A stretch of 64,000 nucleotides of DNA. It comes from Planotetraspora phitsanulokensis (GTDB taxonomy: Bacteria; Actinomycetota; Actinomycetes; Streptosporangiales; Streptosporangiaceae). The stretch is taken from the NCBI RefSeq assembly GCF_016863295.1, contig NZ_BOOP01000001.1, forward strand, positions 124,001 to 188,000. Reading direction: 5' to 3'. Below the pieces are notes generated by a model. The model was not told where the DNA came from. It searched no databases and saw only the letters and a program-made list of their open reading frames with translations. Shown here one piece after another: positions 1-64,000 of the stretch (position 1 is its first letter; the number at the start of each line of letters is the position of its first letter). The translations under genes were made by a program, and so were the position numbers.

Positions 1-740
1 ATCAGCTCGGCGGTCTCGAGCGCCACGATCAACTCGAGGAATCGGGGCCATGCGAGACCCGGGTGCCCGGTGTCGACGGTCACCCGCGTGGCCGCGTAAA
101 CCGGCACATGGAGGCGGCCTGCGTGCGGCTCCGGAGCCCGGCGGCCGTGTGAAGGCGGCCGGGCCGCCGCCGCGGCGCCCGCGCCCCGGCTCGTCGAGGA
201 CTCCGCATGGCGGCCCGGGACCACGACTGCGGCCGGGCCGGCATCGCGGACGTGTGATCGCACCTGGCCGTGCGTCATCCTCGGATGGTTCTCGGCGCTC
301 GCCTGGGCGGCGCTGTGCGGAGCGGCCCGCCATCGGGGCGCACACGTCCGGGCCAGGAGATAGATCCCCGTTCCCGTGGCGAGCAGGGTCAGGACGGTGA
401 TGACGGTGGCCAGCAGGGTGATCTGTCCTCGGAGCGACCGCGGTGCACACCGCTGCCGCATCGGCGACCGCGTGGAGGCCGGCTGTCGTGCCGGACTGGG
501 ATGTGGTGAGGGACGCCGGCCGTTTCCACACAGCGTGGGGTCGGGCGGCGTCGCTCCGGCAGGGGTGTGGGTCTGTGGTGCGGACCCGGCGCGGCCTTGG
601 CCGGCGTCGTCCCGCTCGGCCGCCGGCGATCCGCCGGCCAGCAGGCGTGCGAGGCATTTGGCGACGACCATCCACGTGATCAGCGTGAACAGGGGCCACA
701 GGAGTATCGGCCATTCACTGCGCACGTCCACCATCGCCAT
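1..740 (-). CDS. Membrane protein, N-terminal part only (cut by window edge); possibly a sensor kinase
   Basis: An open frame on the minus strand starts at the ATG at 740, preceded by GAAAGG, and runs without a stop through position 1, giving about 246 codons. Residues 9-32 form one hydrophobic segment (EWPILLWPLFTLITWMVV). A second lies about 120 residues in (ITLLATVITVLTLLATG), just after a basic stretch ending RSLRG. That arrangement of a basic stretch followed by a TLLATVIT helix resembles the N-terminus of actinobacterial sensor histidine kinases, but the catalytic part is outside the window. The Pro/Arg/Ala-rich stretch between the helices is low-complexity. It is divergent from the LuxR-type regulator. 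The frame is well supported; the function is a guess. Confidence 0.45.
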   Translation of the reverse strand, partial: MAMVDVRSEWPILLWPLFTLITWMVVAKCLARLLAGGSPAAERDDAGQGRAGSAPQTHTPAGATPPDPTLCGNGRRPSPHPSPARQPASTRSPMRQRCAPRSLRGQITLLATVITVLTLLATGTGIYLLARTCAPRWRAAPHSAAQASAENHPRMTHGQVRSHVRDAGPAAVVVPGRHAESSTSRGAGAAAAARPPSHGRRAPEPHAGRLHVPVYAATRVTVDTGHPGLAWPRFLELIVALETAEL

Positions 741-1025
741 CCTTTCGAAAAGAGAGATTCGAGGGATGCCGGGCTTCTGAGAGGGCCAGGAGCCGCCGAA
801 AGCGGTCTGCCGCCGCTGAGTCTCGGCCGGGCTCAGCCCGAGGGGGGCCGTCCTCGTTTCATCTCAAAGCAGAGATGTGTGAACGGATTCGAGCCTGAAG
901 CGTGGAGAAGGACGCCGTATCGCACATATGTGTACCGTTGGGCGCCCGCGCCCGGCGCAGGTGATCAACCGTGTGGCCTCGCACGCGTGTTGCGGGACCG
1001 CGCGCGCCTGGTGTCTCATGGATTC

Positions 1026-3890
1026 ATGGGGGAGAAATCCCACCTTGTTCAGGAAATGGCAGGTGGGCCCGGCTCCCGTGGGCCGTCGTGGCCTGGTTGG
1101 CGTGGCCGTACACGGGAGTGGGAGCTCGTCGCCGGCCTGTTCCGGGCAGCTCGAGTCGGCAGGGGCGGGGTCCTACTGGTCGAGGGCCGGTCGGGCGTCG
1201 GGAAGAGCCGCATGCTCGACGTGGCCGCCGACGCCGCAGCGAGGTGGGGATTCCGGGTGGCCCGGGGCTGCGCGGACGAGCTGACCCAGCTGATACCGCT
1301 GGCCCCGCTGATGGCGGCGCTCGGGGCATCCGACGACTCCTTCGTCACGGGCGATGACGCGGCTCTTCCGCGTTCGGCCGACCGGCGACTGCTGATGCTC
1401 GAGCAGTTGCGGGAACCACTGGAAACGCTGGTGGCTCATGGGCCTGTGCTTCTCACACTCGACGACTTGCAGTGGGCCGACCCGATGACCCTGCTGGCCC
1501 TGCGGTCACTGACGAGAGACCTCGCCTCGTCCCCGCTCATCTGGATGCTGGCGCGCACGTGCGGCGGCGACGCCCCCCGGCTCGACCGCCTGTTCCATCT
1601 GCTGGAACGTGACGGCGCGACACGCATCAGGCTGGAAGCTTTGGACGGGGAAGCCGTGGCCGAGGTGGTCACCGATGTCCTTGGGGCGGTACCCGAGCCG
1701 GACGTGCTGGCCCTGGCCGCCATAGCGGACGCCAACCCCTTCCTGCTCGTCGACCTCCTCGAGAAGCTCAAGAGCGAGGGCGGGTTCCAGGTCGCCGACG
1801 GCCGTGCGCGGGTGGTCTCGACGCAACTGCTGCCCCGGGCTCAGGCGGTCACACGAGAGCGCCTGGAGGAGTTGTCCGTACCGACCAGGCATCTGCTCCA
1901 GGTCGCCGCGATCCTCGGCCGTTCGTTCCCGGTGAACGACCTGGCCGAAATGCTCGGCGAATCGACGGGCGACCTGCTTCCCATGCTCGAGGAGGCGATG
2001 TCGGCGGGCATCATCGAGTCCGCCGGGCACGAGCTAGCCTTCCGGCACGACCTGCTCTGGGAGGCGGTGACGGGGACACTGTCCAGCGCCGTGCGACGAG
2101 CCCTGCACCACGAGGCGGGGGAGATGCTGCTCAGGCGAGGGGGGTCGGCCGTCCCGGCCGCCACGCACCTCATCCGCGGCGCCGGCCGCGGCGACGCATC
2201 CGCGCTGCTCGGACTGGACCGAGCGGCCCGGGAGGTGCTGCGGTTCTCCCCGCAGACCGCTGCCGACCTGGCCAAACGGGCTCTTGAGCTGACCGACTCC
2301 ACCGATCCCGAGTGGGTCGGCCGTACCGCCACAGCGGTCGACGCCCTGACGGCCATCGGACGGCTATCCGAGGCGGCCGATCTCGCTCGTCCCGCGCTCA
2401 GCAGGGCCGCCCCGATGCTGGAGCGCCGCCTCCGATGCGCGCTGGCGTACATCCTGCTCCTGAGCGGACGGCCGGCGGACGCGGTGTCGGAGGCCGAAAG
2501 CCTGCTCTGCCAGCAGGACATCTCAGACGACCTGCGCGGCGTCGCCGAATGGACCGTGTTCTGGGGGCTCATCTCGCTCAATGACCTGCGGAAGGGGCAG
2601 TTGCGAGCAGAGTCCATCCTCGCCGACCGCGACCGGCATTCCGATGCGGCCGTCGTCGGGGCTCTGCTGATGCTCTCCCGGTTCGCCATGGTCGACGGGC
2701 GAGTCGCCGACTCGTTCGCGCACGTGCACGAAGCTCTGCGGATCGCGGACAGAGGCGCCGTCGAGGCCATCCAGCGCCCGTACGCGCGGCTGTTGCTGAG
2801 CCTCAACTTCAGGTGCATGTGTCAGTTCGAGGCGGCCGAAATGGCCATTCAGGCCGCCCAGGGAGACATCGAAACCCTCGGGGTGACCGTGCTCGCCGCA
2901 CAACCCGCGTTGTTCCGCGCCAGGGTGAAACTGGCCACCGGCCGACTCGACGATGCCGCGGCGGAGGCCCAGACCGCGATGACGATCGCCGACGACATGG
3001 GCACTCAGGGGTTCATCCGCGTCGGGCTGTCGATACTCGCCTACATCGCCGTACGGCGCGGCGACCTCGAAGACGCGGTCCGGCACGTCGAGAGATACCT
3101 GTCCGAGCCCGGCGCGCCCGGGATGTTGTTCGGATCGGCGTGGGAGAGGTGGGTGGAGGCCGTGGTCGCCGAGGCCCGAGGCGATCGCGAACGGGCGATG
3201 GAGCTTCTCGCCCCCACCTACGCCGACACGGAGAAACAACGCTGGACGCTCATCACCGTGCCCCTCGCGGCCCCCTGGATGACCCGGCTGGCGCTGGCGG
3301 CGGGGAACCGTCCGTATGCGCAGACGATCGTGGACACGGCCGAGCACCTCGCCGGGAAGAACCCCGACTATCCCATCCTCGCCGCCGCGGCCGCCCACGC
3401 CCGCGGGCTGCTCAGCCGGGACCCCGCCGCTCTCGCCTTCGCCGCCGCCAATCACCCGCAACCATGGGAGCGCGCCTCGGCGGCCGAGGACCTCGGGGCT
3501 CTTCTGGCCACCACCTCTGACGACTCCGTTCACGAGCAGGCCGTCAACTGCCTGGATGAGGCGCTCGACTGCTACCAGCGCGTCGGTGCGCTCCGCGACG
3601 CGGCCCGTGTCCGGGCGAGACTGCGCGCATCGGGCGTGCGGCGCCGTCACTGGGTCCAACCGGAGCGGCCGGCCTTCGGATGGGACAGTCTCACCGACAC
3701 CGAACGCACGGTGGCGGAGCTGATCGCCCGAGGATTGACCAATCGTCAGGCGGCCGCGCGAATGTTCCTGTCTCCGCACACGGTCTCCACGCACCTTCGC
3801 CGGATCTTCGCCAAGCTCGACATCGCGTCCCGGGCCGAGCTGGCCCGTATCTTCGCCGAGAAGTGCCCGGGCCTGCTCGGGGACTCGTAG
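1026..3890 (+). CDS. LuxR-family transcriptional regulator with AAA ATPase domain (LAL type)
   Basis: This is a 954-residue large ATP-binding LuxR-like regulator, the usual size for the family. The N-terminus carries a Walker A motif, GRSGVGKS, at residues 54-61 and a Walker B-like LLTLDDLQWAD about 90 residues later, followed by a winged-helix-like region. The middle is a long helical, TPR-like array. The last 65 residues are a LuxR HTH (LTDTERTVAELIARGLTNRQ, then SPHTVSTHLRRIF). LAL proteins are typically pathway or polyketide-cluster activators whose ligand acts through the ATPase. No biosynthetic cluster lies beside it here, so its target is unknown. The frame stays open far upstream to 567, but the protein-like sequence begins near 1026. 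No clear Shine-Dalgarno marks that ATG, so the start is uncertain. Confidence 0.85.
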   Translation: MGEKSHLVQEMAGGPGSRGPSWPGWRGRTREWELVAGLFRAARVGRGGVLLVEGRSGVGKSRMLDVAADAAARWGFRVARGCADELTQLIPLAPLMAALGASDDSFVTGDDAALPRSADRRLLMLEQLREPLETLVAHGPVLLTLDDLQWADPMTLLALRSLTRDLASSPLIWMLARTCGGDAPRLDRLFHLLERDGATRIRLEALDGEAVAEVVTDVLGAVPEPDVLALAAIADANPFLLVDLLEKLKSEGGFQVADGRARVVSTQLLPRAQAVTRERLEELSVPTRHLLQVAAILGRSFPVNDLAEMLGESTGDLLPMLEEAMSAGIIESAGHELAFRHDLLWEAVTGTLSSAVRRALHHEAGEMLLRRGGSAVPAATHLIRGAGRGDASALLGLDRAAREVLRFSPQTAADLAKRALELTDSTDPEWVGRTATAVDALTAIGRLSEAADLARPALSRAAPMLERRLRCALAYILLLSGRPADAVSEAESLLCQQDISDDLRGVAEWTVFWGLISLNDLRKGQLRAESILADRDRHSDAAVVGALLMLSRFAMVDGRVADSFAHVHEALRIADRGAVEAIQRPYARLLLSLNFRCMCQFEAAEMAIQAAQGDIETLGVTVLAAQPALFRARVKLATGRLDDAAAEAQTAMTIADDMGTQGFIRVGLSILAYIAVRRGDLEDAVRHVERYLSEPGAPGMLFGSAWERWVEAVVAEARGDRERAMELLAPTYADTEKQRWTLITVPLAAPWMTRLALAAGNRPYAQTIVDTAEHLAGKNPDYPILAAAAAHARGLLSRDPAALAFAAANHPQPWERASAAEDLGALLATTSDDSVHEQAVNCLDEALDCYQRVGALRDAARVRARLRASGVRRRHWVQPERPAFGWDSLTDTERTVAELIARGLTNRQAAARMFLSPHTVSTHLRRIFAKLDIASRAELARIFAEKCPGLLGDS

Positions 3891-3918
3891 CCGGCCGCGC
3901 GACCATCTGTTCCGCTCG

Positions 3919-4644
3919 TCACGTGGTGCTGTCGTAAAGGGTGGCGAGGCTTCCGCACATCACATTCGACGAGCCGATCCACAGGATCGTGAAGCGATAG
4001 CCGTTGCTTCTCCTGACGACGGCGTCGGCGCAGAAACGGGGGGCGATCTGGTCAGGTGCGACCCCTGCCGTGGGGAGGGGAAGTTCCAGTCTTTTCAGCA
4101 GCCAGCAGACTCCGCCGTCGACCAGTGCGTCGAGGTCTCCCCGGACGACCGCGACCACGCCGATCGACCATGGGGTGTCCTCATGGTGATAGGCCCCGAT
4201 CGCCAGGTGATCGGTCTCATAGGCGCACTCCGCCGCGTCGTTGACGGCGTTCACCCTTCCGATGAACTGCTCGAGCCCGCCTCGGAATCTCTTGAATTCA
4301 TCGGATTCGCCTTCGGGGATGAAACCGACGATATCGTCGGCCAGACCCGCGATGCTGATGCAGGGGTTCTGAATGATCACACTGACCCCGTCAGCGGAGG
4401 GGAAAGCGGGGAGCTGGGACCTCGTGATGGGGCCCGGCTGAGGACAGACCGGGCCTTTGGCTTCCTTGGACTTCTTGGGCTGCTGAACCTGCGCGTTCTT
4501 GGTCTCGGACGTATTCGAGCCTCCGCCGAACTCCTCGTCCAGGCAGGCTGTGGCGGATAAGGAAAGCGACAGGAGAACGACCAGAAATCCACGTGTGGCG
4601 GAACCACGAGCGGTGAATGCTGAAATACGAGAACGACGACGCAT
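3919..4644 (-). CDS. Secreted lipoprotein of unknown function
   Basis: The protein has 241 residues. The start at 4644 has a good ribosome site (GGGGAAG). The N-terminus is a lipoprotein signal peptide: basic MRRRSRIS, a hydrophobic core (GFLVVLLSLSLS) and a lipobox ending SATAC, so the mature protein should be lipid-anchored outside the membrane. A short charged linker rich in Lys/Gln follows, then a globular domain with four or five cysteines (VCPQPG, NPCIS, AECAYE, VCWLL, FCADAV). It vaguely recalls actinobacterial lipoproteins of the DUF3558 sort, but I cannot assign it. Its 3' end faces the LuxR-type gene convergently with only 28 bp between. Confidence 0.7.
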   Translation of the reverse strand: MRRRSRISAFTARGSATRGFLVVLLSLSLSATACLDEEFGGGSNTSETKNAQVQQPKKSKEAKGPVCPQPGPITRSQLPAFPSADGVSVIIQNPCISIAGLADDIVGFIPEGESDEFKRFRGGLEQFIGRVNAVNDAAECAYETDHLAIGAYHHEDTPWSIGVVAVVRGDLDALVDGGVCWLLKRLELPLPTAGVAPDQIAPRFCADAVVRRSNGYRFTILWIGSSNVMCGSLATLYDSTT

Positions 4645-4781
4645 CGGGCTTCCCCACCCACCTGTTTCCGGTATTCGCCCCGGCCTGATTGCCACCGTCG
4701 CATTTTCATTCAGGCAGACCACCGAAGCGGCATTCCGGTTCGCTCAGCGGACCGCCCGCGACAGCCGTCGCGTGACCGTGG

Positions 4782-5504
4782 TCAGTGCAGGGCCGCGGTG
4801 ACGGCCTTGCTCGTCCTGACCAGGTTCTGAGCGAGGTCCGCGAGTGGGCGTACGGCCTCGACCGGTGAGCAGATCGCGGCGACCAACGTGCCACTCCTGT
4901 CGAGCACCGGGGTCGCGACGCAGGAGACGCCCGGCGTGTTCTCCTCGCGATCGAAGGCGATCCCCGCGTCGCGGATCGTGGCCGCGTCCTTCCGCCATCG
5001 CGAAGACTCCAGCGCCAGCCCGGAGGCCTCCCGTGAGCAGACCGCCAGCACCTTCGCGACCGCCGTCGGCCAGCCCACCACCGCGCCCGGATGCGGAGGC
5101 CAGAAGTACGGGACCCGGCCGGGCGCACCGCCGACCGCTATCGTCTGCCCCGAGGACAGCAGGCACAGCCAGACCGCCGCTCCCGTCGTCCGGACGAAGT
5201 TGCGCATCGGCGTCTGAACCGCCTTCTCCAGAACCGGATCCGGCCGCCACGAATGCCCTAACCTGCGCATCCTCGGGCCGATGCGGTAGTGAGGTCCGAC
5301 CTTCTCCGCGGCGCCCAGAACGGTCAGCTGCTCCAGCAACCGATACGCCGTCGCCTTGGGAAGGCCGCTGTCCGCCGCCAGCCGGGTCAGCCCCGCCTCA
5401 CGTACCCGTTCCAAGCTGTCGAGTAGGGCGAAGGCGCCTTCGAGCACACCACGCCCGCCCGGCGGGCGTGCCTCGCCCTCGCCGCCGTTCATCGAAGTTT
5501 CCAC
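4782..5504 (-). CDS. IclR-family transcriptional regulator
   Basis: The protein has 240 residues. The N-terminal winged helix (about residues 18-75) has the family pattern GAFALLDSLERV, then LPKATAYRLLEQL as the recognition helix. The C-terminal half is the IclR effector-binding domain, ending with the typical GVSCVATPVLDRSGTLVAAI and an S/A-rich tail. IclR proteins bind small carbon compounds and usually repress or activate a neighbouring catabolic or transport operon. The nearest same-strand gene is the MFS exporter upstream, 112 bp away, which is a possible but unproven target. The start is GTG 5504; an in-frame ATG at 5492 is equally plausible. Confidence 0.85.
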   Translation of the reverse strand: METSMNGGEGEARPPGGRGVLEGAFALLDSLERVREAGLTRLAADSGLPKATAYRLLEQLTVLGAAEKVGPHYRIGPRMRRLGHSWRPDPVLEKAVQTPMRNFVRTTGAAVWLCLLSSGQTIAVGGAPGRVPYFWPPHPGAVVGWPTAVAKVLAVCSREASGLALESSRWRKDAATIRDAGIAFDREENTPGVSCVATPVLDRSGTLVAAICSPVEAVRPLADLAQNLVRTSKAVTAALH

Positions 5505-5616
5505 CGCATCACCGGTTCTCAGCCATCGTCACCCGTTCCGCCACCTGCAAGACTGCTCGGCGATCGGGCTCCGATCAAGAGGGTGGATTTCGCCGCCGGT
5601 GAGGAACGAATGAGGG

Positions 5617-6885
5617 CTACGCCGAGAAGACGACGCGGTGGGGTTGCGATTCGTCGCCTTGCTGGTGATCGGTGAGATCGCGCAGGTGCCGGATCGGCGA
5701 CGCCAGCAGGACCAGCGGGATGCAGGCGGCCGCGACGACGAAAATCATCAGGGTGGCCCGGCCGCCGAGGACGCCGGCGATCACTCCGGCGATCAACCCG
5801 CCGACCGGGATCGCGCCCCAGGAGACGAACCGGACCGTCGCCATCACCCTCGGCAGCAGTTCGGGCGGGCTGGCGATCTGCCGGTAGGTGCGGGTCACCA
5901 CGCTGATCACCACCACACCGGCGGAGAAGACCACGTTGCCGACGGCGAAGGCGGCGAAGCCCCGCCATCCGGTGCCGAGGGGAACGACGGCCGCCCCTGC
6001 GACCGAGACGAATCCGGCGAAGATCAGGGCGCGGGCCGTCCCGAGCCTGGCCGTGATCCGGTTCGTCGAAGCCGCGCCGATCAGCGTGCCGACCCCGTCC
6101 GCCGCCAGGAGCAGGCCGACGAGACCGGGTCCGGCGTGCAACTCGCGTACGAGGTACAGCGCGTAGAGCGCGTGTTGTGCGCCGCAGACCGTGTTCGCCG
6201 CGGTGGCGGCCCACATGCACGGGCCCATCACGGGGTGGCGCACGACGAAACGCCGGCCTTCGCGGATCATCGCGCGCACCGGTGGCCGGCCGTCGGGGGC
6301 TTCGGCGCGGCGTTCGGGCAGGGTTCGCAGCAGCAGGGACGAGACCAGGTAGCCGGCCGCGTCGACGAGGAGCGTGGGCACCGCCCCGAGCACCTGGACG
6401 ACGAGCCCGCCGACGGACGGCCCGCCGAGTTGAGTGGTGGCGTGGGTGCCGGAGGTCAGGCTGTTGCGGGACTGCAACTGCTCCCTGCTCACGATCGACG
6501 GCAGGAAGGTCGAGTTGGCGACGTCGAAGACGACGTCCGCGAAGCCGACCACGAGGGCCACGACCACCAACTGCGCGACCGTCAGGATGCCCGACCACCA
6601 GGCCAGCGGGATCGAGGCGATCGCCGCCGCACGGGCCAGGTCGGCCCAGATCTGAACTCTTCGCAGGGGTAGTCGCTGCACCATCACCCCGGCGGGCAGG
6701 CCGATCACGATCCAGGCGACGTAACCGGCGGCGACGATCATCCCCATCTCGAACGCGGAGGCGTCGAGCACCGTCAGCGCCGTCAGCGGTAGCGCCACCG
6801 CGCCCACCGCCGAGCCGACCGCGCTGGTCGTGCCGGCCGTCCACCACCTCCAGAAGCTCGCGCCACCCGCACCGCCGACTGCCAT
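5617..6885 (-). CDS. MFS transporter, drug-exporter type
   Basis: A 422-residue integral membrane protein with about twelve hydrophobic segments. The loop between the second and third helices carries the MFS motif-A-like GLPAGVMVQRLPLRRVQ, and the GTHATTQLGGPSVGGLVVQ stretch resembles the DHA3/EntS-like efflux group. The start ATG is preceded by GGGAGGCGCGGGG. It is transcribed divergently from the HxlR-peroxiredoxin gene across only 42 bp holding an inverted repeat. This suggests that regulator controls it and that its substrate is an electrophile or oxidant-type toxin; that link is an inference from arrangement. Confidence 0.85.
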   Translation of the reverse strand: MAVGGAGGASFWRWWTAGTTSAVGSAVGAVALPLTALTVLDASAFEMGMIVAAGYVAWIVIGLPAGVMVQRLPLRRVQIWADLARAAAIASIPLAWWSGILTVAQLVVVALVVGFADVVFDVANSTFLPSIVSREQLQSRNSLTSGTHATTQLGGPSVGGLVVQVLGAVPTLLVDAAGYLVSSLLLRTLPERRAEAPDGRPPVRAMIREGRRFVVRHPVMGPCMWAATAANTVCGAQHALYALYLVRELHAGPGLVGLLLAADGVGTLIGAASTNRITARLGTARALIFAGFVSVAGAAVVPLGTGWRGFAAFAVGNVVFSAGVVVISVVTRTYRQIASPPELLPRVMATVRFVSWGAIPVGGLIAGVIAGVLGGRATLMIFVVAAACIPLVLLASPIRHLRDLTDHQQGDESQPHRVVFSA

Positions 6886-6903
6886 CCCCGCGCCTCCCAG
6901 TAA

Positions 6904-6918
6904 GTTTCAAAATGGAAC
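6904..6918. promoter_or_regulatory. Inverted repeat in the MFS / HxlR divergent promoter, likely operator
   Basis: GTTTCAAAATGGAAC is an imperfect palindrome (GTTTC, five bases, GGAAC; one mismatch). It lies in the 42-bp divergent region, 9 bp before the HxlR-type start codon and 18 bp from the MFS start. HxlR-family dimers bind short palindromes of this general form between divergent genes. Binding is inferred, not shown. Confidence 0.45.
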
Positions 6919-6927
6919 GCACGTATT

Positions 6928-7833
6928 ATGGACCACGTGAAGCGCGCTGATCTACCCGATTCCGACTGCGGCATCGCGCAAGCGCTCGGAGTGATCGGCG
7001 ACTGGTGGACGTTCCTGGTGGTGCGGGACATCGCCGGAGGCACCACCCGTTTCGACGGCCTCCAGCGTGAGCTCGGCGTCAGCCGTCGAGCCCTGGCCGA
7101 GCGTCTGGCCAATCTCGTCGCACACGGGGTACTGGAGAAGCGGCCCTATTCCGATCACCCGCCGCGCTACGACTACCTGCTGACCGCGAAGGGCGAGGGC
7201 CTGCTGCCCGCGCTCATCGCGCTCCAGGACTGGGGCACCCGGCATGTGCTGGGCGACGGGGCCCTGACCGCGACCAGCGAGGAGGGGTCCGCCGAGGCAC
7301 ACCGGGCGCACGGGCTGGTCGATCGGAAAATGCCGGATGTCGTGCTGGAACGCCACGACGGCGAGCCGGTCGCGCCCGCCGCGGCGGGCGGCGCCTGGAC
7401 CGTGCTCTACTTCTTCCCCGGCGCCTTCGCCCCCGGCGCACAGGGCTACCCGCCCGGTTGGGCCGACATCCCCGGCGCCCCGGGCTGCACTCTGGAGTCC
7501 CTCACCTACGCGTCACGGCAGGCCGACTTCGAGGCGTCCGGTGCCACGGTCAGAGGTGTCAGCACGCAGCGGCCCGACCAACTGGCCGCCTTCGTCGAGC
7601 ACGCGAGACTGCCTTTCCCTCTGCTGTCCGACCAGGACAGCAAGCTCGCGGCCGGACTGCTGCTGCCGACCTTCCGCGCGGCCGGCGTCGACCGCTTCAA
7701 GCGCCTCACCCTGCTGGTCGACCCCGACGCGATCATCCGGGCGGTGCAGTTTCCGATCAGTGATCCGGCCGGTTCGGTGGACGAGATGCTCGCCTTGGTC
7801 CGCCGTCGATCCGCCGATCCCGCCCGGACCTGA
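6928..7833 (+). CDS. HxlR-type winged-helix regulator fused to a peroxiredoxin domain
   Basis: The protein has 301 residues. Residues 10-110 are an HxlR DNA-binding domain: the conserved N-terminal Cys14 (SDCGIAQALGVIGDWW), then GLQRELGVSRRALAERL and the wing DHPPRYDYLLT. Residues 132-300 are an AhpC/TSA-type thioredoxin fold: DVVLERHDGEPV, TVLYFFPGAF, then IPGAPGCTLES with the candidate peroxidatic Cys187, RGVSTQ, LPFPLLSD, and a late strand LTLLVDP. The related stand-alone peroxiredoxins with GARGCTPQSC have a second cysteine four residues on; here that position is Leu, so a 1-Cys mechanism or use of Cys14 would be needed. A peroxide-sensing regulator with a built-in reductase, controlling the divergent exporter, is the simplest reading. 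Confidence 0.85.
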   Translation: MDHVKRADLPDSDCGIAQALGVIGDWWTFLVVRDIAGGTTRFDGLQRELGVSRRALAERLANLVAHGVLEKRPYSDHPPRYDYLLTAKGEGLLPALIALQDWGTRHVLGDGALTATSEEGSAEAHRAHGLVDRKMPDVVLERHDGEPVAPAAAGGAWTVLYFFPGAFAPGAQGYPPGWADIPGAPGCTLESLTYASRQADFEASGATVRGVSTQRPDQLAAFVEHARLPFPLLSDQDSKLAAGLLLPTFRAAGVDRFKRLTLLVDPDAIIRAVQFPISDPAGSVDEMLALVRRRSADPART

Positions 7834-7894
7834 GGACGGCCGGGCGGACGACCGAAGGCCCTTCAGCGAGTCCGGTCCGGTGCCACGGCTCCGG

Positions 7895-8488
7895 TCACGG
7901 CAGCCTGCGGACACGGGCGTGAAGGTGCATGTCATGCCAGCCGTCCATGTGCAGTGCCGCGCCGCGGCGTACGCCCTCCGCTTCGAAGCCGGCCTTGGCC
8001 GCGACGCGGCAGGACGCCTGGTTGGCCGTCGAGTGTTCGAGTTCGAGGCGATGGAAGCCGCGGTGCTCCAGCGCCCAGTCGGACAACGTCGTGACCGCTC
8101 GGGTGCAGACGCCACCGCCGCGGGCCGCGGGCACCATCCAGTAGGCCACCTCGGCCGTGCCGTCCACCAGGTTCAGCGACTTCAGGGAGACGCGGCCCAG
8201 CAGTCCGTCGTTCTCTGATCCGGCCACTGCCCAGTGGCCGGCCGTCTCGCTGTGCCAGCCGCTCTGCCAGCCTTCGATCCACTCCCGTGCCTCGTTCCCC
8301 GAGTCGGCCCTGCGCACATGCCAGCGCTGGATCTCCGGGTCCTGGAACGCCTCCCGCACGGCTTCGGCGTCATCGAGCCGCCAGGGGCGCAGCCGCGCAC
8401 CGTCCCCGAGCGACAGCGTCGGCTGGCCGGATGCGGCAAGGGTGCCGGCCGGTATGGCCGGAGTCACCAGGAGGGGCATGATCGACAT
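7895..8488 (-). CDS. GNAT-family N-acetyltransferase (RimJ/RimL-like)
   Basis: The protein has 197 residues from ATG 8488, which follows a GAGGGA ribosome site. It has the RimJ/RimL-type acetyltransferase pattern: LRPWRLDDAEAVREAFQDPE at the N-terminus, a central strand HWAVAG, the acetyl-CoA loop around VPAARGGGVCTRAV, and the C-terminal HSTANQASCRVAAKAGFEAEG. Such enzymes acetylate protein N-termini, antibiotics or small amines; the substrate cannot be told. It ends 61 bp from the convergent HxlR-Prx gene and is divergent from the kdp operon. Confidence 0.85.
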   Translation of the reverse strand: MSIMPLLVTPAIPAGTLAASGQPTLSLGDGARLRPWRLDDAEAVREAFQDPEIQRWHVRRADSGNEAREWIEGWQSGWHSETAGHWAVAGSENDGLLGRVSLKSLNLVDGTAEVAYWMVPAARGGGVCTRAVTTLSDWALEHRGFHRLELEHSTANQASCRVAAKAGFEAEGVRRGAALHMDGWHDMHLHARVRRLP

Positions 8489-8623
8489 TGTCCCTCGGGC
8501 CGGGTGAAGGCCCGGTGCCAGGCGGTTCCCTGGAGCATCCGGCGGTCGGCGTTCACCGTTTCTCCACTGGGACGGGCTGCGACTCCACCTCGCCTCCACC
8601 AGCCGCTTCACAACACTGTCCTC

Positions 8624-8707
8624 GTGGCTGACGTGTTCGTAGTGCTCGGAATCATCGGCTTCACGCTCGCGATGATGGGCCTGATCTGGGGGCTTGATCG
8701 CATATGA
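8624..8707 (+). CDS. Small single-TM protein at the head of the kdp operon
   Basis: GTG start; 27 residues (begins MADVFVVLGIIGFTLAMMG). It has one hydrophobic helix followed by the short charged tail WGLDRI. Its TGA overlaps the ATG of kdpF by ATGA, so the two are translationally coupled. It has no catalytic features. A second KdpF-like small subunit, or a leader whose translation drives the operon, are both possible. I recall similar small hydrophobic ORFs ahead of kdpF in other actinomycetes, but this needs a search. Confidence 0.6.
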   Translation: MADVFVVLGIIGFTLAMMGLIWGLDRI

Positions 8708-8790
8708 GCGTAAGCATCCTCTTACTCGGAATTTCTATCGCGGTGTTCGTTTACCTGGGCATCGCGCTCTTCAAAGCGGAGTGGTTCTAG
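8704..8790 (+). CDS. kdpF: Potassium-transporting ATPase small subunit KdpF
   Basis: 28 residues (begins MSVSILLLGISIAVFVYLG), one membrane helix, ending in ALFKAEWF. The C-terminal KAE-F pattern is typical of KdpF, the lipid-like stabiliser of the KdpFABC complex. It overlaps the upstream small ORF by ATGA. Its TAG stop shares a base with the GTG start of kdpA, in keeping with tight co-translation of the complex. Confidence 0.85.
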   Translation: MSVSILLLGISIAVFVYLGIALFKAEWF

Positions 8791-10478
8791 TGGCCTTCGT
8801 GTGGACGATCGTCGCGATGGTCGTCGTTCTGGCGTTGTGCTGGCGGTACCTCGGCGCCTACATGGTCGCGGTGTACGAGGGCCGGGTCAGGTGGCTGGCC
8901 AAGGTCGAGCGGCCGATCTACCGAGTGATCGGAGCAGATCCGAAGGCCGAGCAGACCTGGAAGCGATACGCCTCATCAGTGATCGTCTTCTCGGCGATCG
9001 CGCTGCTGTTCAGTTACGGCATCTTCCGGCTGCAGGAGCATCTGCCGTTCAACCCGGAGCACATGCCCGGCGTCGAGTGGCATACGGCCTGGAACACCTC
9101 TGTGTCGTTCGTGACCAACACGAACTGGCAGTCGTACTCGGGCGAGACCACGATGTCGTACCTGTCGCAGATGGGCGCCCTGGCGGTGCAGAACTTCGTG
9201 TCCGCCGCGGTGGGCATGGCGGTCGCGGTCGCGCTGATCCGCGGGTTCGCCCGCAAGGGATCGAAGACGATCGGGAACTTCTGGGTCGACCTGGTGCGCG
9301 GCACCATCTACGTGCTGCTGCCGATCGCGTTCGTCGCCGCGATCGTGTTCATCTCGCAGGGTGCGCTGCAGACGCTGGCCGGACACGCTGAGGTCCACAA
9401 CGCGCTCAACGGCGCGAGCCAGACGCTACCCCGCGGCCCCATCGCCTCCCAGGAGGTGATCAAGCAGCTGGGCACCAACGGCGGCGGGTTCTTCAACGCC
9501 AACGGCGCCGGACCGTTCGAGAACCCGACCGGGTTGACGAACTTCCTGTCCATCGTGCTGATCCTGTGCATCCCGGTGGCGCTCACCTACACCTTCGGCA
9601 AGATGGTGTTCAGCGTCCGCCAGGGCGTGGCGATCCTCGCCGTCATGACGGTGCTGTTCGGCGGGTGGCTCACGATGGCCGCGGTCGCCGAGCAGCAGGG
9701 CAACCCCGCTCTCGCCGAGACCGGAGTGTCGCAGCCCCTCGGCAACATGGAGGGCAAGGAGACCCGGTTCGGCGCGCTGTCGTCGTCTCTGTACAACGTG
9801 ACCTCGACGCAGACCTCCACCGGAAGCGTGGACTCGGCGGCCGACTCCTACACGCCGATCGGCGGGATGGCGATGCTCACCGGGATGATGCTGGGTGAGG
9901 TCAGCCCGGGCGGCGTCGGAACGGGCGTCTACGGAATCCTGATGTTCGCGGTGATCACGGTGTTCATCGGCGGGTTGATGGTCGGGCGAACACCGGAGTA
10001 TCTCGGCAAGAAGATCCAGGCCAAGGAGGTGAAACTCGCCGCCCTTGGAGTGCTGGTCATGCCGATCACGGTGCTGGTGCTCACCGCGATCGCCACGGCG
10101 GTGCAAGCCGGGAAGGCCGGCCCGCTCAACGCGGGGCCGCACGGGTTCTCCGAGATCCTCTACGCCTACACCTCGCAGACGAACAACAACGGCTCCGGGT
10201 TCGGCGGGCTGAGCGCGAACACCCCCTTCTACAACGTCACCGGGACGATCGGCCTGCTGCTGGGCCGGTTCGCGATCATCATCCCGGCGCTCGCGCTGGC
10301 GGGCAGTCTCGCGGAGAAGAACGCCGTGCCCACCTCGCTGGGGACCTTCCGCACCGACAAGCCGATGTTCGTCGGACTGCTCACAGGCGTGGTCCTCGTC
10401 ATCGGCGGCCTGACCTTCCTCCCGGCGGTGGCCCTGGGCCCGATCGTGGAGCAGCTCAGTCACGGGATGTTCTGGTGA
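8790..10478 (+). CDS. kdpA: Potassium-transporting ATPase subunit A, channel-like K+ translocating subunit
   Basis: 562 residues, about ten membrane helices. All four K+-selectivity-filter loops of the KdpA superfamily are visible: TNTNWQSYSGE, TNGGGFFNANGAGPFENPT, MMLGEVSPGGVGTG and TNNNGSGFGGLSANTPF. KdpA selects and carries K+, with energy supplied by KdpB. The chosen start is the GTG that overlaps the kdpF stop codon. An open frame extends further upstream but lies inside kdpF. Confidence 0.97.
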   Translation: MAFVWTIVAMVVVLALCWRYLGAYMVAVYEGRVRWLAKVERPIYRVIGADPKAEQTWKRYASSVIVFSAIALLFSYGIFRLQEHLPFNPEHMPGVEWHTAWNTSVSFVTNTNWQSYSGETTMSYLSQMGALAVQNFVSAAVGMAVAVALIRGFARKGSKTIGNFWVDLVRGTIYVLLPIAFVAAIVFISQGALQTLAGHAEVHNALNGASQTLPRGPIASQEVIKQLGTNGGGFFNANGAGPFENPTGLTNFLSIVLILCIPVALTYTFGKMVFSVRQGVAILAVMTVLFGGWLTMAAVAEQQGNPALAETGVSQPLGNMEGKETRFGALSSSLYNVTSTQTSTGSVDSAADSYTPIGGMAMLTGMMLGEVSPGGVGTGVYGILMFAVITVFIGGLMVGRTPEYLGKKIQAKEVKLAALGVLVMPITVLVLTAIATAVQAGKAGPLNAGPHGFSEILYAYTSQTNNNGSGFGGLSANTPFYNVTGTIGLLLGRFAIIIPALALAGSLAEKNAVPTSLGTFRTDKPMFVGLLTGVVLVIGGLTFLPAVALGPIVEQLSHGMFW

Positions 10479-10554
10479 TGTCCCACCTGGTGCCACTGAA
10501 GCAGGCTCGATTGGTGCCTGACGTGTTCACGTCTGTCTGTGAAAGGAAATCGTG

Positions 10555-12641
<2,087 letters not shown>

Positions 12642-12642
<1 letters not shown>

Positions 12643-13172
12643 TGTTGCTGGACCTGCGACGGGCGATCACCGTCTCGATCATCTTCTTCGTCATACTCGG
12701 CCTGGCCTACCCGCTGGTCGAGACCGGCATCGGGCAGGCGCTGTTCAACCACCAGGCCAACGGCTCGCTCTCCGCCAACGGCTCGGAGCAGATCGGGCAG
12801 ACCTGGGACGGACCCCAGTGGTTCCACGGTCGCGCCGACGGGGACGACCCGACCGCCACCGGCGGGTCCAACCTCGGGCCCCGCTCGAAGGAACTGCTGG
12901 ACAAGTACAAGGAGCGGATCGCCGGGCTGGAGAAGGAGGGCGTCACCCCGCATCAGGACCTGGTGTCCGCGTCGGGCAGCGGTGTCGACCCCGACATCAG
13001 CCCTGAGGCCGCCTACGCCCAGGTTCCGTCGGTGGCGAAGGCCCGCGGCAAGTCGGACGACCAGCTGCGCGCCCTGGTGGAGCGCCACGTGGAGGGGCCG
13101 CAGTTCGGATTCCTCGGCGCTTCCCACGTCAATGTGCTCGAGCTGAACGAGGAGCTCGCGACGTTGAGATGA
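12642..13172 (+). CDS. kdpC: Potassium-transporting ATPase subunit C
   Basis: 176 residues. There is one N-terminal membrane helix (AITVSIIFFVILGLAYPLV), then an extracytoplasmic domain with the family signatures QTWDGPQWFHGR, TGGSNLGPRS, LVSASGSGVDPDISPEAA and LGASHVNVLELN. KdpC stabilises the complex and assists ATP/K+ coupling. The start overlaps the kdpB stop by one base and the stop overlaps the next start (ATGA). Confidence 0.96.
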
Positions 13173-14416
13173 CGACTCAGCGCGCCAACGACGACTCTCG
13201 TGCCGAACCGTCCATCAGTTGCCCTGTCGACGACAGCCATGCCGGCGTCGAGGCGGCCGGACGGTTCCGGATCTACCTCGGCGCGGCGGCCGGCGTCGGC
13301 AAGACCTACGCCATGCTCGACGAGGCCCAAATCTGCAGGCGGCGCGGCGACGACGTGGTCGTCGCGCTGGTGGAGACACACGGCCGGCCCGGGACCGAAG
13401 CCCATCTGGCCGGCCTGGAAGTGGTGCCACGAAAGATCGTCGAATACCGGGGCGCACGATTCGAGGAGATGGACCTGGAGGCCGTGCTCGCCCGCCGGCC
13501 CCAGGTCGCCCTGATCGACGAACTCGCGCACACCAACGTCCCCGGCTCGGGGCGCAACGAAAAGCGCTGGCAGGACGTTCGCGACCTGCTCGCCGCCGAC
13601 ATCGATGTGATCACCAACATCAACGTCCAGCACATCGAAAGCCTTGCGGACGTGGTCGAGCGGATCACCGGCGTCGCAGTCAGGGAACGGGTTCCCGACG
13701 CGGTGATCCGCAGCGCCGACGAGATCGAACTCGTCGACTCCTCACCCGAACGACTGCGCCGCCGCCTGATGCACGAGAACATCTTCTCTCCCGACCGGGC
13801 CCGTGAGGCGCTGCGAGGGTTCTTCACGACCGAGACCCTCACTGTGCTGCGCGAACTGACGCTGCGGTTCCTCGCCGACGGGATGAGGGGCGATCCTTCC
13901 GGGCAGCACGGCCGTACCCGCACGCGAACGCGGTGGGAAACCGCCGAACGGGTGCTCGTCGGGGTGAGCACGGCGCCCGGAAGCGACGCGGTGCTGCGCC
14001 GTGCCGCCCGGTTCGCCGCCCGGCTCGAGGCCGATCTGAACGTCGCCCACGTGCTGGTCGGCGACGCCGATCCGCTCGACGTGAAGATCGACGCTCTGCG
14101 CCGTCTGGCGGATGGTCTCGGCGCCGACTGGACCGACCTGTTCGACGATGACCCCGCCGCGGCCCTCGTCGACTTCGCCGGGCAGCGGCAGATCACCCAG
14201 ATCGTCGTGGGCCCGGGCCGGCGCAGCCGCCGGCTCGAGATGCTCGGTTCGGGCTCGACGATCCGGCGCCTCAACAGGCTGGCCGGCGACGCGGGCATCG
14301 ACGTGCATGTCATCGCCCGTGCCGGGTCTTCGGCGACGAGTCCGCCGGAGGGAAAGCCGGACTCGGCCCGTCACCTGAGGGGACCGGCCGCGGACGGCGA
14401 TCCCCGGGCGATGTGA
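13169..14416 (+). CDS. kdpD: KdpD N-terminal half as a separate protein (KdpD sensor domain + Usp domain)
   Basis: 415 residues. Residues about 30-245 are the KdpD N-terminal ATP-binding domain: the Walker A-like GAAAGVGKTYAML, ALVETHGRPGTE and IDELAHTNVPGSGRNEKRWQ. Residues about 255-390 are a Usp fold (ERVLVGVSTAPGSDAVLRRA, then TQIVVGPGRRSRRLEMLGSG). The protein then ends in a disordered Ser/Pro/Gly tail. In most bacteria this is fused to the membrane and kinase half; here a stop codon (14414-14416) separates them. It starts within the end of kdpC (ATGA). It is likely the c-di-AMP/turgor-sensing part, acting in trans on the next protein. Confidence 0.9.
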   Translation: MTTQRANDDSRAEPSISCPVDDSHAGVEAAGRFRIYLGAAAGVGKTYAMLDEAQICRRRGDDVVVALVETHGRPGTEAHLAGLEVVPRKIVEYRGARFEEMDLEAVLARRPQVALIDELAHTNVPGSGRNEKRWQDVRDLLAADIDVITNINVQHIESLADVVERITGVAVRERVPDAVIRSADEIELVDSSPERLRRRLMHENIFSPDRAREALRGFFTTETLTVLRELTLRFLADGMRGDPSGQHGRTRTRTRWETAERVLVGVSTAPGSDAVLRRAARFAARLEADLNVAHVLVGDADPLDVKIDALRRLADGLGADWTDLFDDDPAAALVDFAGQRQITQIVVGPGRRSRRLEMLGSGSTIRRLNRLAGDAGIDVHVIARAGSSATSPPEGKPDSARHLRGPAADGDPRAM

Positions 14417-15963
14417 TGCCGACCTCAGGGGCGATGATGGACAGCACCATCACATGGCAGGAGGATCGCGAAACGAAGCCCGCTCGAAGGCTGACCATCG
14501 CCGGGTCGTCCGCGGCCCTGGCGACCATGGCCGTCCTCACTTTCGCCATGCTGCCGTTCAGGGGCGACCTGAGCATCGCCACCACCGCGCTGGTGCTGGT
14601 CGTGCCCGTCGTGGTCGGCGTCGTGATCGGCGGCTTCCAGGCCGGCGTGATCAGCGTCGTCGGCGGCTTCCTCGTCTACGACTTCTTCTTCATCCCGCCC
14701 TACCTGACGCTCGATGTCGGCGCGAGCGAGAACTGGGTCGCGCTCGGCGTGTACGCGGTGATCATGGTCCCCGTCGCTCGAGTGGTGGCCAGCATGAACG
14801 TCGCCCGCGCGCAGGCCCGGCAGCGGGCGGCGCAGATCCGGCAACTGTTCGAGCTGTCCGCGCTGCTGGTCGAGGACAAGCCGCTCGAGGAACTGCTCAC
14901 GGTCATCGTGACCGCCCTGCGGGACGTCTTCGACGCCCACCAGGTGGCCCTGCTGCTGCCCCGCAACGACGACCTCGAGATCGCCGCCTCGGCCGGGGCC
15001 CCGCTCACCGAGGACGACCGGCGCAGGATCCAGCCCTCTCCGGGACGGCCGGCCAGCCTGGACGCCGAACGGCCCGACGGCGCCAACCCGTTCGGGATCG
15101 CCCTCGTCGCCGCCGGACGGCCGGTCGGCATGCTGACCGTCTCCGGCACCGAGATCACCGGCCGGCAGCGCGAACCGCTTCTGCTGTTCGCCAACCAGAT
15201 CGCCCTGGCCGTCGAGCGCGCGCAGTTGCGCGAACACGCCCTGCGCGCCGGGCTGACCGAGGAGGTCGAACGGCTCGCCCGCACGCTCGTCGCCGCGGTC
15301 TCCCACGATCTGCGAGCCCCGCTGGCCTCGATCAAGGCGTCCTCGTCCATCCTCGCCGACCCGCAGCTGAGCGGCGGGCTCGACCACGACGCCCGGCACG
15401 AACTCGCGGTCCTGGTCGACACCCAGGTCGACCGGCTCGCCGCCCTGGTCACCAACCTGCTCGACATGAGCCGCGTCCAGGCCGGCATGCTCCAGCCCCG
15501 CGCCGCCATCACCCGCCTGCACGACCTCGTCGACACCGTCCTCGCCGACCTGCCGGCCGGCCGCCGCAACGGCCTGCCCGTCCTCGACCTGCCCGACGAC
15601 CTTCCGCTCATCGACGTCGACGTCGTGCTCATCGCCCGGGTGCTCACCAACCTGCTGGAGAACGCCATCCGGCACTCGCCGAAGGACAGCCCGATCACCA
15701 TCGCGGCCCGGCGCGCCGATCCCACAACGATCACCGTGTCCGTCGCCGACCACGGTCCCGGCATCAGCCCCGACCGGCGTGGAGAGATCTTCGGACTGTT
15801 CCTCCGCCGGCAGGGGGACTCCGGCTCAGGACTGGGACTGGCCATCGCCAAGACATTCATCGACGCCCACCGGCAGCGCATCTGGGTCGAAGACGCTCCG
15901 GGGGGCGGAGCACGCTTCTGCTTCACCCTGCCCGTCGCCGCGCCACTACAAGAGAGGTCCTGA
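14416..15963 (+). CDS. kdpD: KdpD C-terminal half: DUF4118 membrane domain, GAF and histidine kinase
   Basis: 515 residues. Four membrane helices carry the KdpD DUF4118 signature YDFFFIPPYLTL; a GAF-like domain follows (about residues 155-280), then HisKA with AAVSHDLRAPLASIKAS (phospho-accepting His297), N box LTNLLENAIRHSP, ADHGPGISP and GSGLGLAIAKTF. This is the signalling half of the K+-sensing kinase that phosphorylates KdpE. ATG 14416 overlaps the preceding TGA; GTG 14413, or ATG 14437 behind AGGGG, are alternatives. The split is clean: overlapping start and stop codons, and no decay in either half. Confidence 0.92.
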   Translation: MPTSGAMMDSTITWQEDRETKPARRLTIAGSSAALATMAVLTFAMLPFRGDLSIATTALVLVVPVVVGVVIGGFQAGVISVVGGFLVYDFFFIPPYLTLDVGASENWVALGVYAVIMVPVARVVASMNVARAQARQRAAQIRQLFELSALLVEDKPLEELLTVIVTALRDVFDAHQVALLLPRNDDLEIAASAGAPLTEDDRRRIQPSPGRPASLDAERPDGANPFGIALVAAGRPVGMLTVSGTEITGRQREPLLLFANQIALAVERAQLREHALRAGLTEEVERLARTLVAAVSHDLRAPLASIKASSSILADPQLSGGLDHDARHELAVLVDTQVDRLAALVTNLLDMSRVQAGMLQPRAAITRLHDLVDTVLADLPAGRRNGLPVLDLPDDLPLIDVDVVLIARVLTNLLENAIRHSPKDSPITIAARRADPTTITVSVADHGPGISPDRRGEIFGLFLRRQGDSGSGLGLAIAKTFIDAHRQRIWVEDAPGGGARFCFTLPVAAPLQERS

Positions 15964-15964
15964 C

Positions 15965-16654
15965 ATGCCGGCCGTGCTGATCATCGACGATGACATCGCG
16001 CTCCTGAACGCCTGCAGGGTCGGCTTGCAGGCACTCGGCCACGACGTCAGCACCGCTGAGACCGGCGGGGAGGGACTGTCCTCCGTCGCGTTACGGCGAC
16101 CCGACGTCATCGTTCTCGACCTCGGGCTGCCCGACCTGGACGGAATGGACGTCTGCGCCCGTGTCCGCGGGTGGACCGACACCCCCATCGTCATCCTCTC
16201 CGCCGACGGCGCCGAGGACCGCAAGGTCGAAGCGCTCGACGGGGGCGCCGACGACTACATGACCAAGCCCTTCGGCATGCGCGAACTCGACGCCCGGCTG
16301 CGGGTCGCGCTGCGCCACCATCACAACGCCGGCGCCGGAAACGACCACGGCAGTCAGCTCGAGGTCGGAGCCCTCGTCCTCGACCTCCAGCACTGCGAGG
16401 CGACCTTCCACGGTGCGTCGCTCGACCTCACCCCCAAGGAGTTCGACTTCCTGGCGTACCTCGCCCGGCACGTCGGCAAGGTCTGCACCCGCCGTTTGAT
16501 CATGGAGCACGTCTGGGGACCCGCGTACGCCAACGAGACCCACTACCTCAAGGTCTACGCCTACCGGATCCGCAAGAAGCTCGGCGACGAACAGGGCCGC
16601 TTCCTGCAGACCGACCCTTCTGTGGGCTATCGCCTCAAGGCCACCGACATCTGA
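15965..16654 (+). CDS. kdpE: Response regulator KdpE
   Basis: 229 residues. The receiver domain has the acidic pocket IIDDD, phospho-acceptor Asp52 (VIVLDLGLPDLDG) and Lys101 (DYMTKPFG). An OmpR-type winged helix follows (LDLTPKEFDFLAYLARHVG, then ETHYLKVYAYRIRKKLG and the wing TDPSVGYRL). It is the transcriptional activator of kdp genes under K+ limitation. It starts directly after the kinase gene behind AGAGAGG, so the whole kdp set forms one transcription unit with its own regulators. Confidence 0.96.
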   Translation: MPAVLIIDDDIALLNACRVGLQALGHDVSTAETGGEGLSSVALRRPDVIVLDLGLPDLDGMDVCARVRGWTDTPIVILSADGAEDRKVEALDGGADDYMTKPFGMRELDARLRVALRHHHNAGAGNDHGSQLEVGALVLDLQHCEATFHGASLDLTPKEFDFLAYLARHVGKVCTRRLIMEHVWGPAYANETHYLKVYAYRIRKKLGDEQGRFLQTDPSVGYRLKATDI

Positions 16655-16772
16655 CGCGCCGTCGTGCCGGTGGGGCCGCGGCGGATGGTCTCGCGTTGAC
16701 GGGATTCGCGTGCGTTGACGGGCGGAACTATTGAGATGCGAGCGCAGGGAACCGGCGCGTAGCGTCCCGGGC

Positions 16773-17294
16773 GTGGACGGAGAACACGCGGCTCGGCAAC
16801 TACAGGCGATCGCCGAGGTGGTCGGCATCGCGGGGGAGATCGGCGTCCAGATCTGGCTCCGCGGCGGCTGGGCGATGGACTTCTACCTCGGTGAGATCAC
16901 CCGCGACCACAGGGACGTCGACTGGTTCGCATGGGCCGAGGACGTGCCTGAGCTGGCCGGGAAGTTGATGGCGCGCGGTTTCGAACCGATGCCCGGACCG
17001 CCGCCCGATCAGCAACTCGACTTCGGCCGGGGCGACGTGGAGCTGAGCTTCGCCCTGCTGGCGAAGGACGGAGATGGGCGGGTGGTGGTCGGGGGCGGAC
17101 CCTGGAAGGGGGAGCCCTGGCCGGCGGGGATGCTCGATGCGCCTCCCGGGTGGCTGAACGAGTTGCAGTGTCCGATCATCAGTCCCGCCGCGCAGATCGA
17201 GATCAAGCAGATGATGCCGGTGTGGGTCCCCGGGATGCCGCGCCGCGACAAGGATCTTGAGGACATCGCCCGGCTGCAAGCCGCGCTCCGCTGA
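16773..17294 (+). CDS. Nucleotidyltransferase of the aminoglycoside 2''-adenylyltransferase type
   Basis: 173 residues from GTG 16773. The core is VQIWLRGGWAMDFYLGEITRD, then HRDVDWFAWAED, matching the polymerase-beta-like nucleotidyltransferase fold of the AadB-type family (GG...D.D catalytic pattern). The C-terminal LNELQCPIISPAAQIEIKQ is also family-like. Close relatives include resistance enzymes, but many chromosomal actinobacterial members have no known substrate, so resistance should not be assumed. No strong ribosome site is visible; a TTG at 16731 in the same frame is an alternative start. Confidence 0.75.
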   Translation: MDGEHAARQLQAIAEVVGIAGEIGVQIWLRGGWAMDFYLGEITRDHRDVDWFAWAEDVPELAGKLMARGFEPMPGPPPDQQLDFGRGDVELSFALLAKDGDGRVVVGGGPWKGEPWPAGMLDAPPGWLNELQCPIISPAAQIEIKQMMPVWVPGMPRRDKDLEDIARLQAALR

Positions 17295-17409
17295 CCCACT
17301 CTGAACACGCTCGCGAAGCTGAAGGTCCGGGATCGCTCCGGATCTCCGGGTCGAGTCTCATCCCATGCAGGACCCGGAAACCGCGAAGATCGCCCCCGGA
17401 GGTGCCCAC

Positions 17410-17754
17410 GTGAAGACCAGGATTCGGACATTGCGAATTGGCGATCAGGTATTCGCATGGACAGGGCGGGTGGGCCACACGACAGGCGATGGCGCCTGTC
17501 GGCGATATGTCCGCCTTCGTGTCTGGGGCGGAGGAAAGAACGGTCGACCGTTGCAGGCGGATCTCCTCTCCACCTTTGAGGGTGGCCCGTGGGGCTACTG
17601 CGCAACCGATACGGCGTTCCCAACCCCAAGGGACGTGCGAGTGGTCGTGGACCACGCCCTGGCGAGCGGCTGGGATCCTGCAGCTCGCGGCGGTGTCTTC
17701 CTCGTACAAGACAACCCTTCGGCCCTCACAGGCTTCGTGATCACTGACCGATGA
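17410..17754 (+). CDS. Conserved-looking protein of unknown function
   Basis: 114 residues from GTG 17410, preceded by a strong GGAGG at 6 bp spacing. The sequence starts with basic TRIRTLRIGDQVFAWTG and contains RYVRLRVWGGGKNGRPL and GYCATDTAFPTPRDVR. It looks like a small soluble beta-rich protein with no membrane segment. I recall similar uncharacterised actinomycete proteins but no function. It stands alone between the nucleotidyltransferase and the sigma factor. Confidence 0.65.
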   Translation: MKTRIRTLRIGDQVFAWTGRVGHTTGDGACRRYVRLRVWGGGKNGRPLQADLLSTFEGGPWGYCATDTAFPTPRDVRVVVDHALASGWDPAARGGVFLVQDNPSALTGFVITDR

Positions 17755-17933
17755 GATGGCGGATGAGCGTCAGTCGCCGTCCAAGTGGAGTTCCGTCATC
17801 GGGTCGGCGGCGCACTCAGCCTGACTGACTCCCTCGCCGTCAGCACCGCGCTGCCGCAAGGGCGCTTCCCGTGAACGGCGGGCAACCTTTCTCTCTGATC
17901 ACGCGTATATGAGGGCATGACCCGAGGAGCATT

Positions 17934-18437
17934 ATGACCCCGTCCGCGGAGGGGTTCGCCGACTTCGTCGCGGCCAGGGCAACCGCTCTGTTGCGTACGG
18001 CATATCTGACCTGCGGATCGGCGGCCGACGCGGAAGACGTGCTGCAGAGCGCGCTCGAACGGGCCTACCGCAACTGGCACCGGCTGCACCGCGACGCCGA
18101 TCCGGAACCGTACGTGCGGCGGATCATTGTCAACCTGGCCATTAACCGGGCCCGCCGCCGCGCGATCCTGCGGCTGATCCCCGTGCACGCCCCGCCCGAC
18201 AGGCCCGCTCCCCGCGGGGACGTCGAGCTTCGTCAGGTGCTGCTCGACGCGCTTCGTGTGCTGCCGCCCCGTCAGCGGGCGGTGATGGTGCTGCGGTACT
18301 GGGAGGACATGACCGAGGCGCAGACGGCCCAGATCCTCGGGTGCTCGGTCGGGACGGTCAAGAGCCAGGCATCCAAGGCCCTGGCGCGGCTCCGCATGCT
18401 GCTGGACCGGGAGGTGGTCACGAATGTCGAGGCTTGA
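17934..18437 (+). CDS. RNA polymerase sigma factor, SigE family (ECF)
   Basis: 167 residues. Region 2 is at about residues 8-75 (FADFVAARATALLRTAYLTCG, DAEDVLQSALERAYRNW). Region 4 is at about 105-155 (LPPRQRAVMVLRYWEDMTEA, then GCSVGTVKSQASKALARLR). Short actinobacterial SigE-family sigma factors usually sit beside a membrane anti-sigma partner, and the next gene overlaps it by 14 bp. The ribosome site GAGGAG is well placed before the ATG. Confidence 0.92.
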   Translation: MTPSAEGFADFVAARATALLRTAYLTCGSAADAEDVLQSALERAYRNWHRLHRDADPEPYVRRIIVNLAINRARRRAILRLIPVHAPPDRPAPRGDVELRQVLLDALRVLPPRQRAVMVLRYWEDMTEAQTAQILGCSVGTVKSQASKALARLRMLLDREVVTNVEA

Positions 18438-19875
18438 GAACGAACTGCGCGCGGCCATGGCGGAGGAAACCGCCACATTGCGGGCCGCATCCGATCTGGC
18501 CGACCGGGTCGTACGGCTCTCGCGCCGCCGCAAGTCCCGCCGCATGAAGCTGGTGGCCGCCGCTGCCGCCGCCGTCGTCGTCGCGGCGGGTGCTGTGCCG
18601 GCCTTCGTGACGCTGTCGCGATCCGACCGGTCTGTTTCTGACAGGGTCGTCGCGGAGGTTGATGGGGTCGAGGTGCACTATTTGCCCGGCGACATGGGCA
18701 AGCCGGAACGGCTGTCGCTGGAGGAGCGCGACCGCGGGGGCACGATCCGCCTTTGGGGCGAAGGGCTGACGTGGTCGGAGGGAGACCGGTTCGTCCAGGT
18801 GTCCGTCTACCGGCCCAAGGACAAGATCACCGATGTGATGGACATCTGGGCGCTGAACGTGCTGAGTGACGTGGACGAGTCGACGGGCAACCAGGGCTTC
18901 GCCAGCACCGTCGACCACACCGACCGGATATGGGTTGCCCAGCCGGGCGTCCTGCTGAGGGTCACCACCTCGGTATCGATGAAGGGCGAGCTCGACCGCA
19001 TCGCCAAGGGACTGCGCGTGAGCCGGTCCTCCCCGAGCACGCAACCCACCGTCGCGCGGCCCCGCCGCGCCGAAGATCCCCGCTCGTTCGGAGGCATACG
19101 GCTCGGACGCCTGCCGGACGGCTTCACGGCCGAACAGGGGGATGCGTCCATGATCACCGACGGCATAGGCCGGTGGTTCAACCGCGGCGGCGGGAGCCTG
19201 TCGGTGGAGGTCGTCTGGGGCGACACGGCGCACGACCTTGGCAGCTTGCGCGAGGTCACGGCGTGGCCGACGGACGAGCGGCTTGTCAAGGTGCGCGAGA
19301 CCGAGGTGCGCGAGATCGCCATGCGGGGCACGCGCGCGCTTGACGGGCGGGTCCTGTCGGCGAACGGGTTCGGGGACAAGGGCCGGATGCTCCTCTGGGT
19401 GATCCGGCCGGGCCTGGGCGTGCGGATATGGGCGTCACCGGATCTCGTGGACACCATGCCGGAGATCGCCCGCGGCATCGCCCCCATCGCGCCGCTGAAG
19501 GGAGACGCGGTCGACGAGGTGCGGGTGCCCTACGTACCAGAGGGGCTCCGCCTGGGCACGACGCGTTCGGCGACGGGACCCGACTGGGTCATGACGGCCC
19601 GGCGCTGGCGCTCGCCCGACGATCCGGCGCGCCAAGTGTCTGTGGAGGTGTATCACGGAGCCGCCGTCGAAAATCGGGACTGGGCGGGCGGCACCGCCGG
19701 CGTCGACGCGGAGCCGGACGTCATCGGCGGAGTCGAAGGCATGGTGTGGCGCTCGGCGCGGGAGCAGAGGTTCGCCTGGCGGGAGGACACGGGCCTGGGC
19801 GTCGCCGTCACCGTTGCGGCGGGTTCTCAACCCGAGCTGGCCCAGGTGGTCGAGGGCATTCACACGGGGGGCTGA
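18424..19875 (+). CDS. Membrane-anchored partner of the sigma factor, probable anti-sigma factor
   Basis: 483 residues. The N-terminal cytoplasmic part (about 40 residues, RLENELRAAMAEETATLRAA, then RLSRRRKSRRMK) is followed by one membrane helix (LVAAAAAAVVVAAGAVPAF) and a large extracytoplasmic domain without recognised motifs. Its start lies inside the end of the sigma gene, so the two are co-translated. This layout fits an anti-sigma sensor, but no zinc-binding HxxxCxxC motif is visible; the short N-terminal tail is the only cytoplasmic candidate for sigma binding. Confidence 0.75.
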   Translation: MSRLENELRAAMAEETATLRAASDLADRVVRLSRRRKSRRMKLVAAAAAAVVVAAGAVPAFVTLSRSDRSVSDRVVAEVDGVEVHYLPGDMGKPERLSLEERDRGGTIRLWGEGLTWSEGDRFVQVSVYRPKDKITDVMDIWALNVLSDVDESTGNQGFASTVDHTDRIWVAQPGVLLRVTTSVSMKGELDRIAKGLRVSRSSPSTQPTVARPRRAEDPRSFGGIRLGRLPDGFTAEQGDASMITDGIGRWFNRGGGSLSVEVVWGDTAHDLGSLREVTAWPTDERLVKVRETEVREIAMRGTRALDGRVLSANGFGDKGRMLLWVIRPGLGVRIWASPDLVDTMPEIARGIAPIAPLKGDAVDEVRVPYVPEGLRLGTTRSATGPDWVMTARRWRSPDDPARQVSVEVYHGAAVENRDWAGGTAGVDAEPDVIGGVEGMVWRSAREQRFAWREDTGLGVAVTVAAGSQPELAQVVEGIHTGG

Positions 19876-20221
19876 CGGCCGTCTTCGGCCTAGGCGGGAA
19901 CATGGGCGTAATCGACAGGGCCCCCAGGCCGCGCGACTTTGGTAAGCCCAGTGCTCGTGAGTCTCGGAAAACGACCGTCTGCCGAGACCGCAGGTCCGTG
20001 TTCTGTTGGTGCTGCGAAGCTCCATCTGGGATGGAATCTTGCGGCCTGGCGGGATCGCGCCGGGAACCGCAATGCGACCTGCGGAAACGCGACCAACATC
20101 ATCCCGCCTATGTTCCGCGACCACTGGCATATGGCTGCTTTTGGCGGCCTTCGGCTGCATGTCCCCGTAATGGAGATCAGGAGAGAATCCGCAGCTCACG
20201 CAAGGGATCCCTGATCAAACT
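19876..20221. other. Intergenic stretch beside the tRNA gene
   Basis: No gene is supported here. It is less GC-rich than its surroundings. It holds a small stem-loop right after the preceding stop (GGCCG-TCTT-CGGCC, 19877-19890), and a longer-looped one (GTCTCGG at 19961-19967 with CCGAGAC at 19982-19988). Short frames on both strands lack ribosome sites. Lying next to a tRNA gene it could be an old integration scar, but no integrase piece or repeated tRNA end was found. Confidence 0.4.
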
Positions 20222-20298
20222 TGGTAGGGCGGGTGGGACTTGAACCCACGACCCACGGATTATGAGTCCGATGCTCTGACCGGCTGAGCTACCGCCCC
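20222..20298 (-). tRNA. tRNA with CAT anticodon (tRNA-Met elongator, or tRNA-Ile2)
   Basis: The minus strand gives a full cloverleaf: acceptor GGGGCGG pairing with CCGCCCT (one G-U), T8-A9, D arm GCTC...GAGC, anticodon arm GGACT-CAT-AATCC with the CAT anticodon, and T arm GTGGGTTCAAGTCCCAC. Discriminator A and an encoded CCA (20222-20224) follow. Sequence alone does not separate elongator Met from lysidine-modified Ile2. Confidence 0.95.
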
Positions 20299-20713
20299 GC
20301 AGTGAACCCCGCAGTGAAGGAGTCTCTCACAACTTAGTCGGTGTGTGGATCGTCCCAAAGGAGGACGCGCGCTGATCGTTATCAGCCCGGGCCGACTCTG
20401 TCGTCCGAGGAAGAAGCGTCAGGAACCCGGCGTGGCGGCCGTACGGGCAATCGGGCGGGAGATCCGCCGGAAGCCGGATCCCGGACCGGCGGCCGCCCGG
20501 CTTCCGCCCACCGTGACGTTCGCCCGTCAAGGAGATCACCGGGATTCCCCCTCAGCTCGGCTGCCCGGAAGCCGCGGTTGCGCCGTGACTCGGGTGATCA
20601 GTGCCAAGAACGGCCCAGCGGGCGGCCTGCACGAGGTATGCGTGGGCGTTATGCGGCAAATGCTCGGGTACGGCCTGGAGTGACTGCTCTTGCGGCTACC
20701 TGGGGGTTTTGCT
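20299..20713. other. Intergenic region without a supported gene
   Basis: It lies between the tRNA and the substrate-binding lipoprotein. Several frames of 70-110 codons are open on both strands, but their translations are Arg/Pro/Ala-rich and no start has a convincing ribosome site. The tRNA promoter should lie just above 20300. The last 25 bases carry the GGGGG ribosome site of the following gene. Confidence 0.5.
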
Positions 20714-21820
20714 GTGGGGAGACAGGGGTTTCGCTTCGCGGTGCCAGGTGTCTTCCTCATCTTCCTCATCGGACTCGCGGCATGCGGTGCCCCACGGCCG
20801 CTCGGCGCGGTCGGCACGATCCACGAAGGCTTCAGGATCGGCCTGCTGCTTCCCGAGAAGGGCGAAAGCCGCTACGAGAAGTACGACCGGCCGTACATCA
20901 CCAGGGCCCTGGCCGCCCTGTGCCCCCGGTGCGAGGTTGTCTACGCCAACGCGGGGCGCGACCACGTCCGGCAGGAACGGCAGATGGACGCGATGCTGGC
21001 CGAGGGGATCAAGGTGTTCATCCTCGGCGCCGTGGACGTGAACGCGATCGCGTCGGCCGTCGCCCGGGCCAAGTTCCACGGGGCGAAGGTCGTCGCCTAC
21101 GACCGACTGGCCAACGGGCCGATCGACGCCTACGTCTCCTACGACGACCGCCAGATCGGCCGGATGCAGGGTCAGGCGCTGCTCGACGCGATCAGGGCCC
21201 GTGGCGACCTTCGCCGCGGCGCGATCGTGATGATCAACGGGTCGCCGGTCAACCGGGCCTCGGCCGACGTGAAGGCCGGCGCCCACGCGGTCCTGGACGG
21301 TCAGGTGATCATCGGGAGGGAGTACGACATTCCGTCCCGCAGCCCGGAGACGGCCGCCGCTGCCGCCGCGAACGCGTTCGCCGTCCTCGGCGCGCAGAAG
21401 GTGGTCGGCGTTTACGTGGCCGACGACCGCATGGCTGCGGGGGTGGCAGCGATCATGGTGCGGGCACGTCTGAGGCCCGGAACCCCGCTGACCGGTGAGG
21501 GTGCCGAGGCCGCGGCCGTCCAGCGCATCCTGGACGGCGCGCAGACGATGACCGTCTACAAGCCGGTCGCGCCGGAGGCCGGCAACGCGGCGCGGCTCGC
21601 CGTCGACCTCGGGGCAGGCCGGACGGTGTACGGCACGGCCACCGTCGTCAACGGGACCACGGTGGCGATCCCGGCGATGATCACCTCTCCGGTCGTGGTC
21701 ACGAGCGCCAACGTCATCGCGACCGTCGTCAAGGACGGTCTCCTGGCTCCCGCCGAGGCCGTGCGCCGTCCGGCCGGGCCGGTGCGGCCGGCGAAGCCGG
21801 TCGTGGAGGCCACCCACTGA
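20714..21820 (+). CDS. Periplasmic sugar-binding-type lipoprotein (substrate-binding protein)
   Basis: 368 residues from GTG 20714 behind GGGGG. A lipoprotein signal (FAVPGVFLIFLIGLAAC, lipobox LAAC) is followed by a type I periplasmic-binding fold of the XylF/RbsB kind: RIGLLLPEKGESRYEKYDRP, RQMDAMLAEGIKVFILGAVD, KVVAYDRLANGPIDAYVSYDD and VGVYVADDRMAAGV. No ATPase or permease gene is next to it, so it either works with a distant ABC transporter or acts as a sensor protein. Its C-terminus ends in a Pro-rich tail. Confidence 0.82.
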   Translation: MGRQGFRFAVPGVFLIFLIGLAACGAPRPLGAVGTIHEGFRIGLLLPEKGESRYEKYDRPYITRALAALCPRCEVVYANAGRDHVRQERQMDAMLAEGIKVFILGAVDVNAIASAVARAKFHGAKVVAYDRLANGPIDAYVSYDDRQIGRMQGQALLDAIRARGDLRRGAIVMINGSPVNRASADVKAGAHAVLDGQVIIGREYDIPSRSPETAAAAAANAFAVLGAQKVVGVYVADDRMAAGVAAIMVRARLRPGTPLTGEGAEAAAVQRILDGAQTMTVYKPVAPEAGNAARLAVDLGAGRTVYGTATVVNGTTVAIPAMITSPVVVTSANVIATVVKDGLLAPAEAVRRPAGPVRPAKPVVEATH

Positions 21821-22031
21821 TCGGCCCGTCCGGCTCCTCCTCCGGAGACACCGTGGACCTTCCGACCCGGCTAATACGGGACGTCGCCTTCCCGGACGTG
21901 ACCGAGCACGCTCGGCGGGGATCAGCCATGTTCATCTGCCTTCCGGCTGATGGGCGCAGGTTGGGCCCGGGAGTGCCGCGTTAGCATGGGTGTCATATGA
22001 GCTGGTGACGCTCGCATCGGGGGGAGCGAAG

Positions 22032-22475
22032 ATGATGATCACCGCTCGAGAGTTGAAAGATCGTGTGATCGACGCTCTGAACAAGCACGATCTCGAAGCG
22101 ACCAAGCAGTGCTTCGCCCCAGACGCCGTCTATGTCGGCCCGGTGGGCACAGCTGAAGGGCACGAACAGATCGGCTGGTACTTCGAGCATCTACTCGAAG
22201 CCTTTCCAGATCTACATCTCACACCGTGGTGCAAGGTCCCTGTTTACGACCCGGCCGTCTCGGCCGTCTCCGAGTACGTCATGACGGGGACGCATCTCGG
22301 GCCGTTCCTGCTGCCCGGAGGGTCGGCGCTGCCCGCTACCGGGAATCGCATCGCGGTTCGCGCAGCCGGGATGTGCACCATCGAGGACGGACTGATCATC
22401 AGCGATCGCGAATACTACGATCAGCTGGAGTTGCTCAGTCAGCTCGGTCTTTGCCTGCCGGAGTCCGTCGCCTGA
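22032..22475 (+). CDS. SnoaL-like / ester cyclase family protein
   Basis: 147 residues from ATG 22032, preceded by GGGGGGAGCG. It has a cone-shaped NTF2-like fold pattern: DALNKHDLEATKQCFAPDAVYVGPVG near the N-terminus, IGWYFEHLLEAFPDLHL in the middle, and the final strand SDREYYDQLELLSQLG. SnoaL-type proteins include polyketide cyclases and many small hydrolase-like proteins of unknown substrate. It is a single gene with no biosynthetic neighbours. Confidence 0.8.
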   Translation: MMITARELKDRVIDALNKHDLEATKQCFAPDAVYVGPVGTAEGHEQIGWYFEHLLEAFPDLHLTPWCKVPVYDPAVSAVSEYVMTGTHLGPFLLPGGSALPATGNRIAVRAAGMCTIEDGLIISDREYYDQLELLSQLGLCLPESVA

Positions 22476-22524
22476 CCGCCCTCAACCTCGACTGGCCGGC
22501 TTTGACCTGTCCGGCCCGTTCCTC

Positions 22525-22638
22525 TTACTGCGCGCCATCGGCGGCTACGCCGAGGAAGCGCGGCGCCAGGATCGTGTAGTCGAGGACGTCGACGCCGAGC
22601 CGCGGATCCGGCGCGTCGAGCACAAGGTGATCAGGCAC
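22525..22638 (-). pseudogene. Possible C-terminal remnant of a lost gene
   Basis: A 37-residue reading frame (GTG at 22638 to TAA) reads like the C-terminal end of a protein: HLVLDAPDPRLGVDVLDYTI, then LAPRFLG. Codon use fits the genome, but there is no ribosome site, and only low-complexity sequence lies upstream before the Ddn-like gene. I cannot name the parent family. Confidence 0.2.
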
Positions 22639-22700
22639 GGGAGGCCGGCCCCCTCTCCCACCTGCCCCCGTCGAATCGTGTTGAGCAGGTGCCCGCCTGC

Positions 22701-23120
22701 TCAGATCTCTGGAAGGCGCTCCAGGACGACGACCGGGATCTCGCGCGGGGCGGCCGACTTCTCATGATCGGAGAAGAAGGAGTAGTCCCGCTTGGCGGCC
22801 GTCCAGAGGCGGTCCCGCTCCTCGCCCGACGTGACCGTGGCGGTCGCGATGTACACCTCCGGCCCGATCTCGACGGTGACCTTGGGCTCGGCGAGGAGGT
22901 TGTGGAACCAGTCCGTATGCGCGGCCGCGCCCGCGTTGGAGGCGAAGGCCACGAGCCTGTCGCCGTCCCGCATGTACATCATCGGGGTGGTGTGCGGCCT
23001 GCCGGTTCTGCGTCCGCGCGTGGTCAGCAGCAGGATCGGCCGGCCCTCGAAGGGCCCGCCGCCCTCATGGGCGCGAAAGTCGTCGATCGTCTTCCGGTTG
23101 ATCTCACGGATGTCGTCCAT
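22701..23120 (-). CDS. F420-dependent (deazaflavin) nitroreductase-family oxidoreductase
   Basis: 139 residues from ATG 23120. It has the Ddn/FDOR-A core: LLLTTRGRRTGRPHTTPMMY, DGDRLVAFASNAGAAAHTDW, then WFHNLLAEPKVTVEIG. These proteins bind reduced F420 and transfer hydride to quinones, nitro compounds or other small molecules. The F420 reductase gene near 62.2 kb shows that the organism uses this cofactor. The same-strand patatin gene is 52 bp upstream, so the two may be co-transcribed. Confidence 0.88.
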   Translation of the reverse strand: MDDIREINRKTIDDFRAHEGGGPFEGRPILLLTTRGRRTGRPHTTPMMYMRDGDRLVAFASNAGAAAHTDWFHNLLAEPKVTVEIGPEVYIATATVTSGEERDRLWTAAKRDYSFFSDHEKSAAPREIPVVVLERLPEI

Positions 23121-23172
23121 GAGGGCATCCTGACCTGAATTCCTGTCACCATGTGTCAGGCGCGGCCTGCTT

Positions 23173-24000
23173 TCACGCGCTCCACACCGCGGCGACGGAC
23201 TCGGCCAGCGTCTCGCTCTGGGCCAGCCCCGCCTTGTACGCCGGGCCCCACAACCCCGGATCAAGGACGTTGTCCCCGAAAACGGCCACGGTCGCCTCGT
23301 CCGGCTGGACCACGAGCGTCTGCGCCGTTCCGACGGCGAGCAACTCGGCCTCCAGCATGGCGCGGGGGGACATGGCGCCCAGCGGCTCCAGCACCAGCAC
23401 GGTGCCGGCGCCGGAGGCCAGGTCGGCGTTCGTGGGGGAGCGCACCCCGCCGTCCACGTAGCGCCCGCCCGAGATCTCGACGGGCGGGTAGACCATGGGC
23501 ACCGCGCAACTGGACGCGACGGCGAGCACCAGAGGGACGCCGGACTCCTTGTCCCAGACGACGAACTCGCCGGTCGCGGCGTTCACCGAGGTGATCAGGA
23601 GTTCGCGGTCGGGCCACTCCTTGATCGGAAGCCGGTCGCCGATCCTCTCGATGCGGGCGGTCGCGGGTCCGGTGGGTGCCGCGAGGGCCATCTGGCCGAC
23701 CCTTCGCCGCGCCTCCTGGGGGTCGAGACTCGGGTCGAACAGGATGGCGAAGGCCTCCATGACGGCCTCGGAGGCGACCGTCGGGGCCGGTCCGGTGTCG
23801 ACGTTCGCCTGGCGGCCGACGGCGGCCTCCAAGTCGGCTCCCGTGGCGAGGAGCGTGCCCGTGACCGAGCCCGCCGAGGTTCCGATGATCCGGTCGGCGG
23901 TGCCGAGGTCAACCCCGCGCTCGCGCAGGCCCACGACGACTCCGGCCTCCCAGGCGATCCCGGCGACTCCTCCGCCGCCGAGCACCAGTGCACTAGTCAT
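23173..24000 (-). CDS. Patatin-like phospholipase
   Basis: 275 residues. It has the patatin catalytic pattern: oxyanion loop LVLGGGGVAGIAWEAGV at the N-terminus, nucleophile elbow GTSAG (IIGTSAGSVTG), and the catalytic Asp in VDGGVRSPTNADL. It is an acyl hydrolase acting on lipids, probably cytoplasmic since no signal peptide is present. It lies 41 bp downstream of the aminotransferase on the same strand. The frame stays open upstream into that gene, but the ATG at 24000 begins exactly at the family N-terminus. Confidence 0.9.
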   Translation of the reverse strand: MTSALVLGGGGVAGIAWEAGVVVGLRERGVDLGTADRIIGTSAGSVTGTLLATGADLEAAVGRQANVDTGPAPTVASEAVMEAFAILFDPSLDPQEARRRVGQMALAAPTGPATARIERIGDRLPIKEWPDRELLITSVNAATGEFVVWDKESGVPLVLAVASSCAVPMVYPPVEISGGRYVDGGVRSPTNADLASGAGTVLVLEPLGAMSPRAMLEAELLAVGTAQTLVVQPDEATVAVFGDNVLDPGLWGPAYKAGLAQSETLAESVAAVWSA

Positions 24001-24041
24001 ATCCCGATTATGTGTGACGTGATCGCCGAAAACAGGGCTCC

Positions 24042-25379
24042 TCAACCTGTGAGTTCCGTGACGGCCGCCGTGAACAGCTCGGTGTGCAGGTCGACGTCCT
24101 CGGCGGTGGTCGAGGGGCACATCAGGGCCATGTTGTGGAAGGGCGTCATCAGCACGCCGCGGTTGTGCATGAACAGGTGGAAGTAGTCGTCCAGTTCGTC
24201 GTCCGACAGCGCCGCGGACTCGCCGCCGTTCTTCGGCGCTCCGAAGCGATATTCCGTACGGGCGCCGAGCTGCGTGACCGACCACGGCAGCCCCTCGATC
24301 GCCTTGGCCACGCCGTCCGTGAAGCGGGCCGCCAGCGTGGTCATGTACGCGAAGGCGTCCTCCGTGAGCACCTCCTCGAGGGTGGCCCGCGCGGCGGCGA
24401 TGGACAGGGCGTTGCCCGCGAGCGTGCCGCCGACACCGCCCACGTCGACGAGGTCGGCGTCCTTCTCGGCGAGGATCCTGTCGGCGACCTCCCGCGTGAC
24501 GCCGTACGCGCCGATGGGGACGCCCCCGGCGATCGACTTGCCGATGGTCACGATGTCGGGGTCGAGGTCCCACGCCCGGGTGCACCCTCCGGGGCCGGCC
24601 GAGAACGTGTGGGTCTCGTCGTTGATCAGCAGCGTCCCGTGCCGCCGGGTCAGTTCCCGTACGGCGGGCAGGAACCCCGGCTCCGGCAGAACGATGCCGA
24701 TATTGGTCAGCGCGGGCTCCATCAGCACACAGGCGACGTCGCCGTGGGACAGCGCCCGGTCCAGCGCGTCCAGATCGTTGAACTCGACGACCCGGGTGGT
24801 CAGCGCGGGATCGACGGGCGGGCCGACGTTGCCGGGGCGGGGCAGTGTGACGCCGCCGGGGCCGAGCGTGACCACCGTCTCGTCCACGCTGCCGTGATAG
24901 CAGAAGTTGAACACCAGGATCTTGGGCCTGCCGGTGATCTGGCGCGCCAGCCGGATGGCCCACCGGTTGGCGTCGGTCGCGGTCAGGCTGAAGCTCCACA
25001 GGCCGACCTTGAACCGGCGGGTCAGCTCGGCTCCGACCCGCTCCGCGTCCTCGCTCGGGAGCATCGCGGTCAGCCCCAGCCGGTTCCGTACGGCGCGCAT
25101 GACGGGCTCGGGGGAGTGGCCGGCCATCGCGCCGGTGTCGCCGAGGCAGAAGTCGACGTACTCGAAGCCGTCGATGTCGCGGACGCGTGCGCCGCGCGCC
25201 TCGTCGAGGTAGGCGGGGAACCGCCCGGCGGACTTGTTCATCCAGGTCATCGGCACACGACCGAGAAGGGAGCCGGCGTTGTCGTAGGCCGCCCGGCTGC
25301 GCGGCAGCCGGGTCTCGTAGGTCTGGCGCTCGCGTTCGAGCAGGACGTGGAGGCGGTTCCGGTCGAGCATGTAAGGCAT
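24042..25379 (-). CDS. Class III aminotransferase (glutamate-1-semialdehyde aminomutase-like)
   Basis: 445 residues. PLP fold type I: ARGARVRDIDGFEYVDFCLG at the N-terminus, LVFNFCYHGSVDETVVTLG, LLINDETHTFSAGPGG with the PLP-ring Asp, and the Schiff-base Lys in DIVTIGKSIAGGVPIGAYG. It resembles aminomutases but is outside any haem operon, so the role is probably transamination of an amine or amino acid. The ATG is preceded by GTGAGG. The 53-bp repeat array lies just upstream. Confidence 0.88.
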   Translation of the reverse strand: MPYMLDRNRLHVLLERERQTYETRLPRSRAAYDNAGSLLGRVPMTWMNKSAGRFPAYLDEARGARVRDIDGFEYVDFCLGDTGAMAGHSPEPVMRAVRNRLGLTAMLPSEDAERVGAELTRRFKVGLWSFSLTATDANRWAIRLARQITGRPKILVFNFCYHGSVDETVVTLGPGGVTLPRPGNVGPPVDPALTTRVVEFNDLDALDRALSHGDVACVLMEPALTNIGIVLPEPGFLPAVRELTRRHGTLLINDETHTFSAGPGGCTRAWDLDPDIVTIGKSIAGGVPIGAYGVTREVADRILAEKDADLVDVGGVGGTLAGNALSIAAARATLEEVLTEDAFAYMTTLAARFTDGVAKAIEGLPWSVTQLGARTEYRFGAPKNGGESAALSDDELDDYFHLFMHNRGVLMTPFHNMALMCPSTTAEDVDLHTELFTAAVTELTG

Positions 25380-25421
25380 GCTGCCTCACCCGAATCCGAC
25401 AAATCCACCCCCCAATTATTT

Positions 25422-25600
25422 TGGCCGTGATCACGCACGGGTTTGGCCAGGTGGGGGAATGCTTCTTCGAACGCGTGCATGATCACGGCCGGGGTTGGCG
25501 CAGGTCGGGGCGTACCTTCCCGAACCCGTACATGATCACGGCCAGGGTTTGGGCGGGTCGGGGGGCACTTCTCCGAGCTCGTGCATGATCACGCGCGGGA
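25422..25600. repeat. Tandem array of about 53-bp units each carrying TGATCACG
   Basis: TGATCACG occurs at 25428, 25480, 25533 and 25586, i.e. spacings of 52, 53 and 53 bp. The last three copies share the fuller core CATGATCACG and all units share flanking GGTCGGGG / CTTC-CGAA-type sequence, so whole units are repeated, not just the core. The array lies between the divergent aminotransferase and PGPGW genes, and a similar core is found near 40.1 and 44.3 kb. It could be a REP-like element or a multi-site operator. Confidence 0.8.
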
Positions 25601-25641
25601 GGGTGGGGCGTCATTATCCTTGTTTGTGGGGGGTGAGCCGT

Positions 25642-26064
25642 ATGGCGACGACCGAGGAGCACGGCGGCACGGGGAAGGTCGTTCTAACGGAGGAGATGAG
25701 CTTTCTCGATCGCATACGTGCCACTCCGGCGGGCCGGCTGACACTGAAGATCGTCATCGGAGTGCTCGGCGCGGCCATCATCGTCACCGGGCTCATCATG
25801 GTGCCGTTTCCCGGCCCGGGCTGGCTCGTGGTCTTCGCGGGCCTCGCCCTGCTGGCCACGGAGTTCGCCTGGGCGTCGAGGCTGCTGCAGGTCGCCAAGG
25901 ACAAGGTGATGGCGGCCACCGGCTGGTTGAAGCGGCAGAACTGGTTCGTCCGCATCGTGGCAGGGGGGCTGACCCTGATCGTGGCGGCCGCCATCGTGTG
26001 GGCGACGATCAAGTTCACCATGGGGATCGACCTGATCGAGGAGGCACGCGACCTGCTCGCGTGA
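25642..26064 (+). CDS. PGPGW-motif transmembrane protein (TIGR02611 family)
   Basis: 140 residues. It contains the motif MVPFPGPGWLVVFAGLALLATE between two membrane helices, typical of this uncharacterised actinobacterial family, and a third helix near the C-terminus (IVAGGLTLIVAAAIVWATI). The function is unknown. The ATG at 25642 follows GGGGGGTGAG; an open frame continues upstream through the repeat array, but that part is not protein-like. Confidence 0.85.
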   Translation: MATTEEHGGTGKVVLTEEMSFLDRIRATPAGRLTLKIVIGVLGAAIIVTGLIMVPFPGPGWLVVFAGLALLATEFAWASRLLQVAKDKVMAATGWLKRQNWFVRIVAGGLTLIVAAAIVWATIKFTMGIDLIEEARDLLA

Positions 26065-26085
26065 CTCAGGGGGACGCGGCAGGCC

Positions 26086-27264
26086 TCAGCCGCCGGCCAG
26101 GGCCAGCCGCCGCACGGCGAGTTCGGTGAACAGCGTGGCGCCGTCCGAGAGGACGGCGTCGTCGAACATCGCCTCGGGGGAGTGGTTGGCGGCCGCCGAC
26201 GACGGGTCGCGGTCGGGCGGGCAGGCGCCGACGAGCAGGAAGGCGCCCGGCACCTCCTGGAGCACGTAGGAGAAGTCCTCCGAGCCCGGAGTCGCGTGCG
26301 GCAGCGGGAAGTAGCTGCCCTGCCCCAGGGTCTCCCGCACGGTCTGCGCCGCGAAGTCGGCCTCGGTGTGGTCGTTCACCGTCACGGGGTACCCGATGCC
26401 GAACTCGCACTCGACGGTGAGCCCGTGGGCCTCCCCGATGCCTCGCGCGAGCCGTACGAGCCCGTCCCTGACGCGGCCGCGGGCGTCGCCGGAGAAGGTC
26501 CGGATGGTCGTCGAGAACCGGGCCTCGTCGGGGATGACGTTGTCGGCCGTTCCGGCGTGGAAGCTGCCCACGGTGACCACCACAGGGTCGTACACGTCGA
26601 ACGTCCGCGTCACGTGCGTCTGCATGGCCGTCACGATCTCGCAGGCCGCGGGGATGGGGTCGAGCGCGGCGTGCGGGCTTGAGCCGTGGCCGCCCCGACC
26701 GCGCACGGTGACGAAGAGCGTGTCGGCCGCCGCCATGATCGGCCCGCCCTTGGTGAGGACCAGGCCGTGGGGGATCGTCATCGAGAAGACGTGCATGCCG
26801 TACGCCGCGACGGGACGCGACCCGGACGCGTCGAGCACGCCCTCCTCGATCATGATCTTGGCGCCCTCCTGGCCCTCCTCGCCCGGCTGGAACATGAAGA
26901 CGACGTCGCCGGCGAGGTCGGAGCGTCTTCCGGACAGCAGGCGGGCCGCGCCGGTCAGCATCGTCATGTGCAGGTCGTGGCCGCAGGCGTGCATCTGGCC
27001 GTCGATCACCGACCGGTACGGCACGTCGGCGTTCTCGTGCACGGGAAGCGCGTCCATGTCGGCCCTGAGCAAGACCGTCGGACCGGGTCGTCCACCCCGC
27101 AGGACGGCGGTCACCGACGTCAGCCGCTCACCCGTGGTGATCTCCAGAGGAAGGCCGTCGAGCGCGGAGAGGATCTTCTCCTGAGTGCGGGGGAGGTCCA
27201 GGCCCACTTCGGGCTCACGATGTAAGGCGTGGCGGAGCTCGGCCAGCTCATCCTGAAAAGTCAT
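26086..27264 (-). CDS. M20-family amidohydrolase (hippurate / N-acyl amino acid hydrolase type)
   Basis: 392 residues. M20D zinc-hydrolase motifs: LRHALHREPEVGLDLPRTQE, LLRADMDALPV, the metal-binding GQMHACGHDLHMTML, FMFQPGEEGQEGA with the catalytic Glu, the dimerisation segment GRGGHGSSPHAALDP, and a late metal His in GSEDFSY. It hydrolyses N-acyl or N-benzoyl amino acids in the cytosol. It ends 21 bp from the convergent PGPGW gene. Confidence 0.93.
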   Translation of the reverse strand: MTFQDELAELRHALHREPEVGLDLPRTQEKILSALDGLPLEITTGERLTSVTAVLRGGRPGPTVLLRADMDALPVHENADVPYRSVIDGQMHACGHDLHMTMLTGAARLLSGRRSDLAGDVVFMFQPGEEGQEGAKIMIEEGVLDASGSRPVAAYGMHVFSMTIPHGLVLTKGGPIMAAADTLFVTVRGRGGHGSSPHAALDPIPAACEIVTAMQTHVTRTFDVYDPVVVTVGSFHAGTADNVIPDEARFSTTIRTFSGDARGRVRDGLVRLARGIGEAHGLTVECEFGIGYPVTVNDHTEADFAAQTVRETLGQGSYFPLPHATPGSEDFSYVLQEVPGAFLLVGACPPDRDPSSAAANHSPEAMFDDAVLSDGATLFTELAVRRLALAGG

Positions 27265-27359
27265 GGCACATCCTCATCAGAGCGGAAGGCGACCTTGTCG
27301 CCATCGTCACCCTAGTGCGCCGTGTACCACGGAGTAATCGCATGTGGCCGTGCGGCGAA

Positions 27360-27389
27360 GGGCGGGCGACACCTCCGTGTCGCCCGCCC
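27360..27389 (-). terminator. Perfect 13-bp hairpin after the ABC exporter gene
   Basis: GGGCGGGCGACAC (27360-27372) pairs perfectly with GTGTCGCCCGCCC (27377-27389) around a CTCC loop. It lies 30 bp past the exporter stop codon. No T-run follows, as is usual for high-GC actinomycete terminators. Confidence 0.75.
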
Positions 27390-27418
27390 CCATGTACGGC
27401 CCGCGGCCTCCGGCTCGG

Positions 27419-29347
27419 TCAGGAGACGCGCATCGGCGTGCCGAGGCGCCGCCGCGTCAGCCGGACCGATCGTCCCCGCCCCGTCGCGGGCGCGGGCCCG
27501 AGCACCACCTTCTCGGCCGCGTCCGGCATGAGACGGAGGTCGTGGGTGATCAGGATCGTGGTCCGCCCCGACATGAGCCGGCCCAGCGGCTCCATGATGC
27601 GAGCGGCCGTCGCCTCGTCGAGCCCTGTCATCGGCTCGTCCAGGATGAGCACGGGAGCGTCCCGGAGGACGGCGCGCGCTATGGCGATGCGCTGCCGCTG
27701 ACCGCCGGACAGCAACCGGCCCTTCTGACCTACGGGTGTGTCGTAGCCCTCCGGGAGCCTGCGAATGAAATCGTGCGCGCCCGCCGTGACCGCGGCCCGC
27801 ACGATCTCGGCCGGGTCCGCCCCGGACCTGCCGTACGCGATGTTGTCGCGGACGGTCCCGGAGAACAACATGTTCTCCTGGGTGAGCAGGGTGACGCGCT
27901 CGCGCAGGGTCCGGTGCGGCAGGTCGCGGATGTCCACTCCGTCGAGCAGGATGCGCCCGCCTGAGGGGTCGTAGAACCGCAGCAGCAGCTTGGCGATCGT
28001 CGACTTCCCCGCTCCGCTCGGGCCGGTGCACACGATCAGGTCACCCGGCCGCGCGGTGAACGACAGGCCGGCCAGAGTCGGCCGGGTCCGATTGGGATAG
28101 GTGAAGTGCACCCCGGCGAACTCGATGCGCCCACCGGTCTGGTGGACGGAGGGCTGCAGGGCCCCTCCCGCGACCGTGGCGGCGGTGCCCTGCCGATCCG
28201 CGGCCGTGCCGACCGTGCCGGACGCGGTGGTCGCGGTGGTCGTGCCGGCCTCTGTGCTCGTGATGGGCCGGTCGACGACGGTCGGCCGGGCGTCGAGCAC
28301 CTCGAGGATGCGGTCCGAACCCGCGGCCGCCTCGGAGACGGTGAGCGCGGTCTCCCCGAGCCCGCGGACCTGCGGATAGAGGTAGGCCAGGTACGCGGCG
28401 AAGGCCAGCAGCCCGCCCAGCGTGAGCCGCCCGGAGGCGATCTCCCACGCGCCCACCCCGATGATGGTGAGCAGGCAGCCGGTCTCGATGACCTGTACGG
28501 CGGGGCCGTACAGGGCGGACAGCCGCGCCTGTGCGAGGTTGGCGCGCAGCCAGCCGCGCCCCGCGGTGTGAAGCCGCGCGGCCTCGGTCTCCTGACGGTT
28601 GTACGCCTGCACCAGCGCCTGGTTGGACAGCGCCTCCTCGATGGCGCTGTTCATGGCCCCGTTGCTGAGGCGTTCGCGTGCGGCGGCCTGCCGGAAGCGC
28701 CCGGCGAAGCCCTTGGACACCAGGACGAACGCCGGGATGAGCGCGAACGTCACCAGCGCCAGGTCCCACCGGATGAAGACGGCGGCCGTCGCGAAGAAGA
28801 CCACGCTGATCAGCGCCGTGATCAGCTTGATCAGTCCGGAGACCACCAGTTCCTCGATGGCCTCGATGTCGTCGGTCAGCCTCGCCATGAGGTCGCCGAG
28901 TCTGCGGTTCTCGAAATAGTCGGGTGTCAGTGTCTGCAGGTGCTCGAACACGCCGTCACGCACACGCAGCAGGAACCGTTCTCCGCCGAGGGCGGCGGTG
29001 TAGGCGCTGGCGAAGGCGGCGCCACCGGCGAGCGCGGTGAGACCCAGCCAGGCCGCGGCGGGCGACCAGAACGCGGACAGGTCGCCGCTGCTGAGCACCT
29101 CGTCGGTGATGCGGCCGAACAGCGCGATGGCCGCGACCTCGCACGCCGTGCCCACCATCGCCGCGACCACCCCGACGGCGAACAACCGGCGCAGGCCCCG
29201 GGTGTAGGGCCAAAAGCGCCGGAATGTCGCCCTGATCGAGATGAACGGCGCGATATCGGCCGATGCGCTCGTTCGTCCCGACTCCGGGAAGCGGGGGAGC
29301 CGGCGGGTGACCCGCCGGCTCCCATCCTCTTGTGGCAGGGAACTCAC
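27419..29347 (-). CDS. ABC-type exporter, fused membrane and ATPase domains
   Basis: 642 residues. Residues about 55-330 form a six-helix ABC exporter domain (GLRRLFAVGVVAAMVGTACE, then LTPDYFENRRLGDLMARLTD). The ATPase has Walker A GPSGAGKST, Q loop LLTQENMLFSGTV, signature LLSGGQRQR, Walker B VLILDEP and H loop ITHD. Between them is an unusual Thr/Ala-rich insert of about 45 residues (EAGTTTATTASGTVGTAA). The start is taken as GTG 29347, which overlaps the stop of the small upstream ORF by GTGA; GTG 29350 is possible. Single-gene exporters of this kind act as homodimers on lipids, peptides or drugs. The translationally coupled small ORF hints at a peptide substrate. Confidence 0.88.
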   Translation of the reverse strand: MSSLPQEDGSRRVTRRLPRFPESGRTSASADIAPFISIRATFRRFWPYTRGLRRLFAVGVVAAMVGTACEVAAIALFGRITDEVLSSGDLSAFWSPAAAWLGLTALAGGAAFASAYTAALGGERFLLRVRDGVFEHLQTLTPDYFENRRLGDLMARLTDDIEAIEELVVSGLIKLITALISVVFFATAAVFIRWDLALVTFALIPAFVLVSKGFAGRFRQAAARERLSNGAMNSAIEEALSNQALVQAYNRQETEAARLHTAGRGWLRANLAQARLSALYGPAVQVIETGCLLTIIGVGAWEIASGRLTLGGLLAFAAYLAYLYPQVRGLGETALTVSEAAAGSDRILEVLDARPTVVDRPITSTEAGTTTATTASGTVGTAADRQGTAATVAGGALQPSVHQTGGRIEFAGVHFTYPNRTRPTLAGLSFTARPGDLIVCTGPSGAGKSTIAKLLLRFYDPSGGRILLDGVDIRDLPHRTLRERVTLLTQENMLFSGTVRDNIAYGRSGADPAEIVRAAVTAGAHDFIRRLPEGYDTPVGQKGRLLSGGQRQRIAIARAVLRDAPVLILDEPMTGLDEATAARIMEPLGRLMSGRTTILITHDLRLMPDAAEKVVLGPAPATGRGRSVRLTRRRLGTPMRVS

Positions 29348-29472
29348 CACCAGCACCGGCGCCGCCTGCAGCGCCAGCGTCGCCGGCACCCGCACCGTCG
29401 CCAGCCGCCGCCCCAGCTGCCCCAACTACTGGGGGTGCGAGCCCCCGTCGGGAAGACGTTGCTTATGCTCAT
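29344..29472 (-). CDS. Small Trp/Arg/Cys-rich ORF coupled to the ABC exporter
   Basis: A 42-codon frame starts at ATG 29472 behind an excellent ribosome site (GGGAGGGATCG) and ends in a TGA that overlaps the exporter's GTG. The peptide begins MSISNVFPTGARTPSS, continues with three tryptophans spaced by glycine (WGSWGGGW), and ends in an Arg-rich tail with four Cys and three Trp (WRCRRRRCWW). It could be a ribosomally made peptide precursor exported by the next gene, or a leader ORF controlling it. A caution: the Arg/Cys-rich part may simply be the shadow of a high-GC coding frame. Confidence 0.45.
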   Translation of the reverse strand: MSISNVFPTGARTPSSWGSWGGGWRRCGCRRRWRCRRRRCWW

Positions 29473-30258
29473 CGATCCCTCCCTGTGGCAGTTTCTCTAA
29501 CTATGACGATTCGGACAATACCCCCGATAACGGCATAAATCGCCGAATGAGCGCCGCTTGGCGGCTGTTTTTGTCCGTTCATTCCTTAGGCCACTTCAAT
29601 ACGACCGGAGAAACCGCCGGGACTGTACCCGGTTGGAGGTTTAGCCCTGGTGCAACAAAGCGGAGATCAAAGGGTGTTCACAACACGCTCGGTAATTTCG
29701 TGCCGGGCATTCGCCCGAGTAGGGAATGGGAGGCCCTGAATCCCCGTCCCGCGCGGGCCTCCCGCCTCTTGCCGGCCCCGCGGGCGCCGATCCGGCATCT
29801 CCCGCCCGCGCGTAATAGAGCCGGTCACCGCCTTGAAGACGAGTCGCCTGGCCGAACGCCGGAAGGGGGGACACGCTCATTCGCGCAGTTGTCACCGGCA
29901 CGTAGTCCGACTTCCGTTAAGCCTGGCCACTCGGCGGCCCGGCCGCGAAAAAGCCGCTGTGGACGGGAAAGCGCTATACCGAAGCGCCCTGGTACGGCAC
30001 GCGTCCGCATTCTAGAAACAGATTCGAATTCCACTCTTGGCGTCTAAACACCCGGAGGCGAGAGCGTGCCGCCAGAAGGCGCATGAGGATGAACGCCGGA
30101 GGCACGCCAGTCCGGTGAGCGGTCGCGGGGCATTGGGCGCGGGCGCAGGGAACGAGCGAAGCGTGGGGCGGGCATGGGTCCGGACGCAAGCCCACGGGCG
30201 CGTGGGCAGATGGGCGGGCGTCATGAGGCCTCCGCGATGCGGCCGAGGGGGCCTGTGC
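29473..30258. other. Long intergenic region between the exporter unit and the GroES-like gene
   Basis: No protein gene is convincing. Minus-strand frames of 60-86 codons lack ribosome sites. The first 60 bp upstream of the small ORF are AT-richer than the rest and should hold the exporter promoter. A stem-loop GCCGC-TTG-GCGGC followed by TGTTTTTG (29553-29573) looks like an intrinsic terminator reading on the plus strand, although no plus-strand gene ends there. A second hairpin near 30190 belongs to the GroES-like gene. Confidence 0.45.
30190..30207 (-). terminator. Hairpin after the GroES-like gene
   Basis: GCCCAC (30190-30195) pairs with GTGGGC (30202-30207) across a six-base loop, about 50 bp past the stop codon of the GroES-like gene. 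The stem is short and lacks a T-run. Confidence 0.35.
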
Positions 30259-30579
30259 CTAGAGGTAGAGGCCGGTGCCGTGGTCGGTCTGCTGCGTGGC
30301 GACGGCGTGCAGGTCGCGCTCGCGCATCACGAGGTAGATCTGGCCCTGTACCTCGACCTCGAACTGCTCCTCGGGGTTGAACAGGACCTTGTCGCCGGCC
30401 TTGACCGCCCGGACACTGGAACCGGCGCCGCAGACCTCACCCCAGACGAGCCGGTTGGCCAGTTTGACGGTGGCGGGGATGACGATGCCCGCGCTGCTTC
30501 GCCGTTCCTCGGTCTCCGGCTCCACCCTGACCATCACGCGGTCGTGCAGCATCTGGATCTCGAACTTCGGGTCGGCCAC
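30259..30579 (-). CDS. GroES-family co-chaperone-like protein
   Basis: 106 residues. It has the GroES beta-barrel pattern: IQMLHDRVMVRVEPETEERR at the N-terminus (as in the RPLxDRVLV motif), a mobile-loop-like SSAGIVIPATVK, VVWGEVCG-type turns (LVWGEVCGAG), AVKAGDKVLFNPEEQ, and YLVMRERDLHAV near the C-terminus. It is not next to a groEL gene, so it is an additional, stand-alone GroES-like protein rather than the main operon copy. Confidence 0.82.
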   Translation of the reverse strand: MADPKFEIQMLHDRVMVRVEPETEERRSSAGIVIPATVKLANRLVWGEVCGAGSSVRAVKAGDKVLFNPEEQFEVEVQGQIYLVMRERDLHAVATQQTDHGTGLYL

Positions 30580-30639
30580 GGTGGAAGTGTACGCGCGGCG
30601 GCCGCGGCGTCCGTCACGACGGTCAGGGCGCGGGGTGCG

Positions 30640-31122
30640 TCAGCCCCGACCCATCGCGAGGTCGTAGCCGGTGCCCGCGCCGCGGAAGACCCGGCCGGCC
30701 CCCCAGGAGAGCACCTGGAACCGGACGTGCACGCTGTTGGAGCGCGCACCGGTGAGGTCCGCCATCATCTCCGCGGACAGGTCGACGATGGCCGGGATGT
30801 CGTGCTGGGCGACGGCCCATTCCGCCGGGCCGAAGTCGTCGACGATCCCGATCGCGCTCCTGTCTCCGTAGGTGATCTTGACGGTGGTGCCGAGCGGCCA
30901 GTACGGGCTGGCGACCGTCTGGTACCGCATGGGCCGGCCCGACGCGGTCACACCGTCCCAGAACGAGGTGGCGGTCGCCGTACCGGACGGCAGAGCGGTG
31001 GGGGAGGGGGACGGTTGCGCGGCCGGGCCGGTCGCCGCGGCGTGCGCGGCCTGGGCCGTGCCGGCGGACAGGGCCGCGCAGCATGCCATCGCGGCCAACG
31101 TCTGAGAGGTTCGCTTCCGCAT
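30640..31122 (-). CDS. Secreted RlpA-like (double-psi beta-barrel) protein
   Basis: 160 residues from ATG 31122 behind AAAGG. A Sec signal peptide (MRKRTSQTLAAMACCAALSA, cleavage near AQAAHAA) is followed by a Ser/Pro/Thr linker and a compact domain: WDGVTASGRPMRYQTVASPY, LGTTVKITYGDRSAIGIVDD, FGPAEWAVAQHDIPAIVDLS. This matches RlpA/expansin-like double-psi barrels with the conserved VDDFGP-type turn. It probably acts on, or binds, the cell wall. A 353-bp leader with several small hairpins precedes it. Confidence 0.75.
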   Translation of the reverse strand: MRKRTSQTLAAMACCAALSAGTAQAAHAAATGPAAQPSPSPTALPSGTATATSFWDGVTASGRPMRYQTVASPYWPLGTTVKITYGDRSAIGIVDDFGPAEWAVAQHDIPAIVDLSAEMMADLTGARSNSVHVRFQVLSWGAGRVFRGAGTGYDLAMGRG

Positions 31123-31475
31123 CGGGGGGCCTTTCGCTTCGATCGCAAGAGCCCGCGGGGGAGCGGGCGACCGTCGCGGAAAGCCTCCGGAGGGATCGGC
31201 GGGCGTTTCGGCGAGCGCCGTGTAGGCCTGAGTCGGGCGTACGGCCCCGCGCGAAAGACGCGGGCGGGTCACCGGCCGGGGCGGACACGTTCCCGTGGGG
31301 GTGGGAACACGACGGCTTTGCGATGTGGGGGATTACTTGACCGAAGCATGACTTCTGTCACAACAATAGCGAAAGATGGACGAAATAGTGCAAAGCACTC
31401 AAATGGTATAGTAGATCTTATTTGGTGCCATGCCTGGCCTGGTATCGCCGGCCTGCCCCATGGCAAGATCGCAGA
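31123..31475. other. Leader / divergent promoter region between the RlpA-like and DUF1349 genes
   Basis: No coding frame is supported. The part nearest the RlpA-like gene has three small perfect stem-loops: GCCCGC/GCGGGC (31151-31168), CCCGCG/CGCGGG (31246-31264) and GTTCCC/GGGAAC (31289-31308). This suggests a structured 5' leader on the minus strand. The part nearest the DUF1349 gene is AT-rich and has a good -10-like TATAGT at 31407-31412. I could not match the leader to a known riboswitch. Confidence 0.4.
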
Positions 31476-32021
31476 ATGTCATTCGACGCCTACAAGTGGA
31501 TCAACGAGCCTCGCGACTGGGCCGCGGAAGACGGCCTGCGCGTGGTCGCGGACCCCGACACCGACCTGTGGCAGAAGGCCCACTACGGCTACTCCTTCGA
31601 CAACGCCCACATGTTCGTCCGCGAGATCGAAGGGGACGCGCGCGTCACGGCGACCTTCTCCGCCGACTACGCCGACCAGTACGACCAGGCCGGCGCCATC
31701 CTGCGGATCGACGAGGAGAACTGGGTCAAGGCCGGAGTCGAGTTCGTCGACGGGGCGCACCAGCTCAGCGTGGTCGTCACCCGGGGCTACTCCGACTGGT
31801 CGGTCGTCCCCGCGCCGGGCACGCCGGAGTCGGTGACCATCGACATCGCGCGTGAGGGCGACACCGTCATCGTCCGGTACGGCCTCGACGGGGCCGAGCC
31901 GGTGCACATGCTCCGCCTCGCCTACTTCCCCCCGGAGGTCGCGGCGGTCGCGGGAGCGATGTGCTGCGCGCCGAGAGGCGGCGGCTTCGCGACCCGGTTC
32001 ACCCGTCTGTCAGTGGTCTGA
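31476..32021 (+). CDS. DUF1349-domain protein (concanavalin-like fold)
   Basis: 181 residues. It has the DUF1349 pattern: KWINEPRDWAAEDGLRVVAD, TDLWQKAHYGYSFDNAHMFV, then DQYDQAGAILRIDEENWVKA and AGVEFVDGAHQLSVVVTRGY. Family members have a lectin/glucanase-like beta-sandwich and are regulatory or carbohydrate-related; the substrate is unknown. The ribosome site is weak. The stop codon lies inside the first copy of a short direct repeat. Confidence 0.85.
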   Translation: MSFDAYKWINEPRDWAAEDGLRVVADPDTDLWQKAHYGYSFDNAHMFVREIEGDARVTATFSADYADQYDQAGAILRIDEENWVKAGVEFVDGAHQLSVVVTRGYSDWSVVPAPGTPESVTIDIAREGDTVIVRYGLDGAEPVHMLRLAYFPPEVAAVAGAMCCAPRGGGFATRFTRLSVV

Positions 32022-32070
32022 CCCGCTCAAAGTGGTCTGACCCGCTCCACGGAACCCGTCTGACCCGGTC
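32012..32070. repeat. Short tandem direct repeat at the end of the DUF1349 gene
   Basis: AGTGGTCTGACCCGCTC occurs at 32012-32028 and again at 32031-32047, with a decayed third copy (CCGTCTGACCCGGTC) at 32056-32070. The first copy contains the last codons and stop of the preceding gene, so the repeat grew out of its coding end. Confidence 0.75.
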
Positions 32071-32111
32071 CGCGGAACGCGATGGCGACCCGAAAGTCGT
32101 ACAGTCGCCGC

Positions 32112-33395
32112 ATGAACGACGAAGCACCCGTAGACGCGCGTTCCGCGAGCGCGGAGGCGGCGGTCCTGAACGCCGTCGACGAGGCGGGCACCGTCCGCCT
32201 GCTCGCCGACCTGGTACGGGTGCCGAGCGTGACGGGCACGGACGCCGAGTCCGAACTCCAGGACGGGCTCGCCCGCATGCTGGCCGAATGCGACCTCGAC
32301 GTCGACATGTGGAAGCTCGACCTCGCCGACCTCCGGTCCAGAGAGGGCTTCCCCGGCACCGAGGCGGAGCGGGCCGAGGGCTACGGCGTCGTCGGGGTCA
32401 CCGAGGGGGAGGGAGCGCCCGCTCTCGTCCTCCAGGGCCACGCCGACGTCGTGCCGATCGGCGACCCCGCCAAATGGGAGGGGCAGGACCCGTTCGGCGC
32501 CCGCCTCACCGCCACGACCCTGCACGGCCGCGGCGCCTGCGACATGAAGGCGGGCCTCGCGGCCAACCTCGCCGTCGTCCGGGCGATCCGCCAGGCGGGG
32601 GTACGGCTCGCGCGCCCGCTCGCCCTGCACTGCGTGGTGAGCGAGGAGGACGGCGGGCTCGGCGCGTTCGCCACGCTCGCCCGCGGGCACACCGGCGAGG
32701 CCGCGGTCATCACCGAGCCCACGAGCGGGAAGGTCATCACGGCCAACGCCGGGGCGCTCACCTTCCGCATCGAGGTCCCGGGCCGGGCCGCCCACGGCGC
32801 GACCCGATACGAAGGGGTCAACGCGATCGAGGCGTTCTGGCCGGTCTTCCAGGCGATCCGCCGCCTGGAGGCGGAGCGCAACCGTGACGTCGACCCCCTG
32901 TTCGTCGGCAACCCGATGCCGTATCCGATCGAGATCGGCACCATACGGGCGGGCGACTGGGCGAGCAGCGTGCCCGACCTGCTGGTCGCGGAGGGCCGCC
33001 TCGGCGTGCGGCTCGACGAGGACCCCGCCGACGCCAGAGCCGCCCTGGAGGGCGCGCTGGCAGACCTCGGCGACCCGTGGCTGCGGGCGAACCCCGTCAC
33101 GGTCACCTGGCCGGGGGGACAGTTCGCGAGCGGCCGCCTCCCGGAAGGGCACCCCCTTCTCGGCCAGCTCGGCCGGGCCGTCGCCGACGTGACGGGGGAC
33201 CGGCTGGCCACGACGGCCGCGCCGTACGGGAGCGACCTGCGGCTGTACGCGGCGGGCGGGATTCCCACGCTGCACTACGGCCCGGGCGACGTGCGGTTCG
33301 CCCACGCGCCGCGCGAGCAGGTCGAACTGCGCGAGATGCACGAGGTCACGCGGGCGCTCGCCCTCCTCGTCCTGCGCCGCTGCGGCACGCTGTGA
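32112..33395 (+). CDS. M20-family peptidase / deacylase (ArgE/DapE type)
   Basis: 427 residues. M20 zinc-peptidase motifs: LADLVRVPSVTGTD, LVLQGHADVVPIG with the metal His/Asp, LHGRGACDMKAGLAANLAVV, CVVSEEDGGLGAF with the catalytic Glu-Glu, a dimerisation domain (TFRIEVPGRAAHGATRYEGV), and the final metal His in RFAHAPREQVELREM. The substrate is an N-acyl amino acid or dipeptide. The start ATG 32112 is preferred over ATG 32082 because the intervening codons are basic and unlike the family N-terminus. Confidence 0.9.
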   Translation: MNDEAPVDARSASAEAAVLNAVDEAGTVRLLADLVRVPSVTGTDAESELQDGLARMLAECDLDVDMWKLDLADLRSREGFPGTEAERAEGYGVVGVTEGEGAPALVLQGHADVVPIGDPAKWEGQDPFGARLTATTLHGRGACDMKAGLAANLAVVRAIRQAGVRLARPLALHCVVSEEDGGLGAFATLARGHTGEAAVITEPTSGKVITANAGALTFRIEVPGRAAHGATRYEGVNAIEAFWPVFQAIRRLEAERNRDVDPLFVGNPMPYPIEIGTIRAGDWASSVPDLLVAEGRLGVRLDEDPADARAALEGALADLGDPWLRANPVTVTWPGGQFASGRLPEGHPLLGQLGRAVADVTGDRLATTAAPYGSDLRLYAAGGIPTLHYGPGDVRFAHAPREQVELREMHEVTRALALLVLRRCGTL

Positions 33396-33464
33396 CGCCT
33401 ACGGCACGCCGGACTCCGGCGCGAGGTCAGCGAGGTCGGTGAGGTCAGTGCGGTCCGAGCGCGG

Positions 33465-35843
33465 TCAGTACGTGCTGGTGACGGAGGCGATCTCGTTGAG
33501 GGGGAACTCGAGGTAGTCGCCGGCCTCCTCGCACCAGGCGTCCAGCACCCCACTGCGCAGCTCGCCGTGGCTGATCGTCGCCGTGACGCCGTCGGACAGG
33601 GTGATCAGCGCGCGGACGTCCCGGTCGACCACGAAACCGAGCAGCGACTGCTGTGCGGTCGGCAGGCGGGTCGCCATCCGGCCGATGACGGCCCACGTCT
33701 GCCCGCCGGGCCCGGCGGAACCGCCGTTCACGAGCAGCCGCCTGGCGTGCTCGCGCGGATCGGGCGGCGGCTCGAGCAGCGAGGGCGGCGGGTCGAGTTC
33801 GGCCACCCGGCCGCCGGGAAGCAGGGTCAGACGGCCCGCGTTGGGCGCGCGCCGGATGGTGATCCCCGCGCCGTCGTCGACGGGCACCGGGGCGTAGCCC
33901 GCCTCGCGCAGCGCCGTCAGGACCGTCGCCGCAGGCGCGGATCCGGCGAGCACGGTCGGCGCGAGCAACCTCAGCCCGAGCTTGGCCAGCCTCCGGTGCG
34001 CGACGATCTCCGCCAGCAGAACCGGGTCGGAGCCCTGGATGATGCAGCCGACCGACGACACCGTGACCTCGCCGTGTCGCCTGGCCACGTCATGGACCAG
34101 ATAGGTGAGCGGCTGGGGAAGGGTTCCGGCCGCGGACAGGTCGGCCAGCAGGGAGTCCGCGGTCTCTCCGGCGTCCAGCGCCCGCCGTACGCTCGCGGGG
34201 CTGAACCGCCACACCGACGCCGCGCCCCGCGACTCGCGGTCGGCGGCCCGGTCGAGCAGGGAGGAGAGCTCCACCGACGGCGGGCCGGTGACCACCGCCG
34301 TCAGGTCGGCGCCGAACAGAGCGGTGCGCTGCGCCCCGGCGAGGGCCGTCATCGAGCACTTGGCGAGGACCGGATCATGCTCTATCTGGGGCGCGGTCTC
34401 GTCGCTCTCGTTTCCTGCGATCGCGCCGAGGGCGGCCAGCGCCCGCCCGAGGTCGGTGAGCGTGTCGTGCGCGCACAGGCCGAGCAGCCGGGACTCCTCG
34501 ATGATCGCGGGCGCGCAGTCGGCGAGGAGTTGCCTGTCGAGCAGCGGCGCACGCCAGTGGACCGACTGCACGAGCTCGGGGAGCGTGGCGAACCCGCGGC
34601 CTTCGGGGACCAGCGCGAGCGCGCCGAGCATGGCCCGGCGGATCCGGGCGATCGTCTCTCCCGCGGGGTCGTCGCCGAGCACGGTCGGATAGCGGTTCTC
34701 GGTCCGCCGCAGCGACGAGCGCTCCATGCGCCACCACGCCGCCAGCAGCACACGTAACCGCATCGAGGCGTCCTCCAGCCGCCAGGCGTCGAACCTGTCG
34801 GTAGGCACCAGCCCGCCGGCGCCGTCGTCGAGCGAGATCAGCCGGGCGACGGCGCAGATCTCCAGCAGCAGCCGGGTCTCCTCCTCGGAGCAGCCCGTCT
34901 CCCGGGCCACCCTCTTGACCTCGCGCACGCCGACGCCGCCGTTCTTCAGCAGCGGCAGCGGGGTCTTGTCGGTGTTCTCCAGCAGCGCGGTGGCGCGGTC
35001 GACGATGTGCGGAGCGGCGAGGCACATCGCGTGCTCGACGGCATCGGGGTCGATCCGCGTGGTTCCCAGGTCGGGCGGGTCGGGGGTGAAGGGGCCGTGA
35101 TAGTCCGGCCCGCGTAGGGCGAGCGCCACCTCGCGCGGCATCTCCGCCACGTCCCACTGCGTGCGGAACAGCAGGCCGTGCTCGGCCGCCCACTTCTCCG
35201 GCTTCCCCACGGTGACGAAACGGTTGCCGTCGACGCTGCGCACCGGCCCGTCCCAGGCGAAGTCGTCGAGCATCTCCATCGTGCCGTCCGGCGCCCGGTC
35301 CACGAGGTCGGAGAGGCGTTCCGGGTCGCCCAGCAGCGCGGTGATCCGTACGGCCACCTGCCGCCTGCCGCCCTGGTACGGCAGGTCCAGGACGCGGCAG
35401 AGCCGCCGCAGCGCCTCGGTGTTGAGCATCCAGGAGTCCAGATAGACGGCCATCGGTTCGCCCAGCCCGCACGGCGCCGTCCACCACTGGGCGACCGCCT
35501 CGGCGAGGTCGATCCTGCCGTCGGGGGCCGGCCAGGCGAGGGCGTGGTCGTAGAGGCGGTCGAGCCACGGGATGACCTCGGAGGTGCTCACACCCAGGAA
35601 ACGGGCCAGCTCGTCCTCCGTGGGCCGCCCGCCGATCACCAGGCACGCCTGCAGGATCTCCAGGGGCGGCAGCGGAAGGCCGCGCATGACCTCCATGAGG
35701 GCGAAGCCGTTCGTCAGCCGGTGCGCGAGGGCGTCCAGCCTGCGGGGCCACGGCGCGGCGATGGCGTCCGGGCGGTTGGCCAGGACACGAGCGAGCCGGT
35801 CTTCATCGAGAGCGGTCAGCCAGCGGACTAGGTGATCGTCCAT
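33465..35843 (-). CDS. Helicase-associated-domain protein (XPB/Ssl2-like N-terminal domain, WYL-like C-terminus)
   Basis: 792 residues. It starts with LVRWLTALDEDRLARVLANR, a family signature of actinobacterial proteins with the helicase XPB-like N-terminal domain, and continues through winged-helix-like repeats (PTEDELARFLGVSTSEVIPW). About two-thirds along is the conserved block LVHDVARRHGEVTVSSVGCI, then LLAEIVAHRRLAKLGLRLLA. The C-terminal 130 residues form a WYL-type domain (FVVDRDVRALITLSDGVTAT). It lacks Walker motifs, so it is not itself a helicase. Such genes are often near an XPB-type helicase; none is in the window. Role probably in DNA repair or regulation. Confidence 0.85.
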   Translation of the reverse strand: MDDHLVRWLTALDEDRLARVLANRPDAIAAPWPRRLDALAHRLTNGFALMEVMRGLPLPPLEILQACLVIGGRPTEDELARFLGVSTSEVIPWLDRLYDHALAWPAPDGRIDLAEAVAQWWTAPCGLGEPMAVYLDSWMLNTEALRRLCRVLDLPYQGGRRQVAVRITALLGDPERLSDLVDRAPDGTMEMLDDFAWDGPVRSVDGNRFVTVGKPEKWAAEHGLLFRTQWDVAEMPREVALALRGPDYHGPFTPDPPDLGTTRIDPDAVEHAMCLAAPHIVDRATALLENTDKTPLPLLKNGGVGVREVKRVARETGCSEEETRLLLEICAVARLISLDDGAGGLVPTDRFDAWRLEDASMRLRVLLAAWWRMERSSLRRTENRYPTVLGDDPAGETIARIRRAMLGALALVPEGRGFATLPELVQSVHWRAPLLDRQLLADCAPAIIEESRLLGLCAHDTLTDLGRALAALGAIAGNESDETAPQIEHDPVLAKCSMTALAGAQRTALFGADLTAVVTGPPSVELSSLLDRAADRESRGAASVWRFSPASVRRALDAGETADSLLADLSAAGTLPQPLTYLVHDVARRHGEVTVSSVGCIIQGSDPVLLAEIVAHRRLAKLGLRLLAPTVLAGSAPAATVLTALREAGYAPVPVDDGAGITIRRAPNAGRLTLLPGGRVAELDPPPSLLEPPPDPREHARRLLVNGGSAGPGGQTWAVIGRMATRLPTAQQSLLGFVVDRDVRALITLSDGVTATISHGELRSGVLDAWCEEAGDYLEFPLNEIASVTSTY

Positions 35844-36237
35844 CACAGATCTCTCGGAAGTCTCAGGAAACCACCGTAATGCGGATCACACTCTTGACGG
35901 GGGTCGCGAGCCAGGATACAGCGCGCGGTCACGAGCCCCGAGATCACGAAATTTCTCCATCGATCGCTGCGAAACGGCCATGCCGTTCGCCTATTACGGT
36001 TCGATCTCAGCACATCTGATGCCGCCGTGCCGAGCATTCGCGCCATCGGGCCGCCGGCCGAGGGGCGCTCCCGTGCATTCCGGGCTGCACGGGAGCGCTC
36101 CGCGGCAGGCGGACCGGGTCCGGCGTCACTGAGATATGACTGTCAGGACAGGCGCCGGGTTCGCTGCCGGGACAGTTGGCCGGGGCTCCGCGGAAGTGCG
36201 GATCGGAGCCGGGGCGTCGGGGACGGAGGGACGGAGG
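35844..36237. other. Intergenic region with a strong hairpin
   Basis: No gene is supported. The first 150 bp, AT-richer, should carry the promoter of the helicase-associated-domain gene. In the middle is a perfect 13-bp inverted repeat (36065-36098), listed separately. The remainder has Gly/Arg-rich open frames with no starts worth calling. Confidence 0.5.
36065..36098 (-). terminator. Perfect 13-bp hairpin downstream of the ATPase gene
   Basis: GCGCTCCCGTGCA (36065-36077) pairs perfectly with TGCACGGGAGCGC (36086-36098) around an eight-base loop. It lies 140 bp past the stop of the minus-strand ATPase gene. There is no T-run; a stable stem alone is common in actinomycete terminators. Confidence 0.6.
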
Positions 36238-36732
36238 TCAGGCGGACAGGACGGCCCAGACCGCCTTGCCCTGAGGGGCGAGGGGGCACCAGCCCCAGCG
36301 CACGCTCAGCGATTCGACGATGTGCAGCCCCAGGCCGCCCGGCTCGAAGGGGGCCGGATCCCGCATCACCGGGGCCTGAGCTCCCGGGTCGGTGATCGCG
36401 CAGGTCACCAGGGTGCCCCTGCGGATCAGCGACAGCCGGATGACCTCCCTGTCACGGGCCGCGCTGAGGATCAGCCCGTGCCGCAGGGCGTTCGTCGTCA
36501 GCTCGGAGACGACCAGTTCCATGCTGTCGTGCAACTGGCTCATGTCCCAGCCGGAGAGGGTCCCCGCGGCGAAACTGCGTGCCGAGTGGACCGACTCCGC
36601 CTTCGGGGGAAGGGCGAAGGTGGCGCTCGTGGTGGTCGATCCGGGATCGAGGAGATCGCGGGCGGGCTCCGGCCACCAGCCGATCGGGGGCCACCAGTCG
36701 AGCCCCGACCACTGATTTCGGCCACGAGTCAC
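36238..36732 (-). CDS. ATP-binding protein of the RsbW-like (GHKL) kinase family
   Basis: 164 residues from GTG 36732; the start is uncertain (GTG 36747 and ATG 36777 are in frame, none with a clear ribosome site). GHKL motifs: MELVVSELTTNALRHG (N box), CAITDPGAQAP (G1) and EPGGLGLHIVESLSVRWGW (G2). Small proteins like this act as anti-sigma or anti-anti-sigma kinases, or as partners of WhiJ-type regulators. It is divergent from such a regulator, as in the abaA/whiJ-like clusters scattered through streptomycete-type genomes. Confidence 0.85.
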   Translation of the reverse strand: MTRGRNQWSGLDWWPPIGWWPEPARDLLDPGSTTTSATFALPPKAESVHSARSFAAGTLSGWDMSQLHDSMELVVSELTTNALRHGLILSAARDREVIRLSLIRRGTLVTCAITDPGAQAPVMRDPAPFEPGGLGLHIVESLSVRWGWCPLAPQGKAVWAVLSA

Positions 36733-36772
36733 GTTCGTGGACTGCACGAGATCATGATGCTGGACACTCCTG

Positions 36773-36802
36773 TGCATGTGCAAGAGCGAATGCACGTGCA
36801 AG
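36773..36802. promoter_or_regulatory. Direct repeats in the ATPase / HTH divergent promoter
   Basis: TGCATGTGCAAG (36773-36784) and TGCACGTGCAAG (36791-36802) start 18 bp apart, i.e. on nearly the same face of the helix, and TGCACGTGCA is itself a perfect palindrome. They lie between the ATPase and WhiJ-like genes, about 100 bp before the HTH start, and are probable binding sites for the HTH regulator. Confidence 0.5.
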
Positions 36803-36901
36803 CGGCTGTTGCAACCGCTACGGTTACCCGAAACAATCCTGGGACGAAGGGGGCGATCTTTGACAGACTGTGAACCAGTCCACAAAGCGGAGGAATAGCA
36901 C

Positions 36902-37768
36902 GTGTCGATAGATCCGCCGGGATCAGGATCCACCGTTCGGCGAATCATGCTCGGTGCCAGCCTTCGCCGGTTGCGCGAGGCACAGGGACTCACGCGCGAG
37001 GTCGCCGGATTCCACATCCGGGCCTCGGAATCGAAGATCAGCAGGATGGAGCTCGGCCGAGTCGGGTTCAAGACACGTGACGTCGAGGACCTGCTCACGC
37101 TGTACGGCGTCAGTGACGACGCGGAACGGCGCGGGCTGCTGGAGATGGTCCGCGAGGCGAACACGCCGGGATGGTGGCACAAGTACGGCGAGGTGCTGCC
37201 GAACTGGTTCATCACCTACGTCGGCCTGGAAGAGGCGGCCAGCGTGATCCGCACCTACGAGGTGCAGTTCGTGCCGGGCCTGCTGCAGACGGCGGCGTAC
37301 GCGCGGGCGGTGATCCAGCTGGGCTACCCCGACGCTCCGGACGGAGAGATCGAACAGCGCGTGCATCTGCGCATGCAGCGCCAGGAGCGGCTGACCCGCC
37401 CGGACGGCCCACGGCTCTGGGCCGTCGTGGACGAGGCGGCGCTCAAGCGTCCCATCGGAGGCGGAGGGATCATGCGGGAGCAGCTCCAGCACCTGCTAGA
37501 GGTCGCCACGCTGCCCAACATCACCCTGCAGGTGATGCCCTTCCGCTTCGGCATGCACGCGGCCGAGGGGGGCGCGTTCACGATCCTTCGTTTCCCGGAG
37601 TCCGACCTGTCCGACGTCGTCTACGTCGAACAGTTGTGGGGCGCCCTATACCTGGACAAGCGTGAGGACATCGATCCATACCTCACGGCCATGGAGCAGT
37701 TGTGCGTGGAGAGCACCACGCCCGGGGGCACCGCCGAGATTCTCGGCGAATTTCTCAGAGAGACATGA
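36902..37768 (+). CDS. HTH regulator with DUF5753 domain (WhiJ/Scr1-like)
   Basis: 288 residues from GTG 36902 behind GGAGG. The N-terminal XRE-type helix-turn-helix is LGASLRRLREAQGLTREVAG, then ASESKISRMELGRVGFKTRD. The rest is the DUF5753 domain: EAASVIRTYEVQFVPGLLQT, AAYARAVI, LWAVVDEAALKRPIGG, then VMPFRFGMHAAEGGAFTILR. These regulators are paired with a small DUF397 protein, the very next gene, and often with an RsbW-like ATPase. The set is associated with control of development and secondary metabolism. Confidence 0.93.
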   Translation: MSIDPPGSGSTVRRIMLGASLRRLREAQGLTREVAGFHIRASESKISRMELGRVGFKTRDVEDLLTLYGVSDDAERRGLLEMVREANTPGWWHKYGEVLPNWFITYVGLEEAASVIRTYEVQFVPGLLQTAAYARAVIQLGYPDAPDGEIEQRVHLRMQRQERLTRPDGPRLWAVVDEAALKRPIGGGGIMREQLQHLLEVATLPNITLQVMPFRFGMHAAEGGAFTILRFPESDLSDVVYVEQLWGALYLDKREDIDPYLTAMEQLCVESTTPGGTAEILGEFLRET

Positions 37769-38001
37769 TGCAGACTTATAACGGGATGCCCGCAAACAGC
37801 CTGACCGGGGTCACCTGGCGGAAGAGCGTCCACAGCAACTCGACCGGCAACTGCGTGGAGCTGGCCGAGCTCCCCGACGGCGGCGTGGCCGTCCGCAACT
37901 CGCGTTTCCCGGACGGGCCGGCCCTCATCTACACGCGCGACGAGATCCGGGCCCTGGTGCTCGGAGTCAAGGACGGCGAGTTTGACGGCCTGCTGGTTTA
38001 A
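37765..38001 (+). CDS. DUF397-domain small protein, partner of the WhiJ-like regulator
   Basis: 78 residues. DUF397 signature: GVTWRKSVHSNSTGNCVELA, GVAVRNSRFPDGPALIYTRD, EIRALVLGVKDGEFDGL. It overlaps the HTH gene by ATGA, so the two are made together. In related pairs the DUF397 protein counteracts or modulates the HTH partner, in a toxin-antitoxin-like manner. Confidence 0.93.
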   Translation: MMQTYNGMPANSLTGVTWRKSVHSNSTGNCVELAELPDGGVAVRNSRFPDGPALIYTRDEIRALVLGVKDGEFDGLLV

Positions 38002-38109
38002 CCCGGTGTTTACACGCCGCGCACGCGTGTAACAGGCGCGCGCAGGCGGCGTAACACCGGTCCGGCAGATTTGGACCCTGAGAACGTTGAGGTATCAAGG
38101 GGGACCGCG

Positions 38110-38382
38110 GTGCTGGACCAGATGACTCTCTACCCGGTGGCCGACGACGTGCTGTTCGCACCCGGCGGCCGCGTGGTGATCCGCACGTACGGCGTCGCCT
38201 CCACGGCCGCCCCCGAGGAGGGGGAGCCGCGGAGCGTGGCGTACCGGACGTGGGTCACCGGAGTCCGCGACCAGCCTCGATGCTGGCGGTGGGGGCACTT
38301 CGAGGACGCACGGCGCGGCCACCACAGGGTCATGGAGTGGCTGACCGGCCGGGGCCCGCAGCCCCAGCCCGTCGCCGGCTGA
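38110..38382 (+). CDS. Small protein of unknown function downstream of the DUF397 gene
   Basis: 90 residues from GTG 38110 behind AGGGGG at good spacing. It contains LYPVADDVLFAPGGRVVIRT and QPRCWRWGHFEDARRGHHRV, is basic and Trp-rich at the C-terminus, and has no membrane segment. It follows the WhiJ-like pair by about 110 bp and may belong to the same accessory unit. No family is recognised. Confidence 0.6.
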   Translation: MLDQMTLYPVADDVLFAPGGRVVIRTYGVASTAAPEEGEPRSVAYRTWVTGVRDQPRCWRWGHFEDARRGHHRVMEWLTGRGPQPQPVAG

Positions 38383-38384
38383 CC

Positions 38385-38407
38385 GGCCGCCGGGTCTTCC
38401 GGCGGCC
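38385..38407. terminator. Bidirectional hairpin between convergent genes
   Basis: GGCCGCCGG (38385-38393) pairs perfectly with CCGGCGGCC (38399-38407) around GTCTT. It sits between the small plus-strand gene and the minus-strand phosphatase. Confidence 0.65.
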
Positions 38408-38422
38408 CGCTGCGCGCCCGTC

Positions 38423-39013
38423 TCAGGCGGGGTCCTGAACGGGCGCGTTCCACCGCATCAGGACGGGCTCCTCGTGCTCGTAGCCCAGAACCGAGTAGGT
38501 GCCGGTGTCGAGGCGCAGATGCCGCCCCTCATCCGCCGGCAGCCCCAGCCAACGGGCGGCGAGCACACGCAGGAAGTGGCCGTGGGCGACGATCAGCACG
38601 TCGCCCTCCGCGGGCCGGACGTGGGCGATGACCCGGTCCGCGCGATCGCCCACGTGGCCGACCGTCTCACCCGGGTGCTCCGCGTCTCCCGGGATGATCC
38701 CGTCACGCCACAGGTACCACCCCGGACGGCTCTCGCGGATCTGCGGGGTGGTGATCCCCTCGTAGCCGCCGTAGTCCCATTCCCAAAGGTCCGGGTCCAC
38801 GTCGTAGGAGGCGGCCCCGGCGAGCTCCGCCGTACGGCGTGCCCGCTGCGCGGGGCTGACGAGGGTCAGCGCGAACTGCCTGCCCTTGATCACTTTCGCC
38901 AGGGCGCGGGCCTGGTCCTCGCCCCTCTCGGTCAACGGCAGGTCGGTCCGGCCCGTGTGCCGCCCCGCCCTGCTCCACTCCGTCTCGCCGTGCCTCAGCA
39001 GAATGACTTCCAT
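38423..39013 (-). CDS. Histidine phosphatase (phosphoglycerate mutase-like)
   Basis: 196 residues. The catalytic RHG motif is at the very N-terminus (VILLRHGETEWSRAGRHTG), followed by RTDLPLTERGEDQARALAK, the proton-donor region WEWDYGGYEG, and the second catalytic His in VLIVAHGHFLRVLAARWLG. It belongs to the broad-specificity histidine phosphatases (CobC/GpmB-like); the substrate is unknown. Confidence 0.92.
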   Translation of the reverse strand: MEVILLRHGETEWSRAGRHTGRTDLPLTERGEDQARALAKVIKGRQFALTLVSPAQRARRTAELAGAASYDVDPDLWEWDYGGYEGITTPQIRESRPGWYLWRDGIIPGDAEHPGETVGHVGDRADRVIAHVRPAEGDVLIVAHGHFLRVLAARWLGLPADEGRHLRLDTGTYSVLGYEHEEPVLMRWNAPVQDPA

Positions 39014-39111
39014 AGGACGACCATCATGCCCGTACGGCTTTCGCGAGCCAGTGGTGACCCTGTGGCGTTCGAGTACCCGCGTGCTGCAGTAAGGTCGCCG
39101 CGGAGGGTATG

Positions 39112-39981
39112 ATGGAGCCGGTTTCGGTAGGTTTGGTCGGTGCGGGACCGTGGGCGGAGATGGTGCACGCCCCTGCGCTCGCGGCGGGGCCGCACACGCG
39201 GCTCGCGGGCGTGTGGGCGCGCAGGCCCCAGGCGGCCGACGAGCTCGCGGGCAAGCACAGGGTCCCCTCGTTCGAGCGGCTCGAGGAGCTGTTCGACCTC
39301 TGCGAGGCGGTCGCGTTCTGCGTGCCGCCGGGGGTGCAGGCCGAGCTCGGCGTCCTCGCGGCGAAGGCGGGCAAGGCGGTGCTGCTGGAAAAGCCCCTCG
39401 CGGCGGACCTCGACGGCGCCAGGCGCCTCGCCGACGCGATCGGTGAGGCCGGCGTGGCCTCCCAGATGTTGTTCACCTTCCGCTACGCCCCGGCGACGAC
39501 GGCCTTCCTCGGCAGGGCCCGTGCGCTGCGGCCGTTCGGCGGCCGCGCCGCCGACACCTCGGGGGTGCTGTACGGCGGTCCGTTCGCCACGCCGTGGCGG
39601 CTCGAGCGGGGAGCCCTCCTCGACATCGGTCCGCACATGATCGACCTGCTGGACGCGGCCCTCGGGCCGGTCGTCTCGGTCAGGGCGCACGGCGACCCGC
39701 TGAAGTGGGTGGGCCTGCTGCTCGAACACGAGGGCGGCGCGGTGAGCGAGGCGTCGCTGACGATGGCGGCGGGCGGCGACCTGCCGCCCGCCCGCGTGGA
39801 GGTCTACGGGGTGGAGGGCAACGCCTCGCTCCTCGGGTCCGAGGTCGGCGACGACGCCTTCCCGGCCGTGGCGCGGGAGTTCGCCCGCACCGTCCGCAGC
39901 GGCGGCGGGCATCCGCTCGACGCCCGCCACGGGCTGCGGATCCAGGAGATCATCGCGGACGCCGAGCGACAGCTCGCCTGA
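39112..39981 (+). CDS. Gfo/Idh/MocA-family oxidoreductase
   Basis: 289 residues. The N-terminal NAD(P)-binding fold is VSVGLVGAGPWAEMVHAPAL, then LAGVWARRPQAADELAG and the family EKP motif LLEKPLAADLDGARRLA. The C-terminal substrate domain includes LERGALLDIGPHMIDLLDAA. It likely oxidises or reduces a sugar or polyol. The start is taken as ATG 39112, 4 bp after GGAGGG; ATG 39109 directly precedes it. Confidence 0.9.
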   Translation: MEPVSVGLVGAGPWAEMVHAPALAAGPHTRLAGVWARRPQAADELAGKHRVPSFERLEELFDLCEAVAFCVPPGVQAELGVLAAKAGKAVLLEKPLAADLDGARRLADAIGEAGVASQMLFTFRYAPATTAFLGRARALRPFGGRAADTSGVLYGGPFATPWRLERGALLDIGPHMIDLLDAALGPVVSVRAHGDPLKWVGLLLEHEGGAVSEASLTMAAGGDLPPARVEVYGVEGNASLLGSEVGDDAFPAVAREFARTVRSGGGHPLDARHGLRIQEIIADAERQLA

Positions 39982-40353
39982 GAGCCCTCCGGCCCGTCGC
40001 CGGGCCGTGAAGATCCACACCCCTGGGCGATGCCCCCACCCGGGCGATCCCTGAACTTTTCTGGCCCTTCGGCCTGGGTTCTCTTGATTTGGGGTCTCAG
40101 CCGGGAGCTGCCGCCGAGTCTTGCATGATCGCGACCGGGGTTCCGGAGACTCCGGGATCTTCGGCATGCCCGGGATTTCCGGCGTATCCGCCATCCCGGA
40201 CGACCCATGGGTGGTCGCTCGATGGCGGCCATCGGTCCTCCGGCCCGTCGGCCGTGGGGTGACAGGGCCTCCTCGTCGCGGGTGACTTATCGGTGCATGC
40301 GTAGCCTTTGTGTATATTTTTGTGCAGATGGCGCAAAGTGCAGGAGATATTTC
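39982..40353. other. Intergenic region before the DUF6421 cassette
   Basis: It holds a hairpin after the oxidoreductase gene (39990-40007), a single copy of the GCATGATC-type element at 40121-40145 (GCATGATCGCGACCGGGGTT) related to the 25.4-kb array, and an AT-rich stretch (40305-40325) that should contain the promoter of the next gene. An imperfect palindrome TTTGTGC-AGATG-GCGCAAA lies at 40319-40337, just before the ribosome site. No gene is seen. Confidence 0.5.
39990..40007 (+). terminator. Hairpin after the Gfo/Idh/MocA gene
   Basis: CGGCCCG (39990-39996) pairs with CGGGCCG (40001-40007) around a TCGC loop, 8 bp past the stop codon. Confidence 0.55.
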
Positions 40354-42450
40354 ATGAGGGCATTCCCGTCAGTCCTGTTCGATGAGGCGCACAGCGAGGC
40401 ATGGAGCATCAGGCGGGAAGTCGCCGAAGCCATGAATCCCGCGCATCCCGACGACAGCGGCTACTCGACGGCCGCCGCCATCCTGCGGCGGCTCGGCCAG
40501 ACGGTCACCGCGCACACCCAGGGGCCGGTGACCACGTCCGTGCTCGACCCCCACGACGTGTTCGTGATCGCGCACCCGTCAGGGGATCACTGGGAGCGGA
40601 CGACCGGCGCGGGCAGCCCTGTGTTCACCGACGCGGAACTCGACGCCGTCGAGGACTACGTGGCCGCCGGTGGGGGGCTCGTCGTGCTCGCCGAATGCGA
40701 GCAGGACAAGTACGGGAACAACCTCGCCGACCTGCTCGGCCGCTTCGGCGTCGGCATCGAGCACACCACCGTCCAGGACCCCTCCGGCTCCCACAACAAG
40801 GTCGCGACGTGGGTCCTCGGCGTCCGCGGGGCCGGTGCCGCCGACGGGCCGGGCCTGCGCCAGGACCTGCTCGCGGGCGTGCGGCAGGCCTGCTTCTACC
40901 GGGCCGGCACGCTCGTCGCCCCGGAGGGCGCGGAGGTCCTGTTCGAGACGTCGGGGACCGCCGATCCCGCGGGCCGTCCGCTGGCCCTGGCCGTACGGCA
41001 CGGGCGCGGGCGGGTCGTGGCGCTCGCCGACTCCGACCTGTTCGGCGACGACTCGATCGGCGACTTCGACCACGCGCAACTCTGGACCGACCTCGTCACC
41101 TGGGCCGCCAGGATCCCGGACGTCGCCGCCGGCCACACGGCCGGCTCGGAGGCCCCGGAAGGCCTGGGCGCCGCGTGGGACGGGCTCAAGGCCGCCGTCG
41201 AGGCCCTGCGGCCGCTCCAGGCCAAGGACGGCTCCATCGCGGAGGACCGCGACCGCGCCGTCGAGCTGATCTCCGAGATCAGCGACAACGTCGTACGGCT
41301 CGCGCCCGGGTTCCCGCACGACAAGGACTACCTCGACGCGGTCGTGGCCGACCTGCGTAAGTGGGTGGCCGACGGGCTCGGCGTGCCCGACTTCCTCGAC
41401 TCGCTGAACCTCTTCCACCCCGACGCCCAGCGGGTGGACGGGCTCGAGCACCTCGTCGTCTTCCCGATGTACACGCAGAACGGGAACCCGAACCGCAACG
41501 TCGAGGCGGTCTGGATCCGCGTCGTCTGGCCCGACTGGCTGGCCGAGCTGGAGCGGAACGGCTACGACAACCCGATGTTCGTGCCGATCGCCTTCGCGGA
41601 CTTCACCTCCGGCTACGACACCAACTCGGCCGTGCTCTTCCCCGAGACCGTCGCCGTCCGCGAGACGCCGCCGCGGTTCACGTGGGGCGGCATCTTCTGC
41701 GACCGGGAGGCCGCGCGGTTCCGCGCCGTCAGCGAGGCGGCCGCCGCCACCCTCAAGCTGGCTCTGCCGCCGGACGCGGCCCGGCTGCTCGCATCGCAGG
41801 AACTTGCCCAGGACACCTTCGTCCTGTGGGATCTGGTCCACGACCGCACCCACAGCCACGGCGACCTGCCGTTCGACCCGTTCATGATCAAGCAGCGCAT
41901 GCCGTACTGGCTCTACACGCTGGAGGAGCTGCGCTGCGACCTGACCGCGTTCGGCGAGGCGGTGAAGCTGGAGGTCGACGGCGTGCCGCACGCGCGGTAC
42001 GTGCAGTACGCGATCCTGTTCGACCGGCTGTTCCGCTTCCCGATCACCGGTGAGCGGGTCCGGAACTACGACGGGCTCGGCGGGCAGCTGCTGTTCGCCT
42101 ACCTGCACCGGCGCGGCATCGTCCGCTGGACCGACAACAGGCTCTTCGTCGACTGGGCCAAGGTCGCCGACGGGGTGGCCGACCTGCGGGGCGAGGTCGA
42201 GACCCTCTACCGCGACGGCATCGACAGGTCCAAGGTGGCCCACTGGCTCGCCGCCCACTCGCTCGTGGCCGCGTACGTCGCGCCGCATCCGGCGTCGGTG
42301 TGGAGCCAGGGCGTCCAGGCGCTGCCGGAGGAGCAGAAGGAGATGGTCAACGCCGTCCTGCCCGATGAGTTCCCCCTGAGCATGTTCTACGAGGCGCTGC
42401 GTCGTAAGCTCACCGACGTGGTCGAGTCCACGCGGGGCATCAGGGCGTGA
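40354..42450 (+). CDS. DUF6421-family protein with N-terminal GATase1-like (DUF4350-type) domain
   Basis: 698 residues from ATG 40354 behind CAGGAGATATTTC. The first 240 residues look like a glutamine-amidotransferase-like Rossmann domain (LFDEAHSEAWSIRREVAEAM, DDSGYSTAAAILRRLGQTVT, AAGGGLVVLAECEQDKYGNN, VALADSDLFGDDSIGD). The remainder is the large DUF6421 part: LEHLVVFPMYTQNGNPNRNV, WDLVHDRTHSHGDLPFDPFM (with an HDRTHSHG cluster that could bind metal) and IKQRMPYWLYTLEELRCDLT. The enzymatic role is unknown. It is followed directly by an SDR and a threonine aldolase gene, a combination I recall as conserved in actinomycetes. Confidence 0.88.
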   Translation: MRAFPSVLFDEAHSEAWSIRREVAEAMNPAHPDDSGYSTAAAILRRLGQTVTAHTQGPVTTSVLDPHDVFVIAHPSGDHWERTTGAGSPVFTDAELDAVEDYVAAGGGLVVLAECEQDKYGNNLADLLGRFGVGIEHTTVQDPSGSHNKVATWVLGVRGAGAADGPGLRQDLLAGVRQACFYRAGTLVAPEGAEVLFETSGTADPAGRPLALAVRHGRGRVVALADSDLFGDDSIGDFDHAQLWTDLVTWAARIPDVAAGHTAGSEAPEGLGAAWDGLKAAVEALRPLQAKDGSIAEDRDRAVELISEISDNVVRLAPGFPHDKDYLDAVVADLRKWVADGLGVPDFLDSLNLFHPDAQRVDGLEHLVVFPMYTQNGNPNRNVEAVWIRVVWPDWLAELERNGYDNPMFVPIAFADFTSGYDTNSAVLFPETVAVRETPPRFTWGGIFCDREAARFRAVSEAAAATLKLALPPDAARLLASQELAQDTFVLWDLVHDRTHSHGDLPFDPFMIKQRMPYWLYTLEELRCDLTAFGEAVKLEVDGVPHARYVQYAILFDRLFRFPITGERVRNYDGLGGQLLFAYLHRRGIVRWTDNRLFVDWAKVADGVADLRGEVETLYRDGIDRSKVAHWLAAHSLVAAYVAPHPASVWSQGVQALPEEQKEMVNAVLPDEFPLSMFYEALRRKLTDVVESTRGIRA

Positions 42451-42481
42451 ACCCTGGCCCGTTCGAAAGGTGGGTCATCGT

Positions 42482-43135
42482 TTGAGCAGGGTCATTCTGG
42501 TCGCAGGCACGGGCAGCCCGTCGGGGCGGGCCGTCGTCCGGCGGTTCACCGAGCTGGGTGACACCGTCATCGCCGTGAACAGGTCGGGAGGCGACGGCGC
42601 CCTGGCCGTCGACCTCCAGGACGCGTCAGCCGTACGGAGGCTGGCGGAGCAGGTCGAGGCGGAGCACGGCCGGGTCGACGGGATCGTGCACCTCGTCGGG
42701 GGATGGCGCGGGTCCAAGACCTTCGCCGGCACCTCGCTGGAGGACTGGGACCTGCTGCACGGCCTGCTGATCCGGACCCTGCAGAACGTCTCGCTCGCGT
42801 TCGAGCCGTTGCTGCGGGCCAGCGAGAACGGCCGGTTCGTCATCGTCTCGGCGAAGGCCGCTCAGGCGCCGACGCGGACGAACGCGGCCTACGCGGCGGC
42901 CAAGGCGGCGGCCGAGGCGTGGACGCTGTCGCTCGCCGACGCCCTGAAGGGCACGTCGTCCGCGGCCGCGATCCTGGTGATCACCGCACTGGTGGACGAT
43001 GGGATGAGGGCGGCGAACCCCGGCAAGGAGTACAAGGGGTTCACCGATGTGGACGATCTGGCGCGCTCCGTCGAGGCGCTCTGGGACAGGGATCCCGCCG
43101 AGGTCAACGGGCAGCGGATCGACCTCACCGCCTGA
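42482..43135 (+). CDS. Short-chain dehydrogenase/reductase (SDR)
   Basis: 217 residues from TTG 42482, which follows AGGTGG at 7 bp; GTG 42470 is an alternative. The Rossmann start is variant: ILVAGTGSPSGRAVVRRFTE, with the glycine pattern shifted from GxxxGxG. The later motifs are good: VDGIVHLVGGWRG and the catalytic YxxxK in TNAAYAAAKAAAEAW. It is the middle gene of the DUF6421-SDR-threonine aldolase cassette (31 bp after, 32 bp before its neighbours), so it probably acts on the same metabolite. Confidence 0.88.
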   Translation: MSRVILVAGTGSPSGRAVVRRFTELGDTVIAVNRSGGDGALAVDLQDASAVRRLAEQVEAEHGRVDGIVHLVGGWRGSKTFAGTSLEDWDLLHGLLIRTLQNVSLAFEPLLRASENGRFVIVSAKAAQAPTRTNAAYAAAKAAAEAWTLSLADALKGTSSAAAILVITALVDDGMRAANPGKEYKGFTDVDDLARSVEALWDRDPAEVNGQRIDLTA

Positions 43136-43167
43136 CGTCTATTTTTTCGACTAAACGGAGATATTTC

Positions 43168-44241
43168 GTGACAACGGATGCCGTGCGGCGGCACGAGCCG
43201 GAGATCAAGACCTTCGCCAGCGACAACTACGCCGGGATCCACCCGGAGGTGCTGGAGGCCATCGCCCTGGCCAACGGCGGGCACCAGGTCAGCTACGGAG
43301 ACGACGCCTACACCGAAGCCTTGCAGGGCGTCTTCCGGCGGCATTTCGGCGACCACGTCGAGGCCCTGCCGGTGTTCAACGGCACCGCCGCGAACGTGCT
43401 CTCGTTGCGTTCGATGTGCGCCCCGTGGGAAGCGGTGGTCTGCCCCGACAGCGCGCACATCAACACCGACGAGGGCGGCGCGCCGGAGGTCACCGGCGGT
43501 CTGAAGCTGCTCCCGGTGGCGACCCCGGACGGCAAGCTCACGCCCGAGCTGATCGACCAGCAGGCGTGGGGGTTCGGGGACGTGCACCGCGCGCAGCCAC
43601 GGGTGGTCTCGATCTCCAACGCCACGGAGCTCGGCACGCTGTACACGCCAGCCGAGATCAAGGCCGTCTGCGACCACGCCCACGAACTGGGCATGTTCGT
43701 CCACCTGGACGGCTCCCGGATCACCAACGCGGCGGCTGCCCTCGACGTGCCCCTCCGCGCGCTGACCACGGACGCCGGGGTCGACATGTTGTCCTTCGGC
43801 GGCACCAAGATCGGGCTCATGCTGGGGGAGGCCGTCGTGGTCCTCAACCCCTCGGCCGCGAAGGGCCTGCCGTACCTGCGCAAGACCGGCATGCAGCTCG
43901 CCTCGAAGATGCGGTTCGTGTCCGTGCAGTTCGAGGCCCTGCTCGGCGGCGACCTGTGGCTGCGCAACGCCCGCCAGGCCAACGGGATGGCCAGGAGGCT
44001 GGCGGACGCCGTACGTGGTCTTCCGGGTGTCAGGGTGGCGCGCGAGGTGGAGGCCAACGCGGTCTTCGCGATCCTGCCGGGAGATGTGGCCGACCGGCTG
44101 CGCAAGCGGTTCCGGTTCTACAACTGGAACGAGCGGATCGGCGGCGGTGAGGTCGAGGTCCGCTGGATGTGCGCCTTCGACACCACCGAAGCCGACGTGG
44201 ACGCCTTCGTCGCCGCCCTGACCCAAGAACTCCACGCCTGA
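43168..44241 (+). CDS. Low-specificity L-threonine aldolase family PLP enzyme
   Basis: 357 residues from GTG 43168. PLP fold type I aldolase: EIKTFASDNYAGIHPEVLEA, VFNGTAANVLSLRSMCAPWE, AHINTDEGGAPEVTGG, VHLDGSRITNAAAALDVPLR, and the Schiff-base lysine in LSFGGTKIGLMLGEAVV. It cleaves beta-hydroxy amino acids to glycine and an aldehyde. The aldehyde could be a substrate for the SDR next door. The ribosome leader GGAGATATTTC is identical to that of the DUF6421 gene. Confidence 0.92.
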   Translation: MTTDAVRRHEPEIKTFASDNYAGIHPEVLEAIALANGGHQVSYGDDAYTEALQGVFRRHFGDHVEALPVFNGTAANVLSLRSMCAPWEAVVCPDSAHINTDEGGAPEVTGGLKLLPVATPDGKLTPELIDQQAWGFGDVHRAQPRVVSISNATELGTLYTPAEIKAVCDHAHELGMFVHLDGSRITNAAAALDVPLRALTTDAGVDMLSFGGTKIGLMLGEAVVVLNPSAAKGLPYLRKTGMQLASKMRFVSVQFEALLGGDLWLRNARQANGMARRLADAVRGLPGVRVAREVEANAVFAILPGDVADRLRKRFRFYNWNERIGGGEVEVRWMCAFDTTEADVDAFVAALTQELHA

Positions 44242-44251
44242 CCCTCCCTCT

Positions 44252-44313
44252 CCCGCGTGATCATGCACAGGCTCGGCGATGGTTGTACCGCCGAACCTGC
44301 GCATGATCACGGG
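44252..44313. repeat. Long inverted repeat carrying GCATGATCAC, between convergent genes
   Basis: The left arm (44252-44278) and right arm (44289-44313) pair over more than 20 positions with two mismatches and one bulge, around a 10-base loop. The strongest block is GTGATCATGC with GCATGATCAC. It probably acts as a two-way terminator for threonine aldolase and the DUF3467 gene. Its core is the same GCATGATCACG as in the 25.4-kb tandem array, so it is part of a dispersed repeat family. Confidence 0.8.
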
Positions 44314-44327
44314 CAAGGGGCGAGAGG

Positions 44328-44624
44328 TCAGACTTTTTGGTTGGTTTCCTTCTCGTAGGCGGTGAGCTGTTGCTCGAGGGCCTTCATCAGCTCGAACACC
44401 TGCGCCGGAGGCAGCCTGACCCGACTGACGATCCTGGTCGGCACGCTCACGTACCGGTCCCCGGAAAGAGGATCGTCGGCGAGCGCCGGCGGCCGTGTGA
44501 TCACGGCGAAGTCCAGGACGAATCCATCTTGGGTGTGCCAGACCGAAGCGAAGTCGGCGTAGTGCCCTGACTCGACCTCAGGTGTGATGTGCACCTCGAG
44601 GCGGCTTTCCGGGTCGTCGTTCAA
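44328..44624 (-). CDS. DUF3467-domain protein
   Basis: 98 residues from TTG 44624, preceded by AGGAG at 6 bp; an ATG at 44654 is in frame but has a poorer ribosome site. DUF3467 pattern: LEVHITPEVESGHYADFASV, then GFVLDFAVITRPP and RIVSRVRLPPAQVFELMKAL. Members are small bacterial proteins of unknown function, thought to have an OB-like or dimeric beta fold. It is transcribed after the DUF305 gene, 59 bp downstream. Confidence 0.85.
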   Translation of the reverse strand: MNDDPESRLEVHITPEVESGHYADFASVWHTQDGFVLDFAVITRPPALADDPLSGDRYVSVPTRIVSRVRLPPAQVFELMKALEQQLTAYEKETNQKV

Positions 44625-44683
44625 TCTCTTCTCCTCTGGCCACGGCACCTCCATCGTGCCCCGGCCGGAGACCTTGTGCGCGC

Positions 44684-45364
44684 CTATCCCGCCGGACTCT
44701 GGAGGATGCTCGGCAACGGCTGCGCCCCACGCTCGGCCAGCAGACCCTTCATCAGCCTGATCTCCGCCGTCTGGCCGTCGACGATGTGCTGCGCCAGCGA
44801 CCGCACCTCGGGACGGTCGGACAGTCGGAGCAGACCCTGCGCCATCTCCACGCCGCCCTCGTGATGGCGGATCATGAGCTGGAGGAAGAGGATCTCGGCG
44901 TCCTTGCCCTGCGCCGTCCGCAGCCGGTTCAGCTCCTCCTCCGAGGCCATGCCCGGCATGACGCCGGAGGTCGCGCCCGGGGCCGCGCCACCGTGGGCGT
45001 GCCCGGACATCCACGCCATCGGCGGCTGGGACGACGACTGGTCGAGGTTCCACTGCTGGAGCCAGCCCATGAAGATCCCGCGCTGGGCCGTCTGGGTGGT
45101 GATGATGTCGTACGACAACGTCCGAAGCGGACCGTCGGAGGTCTTGTCCCATACGACGAAGGCCATCTCGACCGCCTGGGAATGGTGGACGGCCATGTCC
45201 CTGGCGAACCCCGCCTCGGGCGAGGTGTCTCCCGGGGTCCCCGACCTGGTCGCGAACAGCACCAATGCGCCCGCGGCGAGGACGAGGGCGACCAGCGCCA
45301 CGAGGGGAAACCGCCTCCTGGGCTGCGGCGTGGTGTCGAGCATGACGCTCGTCTCGGTGGTCAT
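44684..45364 (-). CDS. DUF305-domain membrane-anchored protein
   Basis: 226 residues from ATG 45364. One N-terminal membrane helix (FPLVALVALVLAAGALVLFA) is followed by an extracytoplasmic DUF305 four-helix domain with its two His-Asp/His-His signatures: FARDMAVHHSQAVEMA and LQLMIRHHEGGVEMAQGLL. These resemble ferritin-like or metal-binding helices and the family is linked to metal (often copper) handling. It is divergent from the DUF3105 gene, a frequent neighbour in actinobacteria. Confidence 0.9.
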   Translation of the reverse strand: MTTETSVMLDTTPQPRRRFPLVALVALVLAAGALVLFATRSGTPGDTSPEAGFARDMAVHHSQAVEMAFVVWDKTSDGPLRTLSYDIITTQTAQRGIFMGWLQQWNLDQSSSQPPMAWMSGHAHGGAAPGATSGVMPGMASEEELNRLRTAQGKDAEILFLQLMIRHHEGGVEMAQGLLRLSDRPEVRSLAQHIVDGQTAEIRLMKGLLAERGAQPLPSILQSPAG

Positions 45365-45475
45365 CGCCCCACAGGCTACCTGTCCTGTCTGACCGGGCTG
45401 AGCCAAAGGTGCATCTCACCCACTATTCTCCATACCGCAGCGGGGATGTCAGTGAACCGGTGGGTGGAGGGCTTG

Positions 45476-46171
45476 ATGGCGAAGGGCAAGACGCAGGCGA
45501 GACGCGAGCACCTCGAGCGCATGCGTGCCGAGCAGAGGAGCAAGGAACGGCGTACCGCTTTTCTCATGTGGGGAGTCGGCGGTCTGGTCGTCCTCGCGGT
45601 GGTCGGTCTGGTCGGCTTCTACGTCGTCAACGACCGGTCGCAGAAGTCCCTGAGCGCGGTGAAGACCTACGACTACAAGGGCTCCGACCACGCCTGGACC
45701 AAGATCTCCTACAAGGAGAACCCCCCGGTGGGCGGCCAGCACAACTACTACTGGCAGAACTGCGGGATCTACGACAAGCCGATCCACAACGAGCACGGTG
45801 TCCACTCGCTGGAGCACGGCGCCGTCTGGATCACCTACAGCCCCGACCTGCCCGCCGCGGACGTTGCCAAGCTGAAGACGCTGGCCTCCTCCGACTACAT
45901 GCTGCTCAGCCCGTACCCGGGCCTGCCGGGCAAGGTCGTCGCCAGCTCGTGGAACCACCAGATCGTCCTCGACGGGGCCTCCGACCCCCGCCTGTCCGAG
46001 TTCATCAAGAAGTACAAGCAGAACCCCACCTACACCCCGGAGTTCGGCGCGGCCTGCGACCAGGGCGTCAGCACGACGGCCGACCAGCCGCTGCCGCCTG
46101 AGCCGGCCCCCACGGCCAGCCCCAGCGCCGGCGCCTCCACGGAGCCGACCCCGACTCCGGCGGCCTCCTGA
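45476..46171 (+). CDS. DUF3105-domain membrane protein
   Basis: 231 residues from ATG 45476 behind GGAGG. A basic, coiled N-terminus (ARREHLERMRAEQRSKERRT) precedes one membrane helix (GGLVVLAVVGLVGFYVV). The outer domain has DUF3105 motifs: YKENPPVGGQHNYYWQNCGI, HSLEHGAVWITYSPDL and the late SSWNHQIVL. The conserved His/Cys residues suggest metal binding. A Pro/Ala/Thr tail follows. It is divergent from the DUF305 gene; the pair may work together at the cell surface. Confidence 0.92.
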   Translation: MAKGKTQARREHLERMRAEQRSKERRTAFLMWGVGGLVVLAVVGLVGFYVVNDRSQKSLSAVKTYDYKGSDHAWTKISYKENPPVGGQHNYYWQNCGIYDKPIHNEHGVHSLEHGAVWITYSPDLPAADVAKLKTLASSDYMLLSPYPGLPGKVVASSWNHQIVLDGASDPRLSEFIKKYKQNPTYTPEFGAACDQGVSTTADQPLPPEPAPTASPSAGASTEPTPTPAAS

Positions 46172-46182
46172 CCCACGGTGGT

Positions 46183-46222
46183 GTACGGCCCGGCGGTGCG
46201 GCAGTGCACCGCCGGGCCGTAC
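46183..46222. terminator. Perfect 17-bp hairpin between convergent genes
   Basis: GTACGGCCCGGCGGTGC (46183-46199) pairs without mismatch with GCACCGCCGGGCCGTAC (46206-46222) around GGCAGT. It is 11 bp after the DUF3105 stop and 51 bp before the alanine dehydrogenase stop, so it can serve both. Confidence 0.85.
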
Positions 46223-46273
46223 CGTCTTCGGGTCTTCTCGCGGACGCCAGGACGGACGGGCGCGGACGGAAGG

Positions 46274-47392
46274 TCAGGAGACGAGCACCCGCGTGACCGG
46301 CACCGCCTCGAGCCCGTGTGCCTCGGCCACGGGGCGGCTGGTCAGATGGCCCTCATGGGTGTTGAGTCCCAGAGCGAGCGCCGGATCGGCCGTGAGAGCC
46401 TCCCGCCAGCCCCGGTCGGCGATGGCCAGGGCGTACGGCAGGGTCACGTTCGTCAGCGCGTACGTCGAGGTGTGCGGCACCGCCCCCGGCATGTTGGCGA
46501 CGCAGTAGAACACCGAGTCGTGCACCCGGTAGACCGGGTCGGCGTGGGTCGTGGGACGTGAGTCCTCGAAGCAGCCGCCCTGGTCGATCGAGATGTCGAC
46601 CAGCACGGAACCCGTCTTCATCCGCCCGACGAGCGCGTTGCTGACGAGCGTCGGCGCTTTCGCGCCGGGCACGAGCACCGCGCCGACCACCAGATCGGCG
46701 TCCGTGACCGCACGCTCGATCTCGTACGCGTTGGACGCGACGGTCCCGACCTTCCCCTGGTAGATCATGTCCGCCTGACGGAGCCTGTCGACGTTCAGAT
46801 CGAGCAGCAGCACCTGCGCCTGCATGCCCGCGGCGATCGCGGCGGCGTTCATCCCGGACACGCCCGCGCCGATGACGACCACCTTCGCGGGATAGACCCC
46901 GGGCACGCCGCCCATCAGCACGCCGCGCCCTCCGCCCTGCCGCATCAGGTGGTACGCCCCGACCTGTGGGGCCAGCCTGCCCGCCACCTCGGACATGGGC
47001 GCGAGCAGCGGCAGGGCGCCGTCGGCCGTCTGCACGGTCTCGTAGGCGATCCCGGTGACCCCCGAGTCCAGCAGCGCCCTCGTGCACGACTCCGACGCCG
47101 CCAGGTGCAGGTAGGTGAACAGCACCTGCCCCTTGCGCATCCGGTGGTACTCGGCGGGCACGGGCTCCTTGACCTTGAGGATCAGGTCGCCTTCCGCCCA
47201 GACGTCGTCGGCCGAGTCGATGATCGTGGCGCCCGCGGCGGCGAAGTCGTCGTCGGGCACGGAGGACCCTCTGCCCGCGTCGTGCTCGACGAGGACCTGA
47301 TGGCCCTTCCGTGCGAACTCGTGGACTCCCGCTGGTGTGAGCGCGACCCGGTACTCGTGGGTCTTGATCTCGCGGGGAACTCCGACCTTCAT
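46274..47392 (-). CDS. ald: Alanine dehydrogenase
   Basis: 372 residues. [20 protein letters not shown] at the N-terminus with the substrate-binding Arg, then [20 protein letters not shown], the NAD fold [40 protein letters not shown] and the final [20 protein letters not shown]. It interconverts L-alanine and pyruvate plus ammonia with NAD, linking alanine use, nitrogen and redox balance. It is a single gene, divergent from the Excalibur protein, with palindromic sites in the promoter region. Confidence 0.97.
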
Positions 47393-47461
47393 CCCTTCAC
47401 TCTGGTTGGCCGCAAACGTCTACGTCAGGCGGCAACGCGCAAGCATTTGGCAGACATTCAC

Positions 47462-47506
47462 GACAAATTGTCAATTGTTCCTGCAACTTACCTCGACATG
47501 ATTGTC
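47462..47506. promoter_or_regulatory. Two palindromic GACA...TGTC sites upstream of alanine dehydrogenase
   Basis: GACAAATTGTC (47462-47472) and GACATGATTGTC (47495-47506) are palindromes starting 33 bp apart, about three helical turns, in the AT-rich region 70-115 bp ahead of the ald start. Alanine dehydrogenase genes are often controlled by Lrp/AsnC-type regulators that bind phased palindromes, so these are candidate operators. Confidence 0.45.
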
Positions 47507-47569
47507 CGATTACCTGGCATTGGCATACCTGGGTAGGCTCTGCGATCGATGGCTGGGATCGAGGTAGGG

Positions 47570-49249
47570 ATGCAGAACGCGGCCGTACCGGGTGACGGGC
47601 AGGCCGGTCCGCCGACTGGCGACGCCGGATCGTTCGAGGTGCCGGGCGGATCCGGATCCCCGGCCTCCGGGTCGACGGCGTCTTCCGGGTCCACGGCGTC
47701 TTCCGGAGCCGTGGCGTCTCCCGGGTCCACAAGGCCCGCCGAGTCCGGTGGGCAAGGGGCCGGCGCCGATGAGTCCCCGCGGCGCGAGCGCGACGGCGAG
47801 GCGCCGGGCGGCAGGCCTGCGGAGGGTTCCACCCCCGATGGACCGGGCGTGGCGAACCACGCGAACTCGAACACGTCGACGGCGGCGGGGCGCGAGGAAT
47901 CGAAGAACGACGCGACCTCAGGCGAAGGCAATGGTGGCGGCGGTCGCCCCGCTGAAAACGGCCGACCGGGCGACCAGCTCGCCGAGAGCGGTCAATCGAG
48001 TGACAGTGGTCAATCAGGTGACAGCGGTCGGCCCGGTGGATCGGAAAGTGCCGGAGAGCCCGCAGAGGCCGTCGAGAAGCGCGGCAGATGGCGCGGTCGC
48101 CGTGGCAGTGGCCGCAATAAATCAGGCGATAACGCATCAATCCCCGACAAATCCGATAAACGGAAATGGGGACGCCGCAGGTCAGGCCCCGCCACGCCGG
48201 GCGTAGGCACAGGTGCGGCGGGTACGAGCGCCACAGGTGCTGCCGCGGGTGAGGCGACCACCGCCGCGCTGCCGTCGGTACCGAACGCCGCCCTGCAGCA
48301 GGCACCGTTCCCGGGGGTTCCCCTCCAGGGCGTCCCCCTTCAGCCGGCTCCCCTTCAGACACCGGATCCCCACGCGACGCGCCGGACGACGGTCATCCTC
48401 GTCATCGTCCTCATCGTGGTCCTCGCGCTGAGCGTCGTTCTCGGCGCGATCGCGGTCCTGAGCACCCAGAACCCCGACGCCCCTCCGCTGTCCGGGACGC
48501 CCGTCCTGAAGCTGAGCTCCCCGGTGCACTTCGCGCCGGTGACCGGCGTCCACGCGGCGCCCTGCGACGGCATGGAGGCCGTGCCCGACAACACCGGCAC
48601 CACGTGTTACCAACTCGACCCCGGTGTGACGGTCACGACCGTGCAGAAGGTCGGATCCGTGGCCGAGCAGGACGGCACCTACTCCATCCGCCTGGTGTTG
48701 TCCCCGGTCAGCCGTCAGCAGATCGCCGATCTCACCCGCGAGACCGTGAGGCAGCAGCTGGCCATCGTCGTGGGGGACCAGGTGGTCGCGGCGCCCCGCG
48801 TCGCGCAGGCGATCACCCAGGACAGCCTCAGCATCGCCGGCTTCGACAAGGCGCAGGCGGACGCGCTCATGGCGCTGCTGTCAGGGCCCTCGTCCGGCCA
48901 GAGCCCCGCAGGCACCTCGCCGTCGCCGGGTCAGCCCACTCAGCCGGGGCAGCCCGGCCAACCCACTCAGCCGGGCCAGACGACCCCCGGAGCGCCGCTC
49001 CCTGGCCAGACCGGATCGTTCACGGACCCCGGCACGACGACGTTCACCACGCCGCCGGCGACCCCGCAGAGCTTCACCACACAGCCGGCTTCCAACGGGA
49101 CGACGCCGGGGTCCGTGCGCTTCGCCGACTGCAGGCAGGCCAACGACAACGGCTACGGCCCGTACACCAGAGGCGTCCACCCGGAGTACTACTGGTACGT
49201 CGACGCCGACAACGACGGCGTCGCCTGCGACCCGGGCGACCTCGGCTGA
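47570..49249 (+). CDS. Surface protein: disordered N-terminus, TM helix, SecD-P1-head-like domain, Excalibur domain
   Basis: 559 residues from ATG 47570 (behind GAGG at 5 bp; ATG 47549 is in frame). The first 265 residues are Gly/Ser/Pro-rich with short repeats (SSGSTASSGAVASPGS) and a basic patch (KRGRWRGRRGSGRNK). One membrane helix follows (TTVILVIVLIVVLALSVVLG). The outer part has a domain like the SecD/SecF P1 head (YSIRLVLSPVSRQQIADLTR, VVGDQVVAAPRVAQAI), then a Pro/Gln/Thr linker and a C-terminal Excalibur Ca-binding domain (RFADCRQANDNGYGPYTRGV, YVDADNDGVACDPG). It is not near secD/secF, and is probably a cell-surface protein. Confidence 0.8.
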   Translation: MQNAAVPGDGQAGPPTGDAGSFEVPGGSGSPASGSTASSGSTASSGAVASPGSTRPAESGGQGAGADESPRRERDGEAPGGRPAEGSTPDGPGVANHANSNTSTAAGREESKNDATSGEGNGGGGRPAENGRPGDQLAESGQSSDSGQSGDSGRPGGSESAGEPAEAVEKRGRWRGRRGSGRNKSGDNASIPDKSDKRKWGRRRSGPATPGVGTGAAGTSATGAAAGEATTAALPSVPNAALQQAPFPGVPLQGVPLQPAPLQTPDPHATRRTTVILVIVLIVVLALSVVLGAIAVLSTQNPDAPPLSGTPVLKLSSPVHFAPVTGVHAAPCDGMEAVPDNTGTTCYQLDPGVTVTTVQKVGSVAEQDGTYSIRLVLSPVSRQQIADLTRETVRQQLAIVVGDQVVAAPRVAQAITQDSLSIAGFDKAQADALMALLSGPSSGQSPAGTSPSPGQPTQPGQPGQPTQPGQTTPGAPLPGQTGSFTDPGTTTFTTPPATPQSFTTQPASNGTTPGSVRFADCRQANDNGYGPYTRGVHPEYYWYVDADNDGVACDPGDLG

Positions 49250-49343
49250 CCCGCGGGCCCCTAACGGCCCGGCGACCCCTCGACCCCAAGCGCCGCCCTC
49301 AGGCCCGAACCCGAGGCGTCCTCCGGCCGACCCTGAAGCGTCC

Positions 49344-51602
49344 TCAGCGGGCCGCCGGCACGAGCGCGATGTCCTCCGGGCGGATCGGGACGCGGGGCAG
49401 GTCCAGCCCCGTCGCCGCCCGCACGGCCGCGGCCACAGCGGGCGTCGAGGACAACGTCGGCGGCTCGCCCGCCCCGCGCAGGCCGTACGGGGCGTGCGGG
49501 TCGGGGTTCTCCAGGATCGACAGCCGCATGGGCGGCATGTCGAGGATGGTCGGGATCAGGTAGTCGGTGAACGAGGGGTTGAGCACCTTGCCATCCCTGA
49601 CCTGGATCTCCTCCATGAGCGCCAGGCCGAGGCCCTGCGCGGTGCCTCCGTGGATCTGCCCTTCGAGAGCCAGGGGGTTGAGGATCCGCCCGACGTCCTG
49701 GACGGCCGCGAGTTCGACGACCTTGACCAGGCCCAGTTCGACGTCCACGTCGACGACGGCCCGGTGGACGCACAGCGCGAGCTGCACGTGCGAGTTCCCC
49801 TGCCCGGTGAGCGGGTCCATGGGGGACGTGGGCCGGTGGCGGTACTCCCGCGTCTCCTCGACCGGGCCGAACCGCTCCAGCAGCTCCTCGAGGGAGAGCC
49901 CGGGATGGGCGGCGCGCATCCGGTCGAGGCGTTCCCGCACGGCCTCGCAGGTGACCTTGACCGCGCCGCCCGTGACGTAGGACTGGCGGGACGCCGACGA
50001 GGAGCCCGCCGAGCCGACCGTGGTGTCGGCAGGAGCGACGGTCACCGTGTCGATGCCGAGCTCGGTGCGGGCGATCTGCGCCTTGACGGTGACGAGTCCC
50101 TGGCCCACCTCGGCGGCCGCGGTGTGCACCAGCACGTGCGGCTCACCCCCGAGGAGCTCCACGCGGACCCGGGCCGTCGAGTAGTCGTCGAAGCCCTCGG
50201 AGAAGCAGATGTTCTTGATCCCGACGCCGTACCCCACGCCCCGCCGCACGCCCTCGCCGTGCGTGGTCTGGGCGACGCCTCCGGGGAGGGACCGCAGGTC
50301 ACTGACCGCCGGGGGCTCCCCGGGGCCCGGCATGGCGGCGAGCTGCCTCAGCATGTCGGCCAGGGGCGCGGGAGTGTCGATGATCTGGCCGGTGGCGAGT
50401 CTCGACCCCTGGGACACCGCGTTGCGGATCCTGATCTCGACGGGGGACAGGCCGCAGGCCTCGGCCAGCCGGTCCATCTGTGACTCGTACGCGTAGCACG
50501 CCTGCACGGCGCCGAACCCGCGCATGGCGCCGCAGGGCGGGTTGTTCGTGTACACGCCGTACGCGTCGATCATGATGTTGTCCACCTCGTACGGCCCGAC
50601 GCCCAGAGAGGCGGCGTTGCCGACGACGGCGGGTGACGACGAGCAGTACGCCCCGCCGTCGAGGACGATCTCCGCCTTGACGTAGACGAGCCGGCCGTCG
50701 GCGGTCGCGCCGTGCTCGTACCGCATGCGCGCGGGATGGCGGTGCACATGCCCGAAGAACGACTCCTCGCGGCCGTACACGATCTTGACGGGCTTCCCGG
50801 TCCTGAGGGCCAGCATCGACGCGTGGATCTGCATCGACAGGTCCTCGCGGGCGCCGAACGCGCCGCCTACCCCGGCGAGCGACAGGCGCACCTTCTCCTT
50901 GGGCAGCGCGAGGCAGGGGGCGACCTGGTCCTGGTCGACGTGCAGCCACTGGGTGGCGATGTAGAGGTCCACGCCGCCGTCCTCGTCCGGTACGGCCAGG
51001 CCGGACTCGGGGCCGAGGAAGGCCTGGTCCTGCATGCCCACCTCGTACTCGCCCGTCACGACGACCGGCGCCTCGAAGGCCGACCCGACCCGGACGGGCT
51101 GGTGCCGCACGAGGTTGCCGTGGGGGTGGACGGGCGGGCAGGAGGGGTCGAAGGCGGCCCTGTGGGCGTCGACGACCGCCTCGCGGACCTCGTAGTCGAC
51201 GACGATGGCGGCGGCGGCCCGGCGGGCGGTCTCCGGATGGTCGGCCGCCACGATCGCCACGGGCTCGCCCTGGTAGCGGACCTGGTCGATCGCGAGCACG
51301 GGCTGGTCCCTGTGGTCCAGGCCGTAGAACTTGTCGCCCGGCACGTCCTCGTGGGTCAGCACCGCGAACACTCCCGGCATGGCCAGCGCGGGGCCCACGT
51401 CGACGGAGCGGATCCACGCCGACGGATGCGGGCTGCGGAGCGTCGCCCCCCAGAGCATGCCGTCCAGCCACAGGTCCGAGGAGTACGCGAACTCCCCGGT
51501 CACCTTGAGCGTCCCGTCGGGCCGCAGCACGCTCTCGCCGACTCCCGAGCGAGATCCTGTCCTGATGACGGTCACAAGACGAAGTACATCAACCCAGGTC
51601 AT
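49344..51602 (-). CDS. Molybdopterin-binding subunit of a xanthine dehydrogenase-family enzyme
   Basis: 752 residues from ATG 51602; GTG 51575 is an alternative. Family blocks: GESVLRPDGTLKVTGEFAYS, VLTHEDVPGDKFYGLDHRDQ, AGVGGAFGAREDLSMQIH, GAMRGFGAVQACYAYESQMD (Moco/substrate region), HTAAAEVGQGLVTVKAQIAR, and the catalytic Glu in GLRGAGEPPTLSSTP. It oxidises purines or aldehydes/heterocycles. The FAD and 2Fe-2S subunits that normally accompany it are not on either side, so they must be elsewhere. It is divergent from a PucR-type regulator, which suggests a role in purine breakdown. Confidence 0.92.
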   Translation of the reverse strand: MTWVDVLRLVTVIRTGSRSGVGESVLRPDGTLKVTGEFAYSSDLWLDGMLWGATLRSPHPSAWIRSVDVGPALAMPGVFAVLTHEDVPGDKFYGLDHRDQPVLAIDQVRYQGEPVAIVAADHPETARRAAAAIVVDYEVREAVVDAHRAAFDPSCPPVHPHGNLVRHQPVRVGSAFEAPVVVTGEYEVGMQDQAFLGPESGLAVPDEDGGVDLYIATQWLHVDQDQVAPCLALPKEKVRLSLAGVGGAFGAREDLSMQIHASMLALRTGKPVKIVYGREESFFGHVHRHPARMRYEHGATADGRLVYVKAEIVLDGGAYCSSSPAVVGNAASLGVGPYEVDNIMIDAYGVYTNNPPCGAMRGFGAVQACYAYESQMDRLAEACGLSPVEIRIRNAVSQGSRLATGQIIDTPAPLADMLRQLAAMPGPGEPPAVSDLRSLPGGVAQTTHGEGVRRGVGYGVGIKNICFSEGFDDYSTARVRVELLGGEPHVLVHTAAAEVGQGLVTVKAQIARTELGIDTVTVAPADTTVGSAGSSSASRQSYVTGGAVKVTCEAVRERLDRMRAAHPGLSLEELLERFGPVEETREYRHRPTSPMDPLTGQGNSHVQLALCVHRAVVDVDVELGLVKVVELAAVQDVGRILNPLALEGQIHGGTAQGLGLALMEEIQVRDGKVLNPSFTDYLIPTILDMPPMRLSILENPDPHAPYGLRGAGEPPTLSSTPAVAAAVRAATGLDLPRVPIRPEDIALVPAAR

Positions 51603-51683
51603 CGAGGGCCTAGAGCCGGTGACATGAAACCGGAGCGCGGCAGATGCCGGTAATTGTAGGTTTCTCCAAATACGCTGTTTCAT

Positions 51684-53207
51684 ATGTTGCTGAGGGATTT
51701 GCTCGCCATGCCGGAGCTCCGGCTCAGCCTCCTCGTGGGCGAGTCGAGCCTCGACAGGGAGATCTCGGGCGCCCTCGTCACCGACCTGCCCGACCCGGGG
51801 CGGTATCTGGACGGCGGCGAGCTGGTGCTCACCGGCCTGATGTGGCGTCAGGGTCCCGCGGACTCCCCGGGGTTCGTCGACGTGCTGGTGCGCGCAGGGG
51901 TCTCCGCCCTGGGAGCGGGCGACGCCCGCCTCGGCCACATCCCGGATGACCTCGTCACCGCCTGCCGTGACAGGGGGCTTCCCCTCTTCAAGGTGCCCGT
52001 GGAGGTGTCCTTCGGCGCGGTGACGGAGATCGTGGGCACGGGACTCGCCACCGCCCAGGCGAGGGACCTGCGCGGGGCGCTCGGCCGGCGCCGCCGCATC
52101 GTGGCCGCGGTCGCCGAGGGGGCGGGCCTGGACGAGCTGGTCGCGCTCACGTCGGCCGAGCTGGGCGTCTCCGCCGCCGTGATCTCCGCGGCCGGGTCGG
52201 TCGTCGCCGGCGACCTCACCGAGGCCCATGCCGTACGGCTCGCACGCGACTTCCTCGGCGCGGAACGGCTACCCACGGTGATCACACGACCGGGGGAGGA
52301 GATCCGCACGCTCTTCGCGGTGGACCGTTCCCACCGCGCGTCCGGATGGGCCCTCGTGTGCCGGGGCGAGGTCGACGCGGAGACGGGCTTCGAGCTGGCC
52401 TCGTGCGTCGCGATGGAGCGCACGCGGATGGAGGAGGGCCGCCGGGTCGAACGGCGTCTGGCGGAGCAGCTCGTCGCCCTCGCCGGGTCGGGGGATGCGG
52501 ACCCGTCCGAGTTGTCGGCGCGCCTGCGCACCTGCGGGATCGACACCGCCGAGCCGTACATCGTGGTGTCGGCGACGGCGGCGAGACGAGGGGCCGCCGA
52601 CGGTCCCGGCCTTTCCGCACTCGGCGGACGGGTGCTGGAGGAGCTGCTCGATCGCCGGGTGGTCGCCGCCGCCGGCGAGGACGGGGCACTCTGCCTGGTC
52701 CCGCTCCGCGAGGAGACGGCGGAGGCCGTCGCCGCACGGTTGCGGCACCGGGTGGAGCTCCTCGCGGACGGACTGCCGGGCACCAGGGTGTCCATCGGCG
52801 TCAGCGGAGCCGTCGCGGGCGCCTCGGCCATCCGCGGTGGAACGGAGGAGGCCGGGCACGCGCGACGGATCGCCGACGCTCGTGGTGGGGGGGTGGTCAC
52901 CAGCGACGAGATCTACACTCACGCCCTGCTGCTGGCGACGATGCCCGGGGACGTCCGCGCGTCATTCTCGCGGCGGCTGCTCGGGCCTTTGCTCGATTAC
53001 GACCGTGCGCACCAGGCCGACCTGGTGCGCACGCTGAGTGTCTTCCTTGACTCCACAGGGTCGTGGAACGCGTGTGCGGAGCGCCTCCACGTCCATGTGA
53101 ACACGGTTCGCTATCGGATTCGCCGGATCGAGGAACTGACCGGTAAGGATCTCACCAGCATGGCCGACCGGGTCGACCTGTTCCTCGCTCTACGCGCCGC
53201 CTGGTGA
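51684..53207 (+). CDS. PucR-family transcriptional regulator
   Basis: 507 residues. The N-terminal PucR domain is LLRDLLAMPELRLSLLVGES, then LPDPGRYLDGGELVLTGLM. A GGDEF-like/CdaR middle region follows. The C-terminal HTH_30 is LSVFLDSTGSWNACAERLHV, then HVNTVRYRIRRIEELTGKDL. PucR proteins control purine catabolism and other nitrogen pathways. It is divergent from the xanthine-dehydrogenase-type subunit across 81 bp, the likely target. Confidence 0.93.
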   Translation: MLLRDLLAMPELRLSLLVGESSLDREISGALVTDLPDPGRYLDGGELVLTGLMWRQGPADSPGFVDVLVRAGVSALGAGDARLGHIPDDLVTACRDRGLPLFKVPVEVSFGAVTEIVGTGLATAQARDLRGALGRRRRIVAAVAEGAGLDELVALTSAELGVSAAVISAAGSVVAGDLTEAHAVRLARDFLGAERLPTVITRPGEEIRTLFAVDRSHRASGWALVCRGEVDAETGFELASCVAMERTRMEEGRRVERRLAEQLVALAGSGDADPSELSARLRTCGIDTAEPYIVVSATAARRGAADGPGLSALGGRVLEELLDRRVVAAAGEDGALCLVPLREETAEAVAARLRHRVELLADGLPGTRVSIGVSGAVAGASAIRGGTEEAGHARRIADARGGGVVTSDEIYTHALLLATMPGDVRASFSRRLLGPLLDYDRAHQADLVRTLSVFLDSTGSWNACAERLHVHVNTVRYRIRRIEELTGKDLTSMADRVDLFLALRAAW

Positions 53208-53210
53208 TCT

Positions 53211-53224
53211 GTCAGGCGTCTGAC
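53211..53224. terminator. Small hairpin between convergent pucR and peptide genes
   Basis: GTCAG (53211-53215) pairs with CTGAC (53220-53224) around GCGT, just after the pucR stop and 24 bp beyond the end of the small peptide gene. The stem is short. Confidence 0.35.
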
Positions 53225-53247
53225 GGAGTGTCACGCTTTGTAACAAC

Positions 53248-53379
53248 TCAGCAGCACCAGACGTAGAAGATGGGCTTAGATGCAGACGTCTCTGCACTTG
53301 CGGCCGTAGCATTTCCTCCGACAGCCACGCTGGCTGCGAAAAGTACGGCTAGCAGAGAGACGATGAGGCGGGGGCGCAT
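53248..53379 (-). CDS. Small secreted pre-peptide ending PIFYVWCC, candidate signalling peptide
   Basis: 43 residues, ATG 53379 behind AGGAG at 8 bp. Residues 1-29 are a Sec signal peptide: basic MRPRLIVS, hydrophobic LLAVLFAASVAVGG, and an Ala-x-Ala cleavage region (NATAASA before Glu30). The exported remainder is only 14 residues, ETSASKPIFYVWCC, ending in a hydrophobic octapeptide with two C-terminal cysteines. It is divergent from an HTH-TPR regulator across 54 bp. That is the gene arrangement of many RRNPP peptide-pheromone pairs, in which an exported, trimmed peptide re-enters the cell and binds the TPR domain. Its codon use is less GC-biased than its neighbours (GCA, TCT, GTA, AAT). 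The frame and signal peptide are clear; the signalling role is inferred. Confidence 0.75.
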   Translation of the reverse strand: MRPRLIVSLLAVLFAASVAVGGNATAASAETSASKPIFYVWCC

Positions 53380-53433
53380 TGGTCGGCTCCTGTCGGTAAT
53401 CGTCTAGCAGCGACATTCTTTCAGGGAGCGCCT

Positions 53434-54726
53434 GTGACCAGTCAAGATCTCGTCGGTCAGCGAATCAAGGCGATCCGTCGTCAGCGTGGTCTCTCCCAGG
53501 CTCAGCTGGCGCATCCTGAATTGTCGGACAGCTATGTGTCTCTTATCGAGAGTGGCAAGCGTACGCCCACCCCCGCGGTGCTGGAACTACTGGCCCAGAA
53601 GCTCGACTGCTCGCTCACCTATCTGATCAACGGCGTCACCGCCGAGCAGATGGAGGAGCTCCAGATGGGACTGCGGTTCGCGCAGCTCGCGCTGGAGAAC
53701 GGCGAGGTCGACGAGGCGAGGCGGCGCTACGCGGACCTCCTCGCCGACAACAGCATCGCCGGGCTCTCCCAGCTCCGGCTGGACGCCGAGTACGGCTACG
53801 CGCGGGCCAGCGAGGCGAGCGGGGACCTCAGCGAGGCGATCACCGTGCTCAACCGCCTGATGGACGCCGAGGAGACCGCGGGCGCCACGGACCGGCGCGT
53901 CGCGATCGCCGTCGCCCTCAGCCGTTGCTACCGCGAGCGGGGCGACCTCGGGCTCGCCGTCGCGGTGGGGGAGAAGATCCTCGGCGACGCCGACCGCCCC
54001 GCGTGGACGGACGGCCTGGTGGAGCTCGGCGCGACCCTGCTCGCCGCCTACGGCGTGCGCGGCGACCTCCTGCGGGCGAGCCAGTTCGCGAACGAGTTGC
54101 TCGGCGCCGCGGACTCGCTCGGCACGCCCCGCGCGGTGGTCGCGGCGAACTGGAACGCCGCGAAGGTGGCCGAGCTCACCGGCCGGGGACAGGAGGCGAT
54201 CGCGCTCGCCGAGCGGGCGCTCGCCATCCAGTCGGAGACCGGGGAGCCCCGCAACCTCTCGCGTCTGCGGCTCGCGTACGCCCTCATGCTCTTCAGCGTG
54301 CGGCCCGACGACGTGGAGCAGACCCGCGAGCTCCTCGTCCGCACGCATCGCGAACTCGCCGAGTCGGCGGCCAGCAAGGCGGACGTCGCCCGCTGCGCCG
54401 CGCTCCTCGCTCGCGCCGAACTGGCGCTCGGGCACCCGGAGCAGGCCGTGGAGCAGGCGCGGGCGGCGCAGGCCCTGCTCGACGACTCCATGCCCGAGCT
54501 CCGCGCCGAGGCCTACCTCGTGCTGGGCCAGGCCTACCGGCACCTCGGCCGCGAAGAAGAGGCGGAGACCGAGATCATCGCCGCGAGCACGTGGCTGGCG
54601 CAGGCGATTCCGTCCAGGACGGCGGCGTACGGCTGGCTGGAGGCGGGCGACGCGCACTATCAGATGGACGATCTCGAGGGCACCGTGGACGCCTACCGGA
54701 AGGCGCTCGCCTGCGCGGGCCTGTGA
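53434..54726 (+). CDS. XRE-type HTH regulator with C-terminal TPR domain (RRNPP-like receptor candidate)
   Basis: 430 residues from GTG 53434 behind CAGGGAG. Residues 8-65 are an XRE helix-turn-helix (GQRIKAIRRQRGLSQAQLAH, SYVSLIESGKRTPTPAVLEL). Residues about 75-430 are a continuous array of helical TPR-like repeats (LRFAQLALENGEVDEARRRY, AVALSRCYRERGDLGLAVAV, RAELALGHPEQAVEQARAAQ, AYLVLGQAYRHLGREEEAET). There is no membrane segment or kinase domain. This HTH plus TPR build is that of PlcR, NprR, Rap-like and AimR receptors of Firmicutes. It is divergent from a secreted mini-peptide gene, strengthening the parallel. Confidence 0.92.
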   Translation: MTSQDLVGQRIKAIRRQRGLSQAQLAHPELSDSYVSLIESGKRTPTPAVLELLAQKLDCSLTYLINGVTAEQMEELQMGLRFAQLALENGEVDEARRRYADLLADNSIAGLSQLRLDAEYGYARASEASGDLSEAITVLNRLMDAEETAGATDRRVAIAVALSRCYRERGDLGLAVAVGEKILGDADRPAWTDGLVELGATLLAAYGVRGDLLRASQFANELLGAADSLGTPRAVVAANWNAAKVAELTGRGQEAIALAERALAIQSETGEPRNLSRLRLAYALMLFSVRPDDVEQTRELLVRTHRELAESAASKADVARCAALLARAELALGHPEQAVEQARAAQALLDDSMPELRAEAYLVLGQAYRHLGREEEAETEIIAASTWLAQAIPSRTAAYGWLEAGDAHYQMDDLEGTVDAYRKALACAGL

Positions 54727-54865
54727 ACTTCGGCTCACCTGCGCGCGCGGGGGCGTCCACACAGGATGGTATGGGCGCCCCGGGCCCCGCCGGCCGCTGA
54801 GATCGCCCGGGGTCGCGGGATCGGGGTGTGGACCGGCCACCCTCGTCGGTAGCCTTGGGGCTGTC

Positions 54866-55450
54866 ATGAAAAGATCCCCGATTGCCGTAATGGCCGCGTT
54901 GCTGGTGACCGTCGTGCTGAGTCTGGGCCTGGCGGCTCCCGCTCAGGCGCACACCACGCTGAAGAGCAGCACACCGGCGAAGAACGCCGAGGTCGAGGGC
55001 CTCCGCAAGGTGACCCTCGAGTTCTCCGAGTCGGTGCGCTTCCCGACCCTGCTGGTACGCGGTGCGGGCGGCAAGCGCTACGAGAGCGGCCAGCCCGTCG
55101 TCAACGGGGTGAAGGTGAGCGTGGGCGTCGACGCGTCGATCCCCGCCGGCGCGTACACCATCGCCTGGCGGGTCGTCTCCGAGGACGGCCACCCGCTGAC
55201 CGGGGAGATCCCCTTCACAGTGGCCGGCGAGTCGTCCCCGCCCGCCACGCGGACCCCGTCCGCGACGCCCACTCCCGCCGCGTCCGACACGGCGACCACG
55301 TCCGCCGCCCCCGCGCCGGCCGTCGCCGCCAGCCCCGCCGCGGACACTCAGCAGGACAAGCCGCTGATCCCCGGCTGGGTCTGGGTTGTCCTTTTCGGCG
55401 TCGGGGGGATCTTCCTCGGCATGTACATCAGCATGCGGAAGAAGAAGTGA
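54866..55450 (+). CDS. CopC-domain copper-resistance protein, membrane-anchored
   Basis: 194 residues. A Sec signal peptide (MAALLVTVVLSLGLAAPAQA) is cut just before His (AHTTLKSSTPAKNAEVEG), leaving the free N-terminal His that ligates copper in CopC proteins. The second ligand region is EDGHPLTGEIPF. A Thr/Ala/Pro linker and a C-terminal membrane helix (VWVVLFGVGGIFLGMYI) with a basic tail follow. It probably carries copper on the outside and hands it to the CopD-CtaG protein encoded next, whose start overlaps by GTGA. Confidence 0.9.
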   Translation: MKRSPIAVMAALLVTVVLSLGLAAPAQAHTTLKSSTPAKNAEVEGLRKVTLEFSESVRFPTLLVRGAGGKRYESGQPVVNGVKVSVGVDASIPAGAYTIAWRVVSEDGHPLTGEIPFTVAGESSPPATRTPSATPTPAASDTATTSAAPAPAVAASPAADTQQDKPLIPGWVWVVLFGVGGIFLGMYISMRKKK

Positions 55451-57441
55451 ACAGGACACTGCGGCTGACCGTCGCCGCCCTCTGCGCCGCGGCGGGAGCC
55501 CTCGTCATCGGGATGGTCGTAGGAGGCGCCGCCACCCCCCGCCTCATCCCGGGCCTGCCCGACCAGGGCACGCTGACGCGCTGGATGCTGCCCTTCTCGA
55601 AGCTGGGGATGGACGTCGCCGGCGTGCTGACCGTGGGCCTGCTGGCCATCGGCGCGGTCCTGCTGCCCAGTGACAAGGGCCTGCTCGGCAAGTCCGCGCA
55701 GGGGTATGTGAAGGCCGCCTCGTGGGCCGCGGTCGTCTGGGCCGTCGCCGCGGCCTCCGCGCTGGTCTTCAGCCTGTCGGAGACGCTGGGCGCGCCGGTG
55801 GGGGAGATCCTCGGCGGCAACGAGCTGACCAGCTACGCGAGCCAGGTTCCCCAGGGCATCGCGCTGACGCTTGTGGTGCTGTTCGCCGTCGCGATCGCCC
55901 TGTTCGCCCGTGGCGCGATCACCGCCGGATCCGCGGGGGGGCTGCTGGTCTTCGCCCTCGCGACGCTGCTGCCGCCCGCGCTGACCGGGCACTCGTCCTC
56001 CTCGCCCAACCACGGCCTGGCGACCACCTCGGTGGCCTTCCACCTGCTCTTCCTGGCGTTGTGGGTCGGCGGGCTCGGCATGCTCTGCGTCCACGCCCTG
56101 CGCGGCGAGCGTCAGCTCGACGTCGCCGCCGCCCGGTTCTCCCGCATGGCGTTGTGGTGCTTCGTCGGGGTGGGGATCTCGGGCGTCGCGAGCGTGCTCG
56201 CCCGCCTGTCGTCCATCGACCAGCTGTACACCTCGGCCTACGGGCTCATGCTGCTCGCCAAGACCGCCGCCTTCGTCGTCCTCGGGGTGATCGGCTGGCG
56301 CCACCGCGAGCGCACGCTGCCCCGGCTCGCATCGGGGGAGTCGCGGTCGTTCCTGCGCCTGACCCTCGGCGAGGTCGTGCTCATGACGGCCACCGTCGGG
56401 ATCGCCGTGGCGCTGTCGCGCACCGCGCCGCCGCCGGCGAACGTCCCGATCGACCGGGCCTTCGACCTGCTCGGCTACCTGATGCCGCCCCCGGTCTCGC
56501 TGGCGAACCTGGTCACCCTGTGGTGGTTCGACCTGTTCTTCGCCGCGATCGCCGTCACGCTGGCGGGCCTGTACGCCGTCGGCGTGGTCCGGCTGCGCCG
56601 GCGGGGCGACTCATGGCCGTGGGGCCGGGTCGTCCTGTGGTTCACGGGCGTCGTCATCCTGGTCCTGGCGACGCAGAGCGGGATCGCGCGCTACGCGCCG
56701 GTCCTGTTCAGCGTCCACATGACCGAGCACATGATCCTTTCCATGCTGGTGCCGATCTTCCTGGTGCTGGGCGCCCCGGTCACCCTTGCGCTGCGCGCGC
56801 TCAAGCCGGCCGCACGGCGCGGCGACCGCGGGCCACGCGAATGGATCACGGTGATCCTGCACAGCCGGGTCATGAAGGTCGTCGCCCATCCGGCCATCGC
56901 CACGGCGATCTTCATCGTGTCGACGTACGCCCTGTACTTCACGCCGCTGTTCGCCTCCGCCATGGAGGAGCACATCGGGCACATCGCGATGACGCTGCAC
57001 TTCCTGCTCAGCGGCTGCCTGTTCTTCTACGTGATCATCGGGGTCGATCCCGGGCCGCACAAGCTGCCGCATGTCGCCCGCCTGGTGCTCCTCCTGGTGA
57101 CGATGCCGTTCCACGCCTTCTTCGGGGTCGCGCTGATGAGCATGGGCACGGTGCTCGCCTCCGACTGGTACGACCAGCTGGGCCGTACCTGGGGGGCGTC
57201 GTCGCTGTCCGACCAGGTCACCGGTGGGGGGATCGCCTGGTCCTTCGGCGAGGTCCCGACGATCATCGTGCTGCTCGCACTGGCGATCCAGTGGTGGCGC
57301 GACGACGACCGCATGGCCCGCCGCGAGGACAGGCGGGCCGACGCGGTCGCCGCGAAGACCGGCGGCACCGGGAACGCCGAGCTGGACGCCTACAACGACT
57401 ACCTCGCCAAGCTGAACCAGCGGGACGCGGCCGCCGAGTAG
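55447..57441 (+). CDS. CopD - CtaG fusion membrane protein (copper uptake / cytochrome oxidase assembly)
   Basis: 664 residues with about 16 membrane helices. The first half is a CopD domain (LVFALATLLPPALTGHSSSS, ATTSVAFHLLFLALWVGGLG, LYTSAYGLMLLAKTAAFVVL). The second half is the caa3-type oxidase assembly factor CtaG: VLFSVHMTEHMILSMLVPIF, LVLGAPVTLALRALKP, MEEHIGHIAMTLHFLLSGCL, LLLVTMPFHAFFGVALM, with conserved His residues suited to copper. Together with CopC it should move copper into or across the membrane for cytochrome c oxidase. The fused architecture is common in actinobacteria. Confidence 0.92.
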   Translation: MNRTLRLTVAALCAAAGALVIGMVVGGAATPRLIPGLPDQGTLTRWMLPFSKLGMDVAGVLTVGLLAIGAVLLPSDKGLLGKSAQGYVKAASWAAVVWAVAAASALVFSLSETLGAPVGEILGGNELTSYASQVPQGIALTLVVLFAVAIALFARGAITAGSAGGLLVFALATLLPPALTGHSSSSPNHGLATTSVAFHLLFLALWVGGLGMLCVHALRGERQLDVAAARFSRMALWCFVGVGISGVASVLARLSSIDQLYTSAYGLMLLAKTAAFVVLGVIGWRHRERTLPRLASGESRSFLRLTLGEVVLMTATVGIAVALSRTAPPPANVPIDRAFDLLGYLMPPPVSLANLVTLWWFDLFFAAIAVTLAGLYAVGVVRLRRRGDSWPWGRVVLWFTGVVILVLATQSGIARYAPVLFSVHMTEHMILSMLVPIFLVLGAPVTLALRALKPAARRGDRGPREWITVILHSRVMKVVAHPAIATAIFIVSTYALYFTPLFASAMEEHIGHIAMTLHFLLSGCLFFYVIIGVDPGPHKLPHVARLVLLLVTMPFHAFFGVALMSMGTVLASDWYDQLGRTWGASSLSDQVTGGGIAWSFGEVPTIIVLLALAIQWWRDDDRMARREDRRADAVAAKTGGTGNAELDAYNDYLAKLNQRDAAAE

Positions 57442-57460
57442 CCCCCGGGAGCGGGCCGGG

Positions 57461-58309
57461 TCAGGGGAGCGTCAGGATCTCGTGGCCCGACTCGGTGACC
57501 ACGATCGTGTGCTCGAACTGGGCGGTCCGCCTGCGGTCCTTGGTCACCGCGGTCCAGCCGTCGGGCCAGATGTCGTACTCGATCGTGCCGAGGGTGAGCA
57601 TCGGCTCGATCGTGAACGTCATCCCGGGCACCAGGGTGACCGACAGCGACGGATCGTCGTAGTGGGGGACGATCAGGCCGGAGTGGAACGACGTCGAGAT
57701 GCCGTGGCCGGTGAAGTCGCGGACGACGCCGTAGCCGAAGCGCCTGGCGTAGGCCTCGATCACGCGGCCCACGATGTTGAGCTGCCGCCCCGGGGCGACG
57801 GCCTTGATGGCCCGCATGGTGGCCTCGTGGGTGCGCTCGACCAGCAGGCGCGACTCCTCGTCGACGTCGCCCACGAGGAACGTCGCGTCGGTGTCCCCGT
57901 GCACCCCGCCGATGAACGCGGTGATGTCGACGTTGACGATGTCGCCGTCCCGCAGGACGGTGTCGTCCGGGATGCCGTGGCAGATGACCTCGTTGATCGA
58001 GGTGCACAGCGACTTGGGATAGCCCCGGTAGCCGAGGGTGGACGGGTAGGCGTCGTGGTCGCAGAGGAACTCGTGGCCGATCCGGTCCAGTTCGTCGGTG
58101 GTCACACCGGGCGCGACGTGCTTGCCGACCTCTTCCAGGGCCTGGGCGGCGATCCGGCCGGCGACGCGCATCTTCTCGATGGTCTCGGGGGTCTGCACAT
58201 CCGAGCCGCCCTTCCTGGGCTCGGCTCTTCCCACGTACTCCGGGCGCTTGATGTGGGCGGGAACCTTGCGCGTGGGCGAGATTCGCCCGGGCCGGAGCAG
58301 CGTCGTCAT
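57461..58309 (-). CDS. map: Methionine aminopeptidase type I
   Basis: 282 residues from ATG 58309. An N-terminal extension with [17 protein letters not shown], as in actinobacterial MAP1c enzymes, precedes the pita-bread fold: [40 protein letters not shown], with metal ligands in [20 protein letters not shown], the His in [14 protein letters not shown], and [11 protein letters not shown] and [12 protein letters not shown]. It removes initiator Met from nascent proteins. This is a stand-alone copy outside the ribosomal protein operon. Confidence 0.95.
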
Positions 58310-58351
58310 GCCGCCAAGTCTAGTTGCGCTTCCACGGGGCACGATTAGCAC

Positions 58352-58531
58352 GTGAGCGATCAATGGTGGTTCTGTCTCAAGCACATGCGCGTCGAGGGGG
58401 AGAAGGGATGCCCCAACAAGGACCGGCTCGGCCCCTACGAGTCCAAGGAGGCGGCTGAGCACGCCCTCCAGACCGCGTCCGAGCGGAACGAGGCCTGGAG
58501 GAAGCAGGACAAGGAGTGGGACGACGACTGA
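58352..58531 (+). CDS. Small conserved-looking acidic protein divergent from map
   Basis: 59 residues from GTG 58352. It starts [20 protein letters not shown] and continues with [19 protein letters not shown] and an acidic Trp-containing tail (QDKEWDDD). The two cysteines in FCLKH and GCPNK could bind a metal or form a ribbon. I recall similar small proteins beside map in actinomycetes, unnamed. It is 42 bp from the map start, so the promoters must overlap. Confidence 0.75.
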
Positions 58532-58550
58532 CCGCCCGGGCCGACCGCGG

Positions 58551-58871
58551 TCAGGGCGCCGGCTCCAGCAGCGGGTGTCCCGGCTCCGCGGCCGGCTCGG
58601 GTTCGGGGGACCCCTTCCTGCGCGCGACCGCCCTGGCGGCGACGAGCCTGCCGAGGGTCACCACGCCGATGCCGCTCCAGACCATGTTGAGGATGGCGGA
58701 CGGCCACGCCGAGTGGAAGCCGCTGTTGATCATCAGGGTGGCGGCGCCGCCGAAATTCAGGGCCTGGTACGGCAGGCCGTCGCCGGACATCTTCCCGGCC
58801 GACACCATCGCGTAGCCGTACAGCAGGGCGACGGCGCCGATGGTGCCGATGATGGTGATGAAAGTGGACAT
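58551..58871 (-). CDS. CBU_0592-type small membrane protein
   Basis: 106 residues, about three membrane helices ([56 protein letters not shown]). [13 protein letters not shown] is characteristic of this uncharacterised integral-membrane family. A charged Pro/Glu tail ends the protein. It is divergent from a LysR gene, with a perfect TTGCTAGCAA palindrome in the shared promoter region, and is a likely LysR target. Confidence 0.82.
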
Positions 58872-58920
58872 ATGGTGCTACTCGCTATCAGTTACGTGGT
58901 TAATGCATCAATGATCCCGT

Positions 58921-58930
58921 TTGCTAGCAA
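58921..58930. promoter_or_regulatory. Perfect palindrome in the LysR divergent promoter
   Basis: TTGCTAGCAA is a perfect 10-bp palindrome, 47 bp before the LysR start and 50 bp before the membrane protein start, in AT-rich sequence. LysR proteins bind T-N11-A-type palindromes in such regions; this one is a candidate. Confidence 0.4.
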
Positions 58931-58976
58931 TGAAGTTCAAGTGAAGAAATCTTAAGTTGGGCGTAAGCTCTGCTGT

Positions 58977-59933
58977 ATGGAAATCGACCCCCGGCGTCTG
59001 CGGATCCTGCACGAGGTGTCCCGCAGAGGCGGGGTCATGAAGGCGGCGGAGGCCCTCCATCTCACGCCCTCGGCGGTGTCCCAGCAGCTCGCGCAGCTCG
59101 AGCGGGAGGTCGGCCTCGCGCTGGTCGACCGGTCGCAGCGCCGGGCGACGCTGACCCCGGCCGGCCGGGTGCTCGCGGCCTACGCCGAGCGGATCGAGGA
59201 GCAGCTCGTCGAGGCCAGGCAGGAGCTCAACCGGTTCACCGAGCGGCTGTCCGGCCCCGTCACGGTCGCCGCCTTCCCCACGGTGATCCGCCACCTGCTC
59301 GTCTCCGCTCTGCGCACGCTGGCCGTACGGCATCCGCGCATCACCCCGGTCATCCACGAGCTGTTCGGCCCGGTCGCCGTGCAGGAGCTTCGCCTGGGCG
59401 GCGTCGACCTCGTCGTCACCGAGCGGGACATGAGCCAGCCAGCCGCGTCCCTGCCCTCGATGTCACGGCACCGGCTGTACGACGACGAGTACCGCATCGT
59501 CGCCCCGCCCGGCTGGGACGCCATTCCGGAGAGCGTCGACGACCTGGCCGGCCTGCCGTGGGTCGCTGGTGTGGCGGACCAGGCCTGCGGGCAGGCGCTG
59601 GAACGCCTGGCGCAGCTCCACGGGTTCGAACCCCGGCGGGTCCACGTCATCGCCGAGTTCCCCCCGACCCTCGGGCTCGTGTCGGCCGGTCACGGGGTGG
59701 CGATCGTGCCGTCCCTCGCCCTGCTCGACGTGCCTCCCGGCGAGGTCGTGGTGACCGAGATCCACGGGGTCGGCTCACGCCGGATCGAGGCGCTCACCCG
59801 CGTGAGCCGTACGACGTCGGGAGAGCCCGACCCGGTCCAGGGCGCCGTCATCGACGTCCTGCGCGAGGCCGCCGACGAGGTGGCCAAGCGCGTCGGAGAG
59901 CTCAGCCGGCCTCCGGAGCCGCGTGCGGGTTAG
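58977..59933 (+). CDS. LysR-family transcriptional regulator
   Basis: 318 residues. The N-terminal winged helix is LRILHEVSRRGGVMKAAEAL, then LTPSAVSQQLAQLEREVGLA and LTPAGRVLAAYAERIEEQL. The C-terminal periplasmic-binding-like domain includes VAAFPTVIRHLLVSALRTLA and SAGHGVAIVPSLALLDVPPG. It probably controls the divergent membrane protein gene and itself. The stop codon lies 15 bp before the convergent isomerase remnant. Confidence 0.93.
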   Translation: MEIDPRRLRILHEVSRRGGVMKAAEALHLTPSAVSQQLAQLEREVGLALVDRSQRRATLTPAGRVLAAYAERIEEQLVEARQELNRFTERLSGPVTVAAFPTVIRHLLVSALRTLAVRHPRITPVIHELFGPVAVQELRLGGVDLVVTERDMSQPAASLPSMSRHRLYDDEYRIVAPPGWDAIPESVDDLAGLPWVAGVADQACGQALERLAQLHGFEPRRVHVIAEFPPTLGLVSAGHGVAIVPSLALLDVPPGEVVVTEIHGVGSRRIEALTRVSRTTSGEPDPVQGAVIDVLREAADEVAKRVGELSRPPEPRAG

Positions 59934-59947
59934 GCGATGGTCCCGCC

Positions 59948-60106
59948 TCAGCGCACCAGGTGCTGCACCAGATCCAGCAGCGTCCACTCTGGGCAGGTCG
60001 GCACCTGCACCTCGAGGCTGGGCGCGGAGGCGACCGCGGCCCGGAACGCGACCGACCGCTCGTCGATCAGCCGCAGCAGAACGGGGAGCTCCAGAGTCTT
60101 TGCCAC
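59948..60106 (-). pseudogene. Truncated mycothiol-dependent maleylpyruvate isomerase-family gene (N-terminal piece)
   Basis: A 52-codon frame (GTG 60106 to TGA) matches only the start of the MDMPI N-terminal domain: LLRLIDERSVAFRAAVASAP, VPTCPEWTLLDLVQHL. In intact members QHL is followed by a Gly-containing segment and more than 150 further residues with metal-binding His. Here VR and a stop follow, and the LysR gene begins 15 bp later. The gene appears cut by a deletion or rearrangement. The remaining piece cannot hold the metal site. Confidence 0.7.
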
Positions 60107-60269
60107 GCTGACTGTCTAGCACCGTGCTCCGACAACGGGACAGCGATTTTCACAGCAGACGCGGCGGGCGCCGCGGCACTGGCCGCGCCCTCGGATGACG
60201 CGGTGTCCTCATTTTCGAACGATCAGTAAAGCGTGCGCCGGTCAGCAGCGCGCCGGTCAGGTCGTGGGG

Positions 60270-60848
60270 TCAGTCGCTCACCCGCGGGCCGGTGACCCGT
60301 TCGGCGAAACGGGCGAGCCGTTCGCGCAGCCCGGGGCGCCGGACGTCGCCGGCCGCCGAGCTCACCAGATGTTGCGCGGCGTCGAAGCTCACGAGCGCGT
60401 CATCGGGACGTACGGCTATCGCGTCGTGCGCCAGCGACTCGAGTTCGGGGTCGCCCCCGTCGACGGCGAGGATCGTGACACCGGTGCGCCGGGCGTCGTC
60501 GACCCGTTCGAGCAACGTGTCGGGTGCGCGCTGTTCCGCGATGACGAACAGGGTCTCGCCCCGGCCGGCCTCGCGGAGCCGGTCCATTCCCACCCGCAGA
60601 TGGGCGGGCGCGGTCTCCGGCGGGGCCCAGCGGAGCAGGGTGGGGGTCAGCTGGGCGAGCCCCGACAACCGTGCCTCGTCGGACAGGTGCGCGGTCACGT
60701 GCCACGGCTCGTCGTCGGGGGTGCCGACGACGAGCAGCCCGCCGGGGGAGCGGGTGGTCCTGAGGGCCATGCCGAGCTGCCGGGTCTGCTCGAGCCACTC
60801 CGTCGAGGCGAGTATCTCGCGGAGCAGGCTCACCGACGCGGTGTCCAT
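60270..60848 (-). CDS. Protein of unknown function
   Basis: 192 residues, start ATG 60848 (MDTASVSLLREILASTEWLE). It has alternating strands and helices: GGLLVVGTPDDEPWHVTAHL, GETLFVIAEQRAPDTLLERV and TGVTILAVDGGDPELES suggest a Rossmann-like alpha/beta fold, with a cytosolic location. I do not recognise the family. It stands alone between the isomerase remnant and the lipase gene. Confidence 0.7.
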   Translation of the reverse strand: MDTASVSLLREILASTEWLEQTRQLGMALRTTRSPGGLLVVGTPDDEPWHVTAHLSDEARLSGLAQLTPTLLRWAPPETAPAHLRVGMDRLREAGRGETLFVIAEQRAPDTLLERVDDARRTGVTILAVDGGDPELESLAHDAIAVRPDDALVSFDAAQHLVSSAAGDVRRPGLRERLARFAERVTGPRVSD

Positions 60849-60978
60849 CCCGCAATGGTGCCTGACACCCGCCGGTGAAGTCCCGCGAATCAGGTCCTTG
60901 ACAGCCCGTTACTCACGGGTAACGATCTGCCCACGGCGCCGTTCTTGGAAATTGATCCAATAGGCGAAGGGCAGCTCG

Positions 60979-62127
60979 ATGAACCTGCGCGTTCGCGCCA
61001 CCATGTCCATGATCGGGGCATTTCTCCTGCTGCCCGTGCTGGGCGGGACCGCACAGTCGACCACGGCCGGCGAACTCGTCGAGGCGAGTCCCACGACGGT
61101 CTACCTCGCGCCGGGAAGGCTCCTCGAGGTGCCCGTCAAGGCGTGGCACCTCCGTTATCGGTCGACGTCGGCGACGGGTACGGCGAACGTGGTGTCGGGC
61201 ACGCTGCTCGTCCCCAGGACGCCCTATCCGTTCGGCAGGCGGCCCATCGCCGGGTACGCCGTGGGCACCCACGGCCTCGGCGACCGGTGCGCCCCGTCGA
61301 ACGCGATGGCCCAGGGCACCGAGGCCGAACTGGCGATCATGAGCCTGATGCTGCTCAAGGGCTGGGCCGTCGCCGTGACCGACTACGAGGGTCTCGGCAC
61401 GCCGGGAGATCACACGTACATGGCCGGCCTCTCGCAGGGCCACGCCGTGCTGGACTCGATCAGGGCGGCCACGCGCGTGGGCGAGGCGAAACTCTCCACC
61501 GAGGCTCCCGTCGTGGTGATGGGCTACTCGCAGGGCGGCTCGTCGGCCGCGTGGGCGGCGCAACTCCAGCCGTCGTACGCGCCCGAACTACGGCTCAAGG
61601 GGGTCGCGGCGGGCGGCGTGCCGGCCGACCTGCAGGCGGTCGCCGACAACCTCGACGGGACCTCCGACTTCGGCCTCGCGGCGGCGGCGGGACTGGGCCT
61701 GGACGCGGCCTACCCCGAGTTGTCGCTGGCGAGCCACCTGACCCCCGAAGGCTCGGCGCTGTTCACCGGCGCCCGCGACGACTGCGTCGCGGAGTTGCGG
61801 TCCGCGCTCTCCGGGCGGCGCCTGAGCGAGCTCACCACGGCCGACGTGATGCACCTGCCGGAGTGGCAGGCCCGACTGCGGGAGAACCGTCTCGGCGCGA
61901 CCACCCCGCGCGTGCCGATGTACCTCTATCACGCGAAGGGCGACGAGATCATCCCGTACGGTGTGGGCGCGACGCTGAGGAAGGAGTACTGCGCCCAGGG
62001 CGCCAAGGTGCTCTGGACCGGCCTGCCGGCGGGAAGCCACGTCCTCGGCGCGGTCGAGGGAGGCCCGCTCGCCGTCGGGTGGCTGGCCGGCCGTGTCATC
62101 GGGCTCCCCGTCGTGAGCAACTGCTGA
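60979..62127 (+). CDS. Secreted lipase (alpha/beta hydrolase, LIP type)
   Basis: 382 residues. A Sec signal peptide (RATMSMIGAFLLLPVLGGTA) starts the protein. The catalytic Ser elbow is VVVMGYSQGGSSAAWAAQL. The region YAVGTHGLGDRCAPSNAMAQ matches the oxyanion area of secretory lipases, and the acid and His should be in HAKGDEIIPYGVG and AGSHVLGAVEGG. It is released to the medium and likely hydrolyses lipids or esters. A 14-bp hairpin closes the transcription unit. Confidence 0.9.
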   Translation: MNLRVRATMSMIGAFLLLPVLGGTAQSTTAGELVEASPTTVYLAPGRLLEVPVKAWHLRYRSTSATGTANVVSGTLLVPRTPYPFGRRPIAGYAVGTHGLGDRCAPSNAMAQGTEAELAIMSLMLLKGWAVAVTDYEGLGTPGDHTYMAGLSQGHAVLDSIRAATRVGEAKLSTEAPVVVMGYSQGGSSAAWAAQLQPSYAPELRLKGVAAGGVPADLQAVADNLDGTSDFGLAAAAGLGLDAAYPELSLASHLTPEGSALFTGARDDCVAELRSALSGRRLSELTTADVMHLPEWQARLRENRLGATTPRVPMYLYHAKGDEIIPYGVGATLRKEYCAQGAKVLWTGLPAGSHVLGAVEGGPLAVGWLAGRVIGLPVVSNC

Positions 62128-62139
62128 ATTCCGGGAGGC

Positions 62140-62181
62140 CCGCGTCCGGCGCCCCGCCCACGCGGACGGCGCCGGACGCGG
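62140..62181 (+). terminator. 14-bp hairpin after the lipase gene
   Basis: The arms 62140-62153 and 62168-62181 pair perfectly over 14 bp (core GCGTCCGGCGCC with GGCGCCGGACGC) around a 14-base loop, starting 13 bp past the stop codon. No T-run is present. Confidence 0.7.
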
Positions 62182-62226
62182 ACCCGGCGGCTCAGGGGGT
62201 CGTCGCGGGCTGGCATGATCTGTCCC

Positions 62227-62904
62227 ATGGCTGAGCGCACCGATTCCCCGCAGGCCCTTCCCGAGGTCTCCGCACTGTCGATCGGCATCCTGGGCGGCAC
62301 GGGAGACCAGGGCAGAGGCCTGGCCCGCCGGTTCGCCCTCGCCGGGCACACGGTGCTGATCGGCTCCCGCAGCGCCCAGCGCGCGCAGGAGGCGGCCGAG
62401 GGCGTGGGCGCGCGGGGCGCGGAGAACGCGGTGGTCGCGGCGGAGGCCGACGTCGTGATCGTCGCGGTTCCGTGGGAGGGCCACAAGCAGTTGCTCGAGT
62501 CGCTCAGAGAGCCTCTCGACGGCAAGATCGTCGTGGACTGCGTGAACCCGCTCGGCTTCGACAAGCAGGGCGCCTACGCCCTGCCCGTGGAGGAGGGGAG
62601 CGCCGCACAGCAGGCGGCCGCCGTCCTCACCGGAAGCCGGGTCGTCGCCGCGTTCCACCACGTGTCGGCGGTGCTCCTGCTCGACCCCTCGGTGGACGAG
62701 GTCGACCTCGACGTGCTGGTGCTGGGCGACGACCGTGAGGCCACCGACGTCGTCCAGGCGCTGGCCTCCCGCATCGCCGGAGCGCGTGGCGTGTACGCAG
62801 GCCGGCTCCGCAACGCCGGGCAGGTCGAGGCGATGACGGCCAACCTGATCTCGATCAACCGCCGCTACAAGGTCCACGCGGGCCTGCGGGTCACGGACGT
62901 GTAG
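62227..62904 (+). CDS. npdG: NADPH-dependent F420 reductase
   Basis: 225 residues from ATG 62227. N-terminal Rossmann SIGILGGTGDQGRGLARRFA with the NADP-phosphate pocket IGSRSAQRA, then VVIVAVPWEGHKQLLESLRE, VDCVNPLGFDKQGAYALPVE, VAAFHHVSAVLL and the closing EAMTANLISINRRYKVHAGL. It exchanges hydride between NADPH and coenzyme F420, supplying reduced F420 to enzymes such as the Ddn-like protein at 22.7 kb. Confidence 0.92.
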   Translation: MAERTDSPQALPEVSALSIGILGGTGDQGRGLARRFALAGHTVLIGSRSAQRAQEAAEGVGARGAENAVVAAEADVVIVAVPWEGHKQLLESLREPLDGKIVVDCVNPLGFDKQGAYALPVEEGSAAQQAAAVLTGSRVVAAFHHVSAVLLLDPSVDEVDLDVLVLGDDREATDVVQALASRIAGARGVYAGRLRNAGQVEAMTANLISINRRYKVHAGLRVTDV

Positions 62905-63011
62905 CACCGCGAGATGCCCATGACGGGCATCCGGCATTCACCCGATCTTCACCGGGAGTACGTAGGCGTTCATTACTTTCAGGCCCTATTGCCGAGTCTG
63001 AAAGGCATCAA

Positions 63012-64000
63012 GTGATACGTCCTTTGTCTGCCGGTCTGGCGCTCGCCGCGGCCCTTGTCATCCCCGCTACGGCGGCCACGGCCTCCACGCACCCCCACGG
63101 GGCCCACGACCCCAAGGGCCCGGTCGTCGTCTCCGACGTGACGATCCCCGCCCCCGCCCTCAAGCAGGTCCAGCGCTCGATCGCCGACGACCACGGCATC
63201 AAGCTCGGCGGCGTGGGCAGCGGGCTGTTCCCCGGCGACAAGCCGGGCGAGTTCTGGATGGTCACGGACCGCGGCCCGAACGGCCAGCCCACCGTCAACG
63301 GCGTGAAGGTCCGGACGTTCCCCGTGCCCGAGTTCGCCCCGGCGATCCTCAACGTCACCGTGAAGCACGGTAAGGCCGCGATCAAGGACTACCTGCCGAT
63401 CGTGGGCGCGCACGGCAAGCCCGTGACGGGAATGTCCAACCAGAACGTCCACGACGAGACCCCGTTCACGTGGGACGGCCTGACGCAGCTGCCGTTCAAC
63501 CCCAGCGGGCTCGACACCGAGGACCTGGTCCGCACCCGTGACGGCGACTTCTGGCTCGTCGACGAGTACAGCCCCTCACTGCTGCGCGTGTCGCGGACCG
63601 GCCGCGTCCTGGAGCGGTACGTGCCCAAGGGCCTGGGCCTCAAGGGCGCCGACTACCCCGTCATCGACACGCTGCCCGCGATCCTGGCCTCGCGTCAGCA
63701 GAACCGCGGCTTCGAGGGCCTGACCATGTCCTCCGACGAGCGCACGCTGTACCTCGCCGTGCAGAGCCCGCTCGCCAACCCCGACACGGCGACGGCCAAG
63801 ACCTCCAAGATCTCCCGCATCCTCACCTTCGACCTGCGCTCGCGCAAGATCACGGGCGAGTACGCCTACAAGTTCGAGGACGTCACGACCTTCGACCCGA
63901 AGGTGAACGGCGACCAGAGCCAGATGAAGATCTCCGGTCTGGCCTACGCGGGCCGCGACCGCCTGCTCGTCGACGAGCGTACGGACAACGTCACGCGGGT
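63012..64000 (+). CDS. Secreted phytase-like esterase, N-terminal part (cut by window edge)
   Basis: 329 residues seen, from GTG 63012 behind GAAAGG. A Sec signal peptide (SAGLALAAALVIPATAATAS) precedes a His-rich junction (THPHGAHD). The mature part has the esterase-like-activity-of-phytase pattern: GGVGSGLFPGDKPGEFWMVT with DRGPNGQP, DTEDLVRTRDGDFWLVDEYS, FEGLTMSSDERTLYLAVQSP. This is a beta-propeller extracellular phosphoesterase family. The C-terminal third is beyond the window. Confidence 0.88.
   Translation, partial: MIRPLSAGLALAAALVIPATAATASTHPHGAHDPKGPVVVSDVTIPAPALKQVQRSIADDHGIKLGGVGSGLFPGDKPGEFWMVTDRGPNGQPTVNGVKVRTFPVPEFAPAILNVTVKHGKAAIKDYLPIVGAHGKPVTGMSNQNVHDETPFTWDGLTQLPFNPSGLDTEDLVRTRDGDFWLVDEYSPSLLRVSRTGRVLERYVPKGLGLKGADYPVIDTLPAILASRQQNRGFEGLTMSSDERTLYLAVQSPLANPDTATAKTSKISRILTFDLRSRKITGEYAYKFEDVTTFDPKVNGDQSQMKISGLAYAGRDRLLVDERTDNVTR

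What the first reader, a model, noticed from the sequence alone, without database searches (positions are those of the whole stretch)
53248..54726. Candidate peptide-pheromone (RRNPP-like) system in an actinomycete: HTH-TPR regulator divergent from a secreted mini-peptide ending PIFYVWCC
Seen: a 43-codon gene with a good ribosome site, a clear Sec signal peptide and only 14 residues after the cleavage point, ending in the hydrophobic octapeptide PIFYVWCC. Fifty-four bases away, divergent, is a 430-aa XRE-HTH protein whose remaining 350 residues are TPR-like repeats. Known: PlcR, NprR, PrgX and AimR-type receptors of Firmicutes are HTH-TPR proteins controlled by short re-imported peptides cut from the C-terminus of a neighbouring secreted precursor. 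Inference: this is an equivalent signalling pair in a high-GC actinomycete, where signalling is otherwise known mainly through butyrolactone-type molecules. The two terminal cysteines are unusual and could allow a disulphide, dimer, metal-bound or modified pheromone.
Basis: partly seen in the sequence, partly recalled or inferred. Interest (0 to 1): 0.93.

Follow-up and report, generated by a model that had tools for sequence, protein, structure and literature searches.

The report
Actinobacterial peptide-signal and receptor gene pair
A tiny secreted peptide with a fixed Cys-Cys end and the regulator gene beside it recur as a pair in many actinobacteria, which suggests that these bacteria talk with short peptides much as Bacillus and its relatives do.

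Summary
In detail: a 43-codon Sec-leader ORF (53248-53379, minus) ending PIFYVWCC lies 54 bp from a divergent 430-aa HTH-TPR gene (53434-54726). Comparison turns one locus into a family. Of 142 distinct loci whose regulator is at least 50% identical, all have exactly one divergent Sec-like ORF 30-80 bp away; 118 end in Cys-Cys. Residues -3 to -8 are nearly random (3.6-4.0 bits), so the signature is CC, not YVW. One clade kept the leader but mostly ends W-x-x-P; one precursor there carries four WNGPD copies. Of TPR positions fixed in CC receptors, seven changed in that clade, all on inner helices, six in repeats 4-5. CC precursors also flank receptors in eight other families (35 of 40 loci). 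I conclude it is very probably a peptide-pheromone/receptor pair working like RRNPP systems, which the surveys I read place in Bacillota. Against: one related genus has the receptor without the peptide gene (11 loci), fine tail-receptor covariation was not detected, and secretion, import, binding and targets are untested.

The parts
53248..53379 (-). Gene of the exported peptide precursor (43 codons, ATG start, TGA stop)
   Evidence: same product in the same place in 142 of 142 distinct close loci
53293..53379 (-). Sec-type leader, residues 1-29, ending ATAASA
   Evidence: Sequence; hydropathy rule; SignalP not available
53251..53292 (-). Tail left after the likely cleavage, ETSASKPIFYVWCC; presumed source of the mature pheromone
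   Evidence: Sequence; positions -3 to -8 hypervariable in 129 distinct CC genes
53251..53256 (-). Codons of the conserved C-terminal Cys-Cys
   Evidence: 118 of 142 distinct close loci end CC; TGC and TGT both used
53387..53391 (-). Shine-Dalgarno AGGAG of the peptide gene, 7 nt before ATG
   Evidence: Sequence
53380..53433 (.). 54-bp divergent spacer, presumed shared control region
   Evidence: Similar start-to-start spacing (about 47-63 bp) in the close loci listed; no operator identified
53434..54726 (+). HTH-TPR regulator, presumed peptide receptor (430 aa, GTG start)
53440..53631 (+). HTH domain, residues 3-66, nearly frozen among relatives (dN 0.008 over codons 9-70)
54010..54177 (+). 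TPR inner helices A4 and A5 and the helix between them (residues 193-248): E197, T201, R233, V236, A237, N241 changed in the W/P clade; W240 kept

Best explanation
The pair is a peptide-pheromone system that works like the RRNPP systems of Bacillota. Inferred steps: the 43-aa precursor is exported by Sec and cut after ATAASA; the released tail, or a shorter piece ending YVWCC, builds up outside, is taken up again by one of the cell's Opp-type transporters, and its Cys-Cys end docks in the concave TPR groove of the regulator around inner helices A4-A6; binding changes the regulator's DNA contact at the 54-bp divergent promoter and probably elsewhere. Shown by comparison: the pair itself, the leader, the conserved end, the hypervariable residues before it, and the change of inner-helix residues where the peptide end changed. 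CC would be the common anchor and the variable residues would give specificity.
For: 142 of 142 distinct close loci have one divergent Sec-like ORF, 118 ending CC; all 80 named loci have one, 68 ending CC. Tail evolves fastest (dN 0.41), TPR less (0.07), HTH hardly at all (0.008). One clade has the same leader with other ends, and L111 there has four WNGPD units and L090 two related units in one precursor. Seven TPR positions at least 90% fixed in CC receptors changed in that clade, 7 of 7 on inner helices (background 47 of 99; Fisher p 0.004), against 0-5 changes in nine partly overlapping CC clades. Two genomes have two neighbouring receptors, each with its own CC precursor and a different tail. 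In eight other families 35 of 40 loci have a Sec-like CC ORF beside the receptor, in varied orientations, against 1 of 142 background stretches. PlcR is the best natural PDB match of the receptor profile (E 1.8e-12), NprR is also found. 14 Opp-type binding-protein genes in the genome.
Against: Eleven loci of genus g37 and six of g66/g67 have the receptor without a recognised peptide gene beside it; the own-genome paralogue and some other paralogues also lack one. Tail similarity does not covary with inner-helix similarity beyond relatedness (276 of 500 within-cluster permutations reach the observed value). The end/groove change is a single evolutionary event. N241 is Glu in CC receptors L158, L261, L264 and L273 and Met in L046, so it is not strictly required for CC. 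Foldseek ranks designed TPR, LGN and OGT proteins above PlcR (rank 21). No operator or target genes found. No expression, secretion, import or binding data.
Confidence: 0.78

Rival explanations
1. The regulator senses the precursor or peptide inside the producing cell, as a gauge of its expression or of Sec export, and no signal passes between cells.
For: Same genetics: pair, leader and groove changes would be expected if binding happens before or without export.
Against: Tail hypervariability and the multi-unit precursor L111 fit a released, cut-out signal better; not excluded.
Confidence: 0.09
2. The peptide is a secreted effector (bacteriocin- or toxin-like) and the regulator controls it in answer to some other ligand.
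For: Small exported product with a fast-changing tail beside a regulator.
Against: The change of peptide end goes with changes on the inner TPR face; the neighbours looked at show no consistent immunity or modification gene (a limited look).
Confidence: 0.07
3. The peptide is a metal- or thiol-reactive (for example copper-binding) secreted peptide and the regulator is part of copper control.
For: Two terminal cysteines; CopC and CopD follow the regulator in 74 of 80 named loci.
Against: 24 of 142 close loci have tails that do not end CC, mostly without cysteine; flanking genes examined in distant families are not copper genes (20 ORFs from 10 loci, part of them without any Pfam match).
Confidence: 0.04
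4. The small ORF is not translated; the stretch is conserved as regulatory DNA.
For: Weak codon bias (GC1 0.60, GC2 0.61, GC3 0.69) and other frames often open (frame +2 open in 86 of 153 genes); lower synonymous change in the leader than in the tail (pS 0.19 against 0.41).
Against: Cys-Cys plus stop kept beside nearly random residues, with synonymous TGC/TGT and all three stops; the same kind of product on either side of the receptor in other families; two CC products are annotated as proteins on Streptomyces plasmids.
Confidence: 0.02

Closest known systems
PlcR-PapR (Bacillus cereus group)
   Same: HTH-TPR regulator next to a small Sec-exported precursor whose C-terminal end is the signal (PapR7 ADLPFEF, abstract of PMC6568020 in the listing); best natural PDB sequence match, residues 4-188
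   Different: PlcR is shorter, with five TPRs (recalled), against nine here; in Bacillales the pheromone gene lies immediately downstream (PMC9765709 passage), here it is divergent upstream; no Cys-Cys end is known to me for PapR
NprR-NprX (Bacillus)
   Same: HTH plus a long TPR domain (nine TPRs, recalled) and exported peptide; PDB profile match 120-356, E 5e-9
   Different: Gene order, peptide chemistry; NprR's second role as a sporulation phosphatase inhibitor (recalled) was not looked for here
Rgg-SHP / ComR-XIP (streptococci)
   Same: One-component cytoplasmic peptide receptor, short hydrophobic or aromatic-ended peptide
   Different: Degenerate TPRs (PMC9765709 passage) and, for SHP, PptAB export (PMC10075063 passage); here canonical TPRs match Pfam and the leader is Sec-like
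AimR-AimP (arbitrium of Bacillus phages)
   Same: HTH-TPR receptor with neighbouring secreted precursor
   Different: Phage lysis-lysogeny switch; the pair here lies between chromosomal PucR- and CopC-type genes, and no phage search was made
Gamma-butyrolactone systems of actinobacteria
   Same: Cell-to-cell signalling through a cytoplasmic one-component receptor (PMC4748050 passages)
   Different: Small non-peptide signal; here the signal is gene-encoded
BldK oligopeptide importer of Streptomyces
   Same: Uptake of a peptide signal has long been proposed there (recalled; one search gave listings only)
   Different: No gene-encoded precursor/HTH-TPR receptor pair was mentioned in what I saw

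Membership tests
RRNPP (signature as listed in PMC10075063) | Small propeptide (10-100 aa) | tested here: met
   43 aa; 39-51 aa in 129 distinct CC genes
RRNPP (signature as listed in PMC10075063) | Propeptide exported by Sec (SignalP) | tested here: inconclusive
   Basic start, hydrophobic core and AxA by sequence and a hydropathy rule; SignalP itself could not be run
RRNPP (signature as listed in PMC10075063) | Receptor about 250-500 aa | tested here: met
   430 aa; 420-469 aa in 160 loci
RRNPP (signature as listed in PMC10075063) | TPRs in the receptor | tested here: met
   Pfam TPR matches; nine TPR pairs in the model
RRNPP (signature as listed in PMC10075063) | Receptor and propeptide genes are neighbours | tested here: met
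   54 bp apart; 142 of 142 distinct close loci
RRNPP / RRNPPA family | Common descent with Rap, Rgg, NprR, PlcR, PrgX, AimR | tested here: inconclusive
   Profile matches PlcR (E 1.8e-12) and NprR (5e-9), but designed TPR proteins score higher; Foldseek puts PlcR at rank 21; no joint tree built
RRNPP / RRNPPA family | Peptide bound in the concave TPR groove | tested here: inconclusive
   Indirect: inner-helix residues change with the peptide end; covariation of the variable tail residues negative
RRNPP / RRNPPA family | Re-import by an oligopeptide permease | not testable with these tools
   14 SBP_bac_5 genes are present in the genome; this shows capacity only
RRNPP / RRNPPA family | Density-dependent control of target genes | not testable with these tools
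   No expression data; no operator or target found

The most novel reading that the evidence does not exclude
Actinomycetota have their own ancient, phylum-wide peptide language. The Cys-Cys end is a chemical key: outside the cell the two neighbouring cysteines close into a vicinal disulphide that protects the end, and only after import and reduction by the cell's thiols does the peptide fit the TPR groove, so that the receptor reads cell density and redox state together.
Probability: 0.2. Interest if true: 0.96.

Novelty: new variant of a known kind. Interest (0 to 1): 0.9.

Why it matters
Actinobacteria make many of our antibiotics, yet the reviews read here (passages of PMC4748050, PMC13220807) describe their signals mainly as small molecules (one sentence of PMC4748050 also mentions cyclic or modified peptides), and the RRNPP surveys read here (passages of PMC10075063, PMC9765709, PMC12700828) deal with Bacillota and their viruses. 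A gene-encoded, easily synthesised signal family in genera such as Nonomuraea, Streptosporangium, Microbispora and Planotetraspora could be tested at once with synthetic peptides and might become a handle on silent pathways. It also offers a natural experiment in ligand-receptor evolution: one switch of the peptide end with matching changes on the inner receptor face.

Tried and rejected
Copper or metal peptide: set aside as the main reading because one clade mostly lacks the cysteines and distant loci have other neighbours. Non-coding artefact: set aside; Rfam found nothing at gathering score in 52900-55000. Known families: Pfam (E 0.001) and NCBIfam (E 1) have no match for the window peptide, and NCBIfam gave only weak matches far below cut-off for three of seven relatives and none for four. 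Operator search by conservation of the divergent stretch: mainly the two ribosome sites stood out. Fine covariation of tail with TPR columns: negative. Paralogue of the same genome (32% identical): no candidate peptide. Other copies of the peptide in the own genome: none convincing (next best E 0.5). The second structure job and the viral fold library were not used.

Literature: ten searches listed no paper that, by title and start of abstract, reports an HTH-TPR/peptide pair in Actinomycetota; the library holds open-licence papers only and no preprints, so this is weak evidence of absence. Passages read: PMC10075063, PMC12700828, PMC9765709, PMC13220807, PMC4748050, PMC13118837. Others were seen as listings only.

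Selection and counts: of the matches printed, places in G245, G092 and G005 were not fetched, and its print-out was cut; the weaker genera were sampled (16 genomes). One search drops loci with regulator identity under 50% and identical duplicates. One search covers all 160 loci then held: the script printed 120 CC, 20 W/P and 20 none; I moved L041, L090 and L095 (Sec leader, other tail) by eye, giving 120, 23 and 17. The 35 of 40 was counted from its printed rows; 20 of those 40 are family f19 and seven re-fetch loci already held (L051, L053, L056-L060). The 36 pairs share no locus but are not independent on the tree; the CC clades partly overlap.

Full report
What is there. A 43-codon gene (53248-53379, minus strand) and a 430-codon gene (53434-54726, plus strand) lie back to back with 54 bp between their start codons. 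The small product has a basic start, a hydrophobic core, an AxA site and a 14-residue tail ending PIFYVWCC. The large product has an XRE-type HTH and TPR repeats; the AlphaFold2 model (57-row alignment, pLDDT 91, pTM 0.79) shows an HTH domain (3-66) followed by nine TPR helix pairs. No Pfam or NCBIfam model matches the small product at the thresholds used.

Conservation of the pair. In the four other genomes of the same genus the regulator orthologue (57-63% identical) has a divergent small ORF with a Sec-type leader ending CC. A search of 297 family genomes found the regulator in 188 at E <= 1e-60. Of the 160 loci held, 120 have a divergent CC precursor, 23 the same kind of leader with another tail, and 17 show none upstream; those 17 have regulators 32-49% identical, and five of them (L051, L052, L054, L147, L155) have a Sec-like product with a terminal or near-terminal CC downstream instead. 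In the named collection all 80 loci have the precursor, 68 ending CC: Planotetraspora, Microtetraspora, Sphaerisporangium, Nonomuraea, Microbispora, Herbidospora, Acrocarpospora, Streptosporangium, Planobispora, Planomonospora and others. To avoid choosing ORFs by their end, one search took the best-scored Sec-like divergent ORF 30-80 bp from the regulator, blind to its C-terminus: 142 of 142 distinct loci (regulator at least 50% identical) gave exactly one; 118 end CC and 24 otherwise. Of 6856 background ORFs of 25-140 aa in those loci 132 end CC, the 118 included.

What varies and what does not. Among 129 distinct CC genes (these were picked for ending in CC) the six residues at -3 to -8 are close to random: 3.6-4.0 bits, 106 different last-five strings. 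The cysteines use TGC or TGT and all three stops occur. In 36 pairs sharing no locus the tail has dN 0.41 and dS 0.59; the leader 0.12 and 0.21; the TPR part 0.07 and 0.32; the HTH 0.008 and 0.34. The DNA-reading domain is thus almost frozen, the sensor domain drifts, and the exported tail changes fastest apart from its last two residues. Two genomes carry two neighbouring receptors, each with its own CC precursor and a different tail (L026 and L077; L032 and L118).

A change of peptide end. One clade (Streptosporangium, Planobispora, Planomonospora among the named loci) keeps the leader, but most of its tails end like GWNHPD, SWSYPD or SPWQWPI; L041, L090 and L095 and L203 and L216 differ further (for example LGPLNNAE). 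In L111 the unit WNGPD appears four times in one precursor and in L090 a related unit twice, as expected if the unit is cut out and used. In the tree the W/P rows fall in one clade (SH-aLRT 100) inside the CC receptors; that clade also holds three receptors without a W/P precursor (L146, L147, L156). Comparing 24 receptors of this clade with 119 CC receptors, seven TPR positions that are at least 90% fixed in CC receptors changed: L87, E197, T201, R233, V236, A237, N241. All lie on inner (A) helices and six on A4/A5; 47 of 99 conserved positions are on A helices (Fisher p 0.004). Nine partly overlapping CC clades treated the same way gave 0-5 changes. W240 is kept in both types. The CC receptors of other families that were listed (L051-L056 without L050, and L060) keep W240, N241, R273 and Asn or Ser at 274, and mostly A237, while E197 and R233 differ there; within the own family four CC receptors have Glu and one has Met at 241. 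This is one evolutionary event, so the p value is only a guide.

Distance reached. With a receptor profile 48 of 246 class genomes match at E <= 1e-45. Of 40 loci from that search, all outside the window's family and spread over eight other families (20 from f19), 35 have a Sec-like ORF ending CC within 800 bp upstream or 1200 bp downstream, in varied arrangements; the regulators compared were 36-38% identical. Background for the same filter is 1 of 142 two-kilobase stretches, and that one is the precursor of a neighbouring second receptor; 0 of 30 in the window. Four f19 loci (L300, L301, L303, L304) have a second CC precursor on the far side. Fourteen Streptomyces plasmid records carry related regulators; of the four examined (34.5-39.7% identical) two have a CC product downstream, one of them 1.9 kb away, both annotated as hypothetical proteins; two have none, nor has a Streptosporangium plasmid locus, L278. 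In other classes of the phylum 11 of 16 receptors (L242-L257, about 30% identical where aligned) have a 28-34-aa Sec-like product nearby ending like NWPHH, KWPWG, SFPWGGT or APWPHCC; this part is thinner and has no background count.

How it most likely works. Shown by comparison: the pair, its leader, its conserved end, and the joint change of end and inner TPR face. Inferred: export and cleavage, re-import (14 Opp-type binding-protein genes exist in the genome), binding in the groove, and control of the shared promoter. This is the RRNPP logic. Of the five signature points in PMC10075063 (passages read; its scan covered Firmicutes and viruses) four are met here and Sec export is met only by a hydropathy rule. 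Profile matches to PlcR (E 1.8e-12, residues 4-188) and NprR (E 5e-9) make common descent plausible but do not show it. I therefore say that it works like an RRNPP system and leave membership open.

Results against. Genus g37 (11 loci), g66 (1) and g67 (5) have the regulator without a recognised peptide gene beside it; in most of the g37 loci the coding end of a PucR-type gene, judged by eye, comes almost directly before it. Some paralogues also lack one. Within CC loci tail and inner-helix similarity did not covary beyond relatedness. Foldseek ranks other TPR proteins above PlcR. No operator or targets were found. The small genes have weak codon bias.

Neighbours. CopC and CopD follow in 74 of 80 named loci and a PucR-type gene precedes within 4 kb in 53. 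Of 20 flanking ORFs from ten distant loci, those with Pfam matches are aminotransferase, ribonucleotide reductase, FAD oxidase, alanine dehydrogenase, sugar transferase, chain-length determinant, histidine kinase, BTAD, GTPase and EamA genes; nine had no match, some probably being wrong-strand ORFs. Copper is therefore not part of the core unit.

Noticed in passing
L049, L262, L263, L265-L272 (genus g37); L047, L048, L152-L154, L259 (g66/g67): The regulator is kept but no peptide gene is recognised beside it; these receptors have Glu at the position of N241. A natural orphan-receptor lineage.
   Followed up: partly
L300, L301, L303, L304: A second Sec-like CC precursor (tail with ...DTPDGGSDFCC or similar) lies convergent downstream of the receptor, in addition to the divergent one.
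   Followed up: no
L245, L246, L248, L249, L252, L254, L255, L257, L242-L244: In other classes of the phylum receptors of about 30% identity sit near 28-34-aa Sec-like products with very short ends such as NWPHH, KWPWG, APWPHCC; perhaps the older form of the family.
   Followed up: partly
L250, L251: Receptors with a co-directional downstream small Sec-like product ending TWSDGH or LSWSDGHL.
   Followed up: no
L279, L282: Streptomyces plasmids with a related regulator and an annotated hypothetical protein ending IPLCC or LPLCC downstream.
   Followed up: partly
window 54866-57441: CopC and a CopD/CtaG fusion follow the regulator; both follow it in 74 of 80 named loci, a long-kept linkage of unknown meaning.
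   Followed up: partly
L111, L090: Precursors with four and two copies of the presumed signal unit.
   Followed up: no
L147, L155: Receptor paralogues with a convergent downstream Sec-like product ending GGGLCCYE.
   Followed up: no
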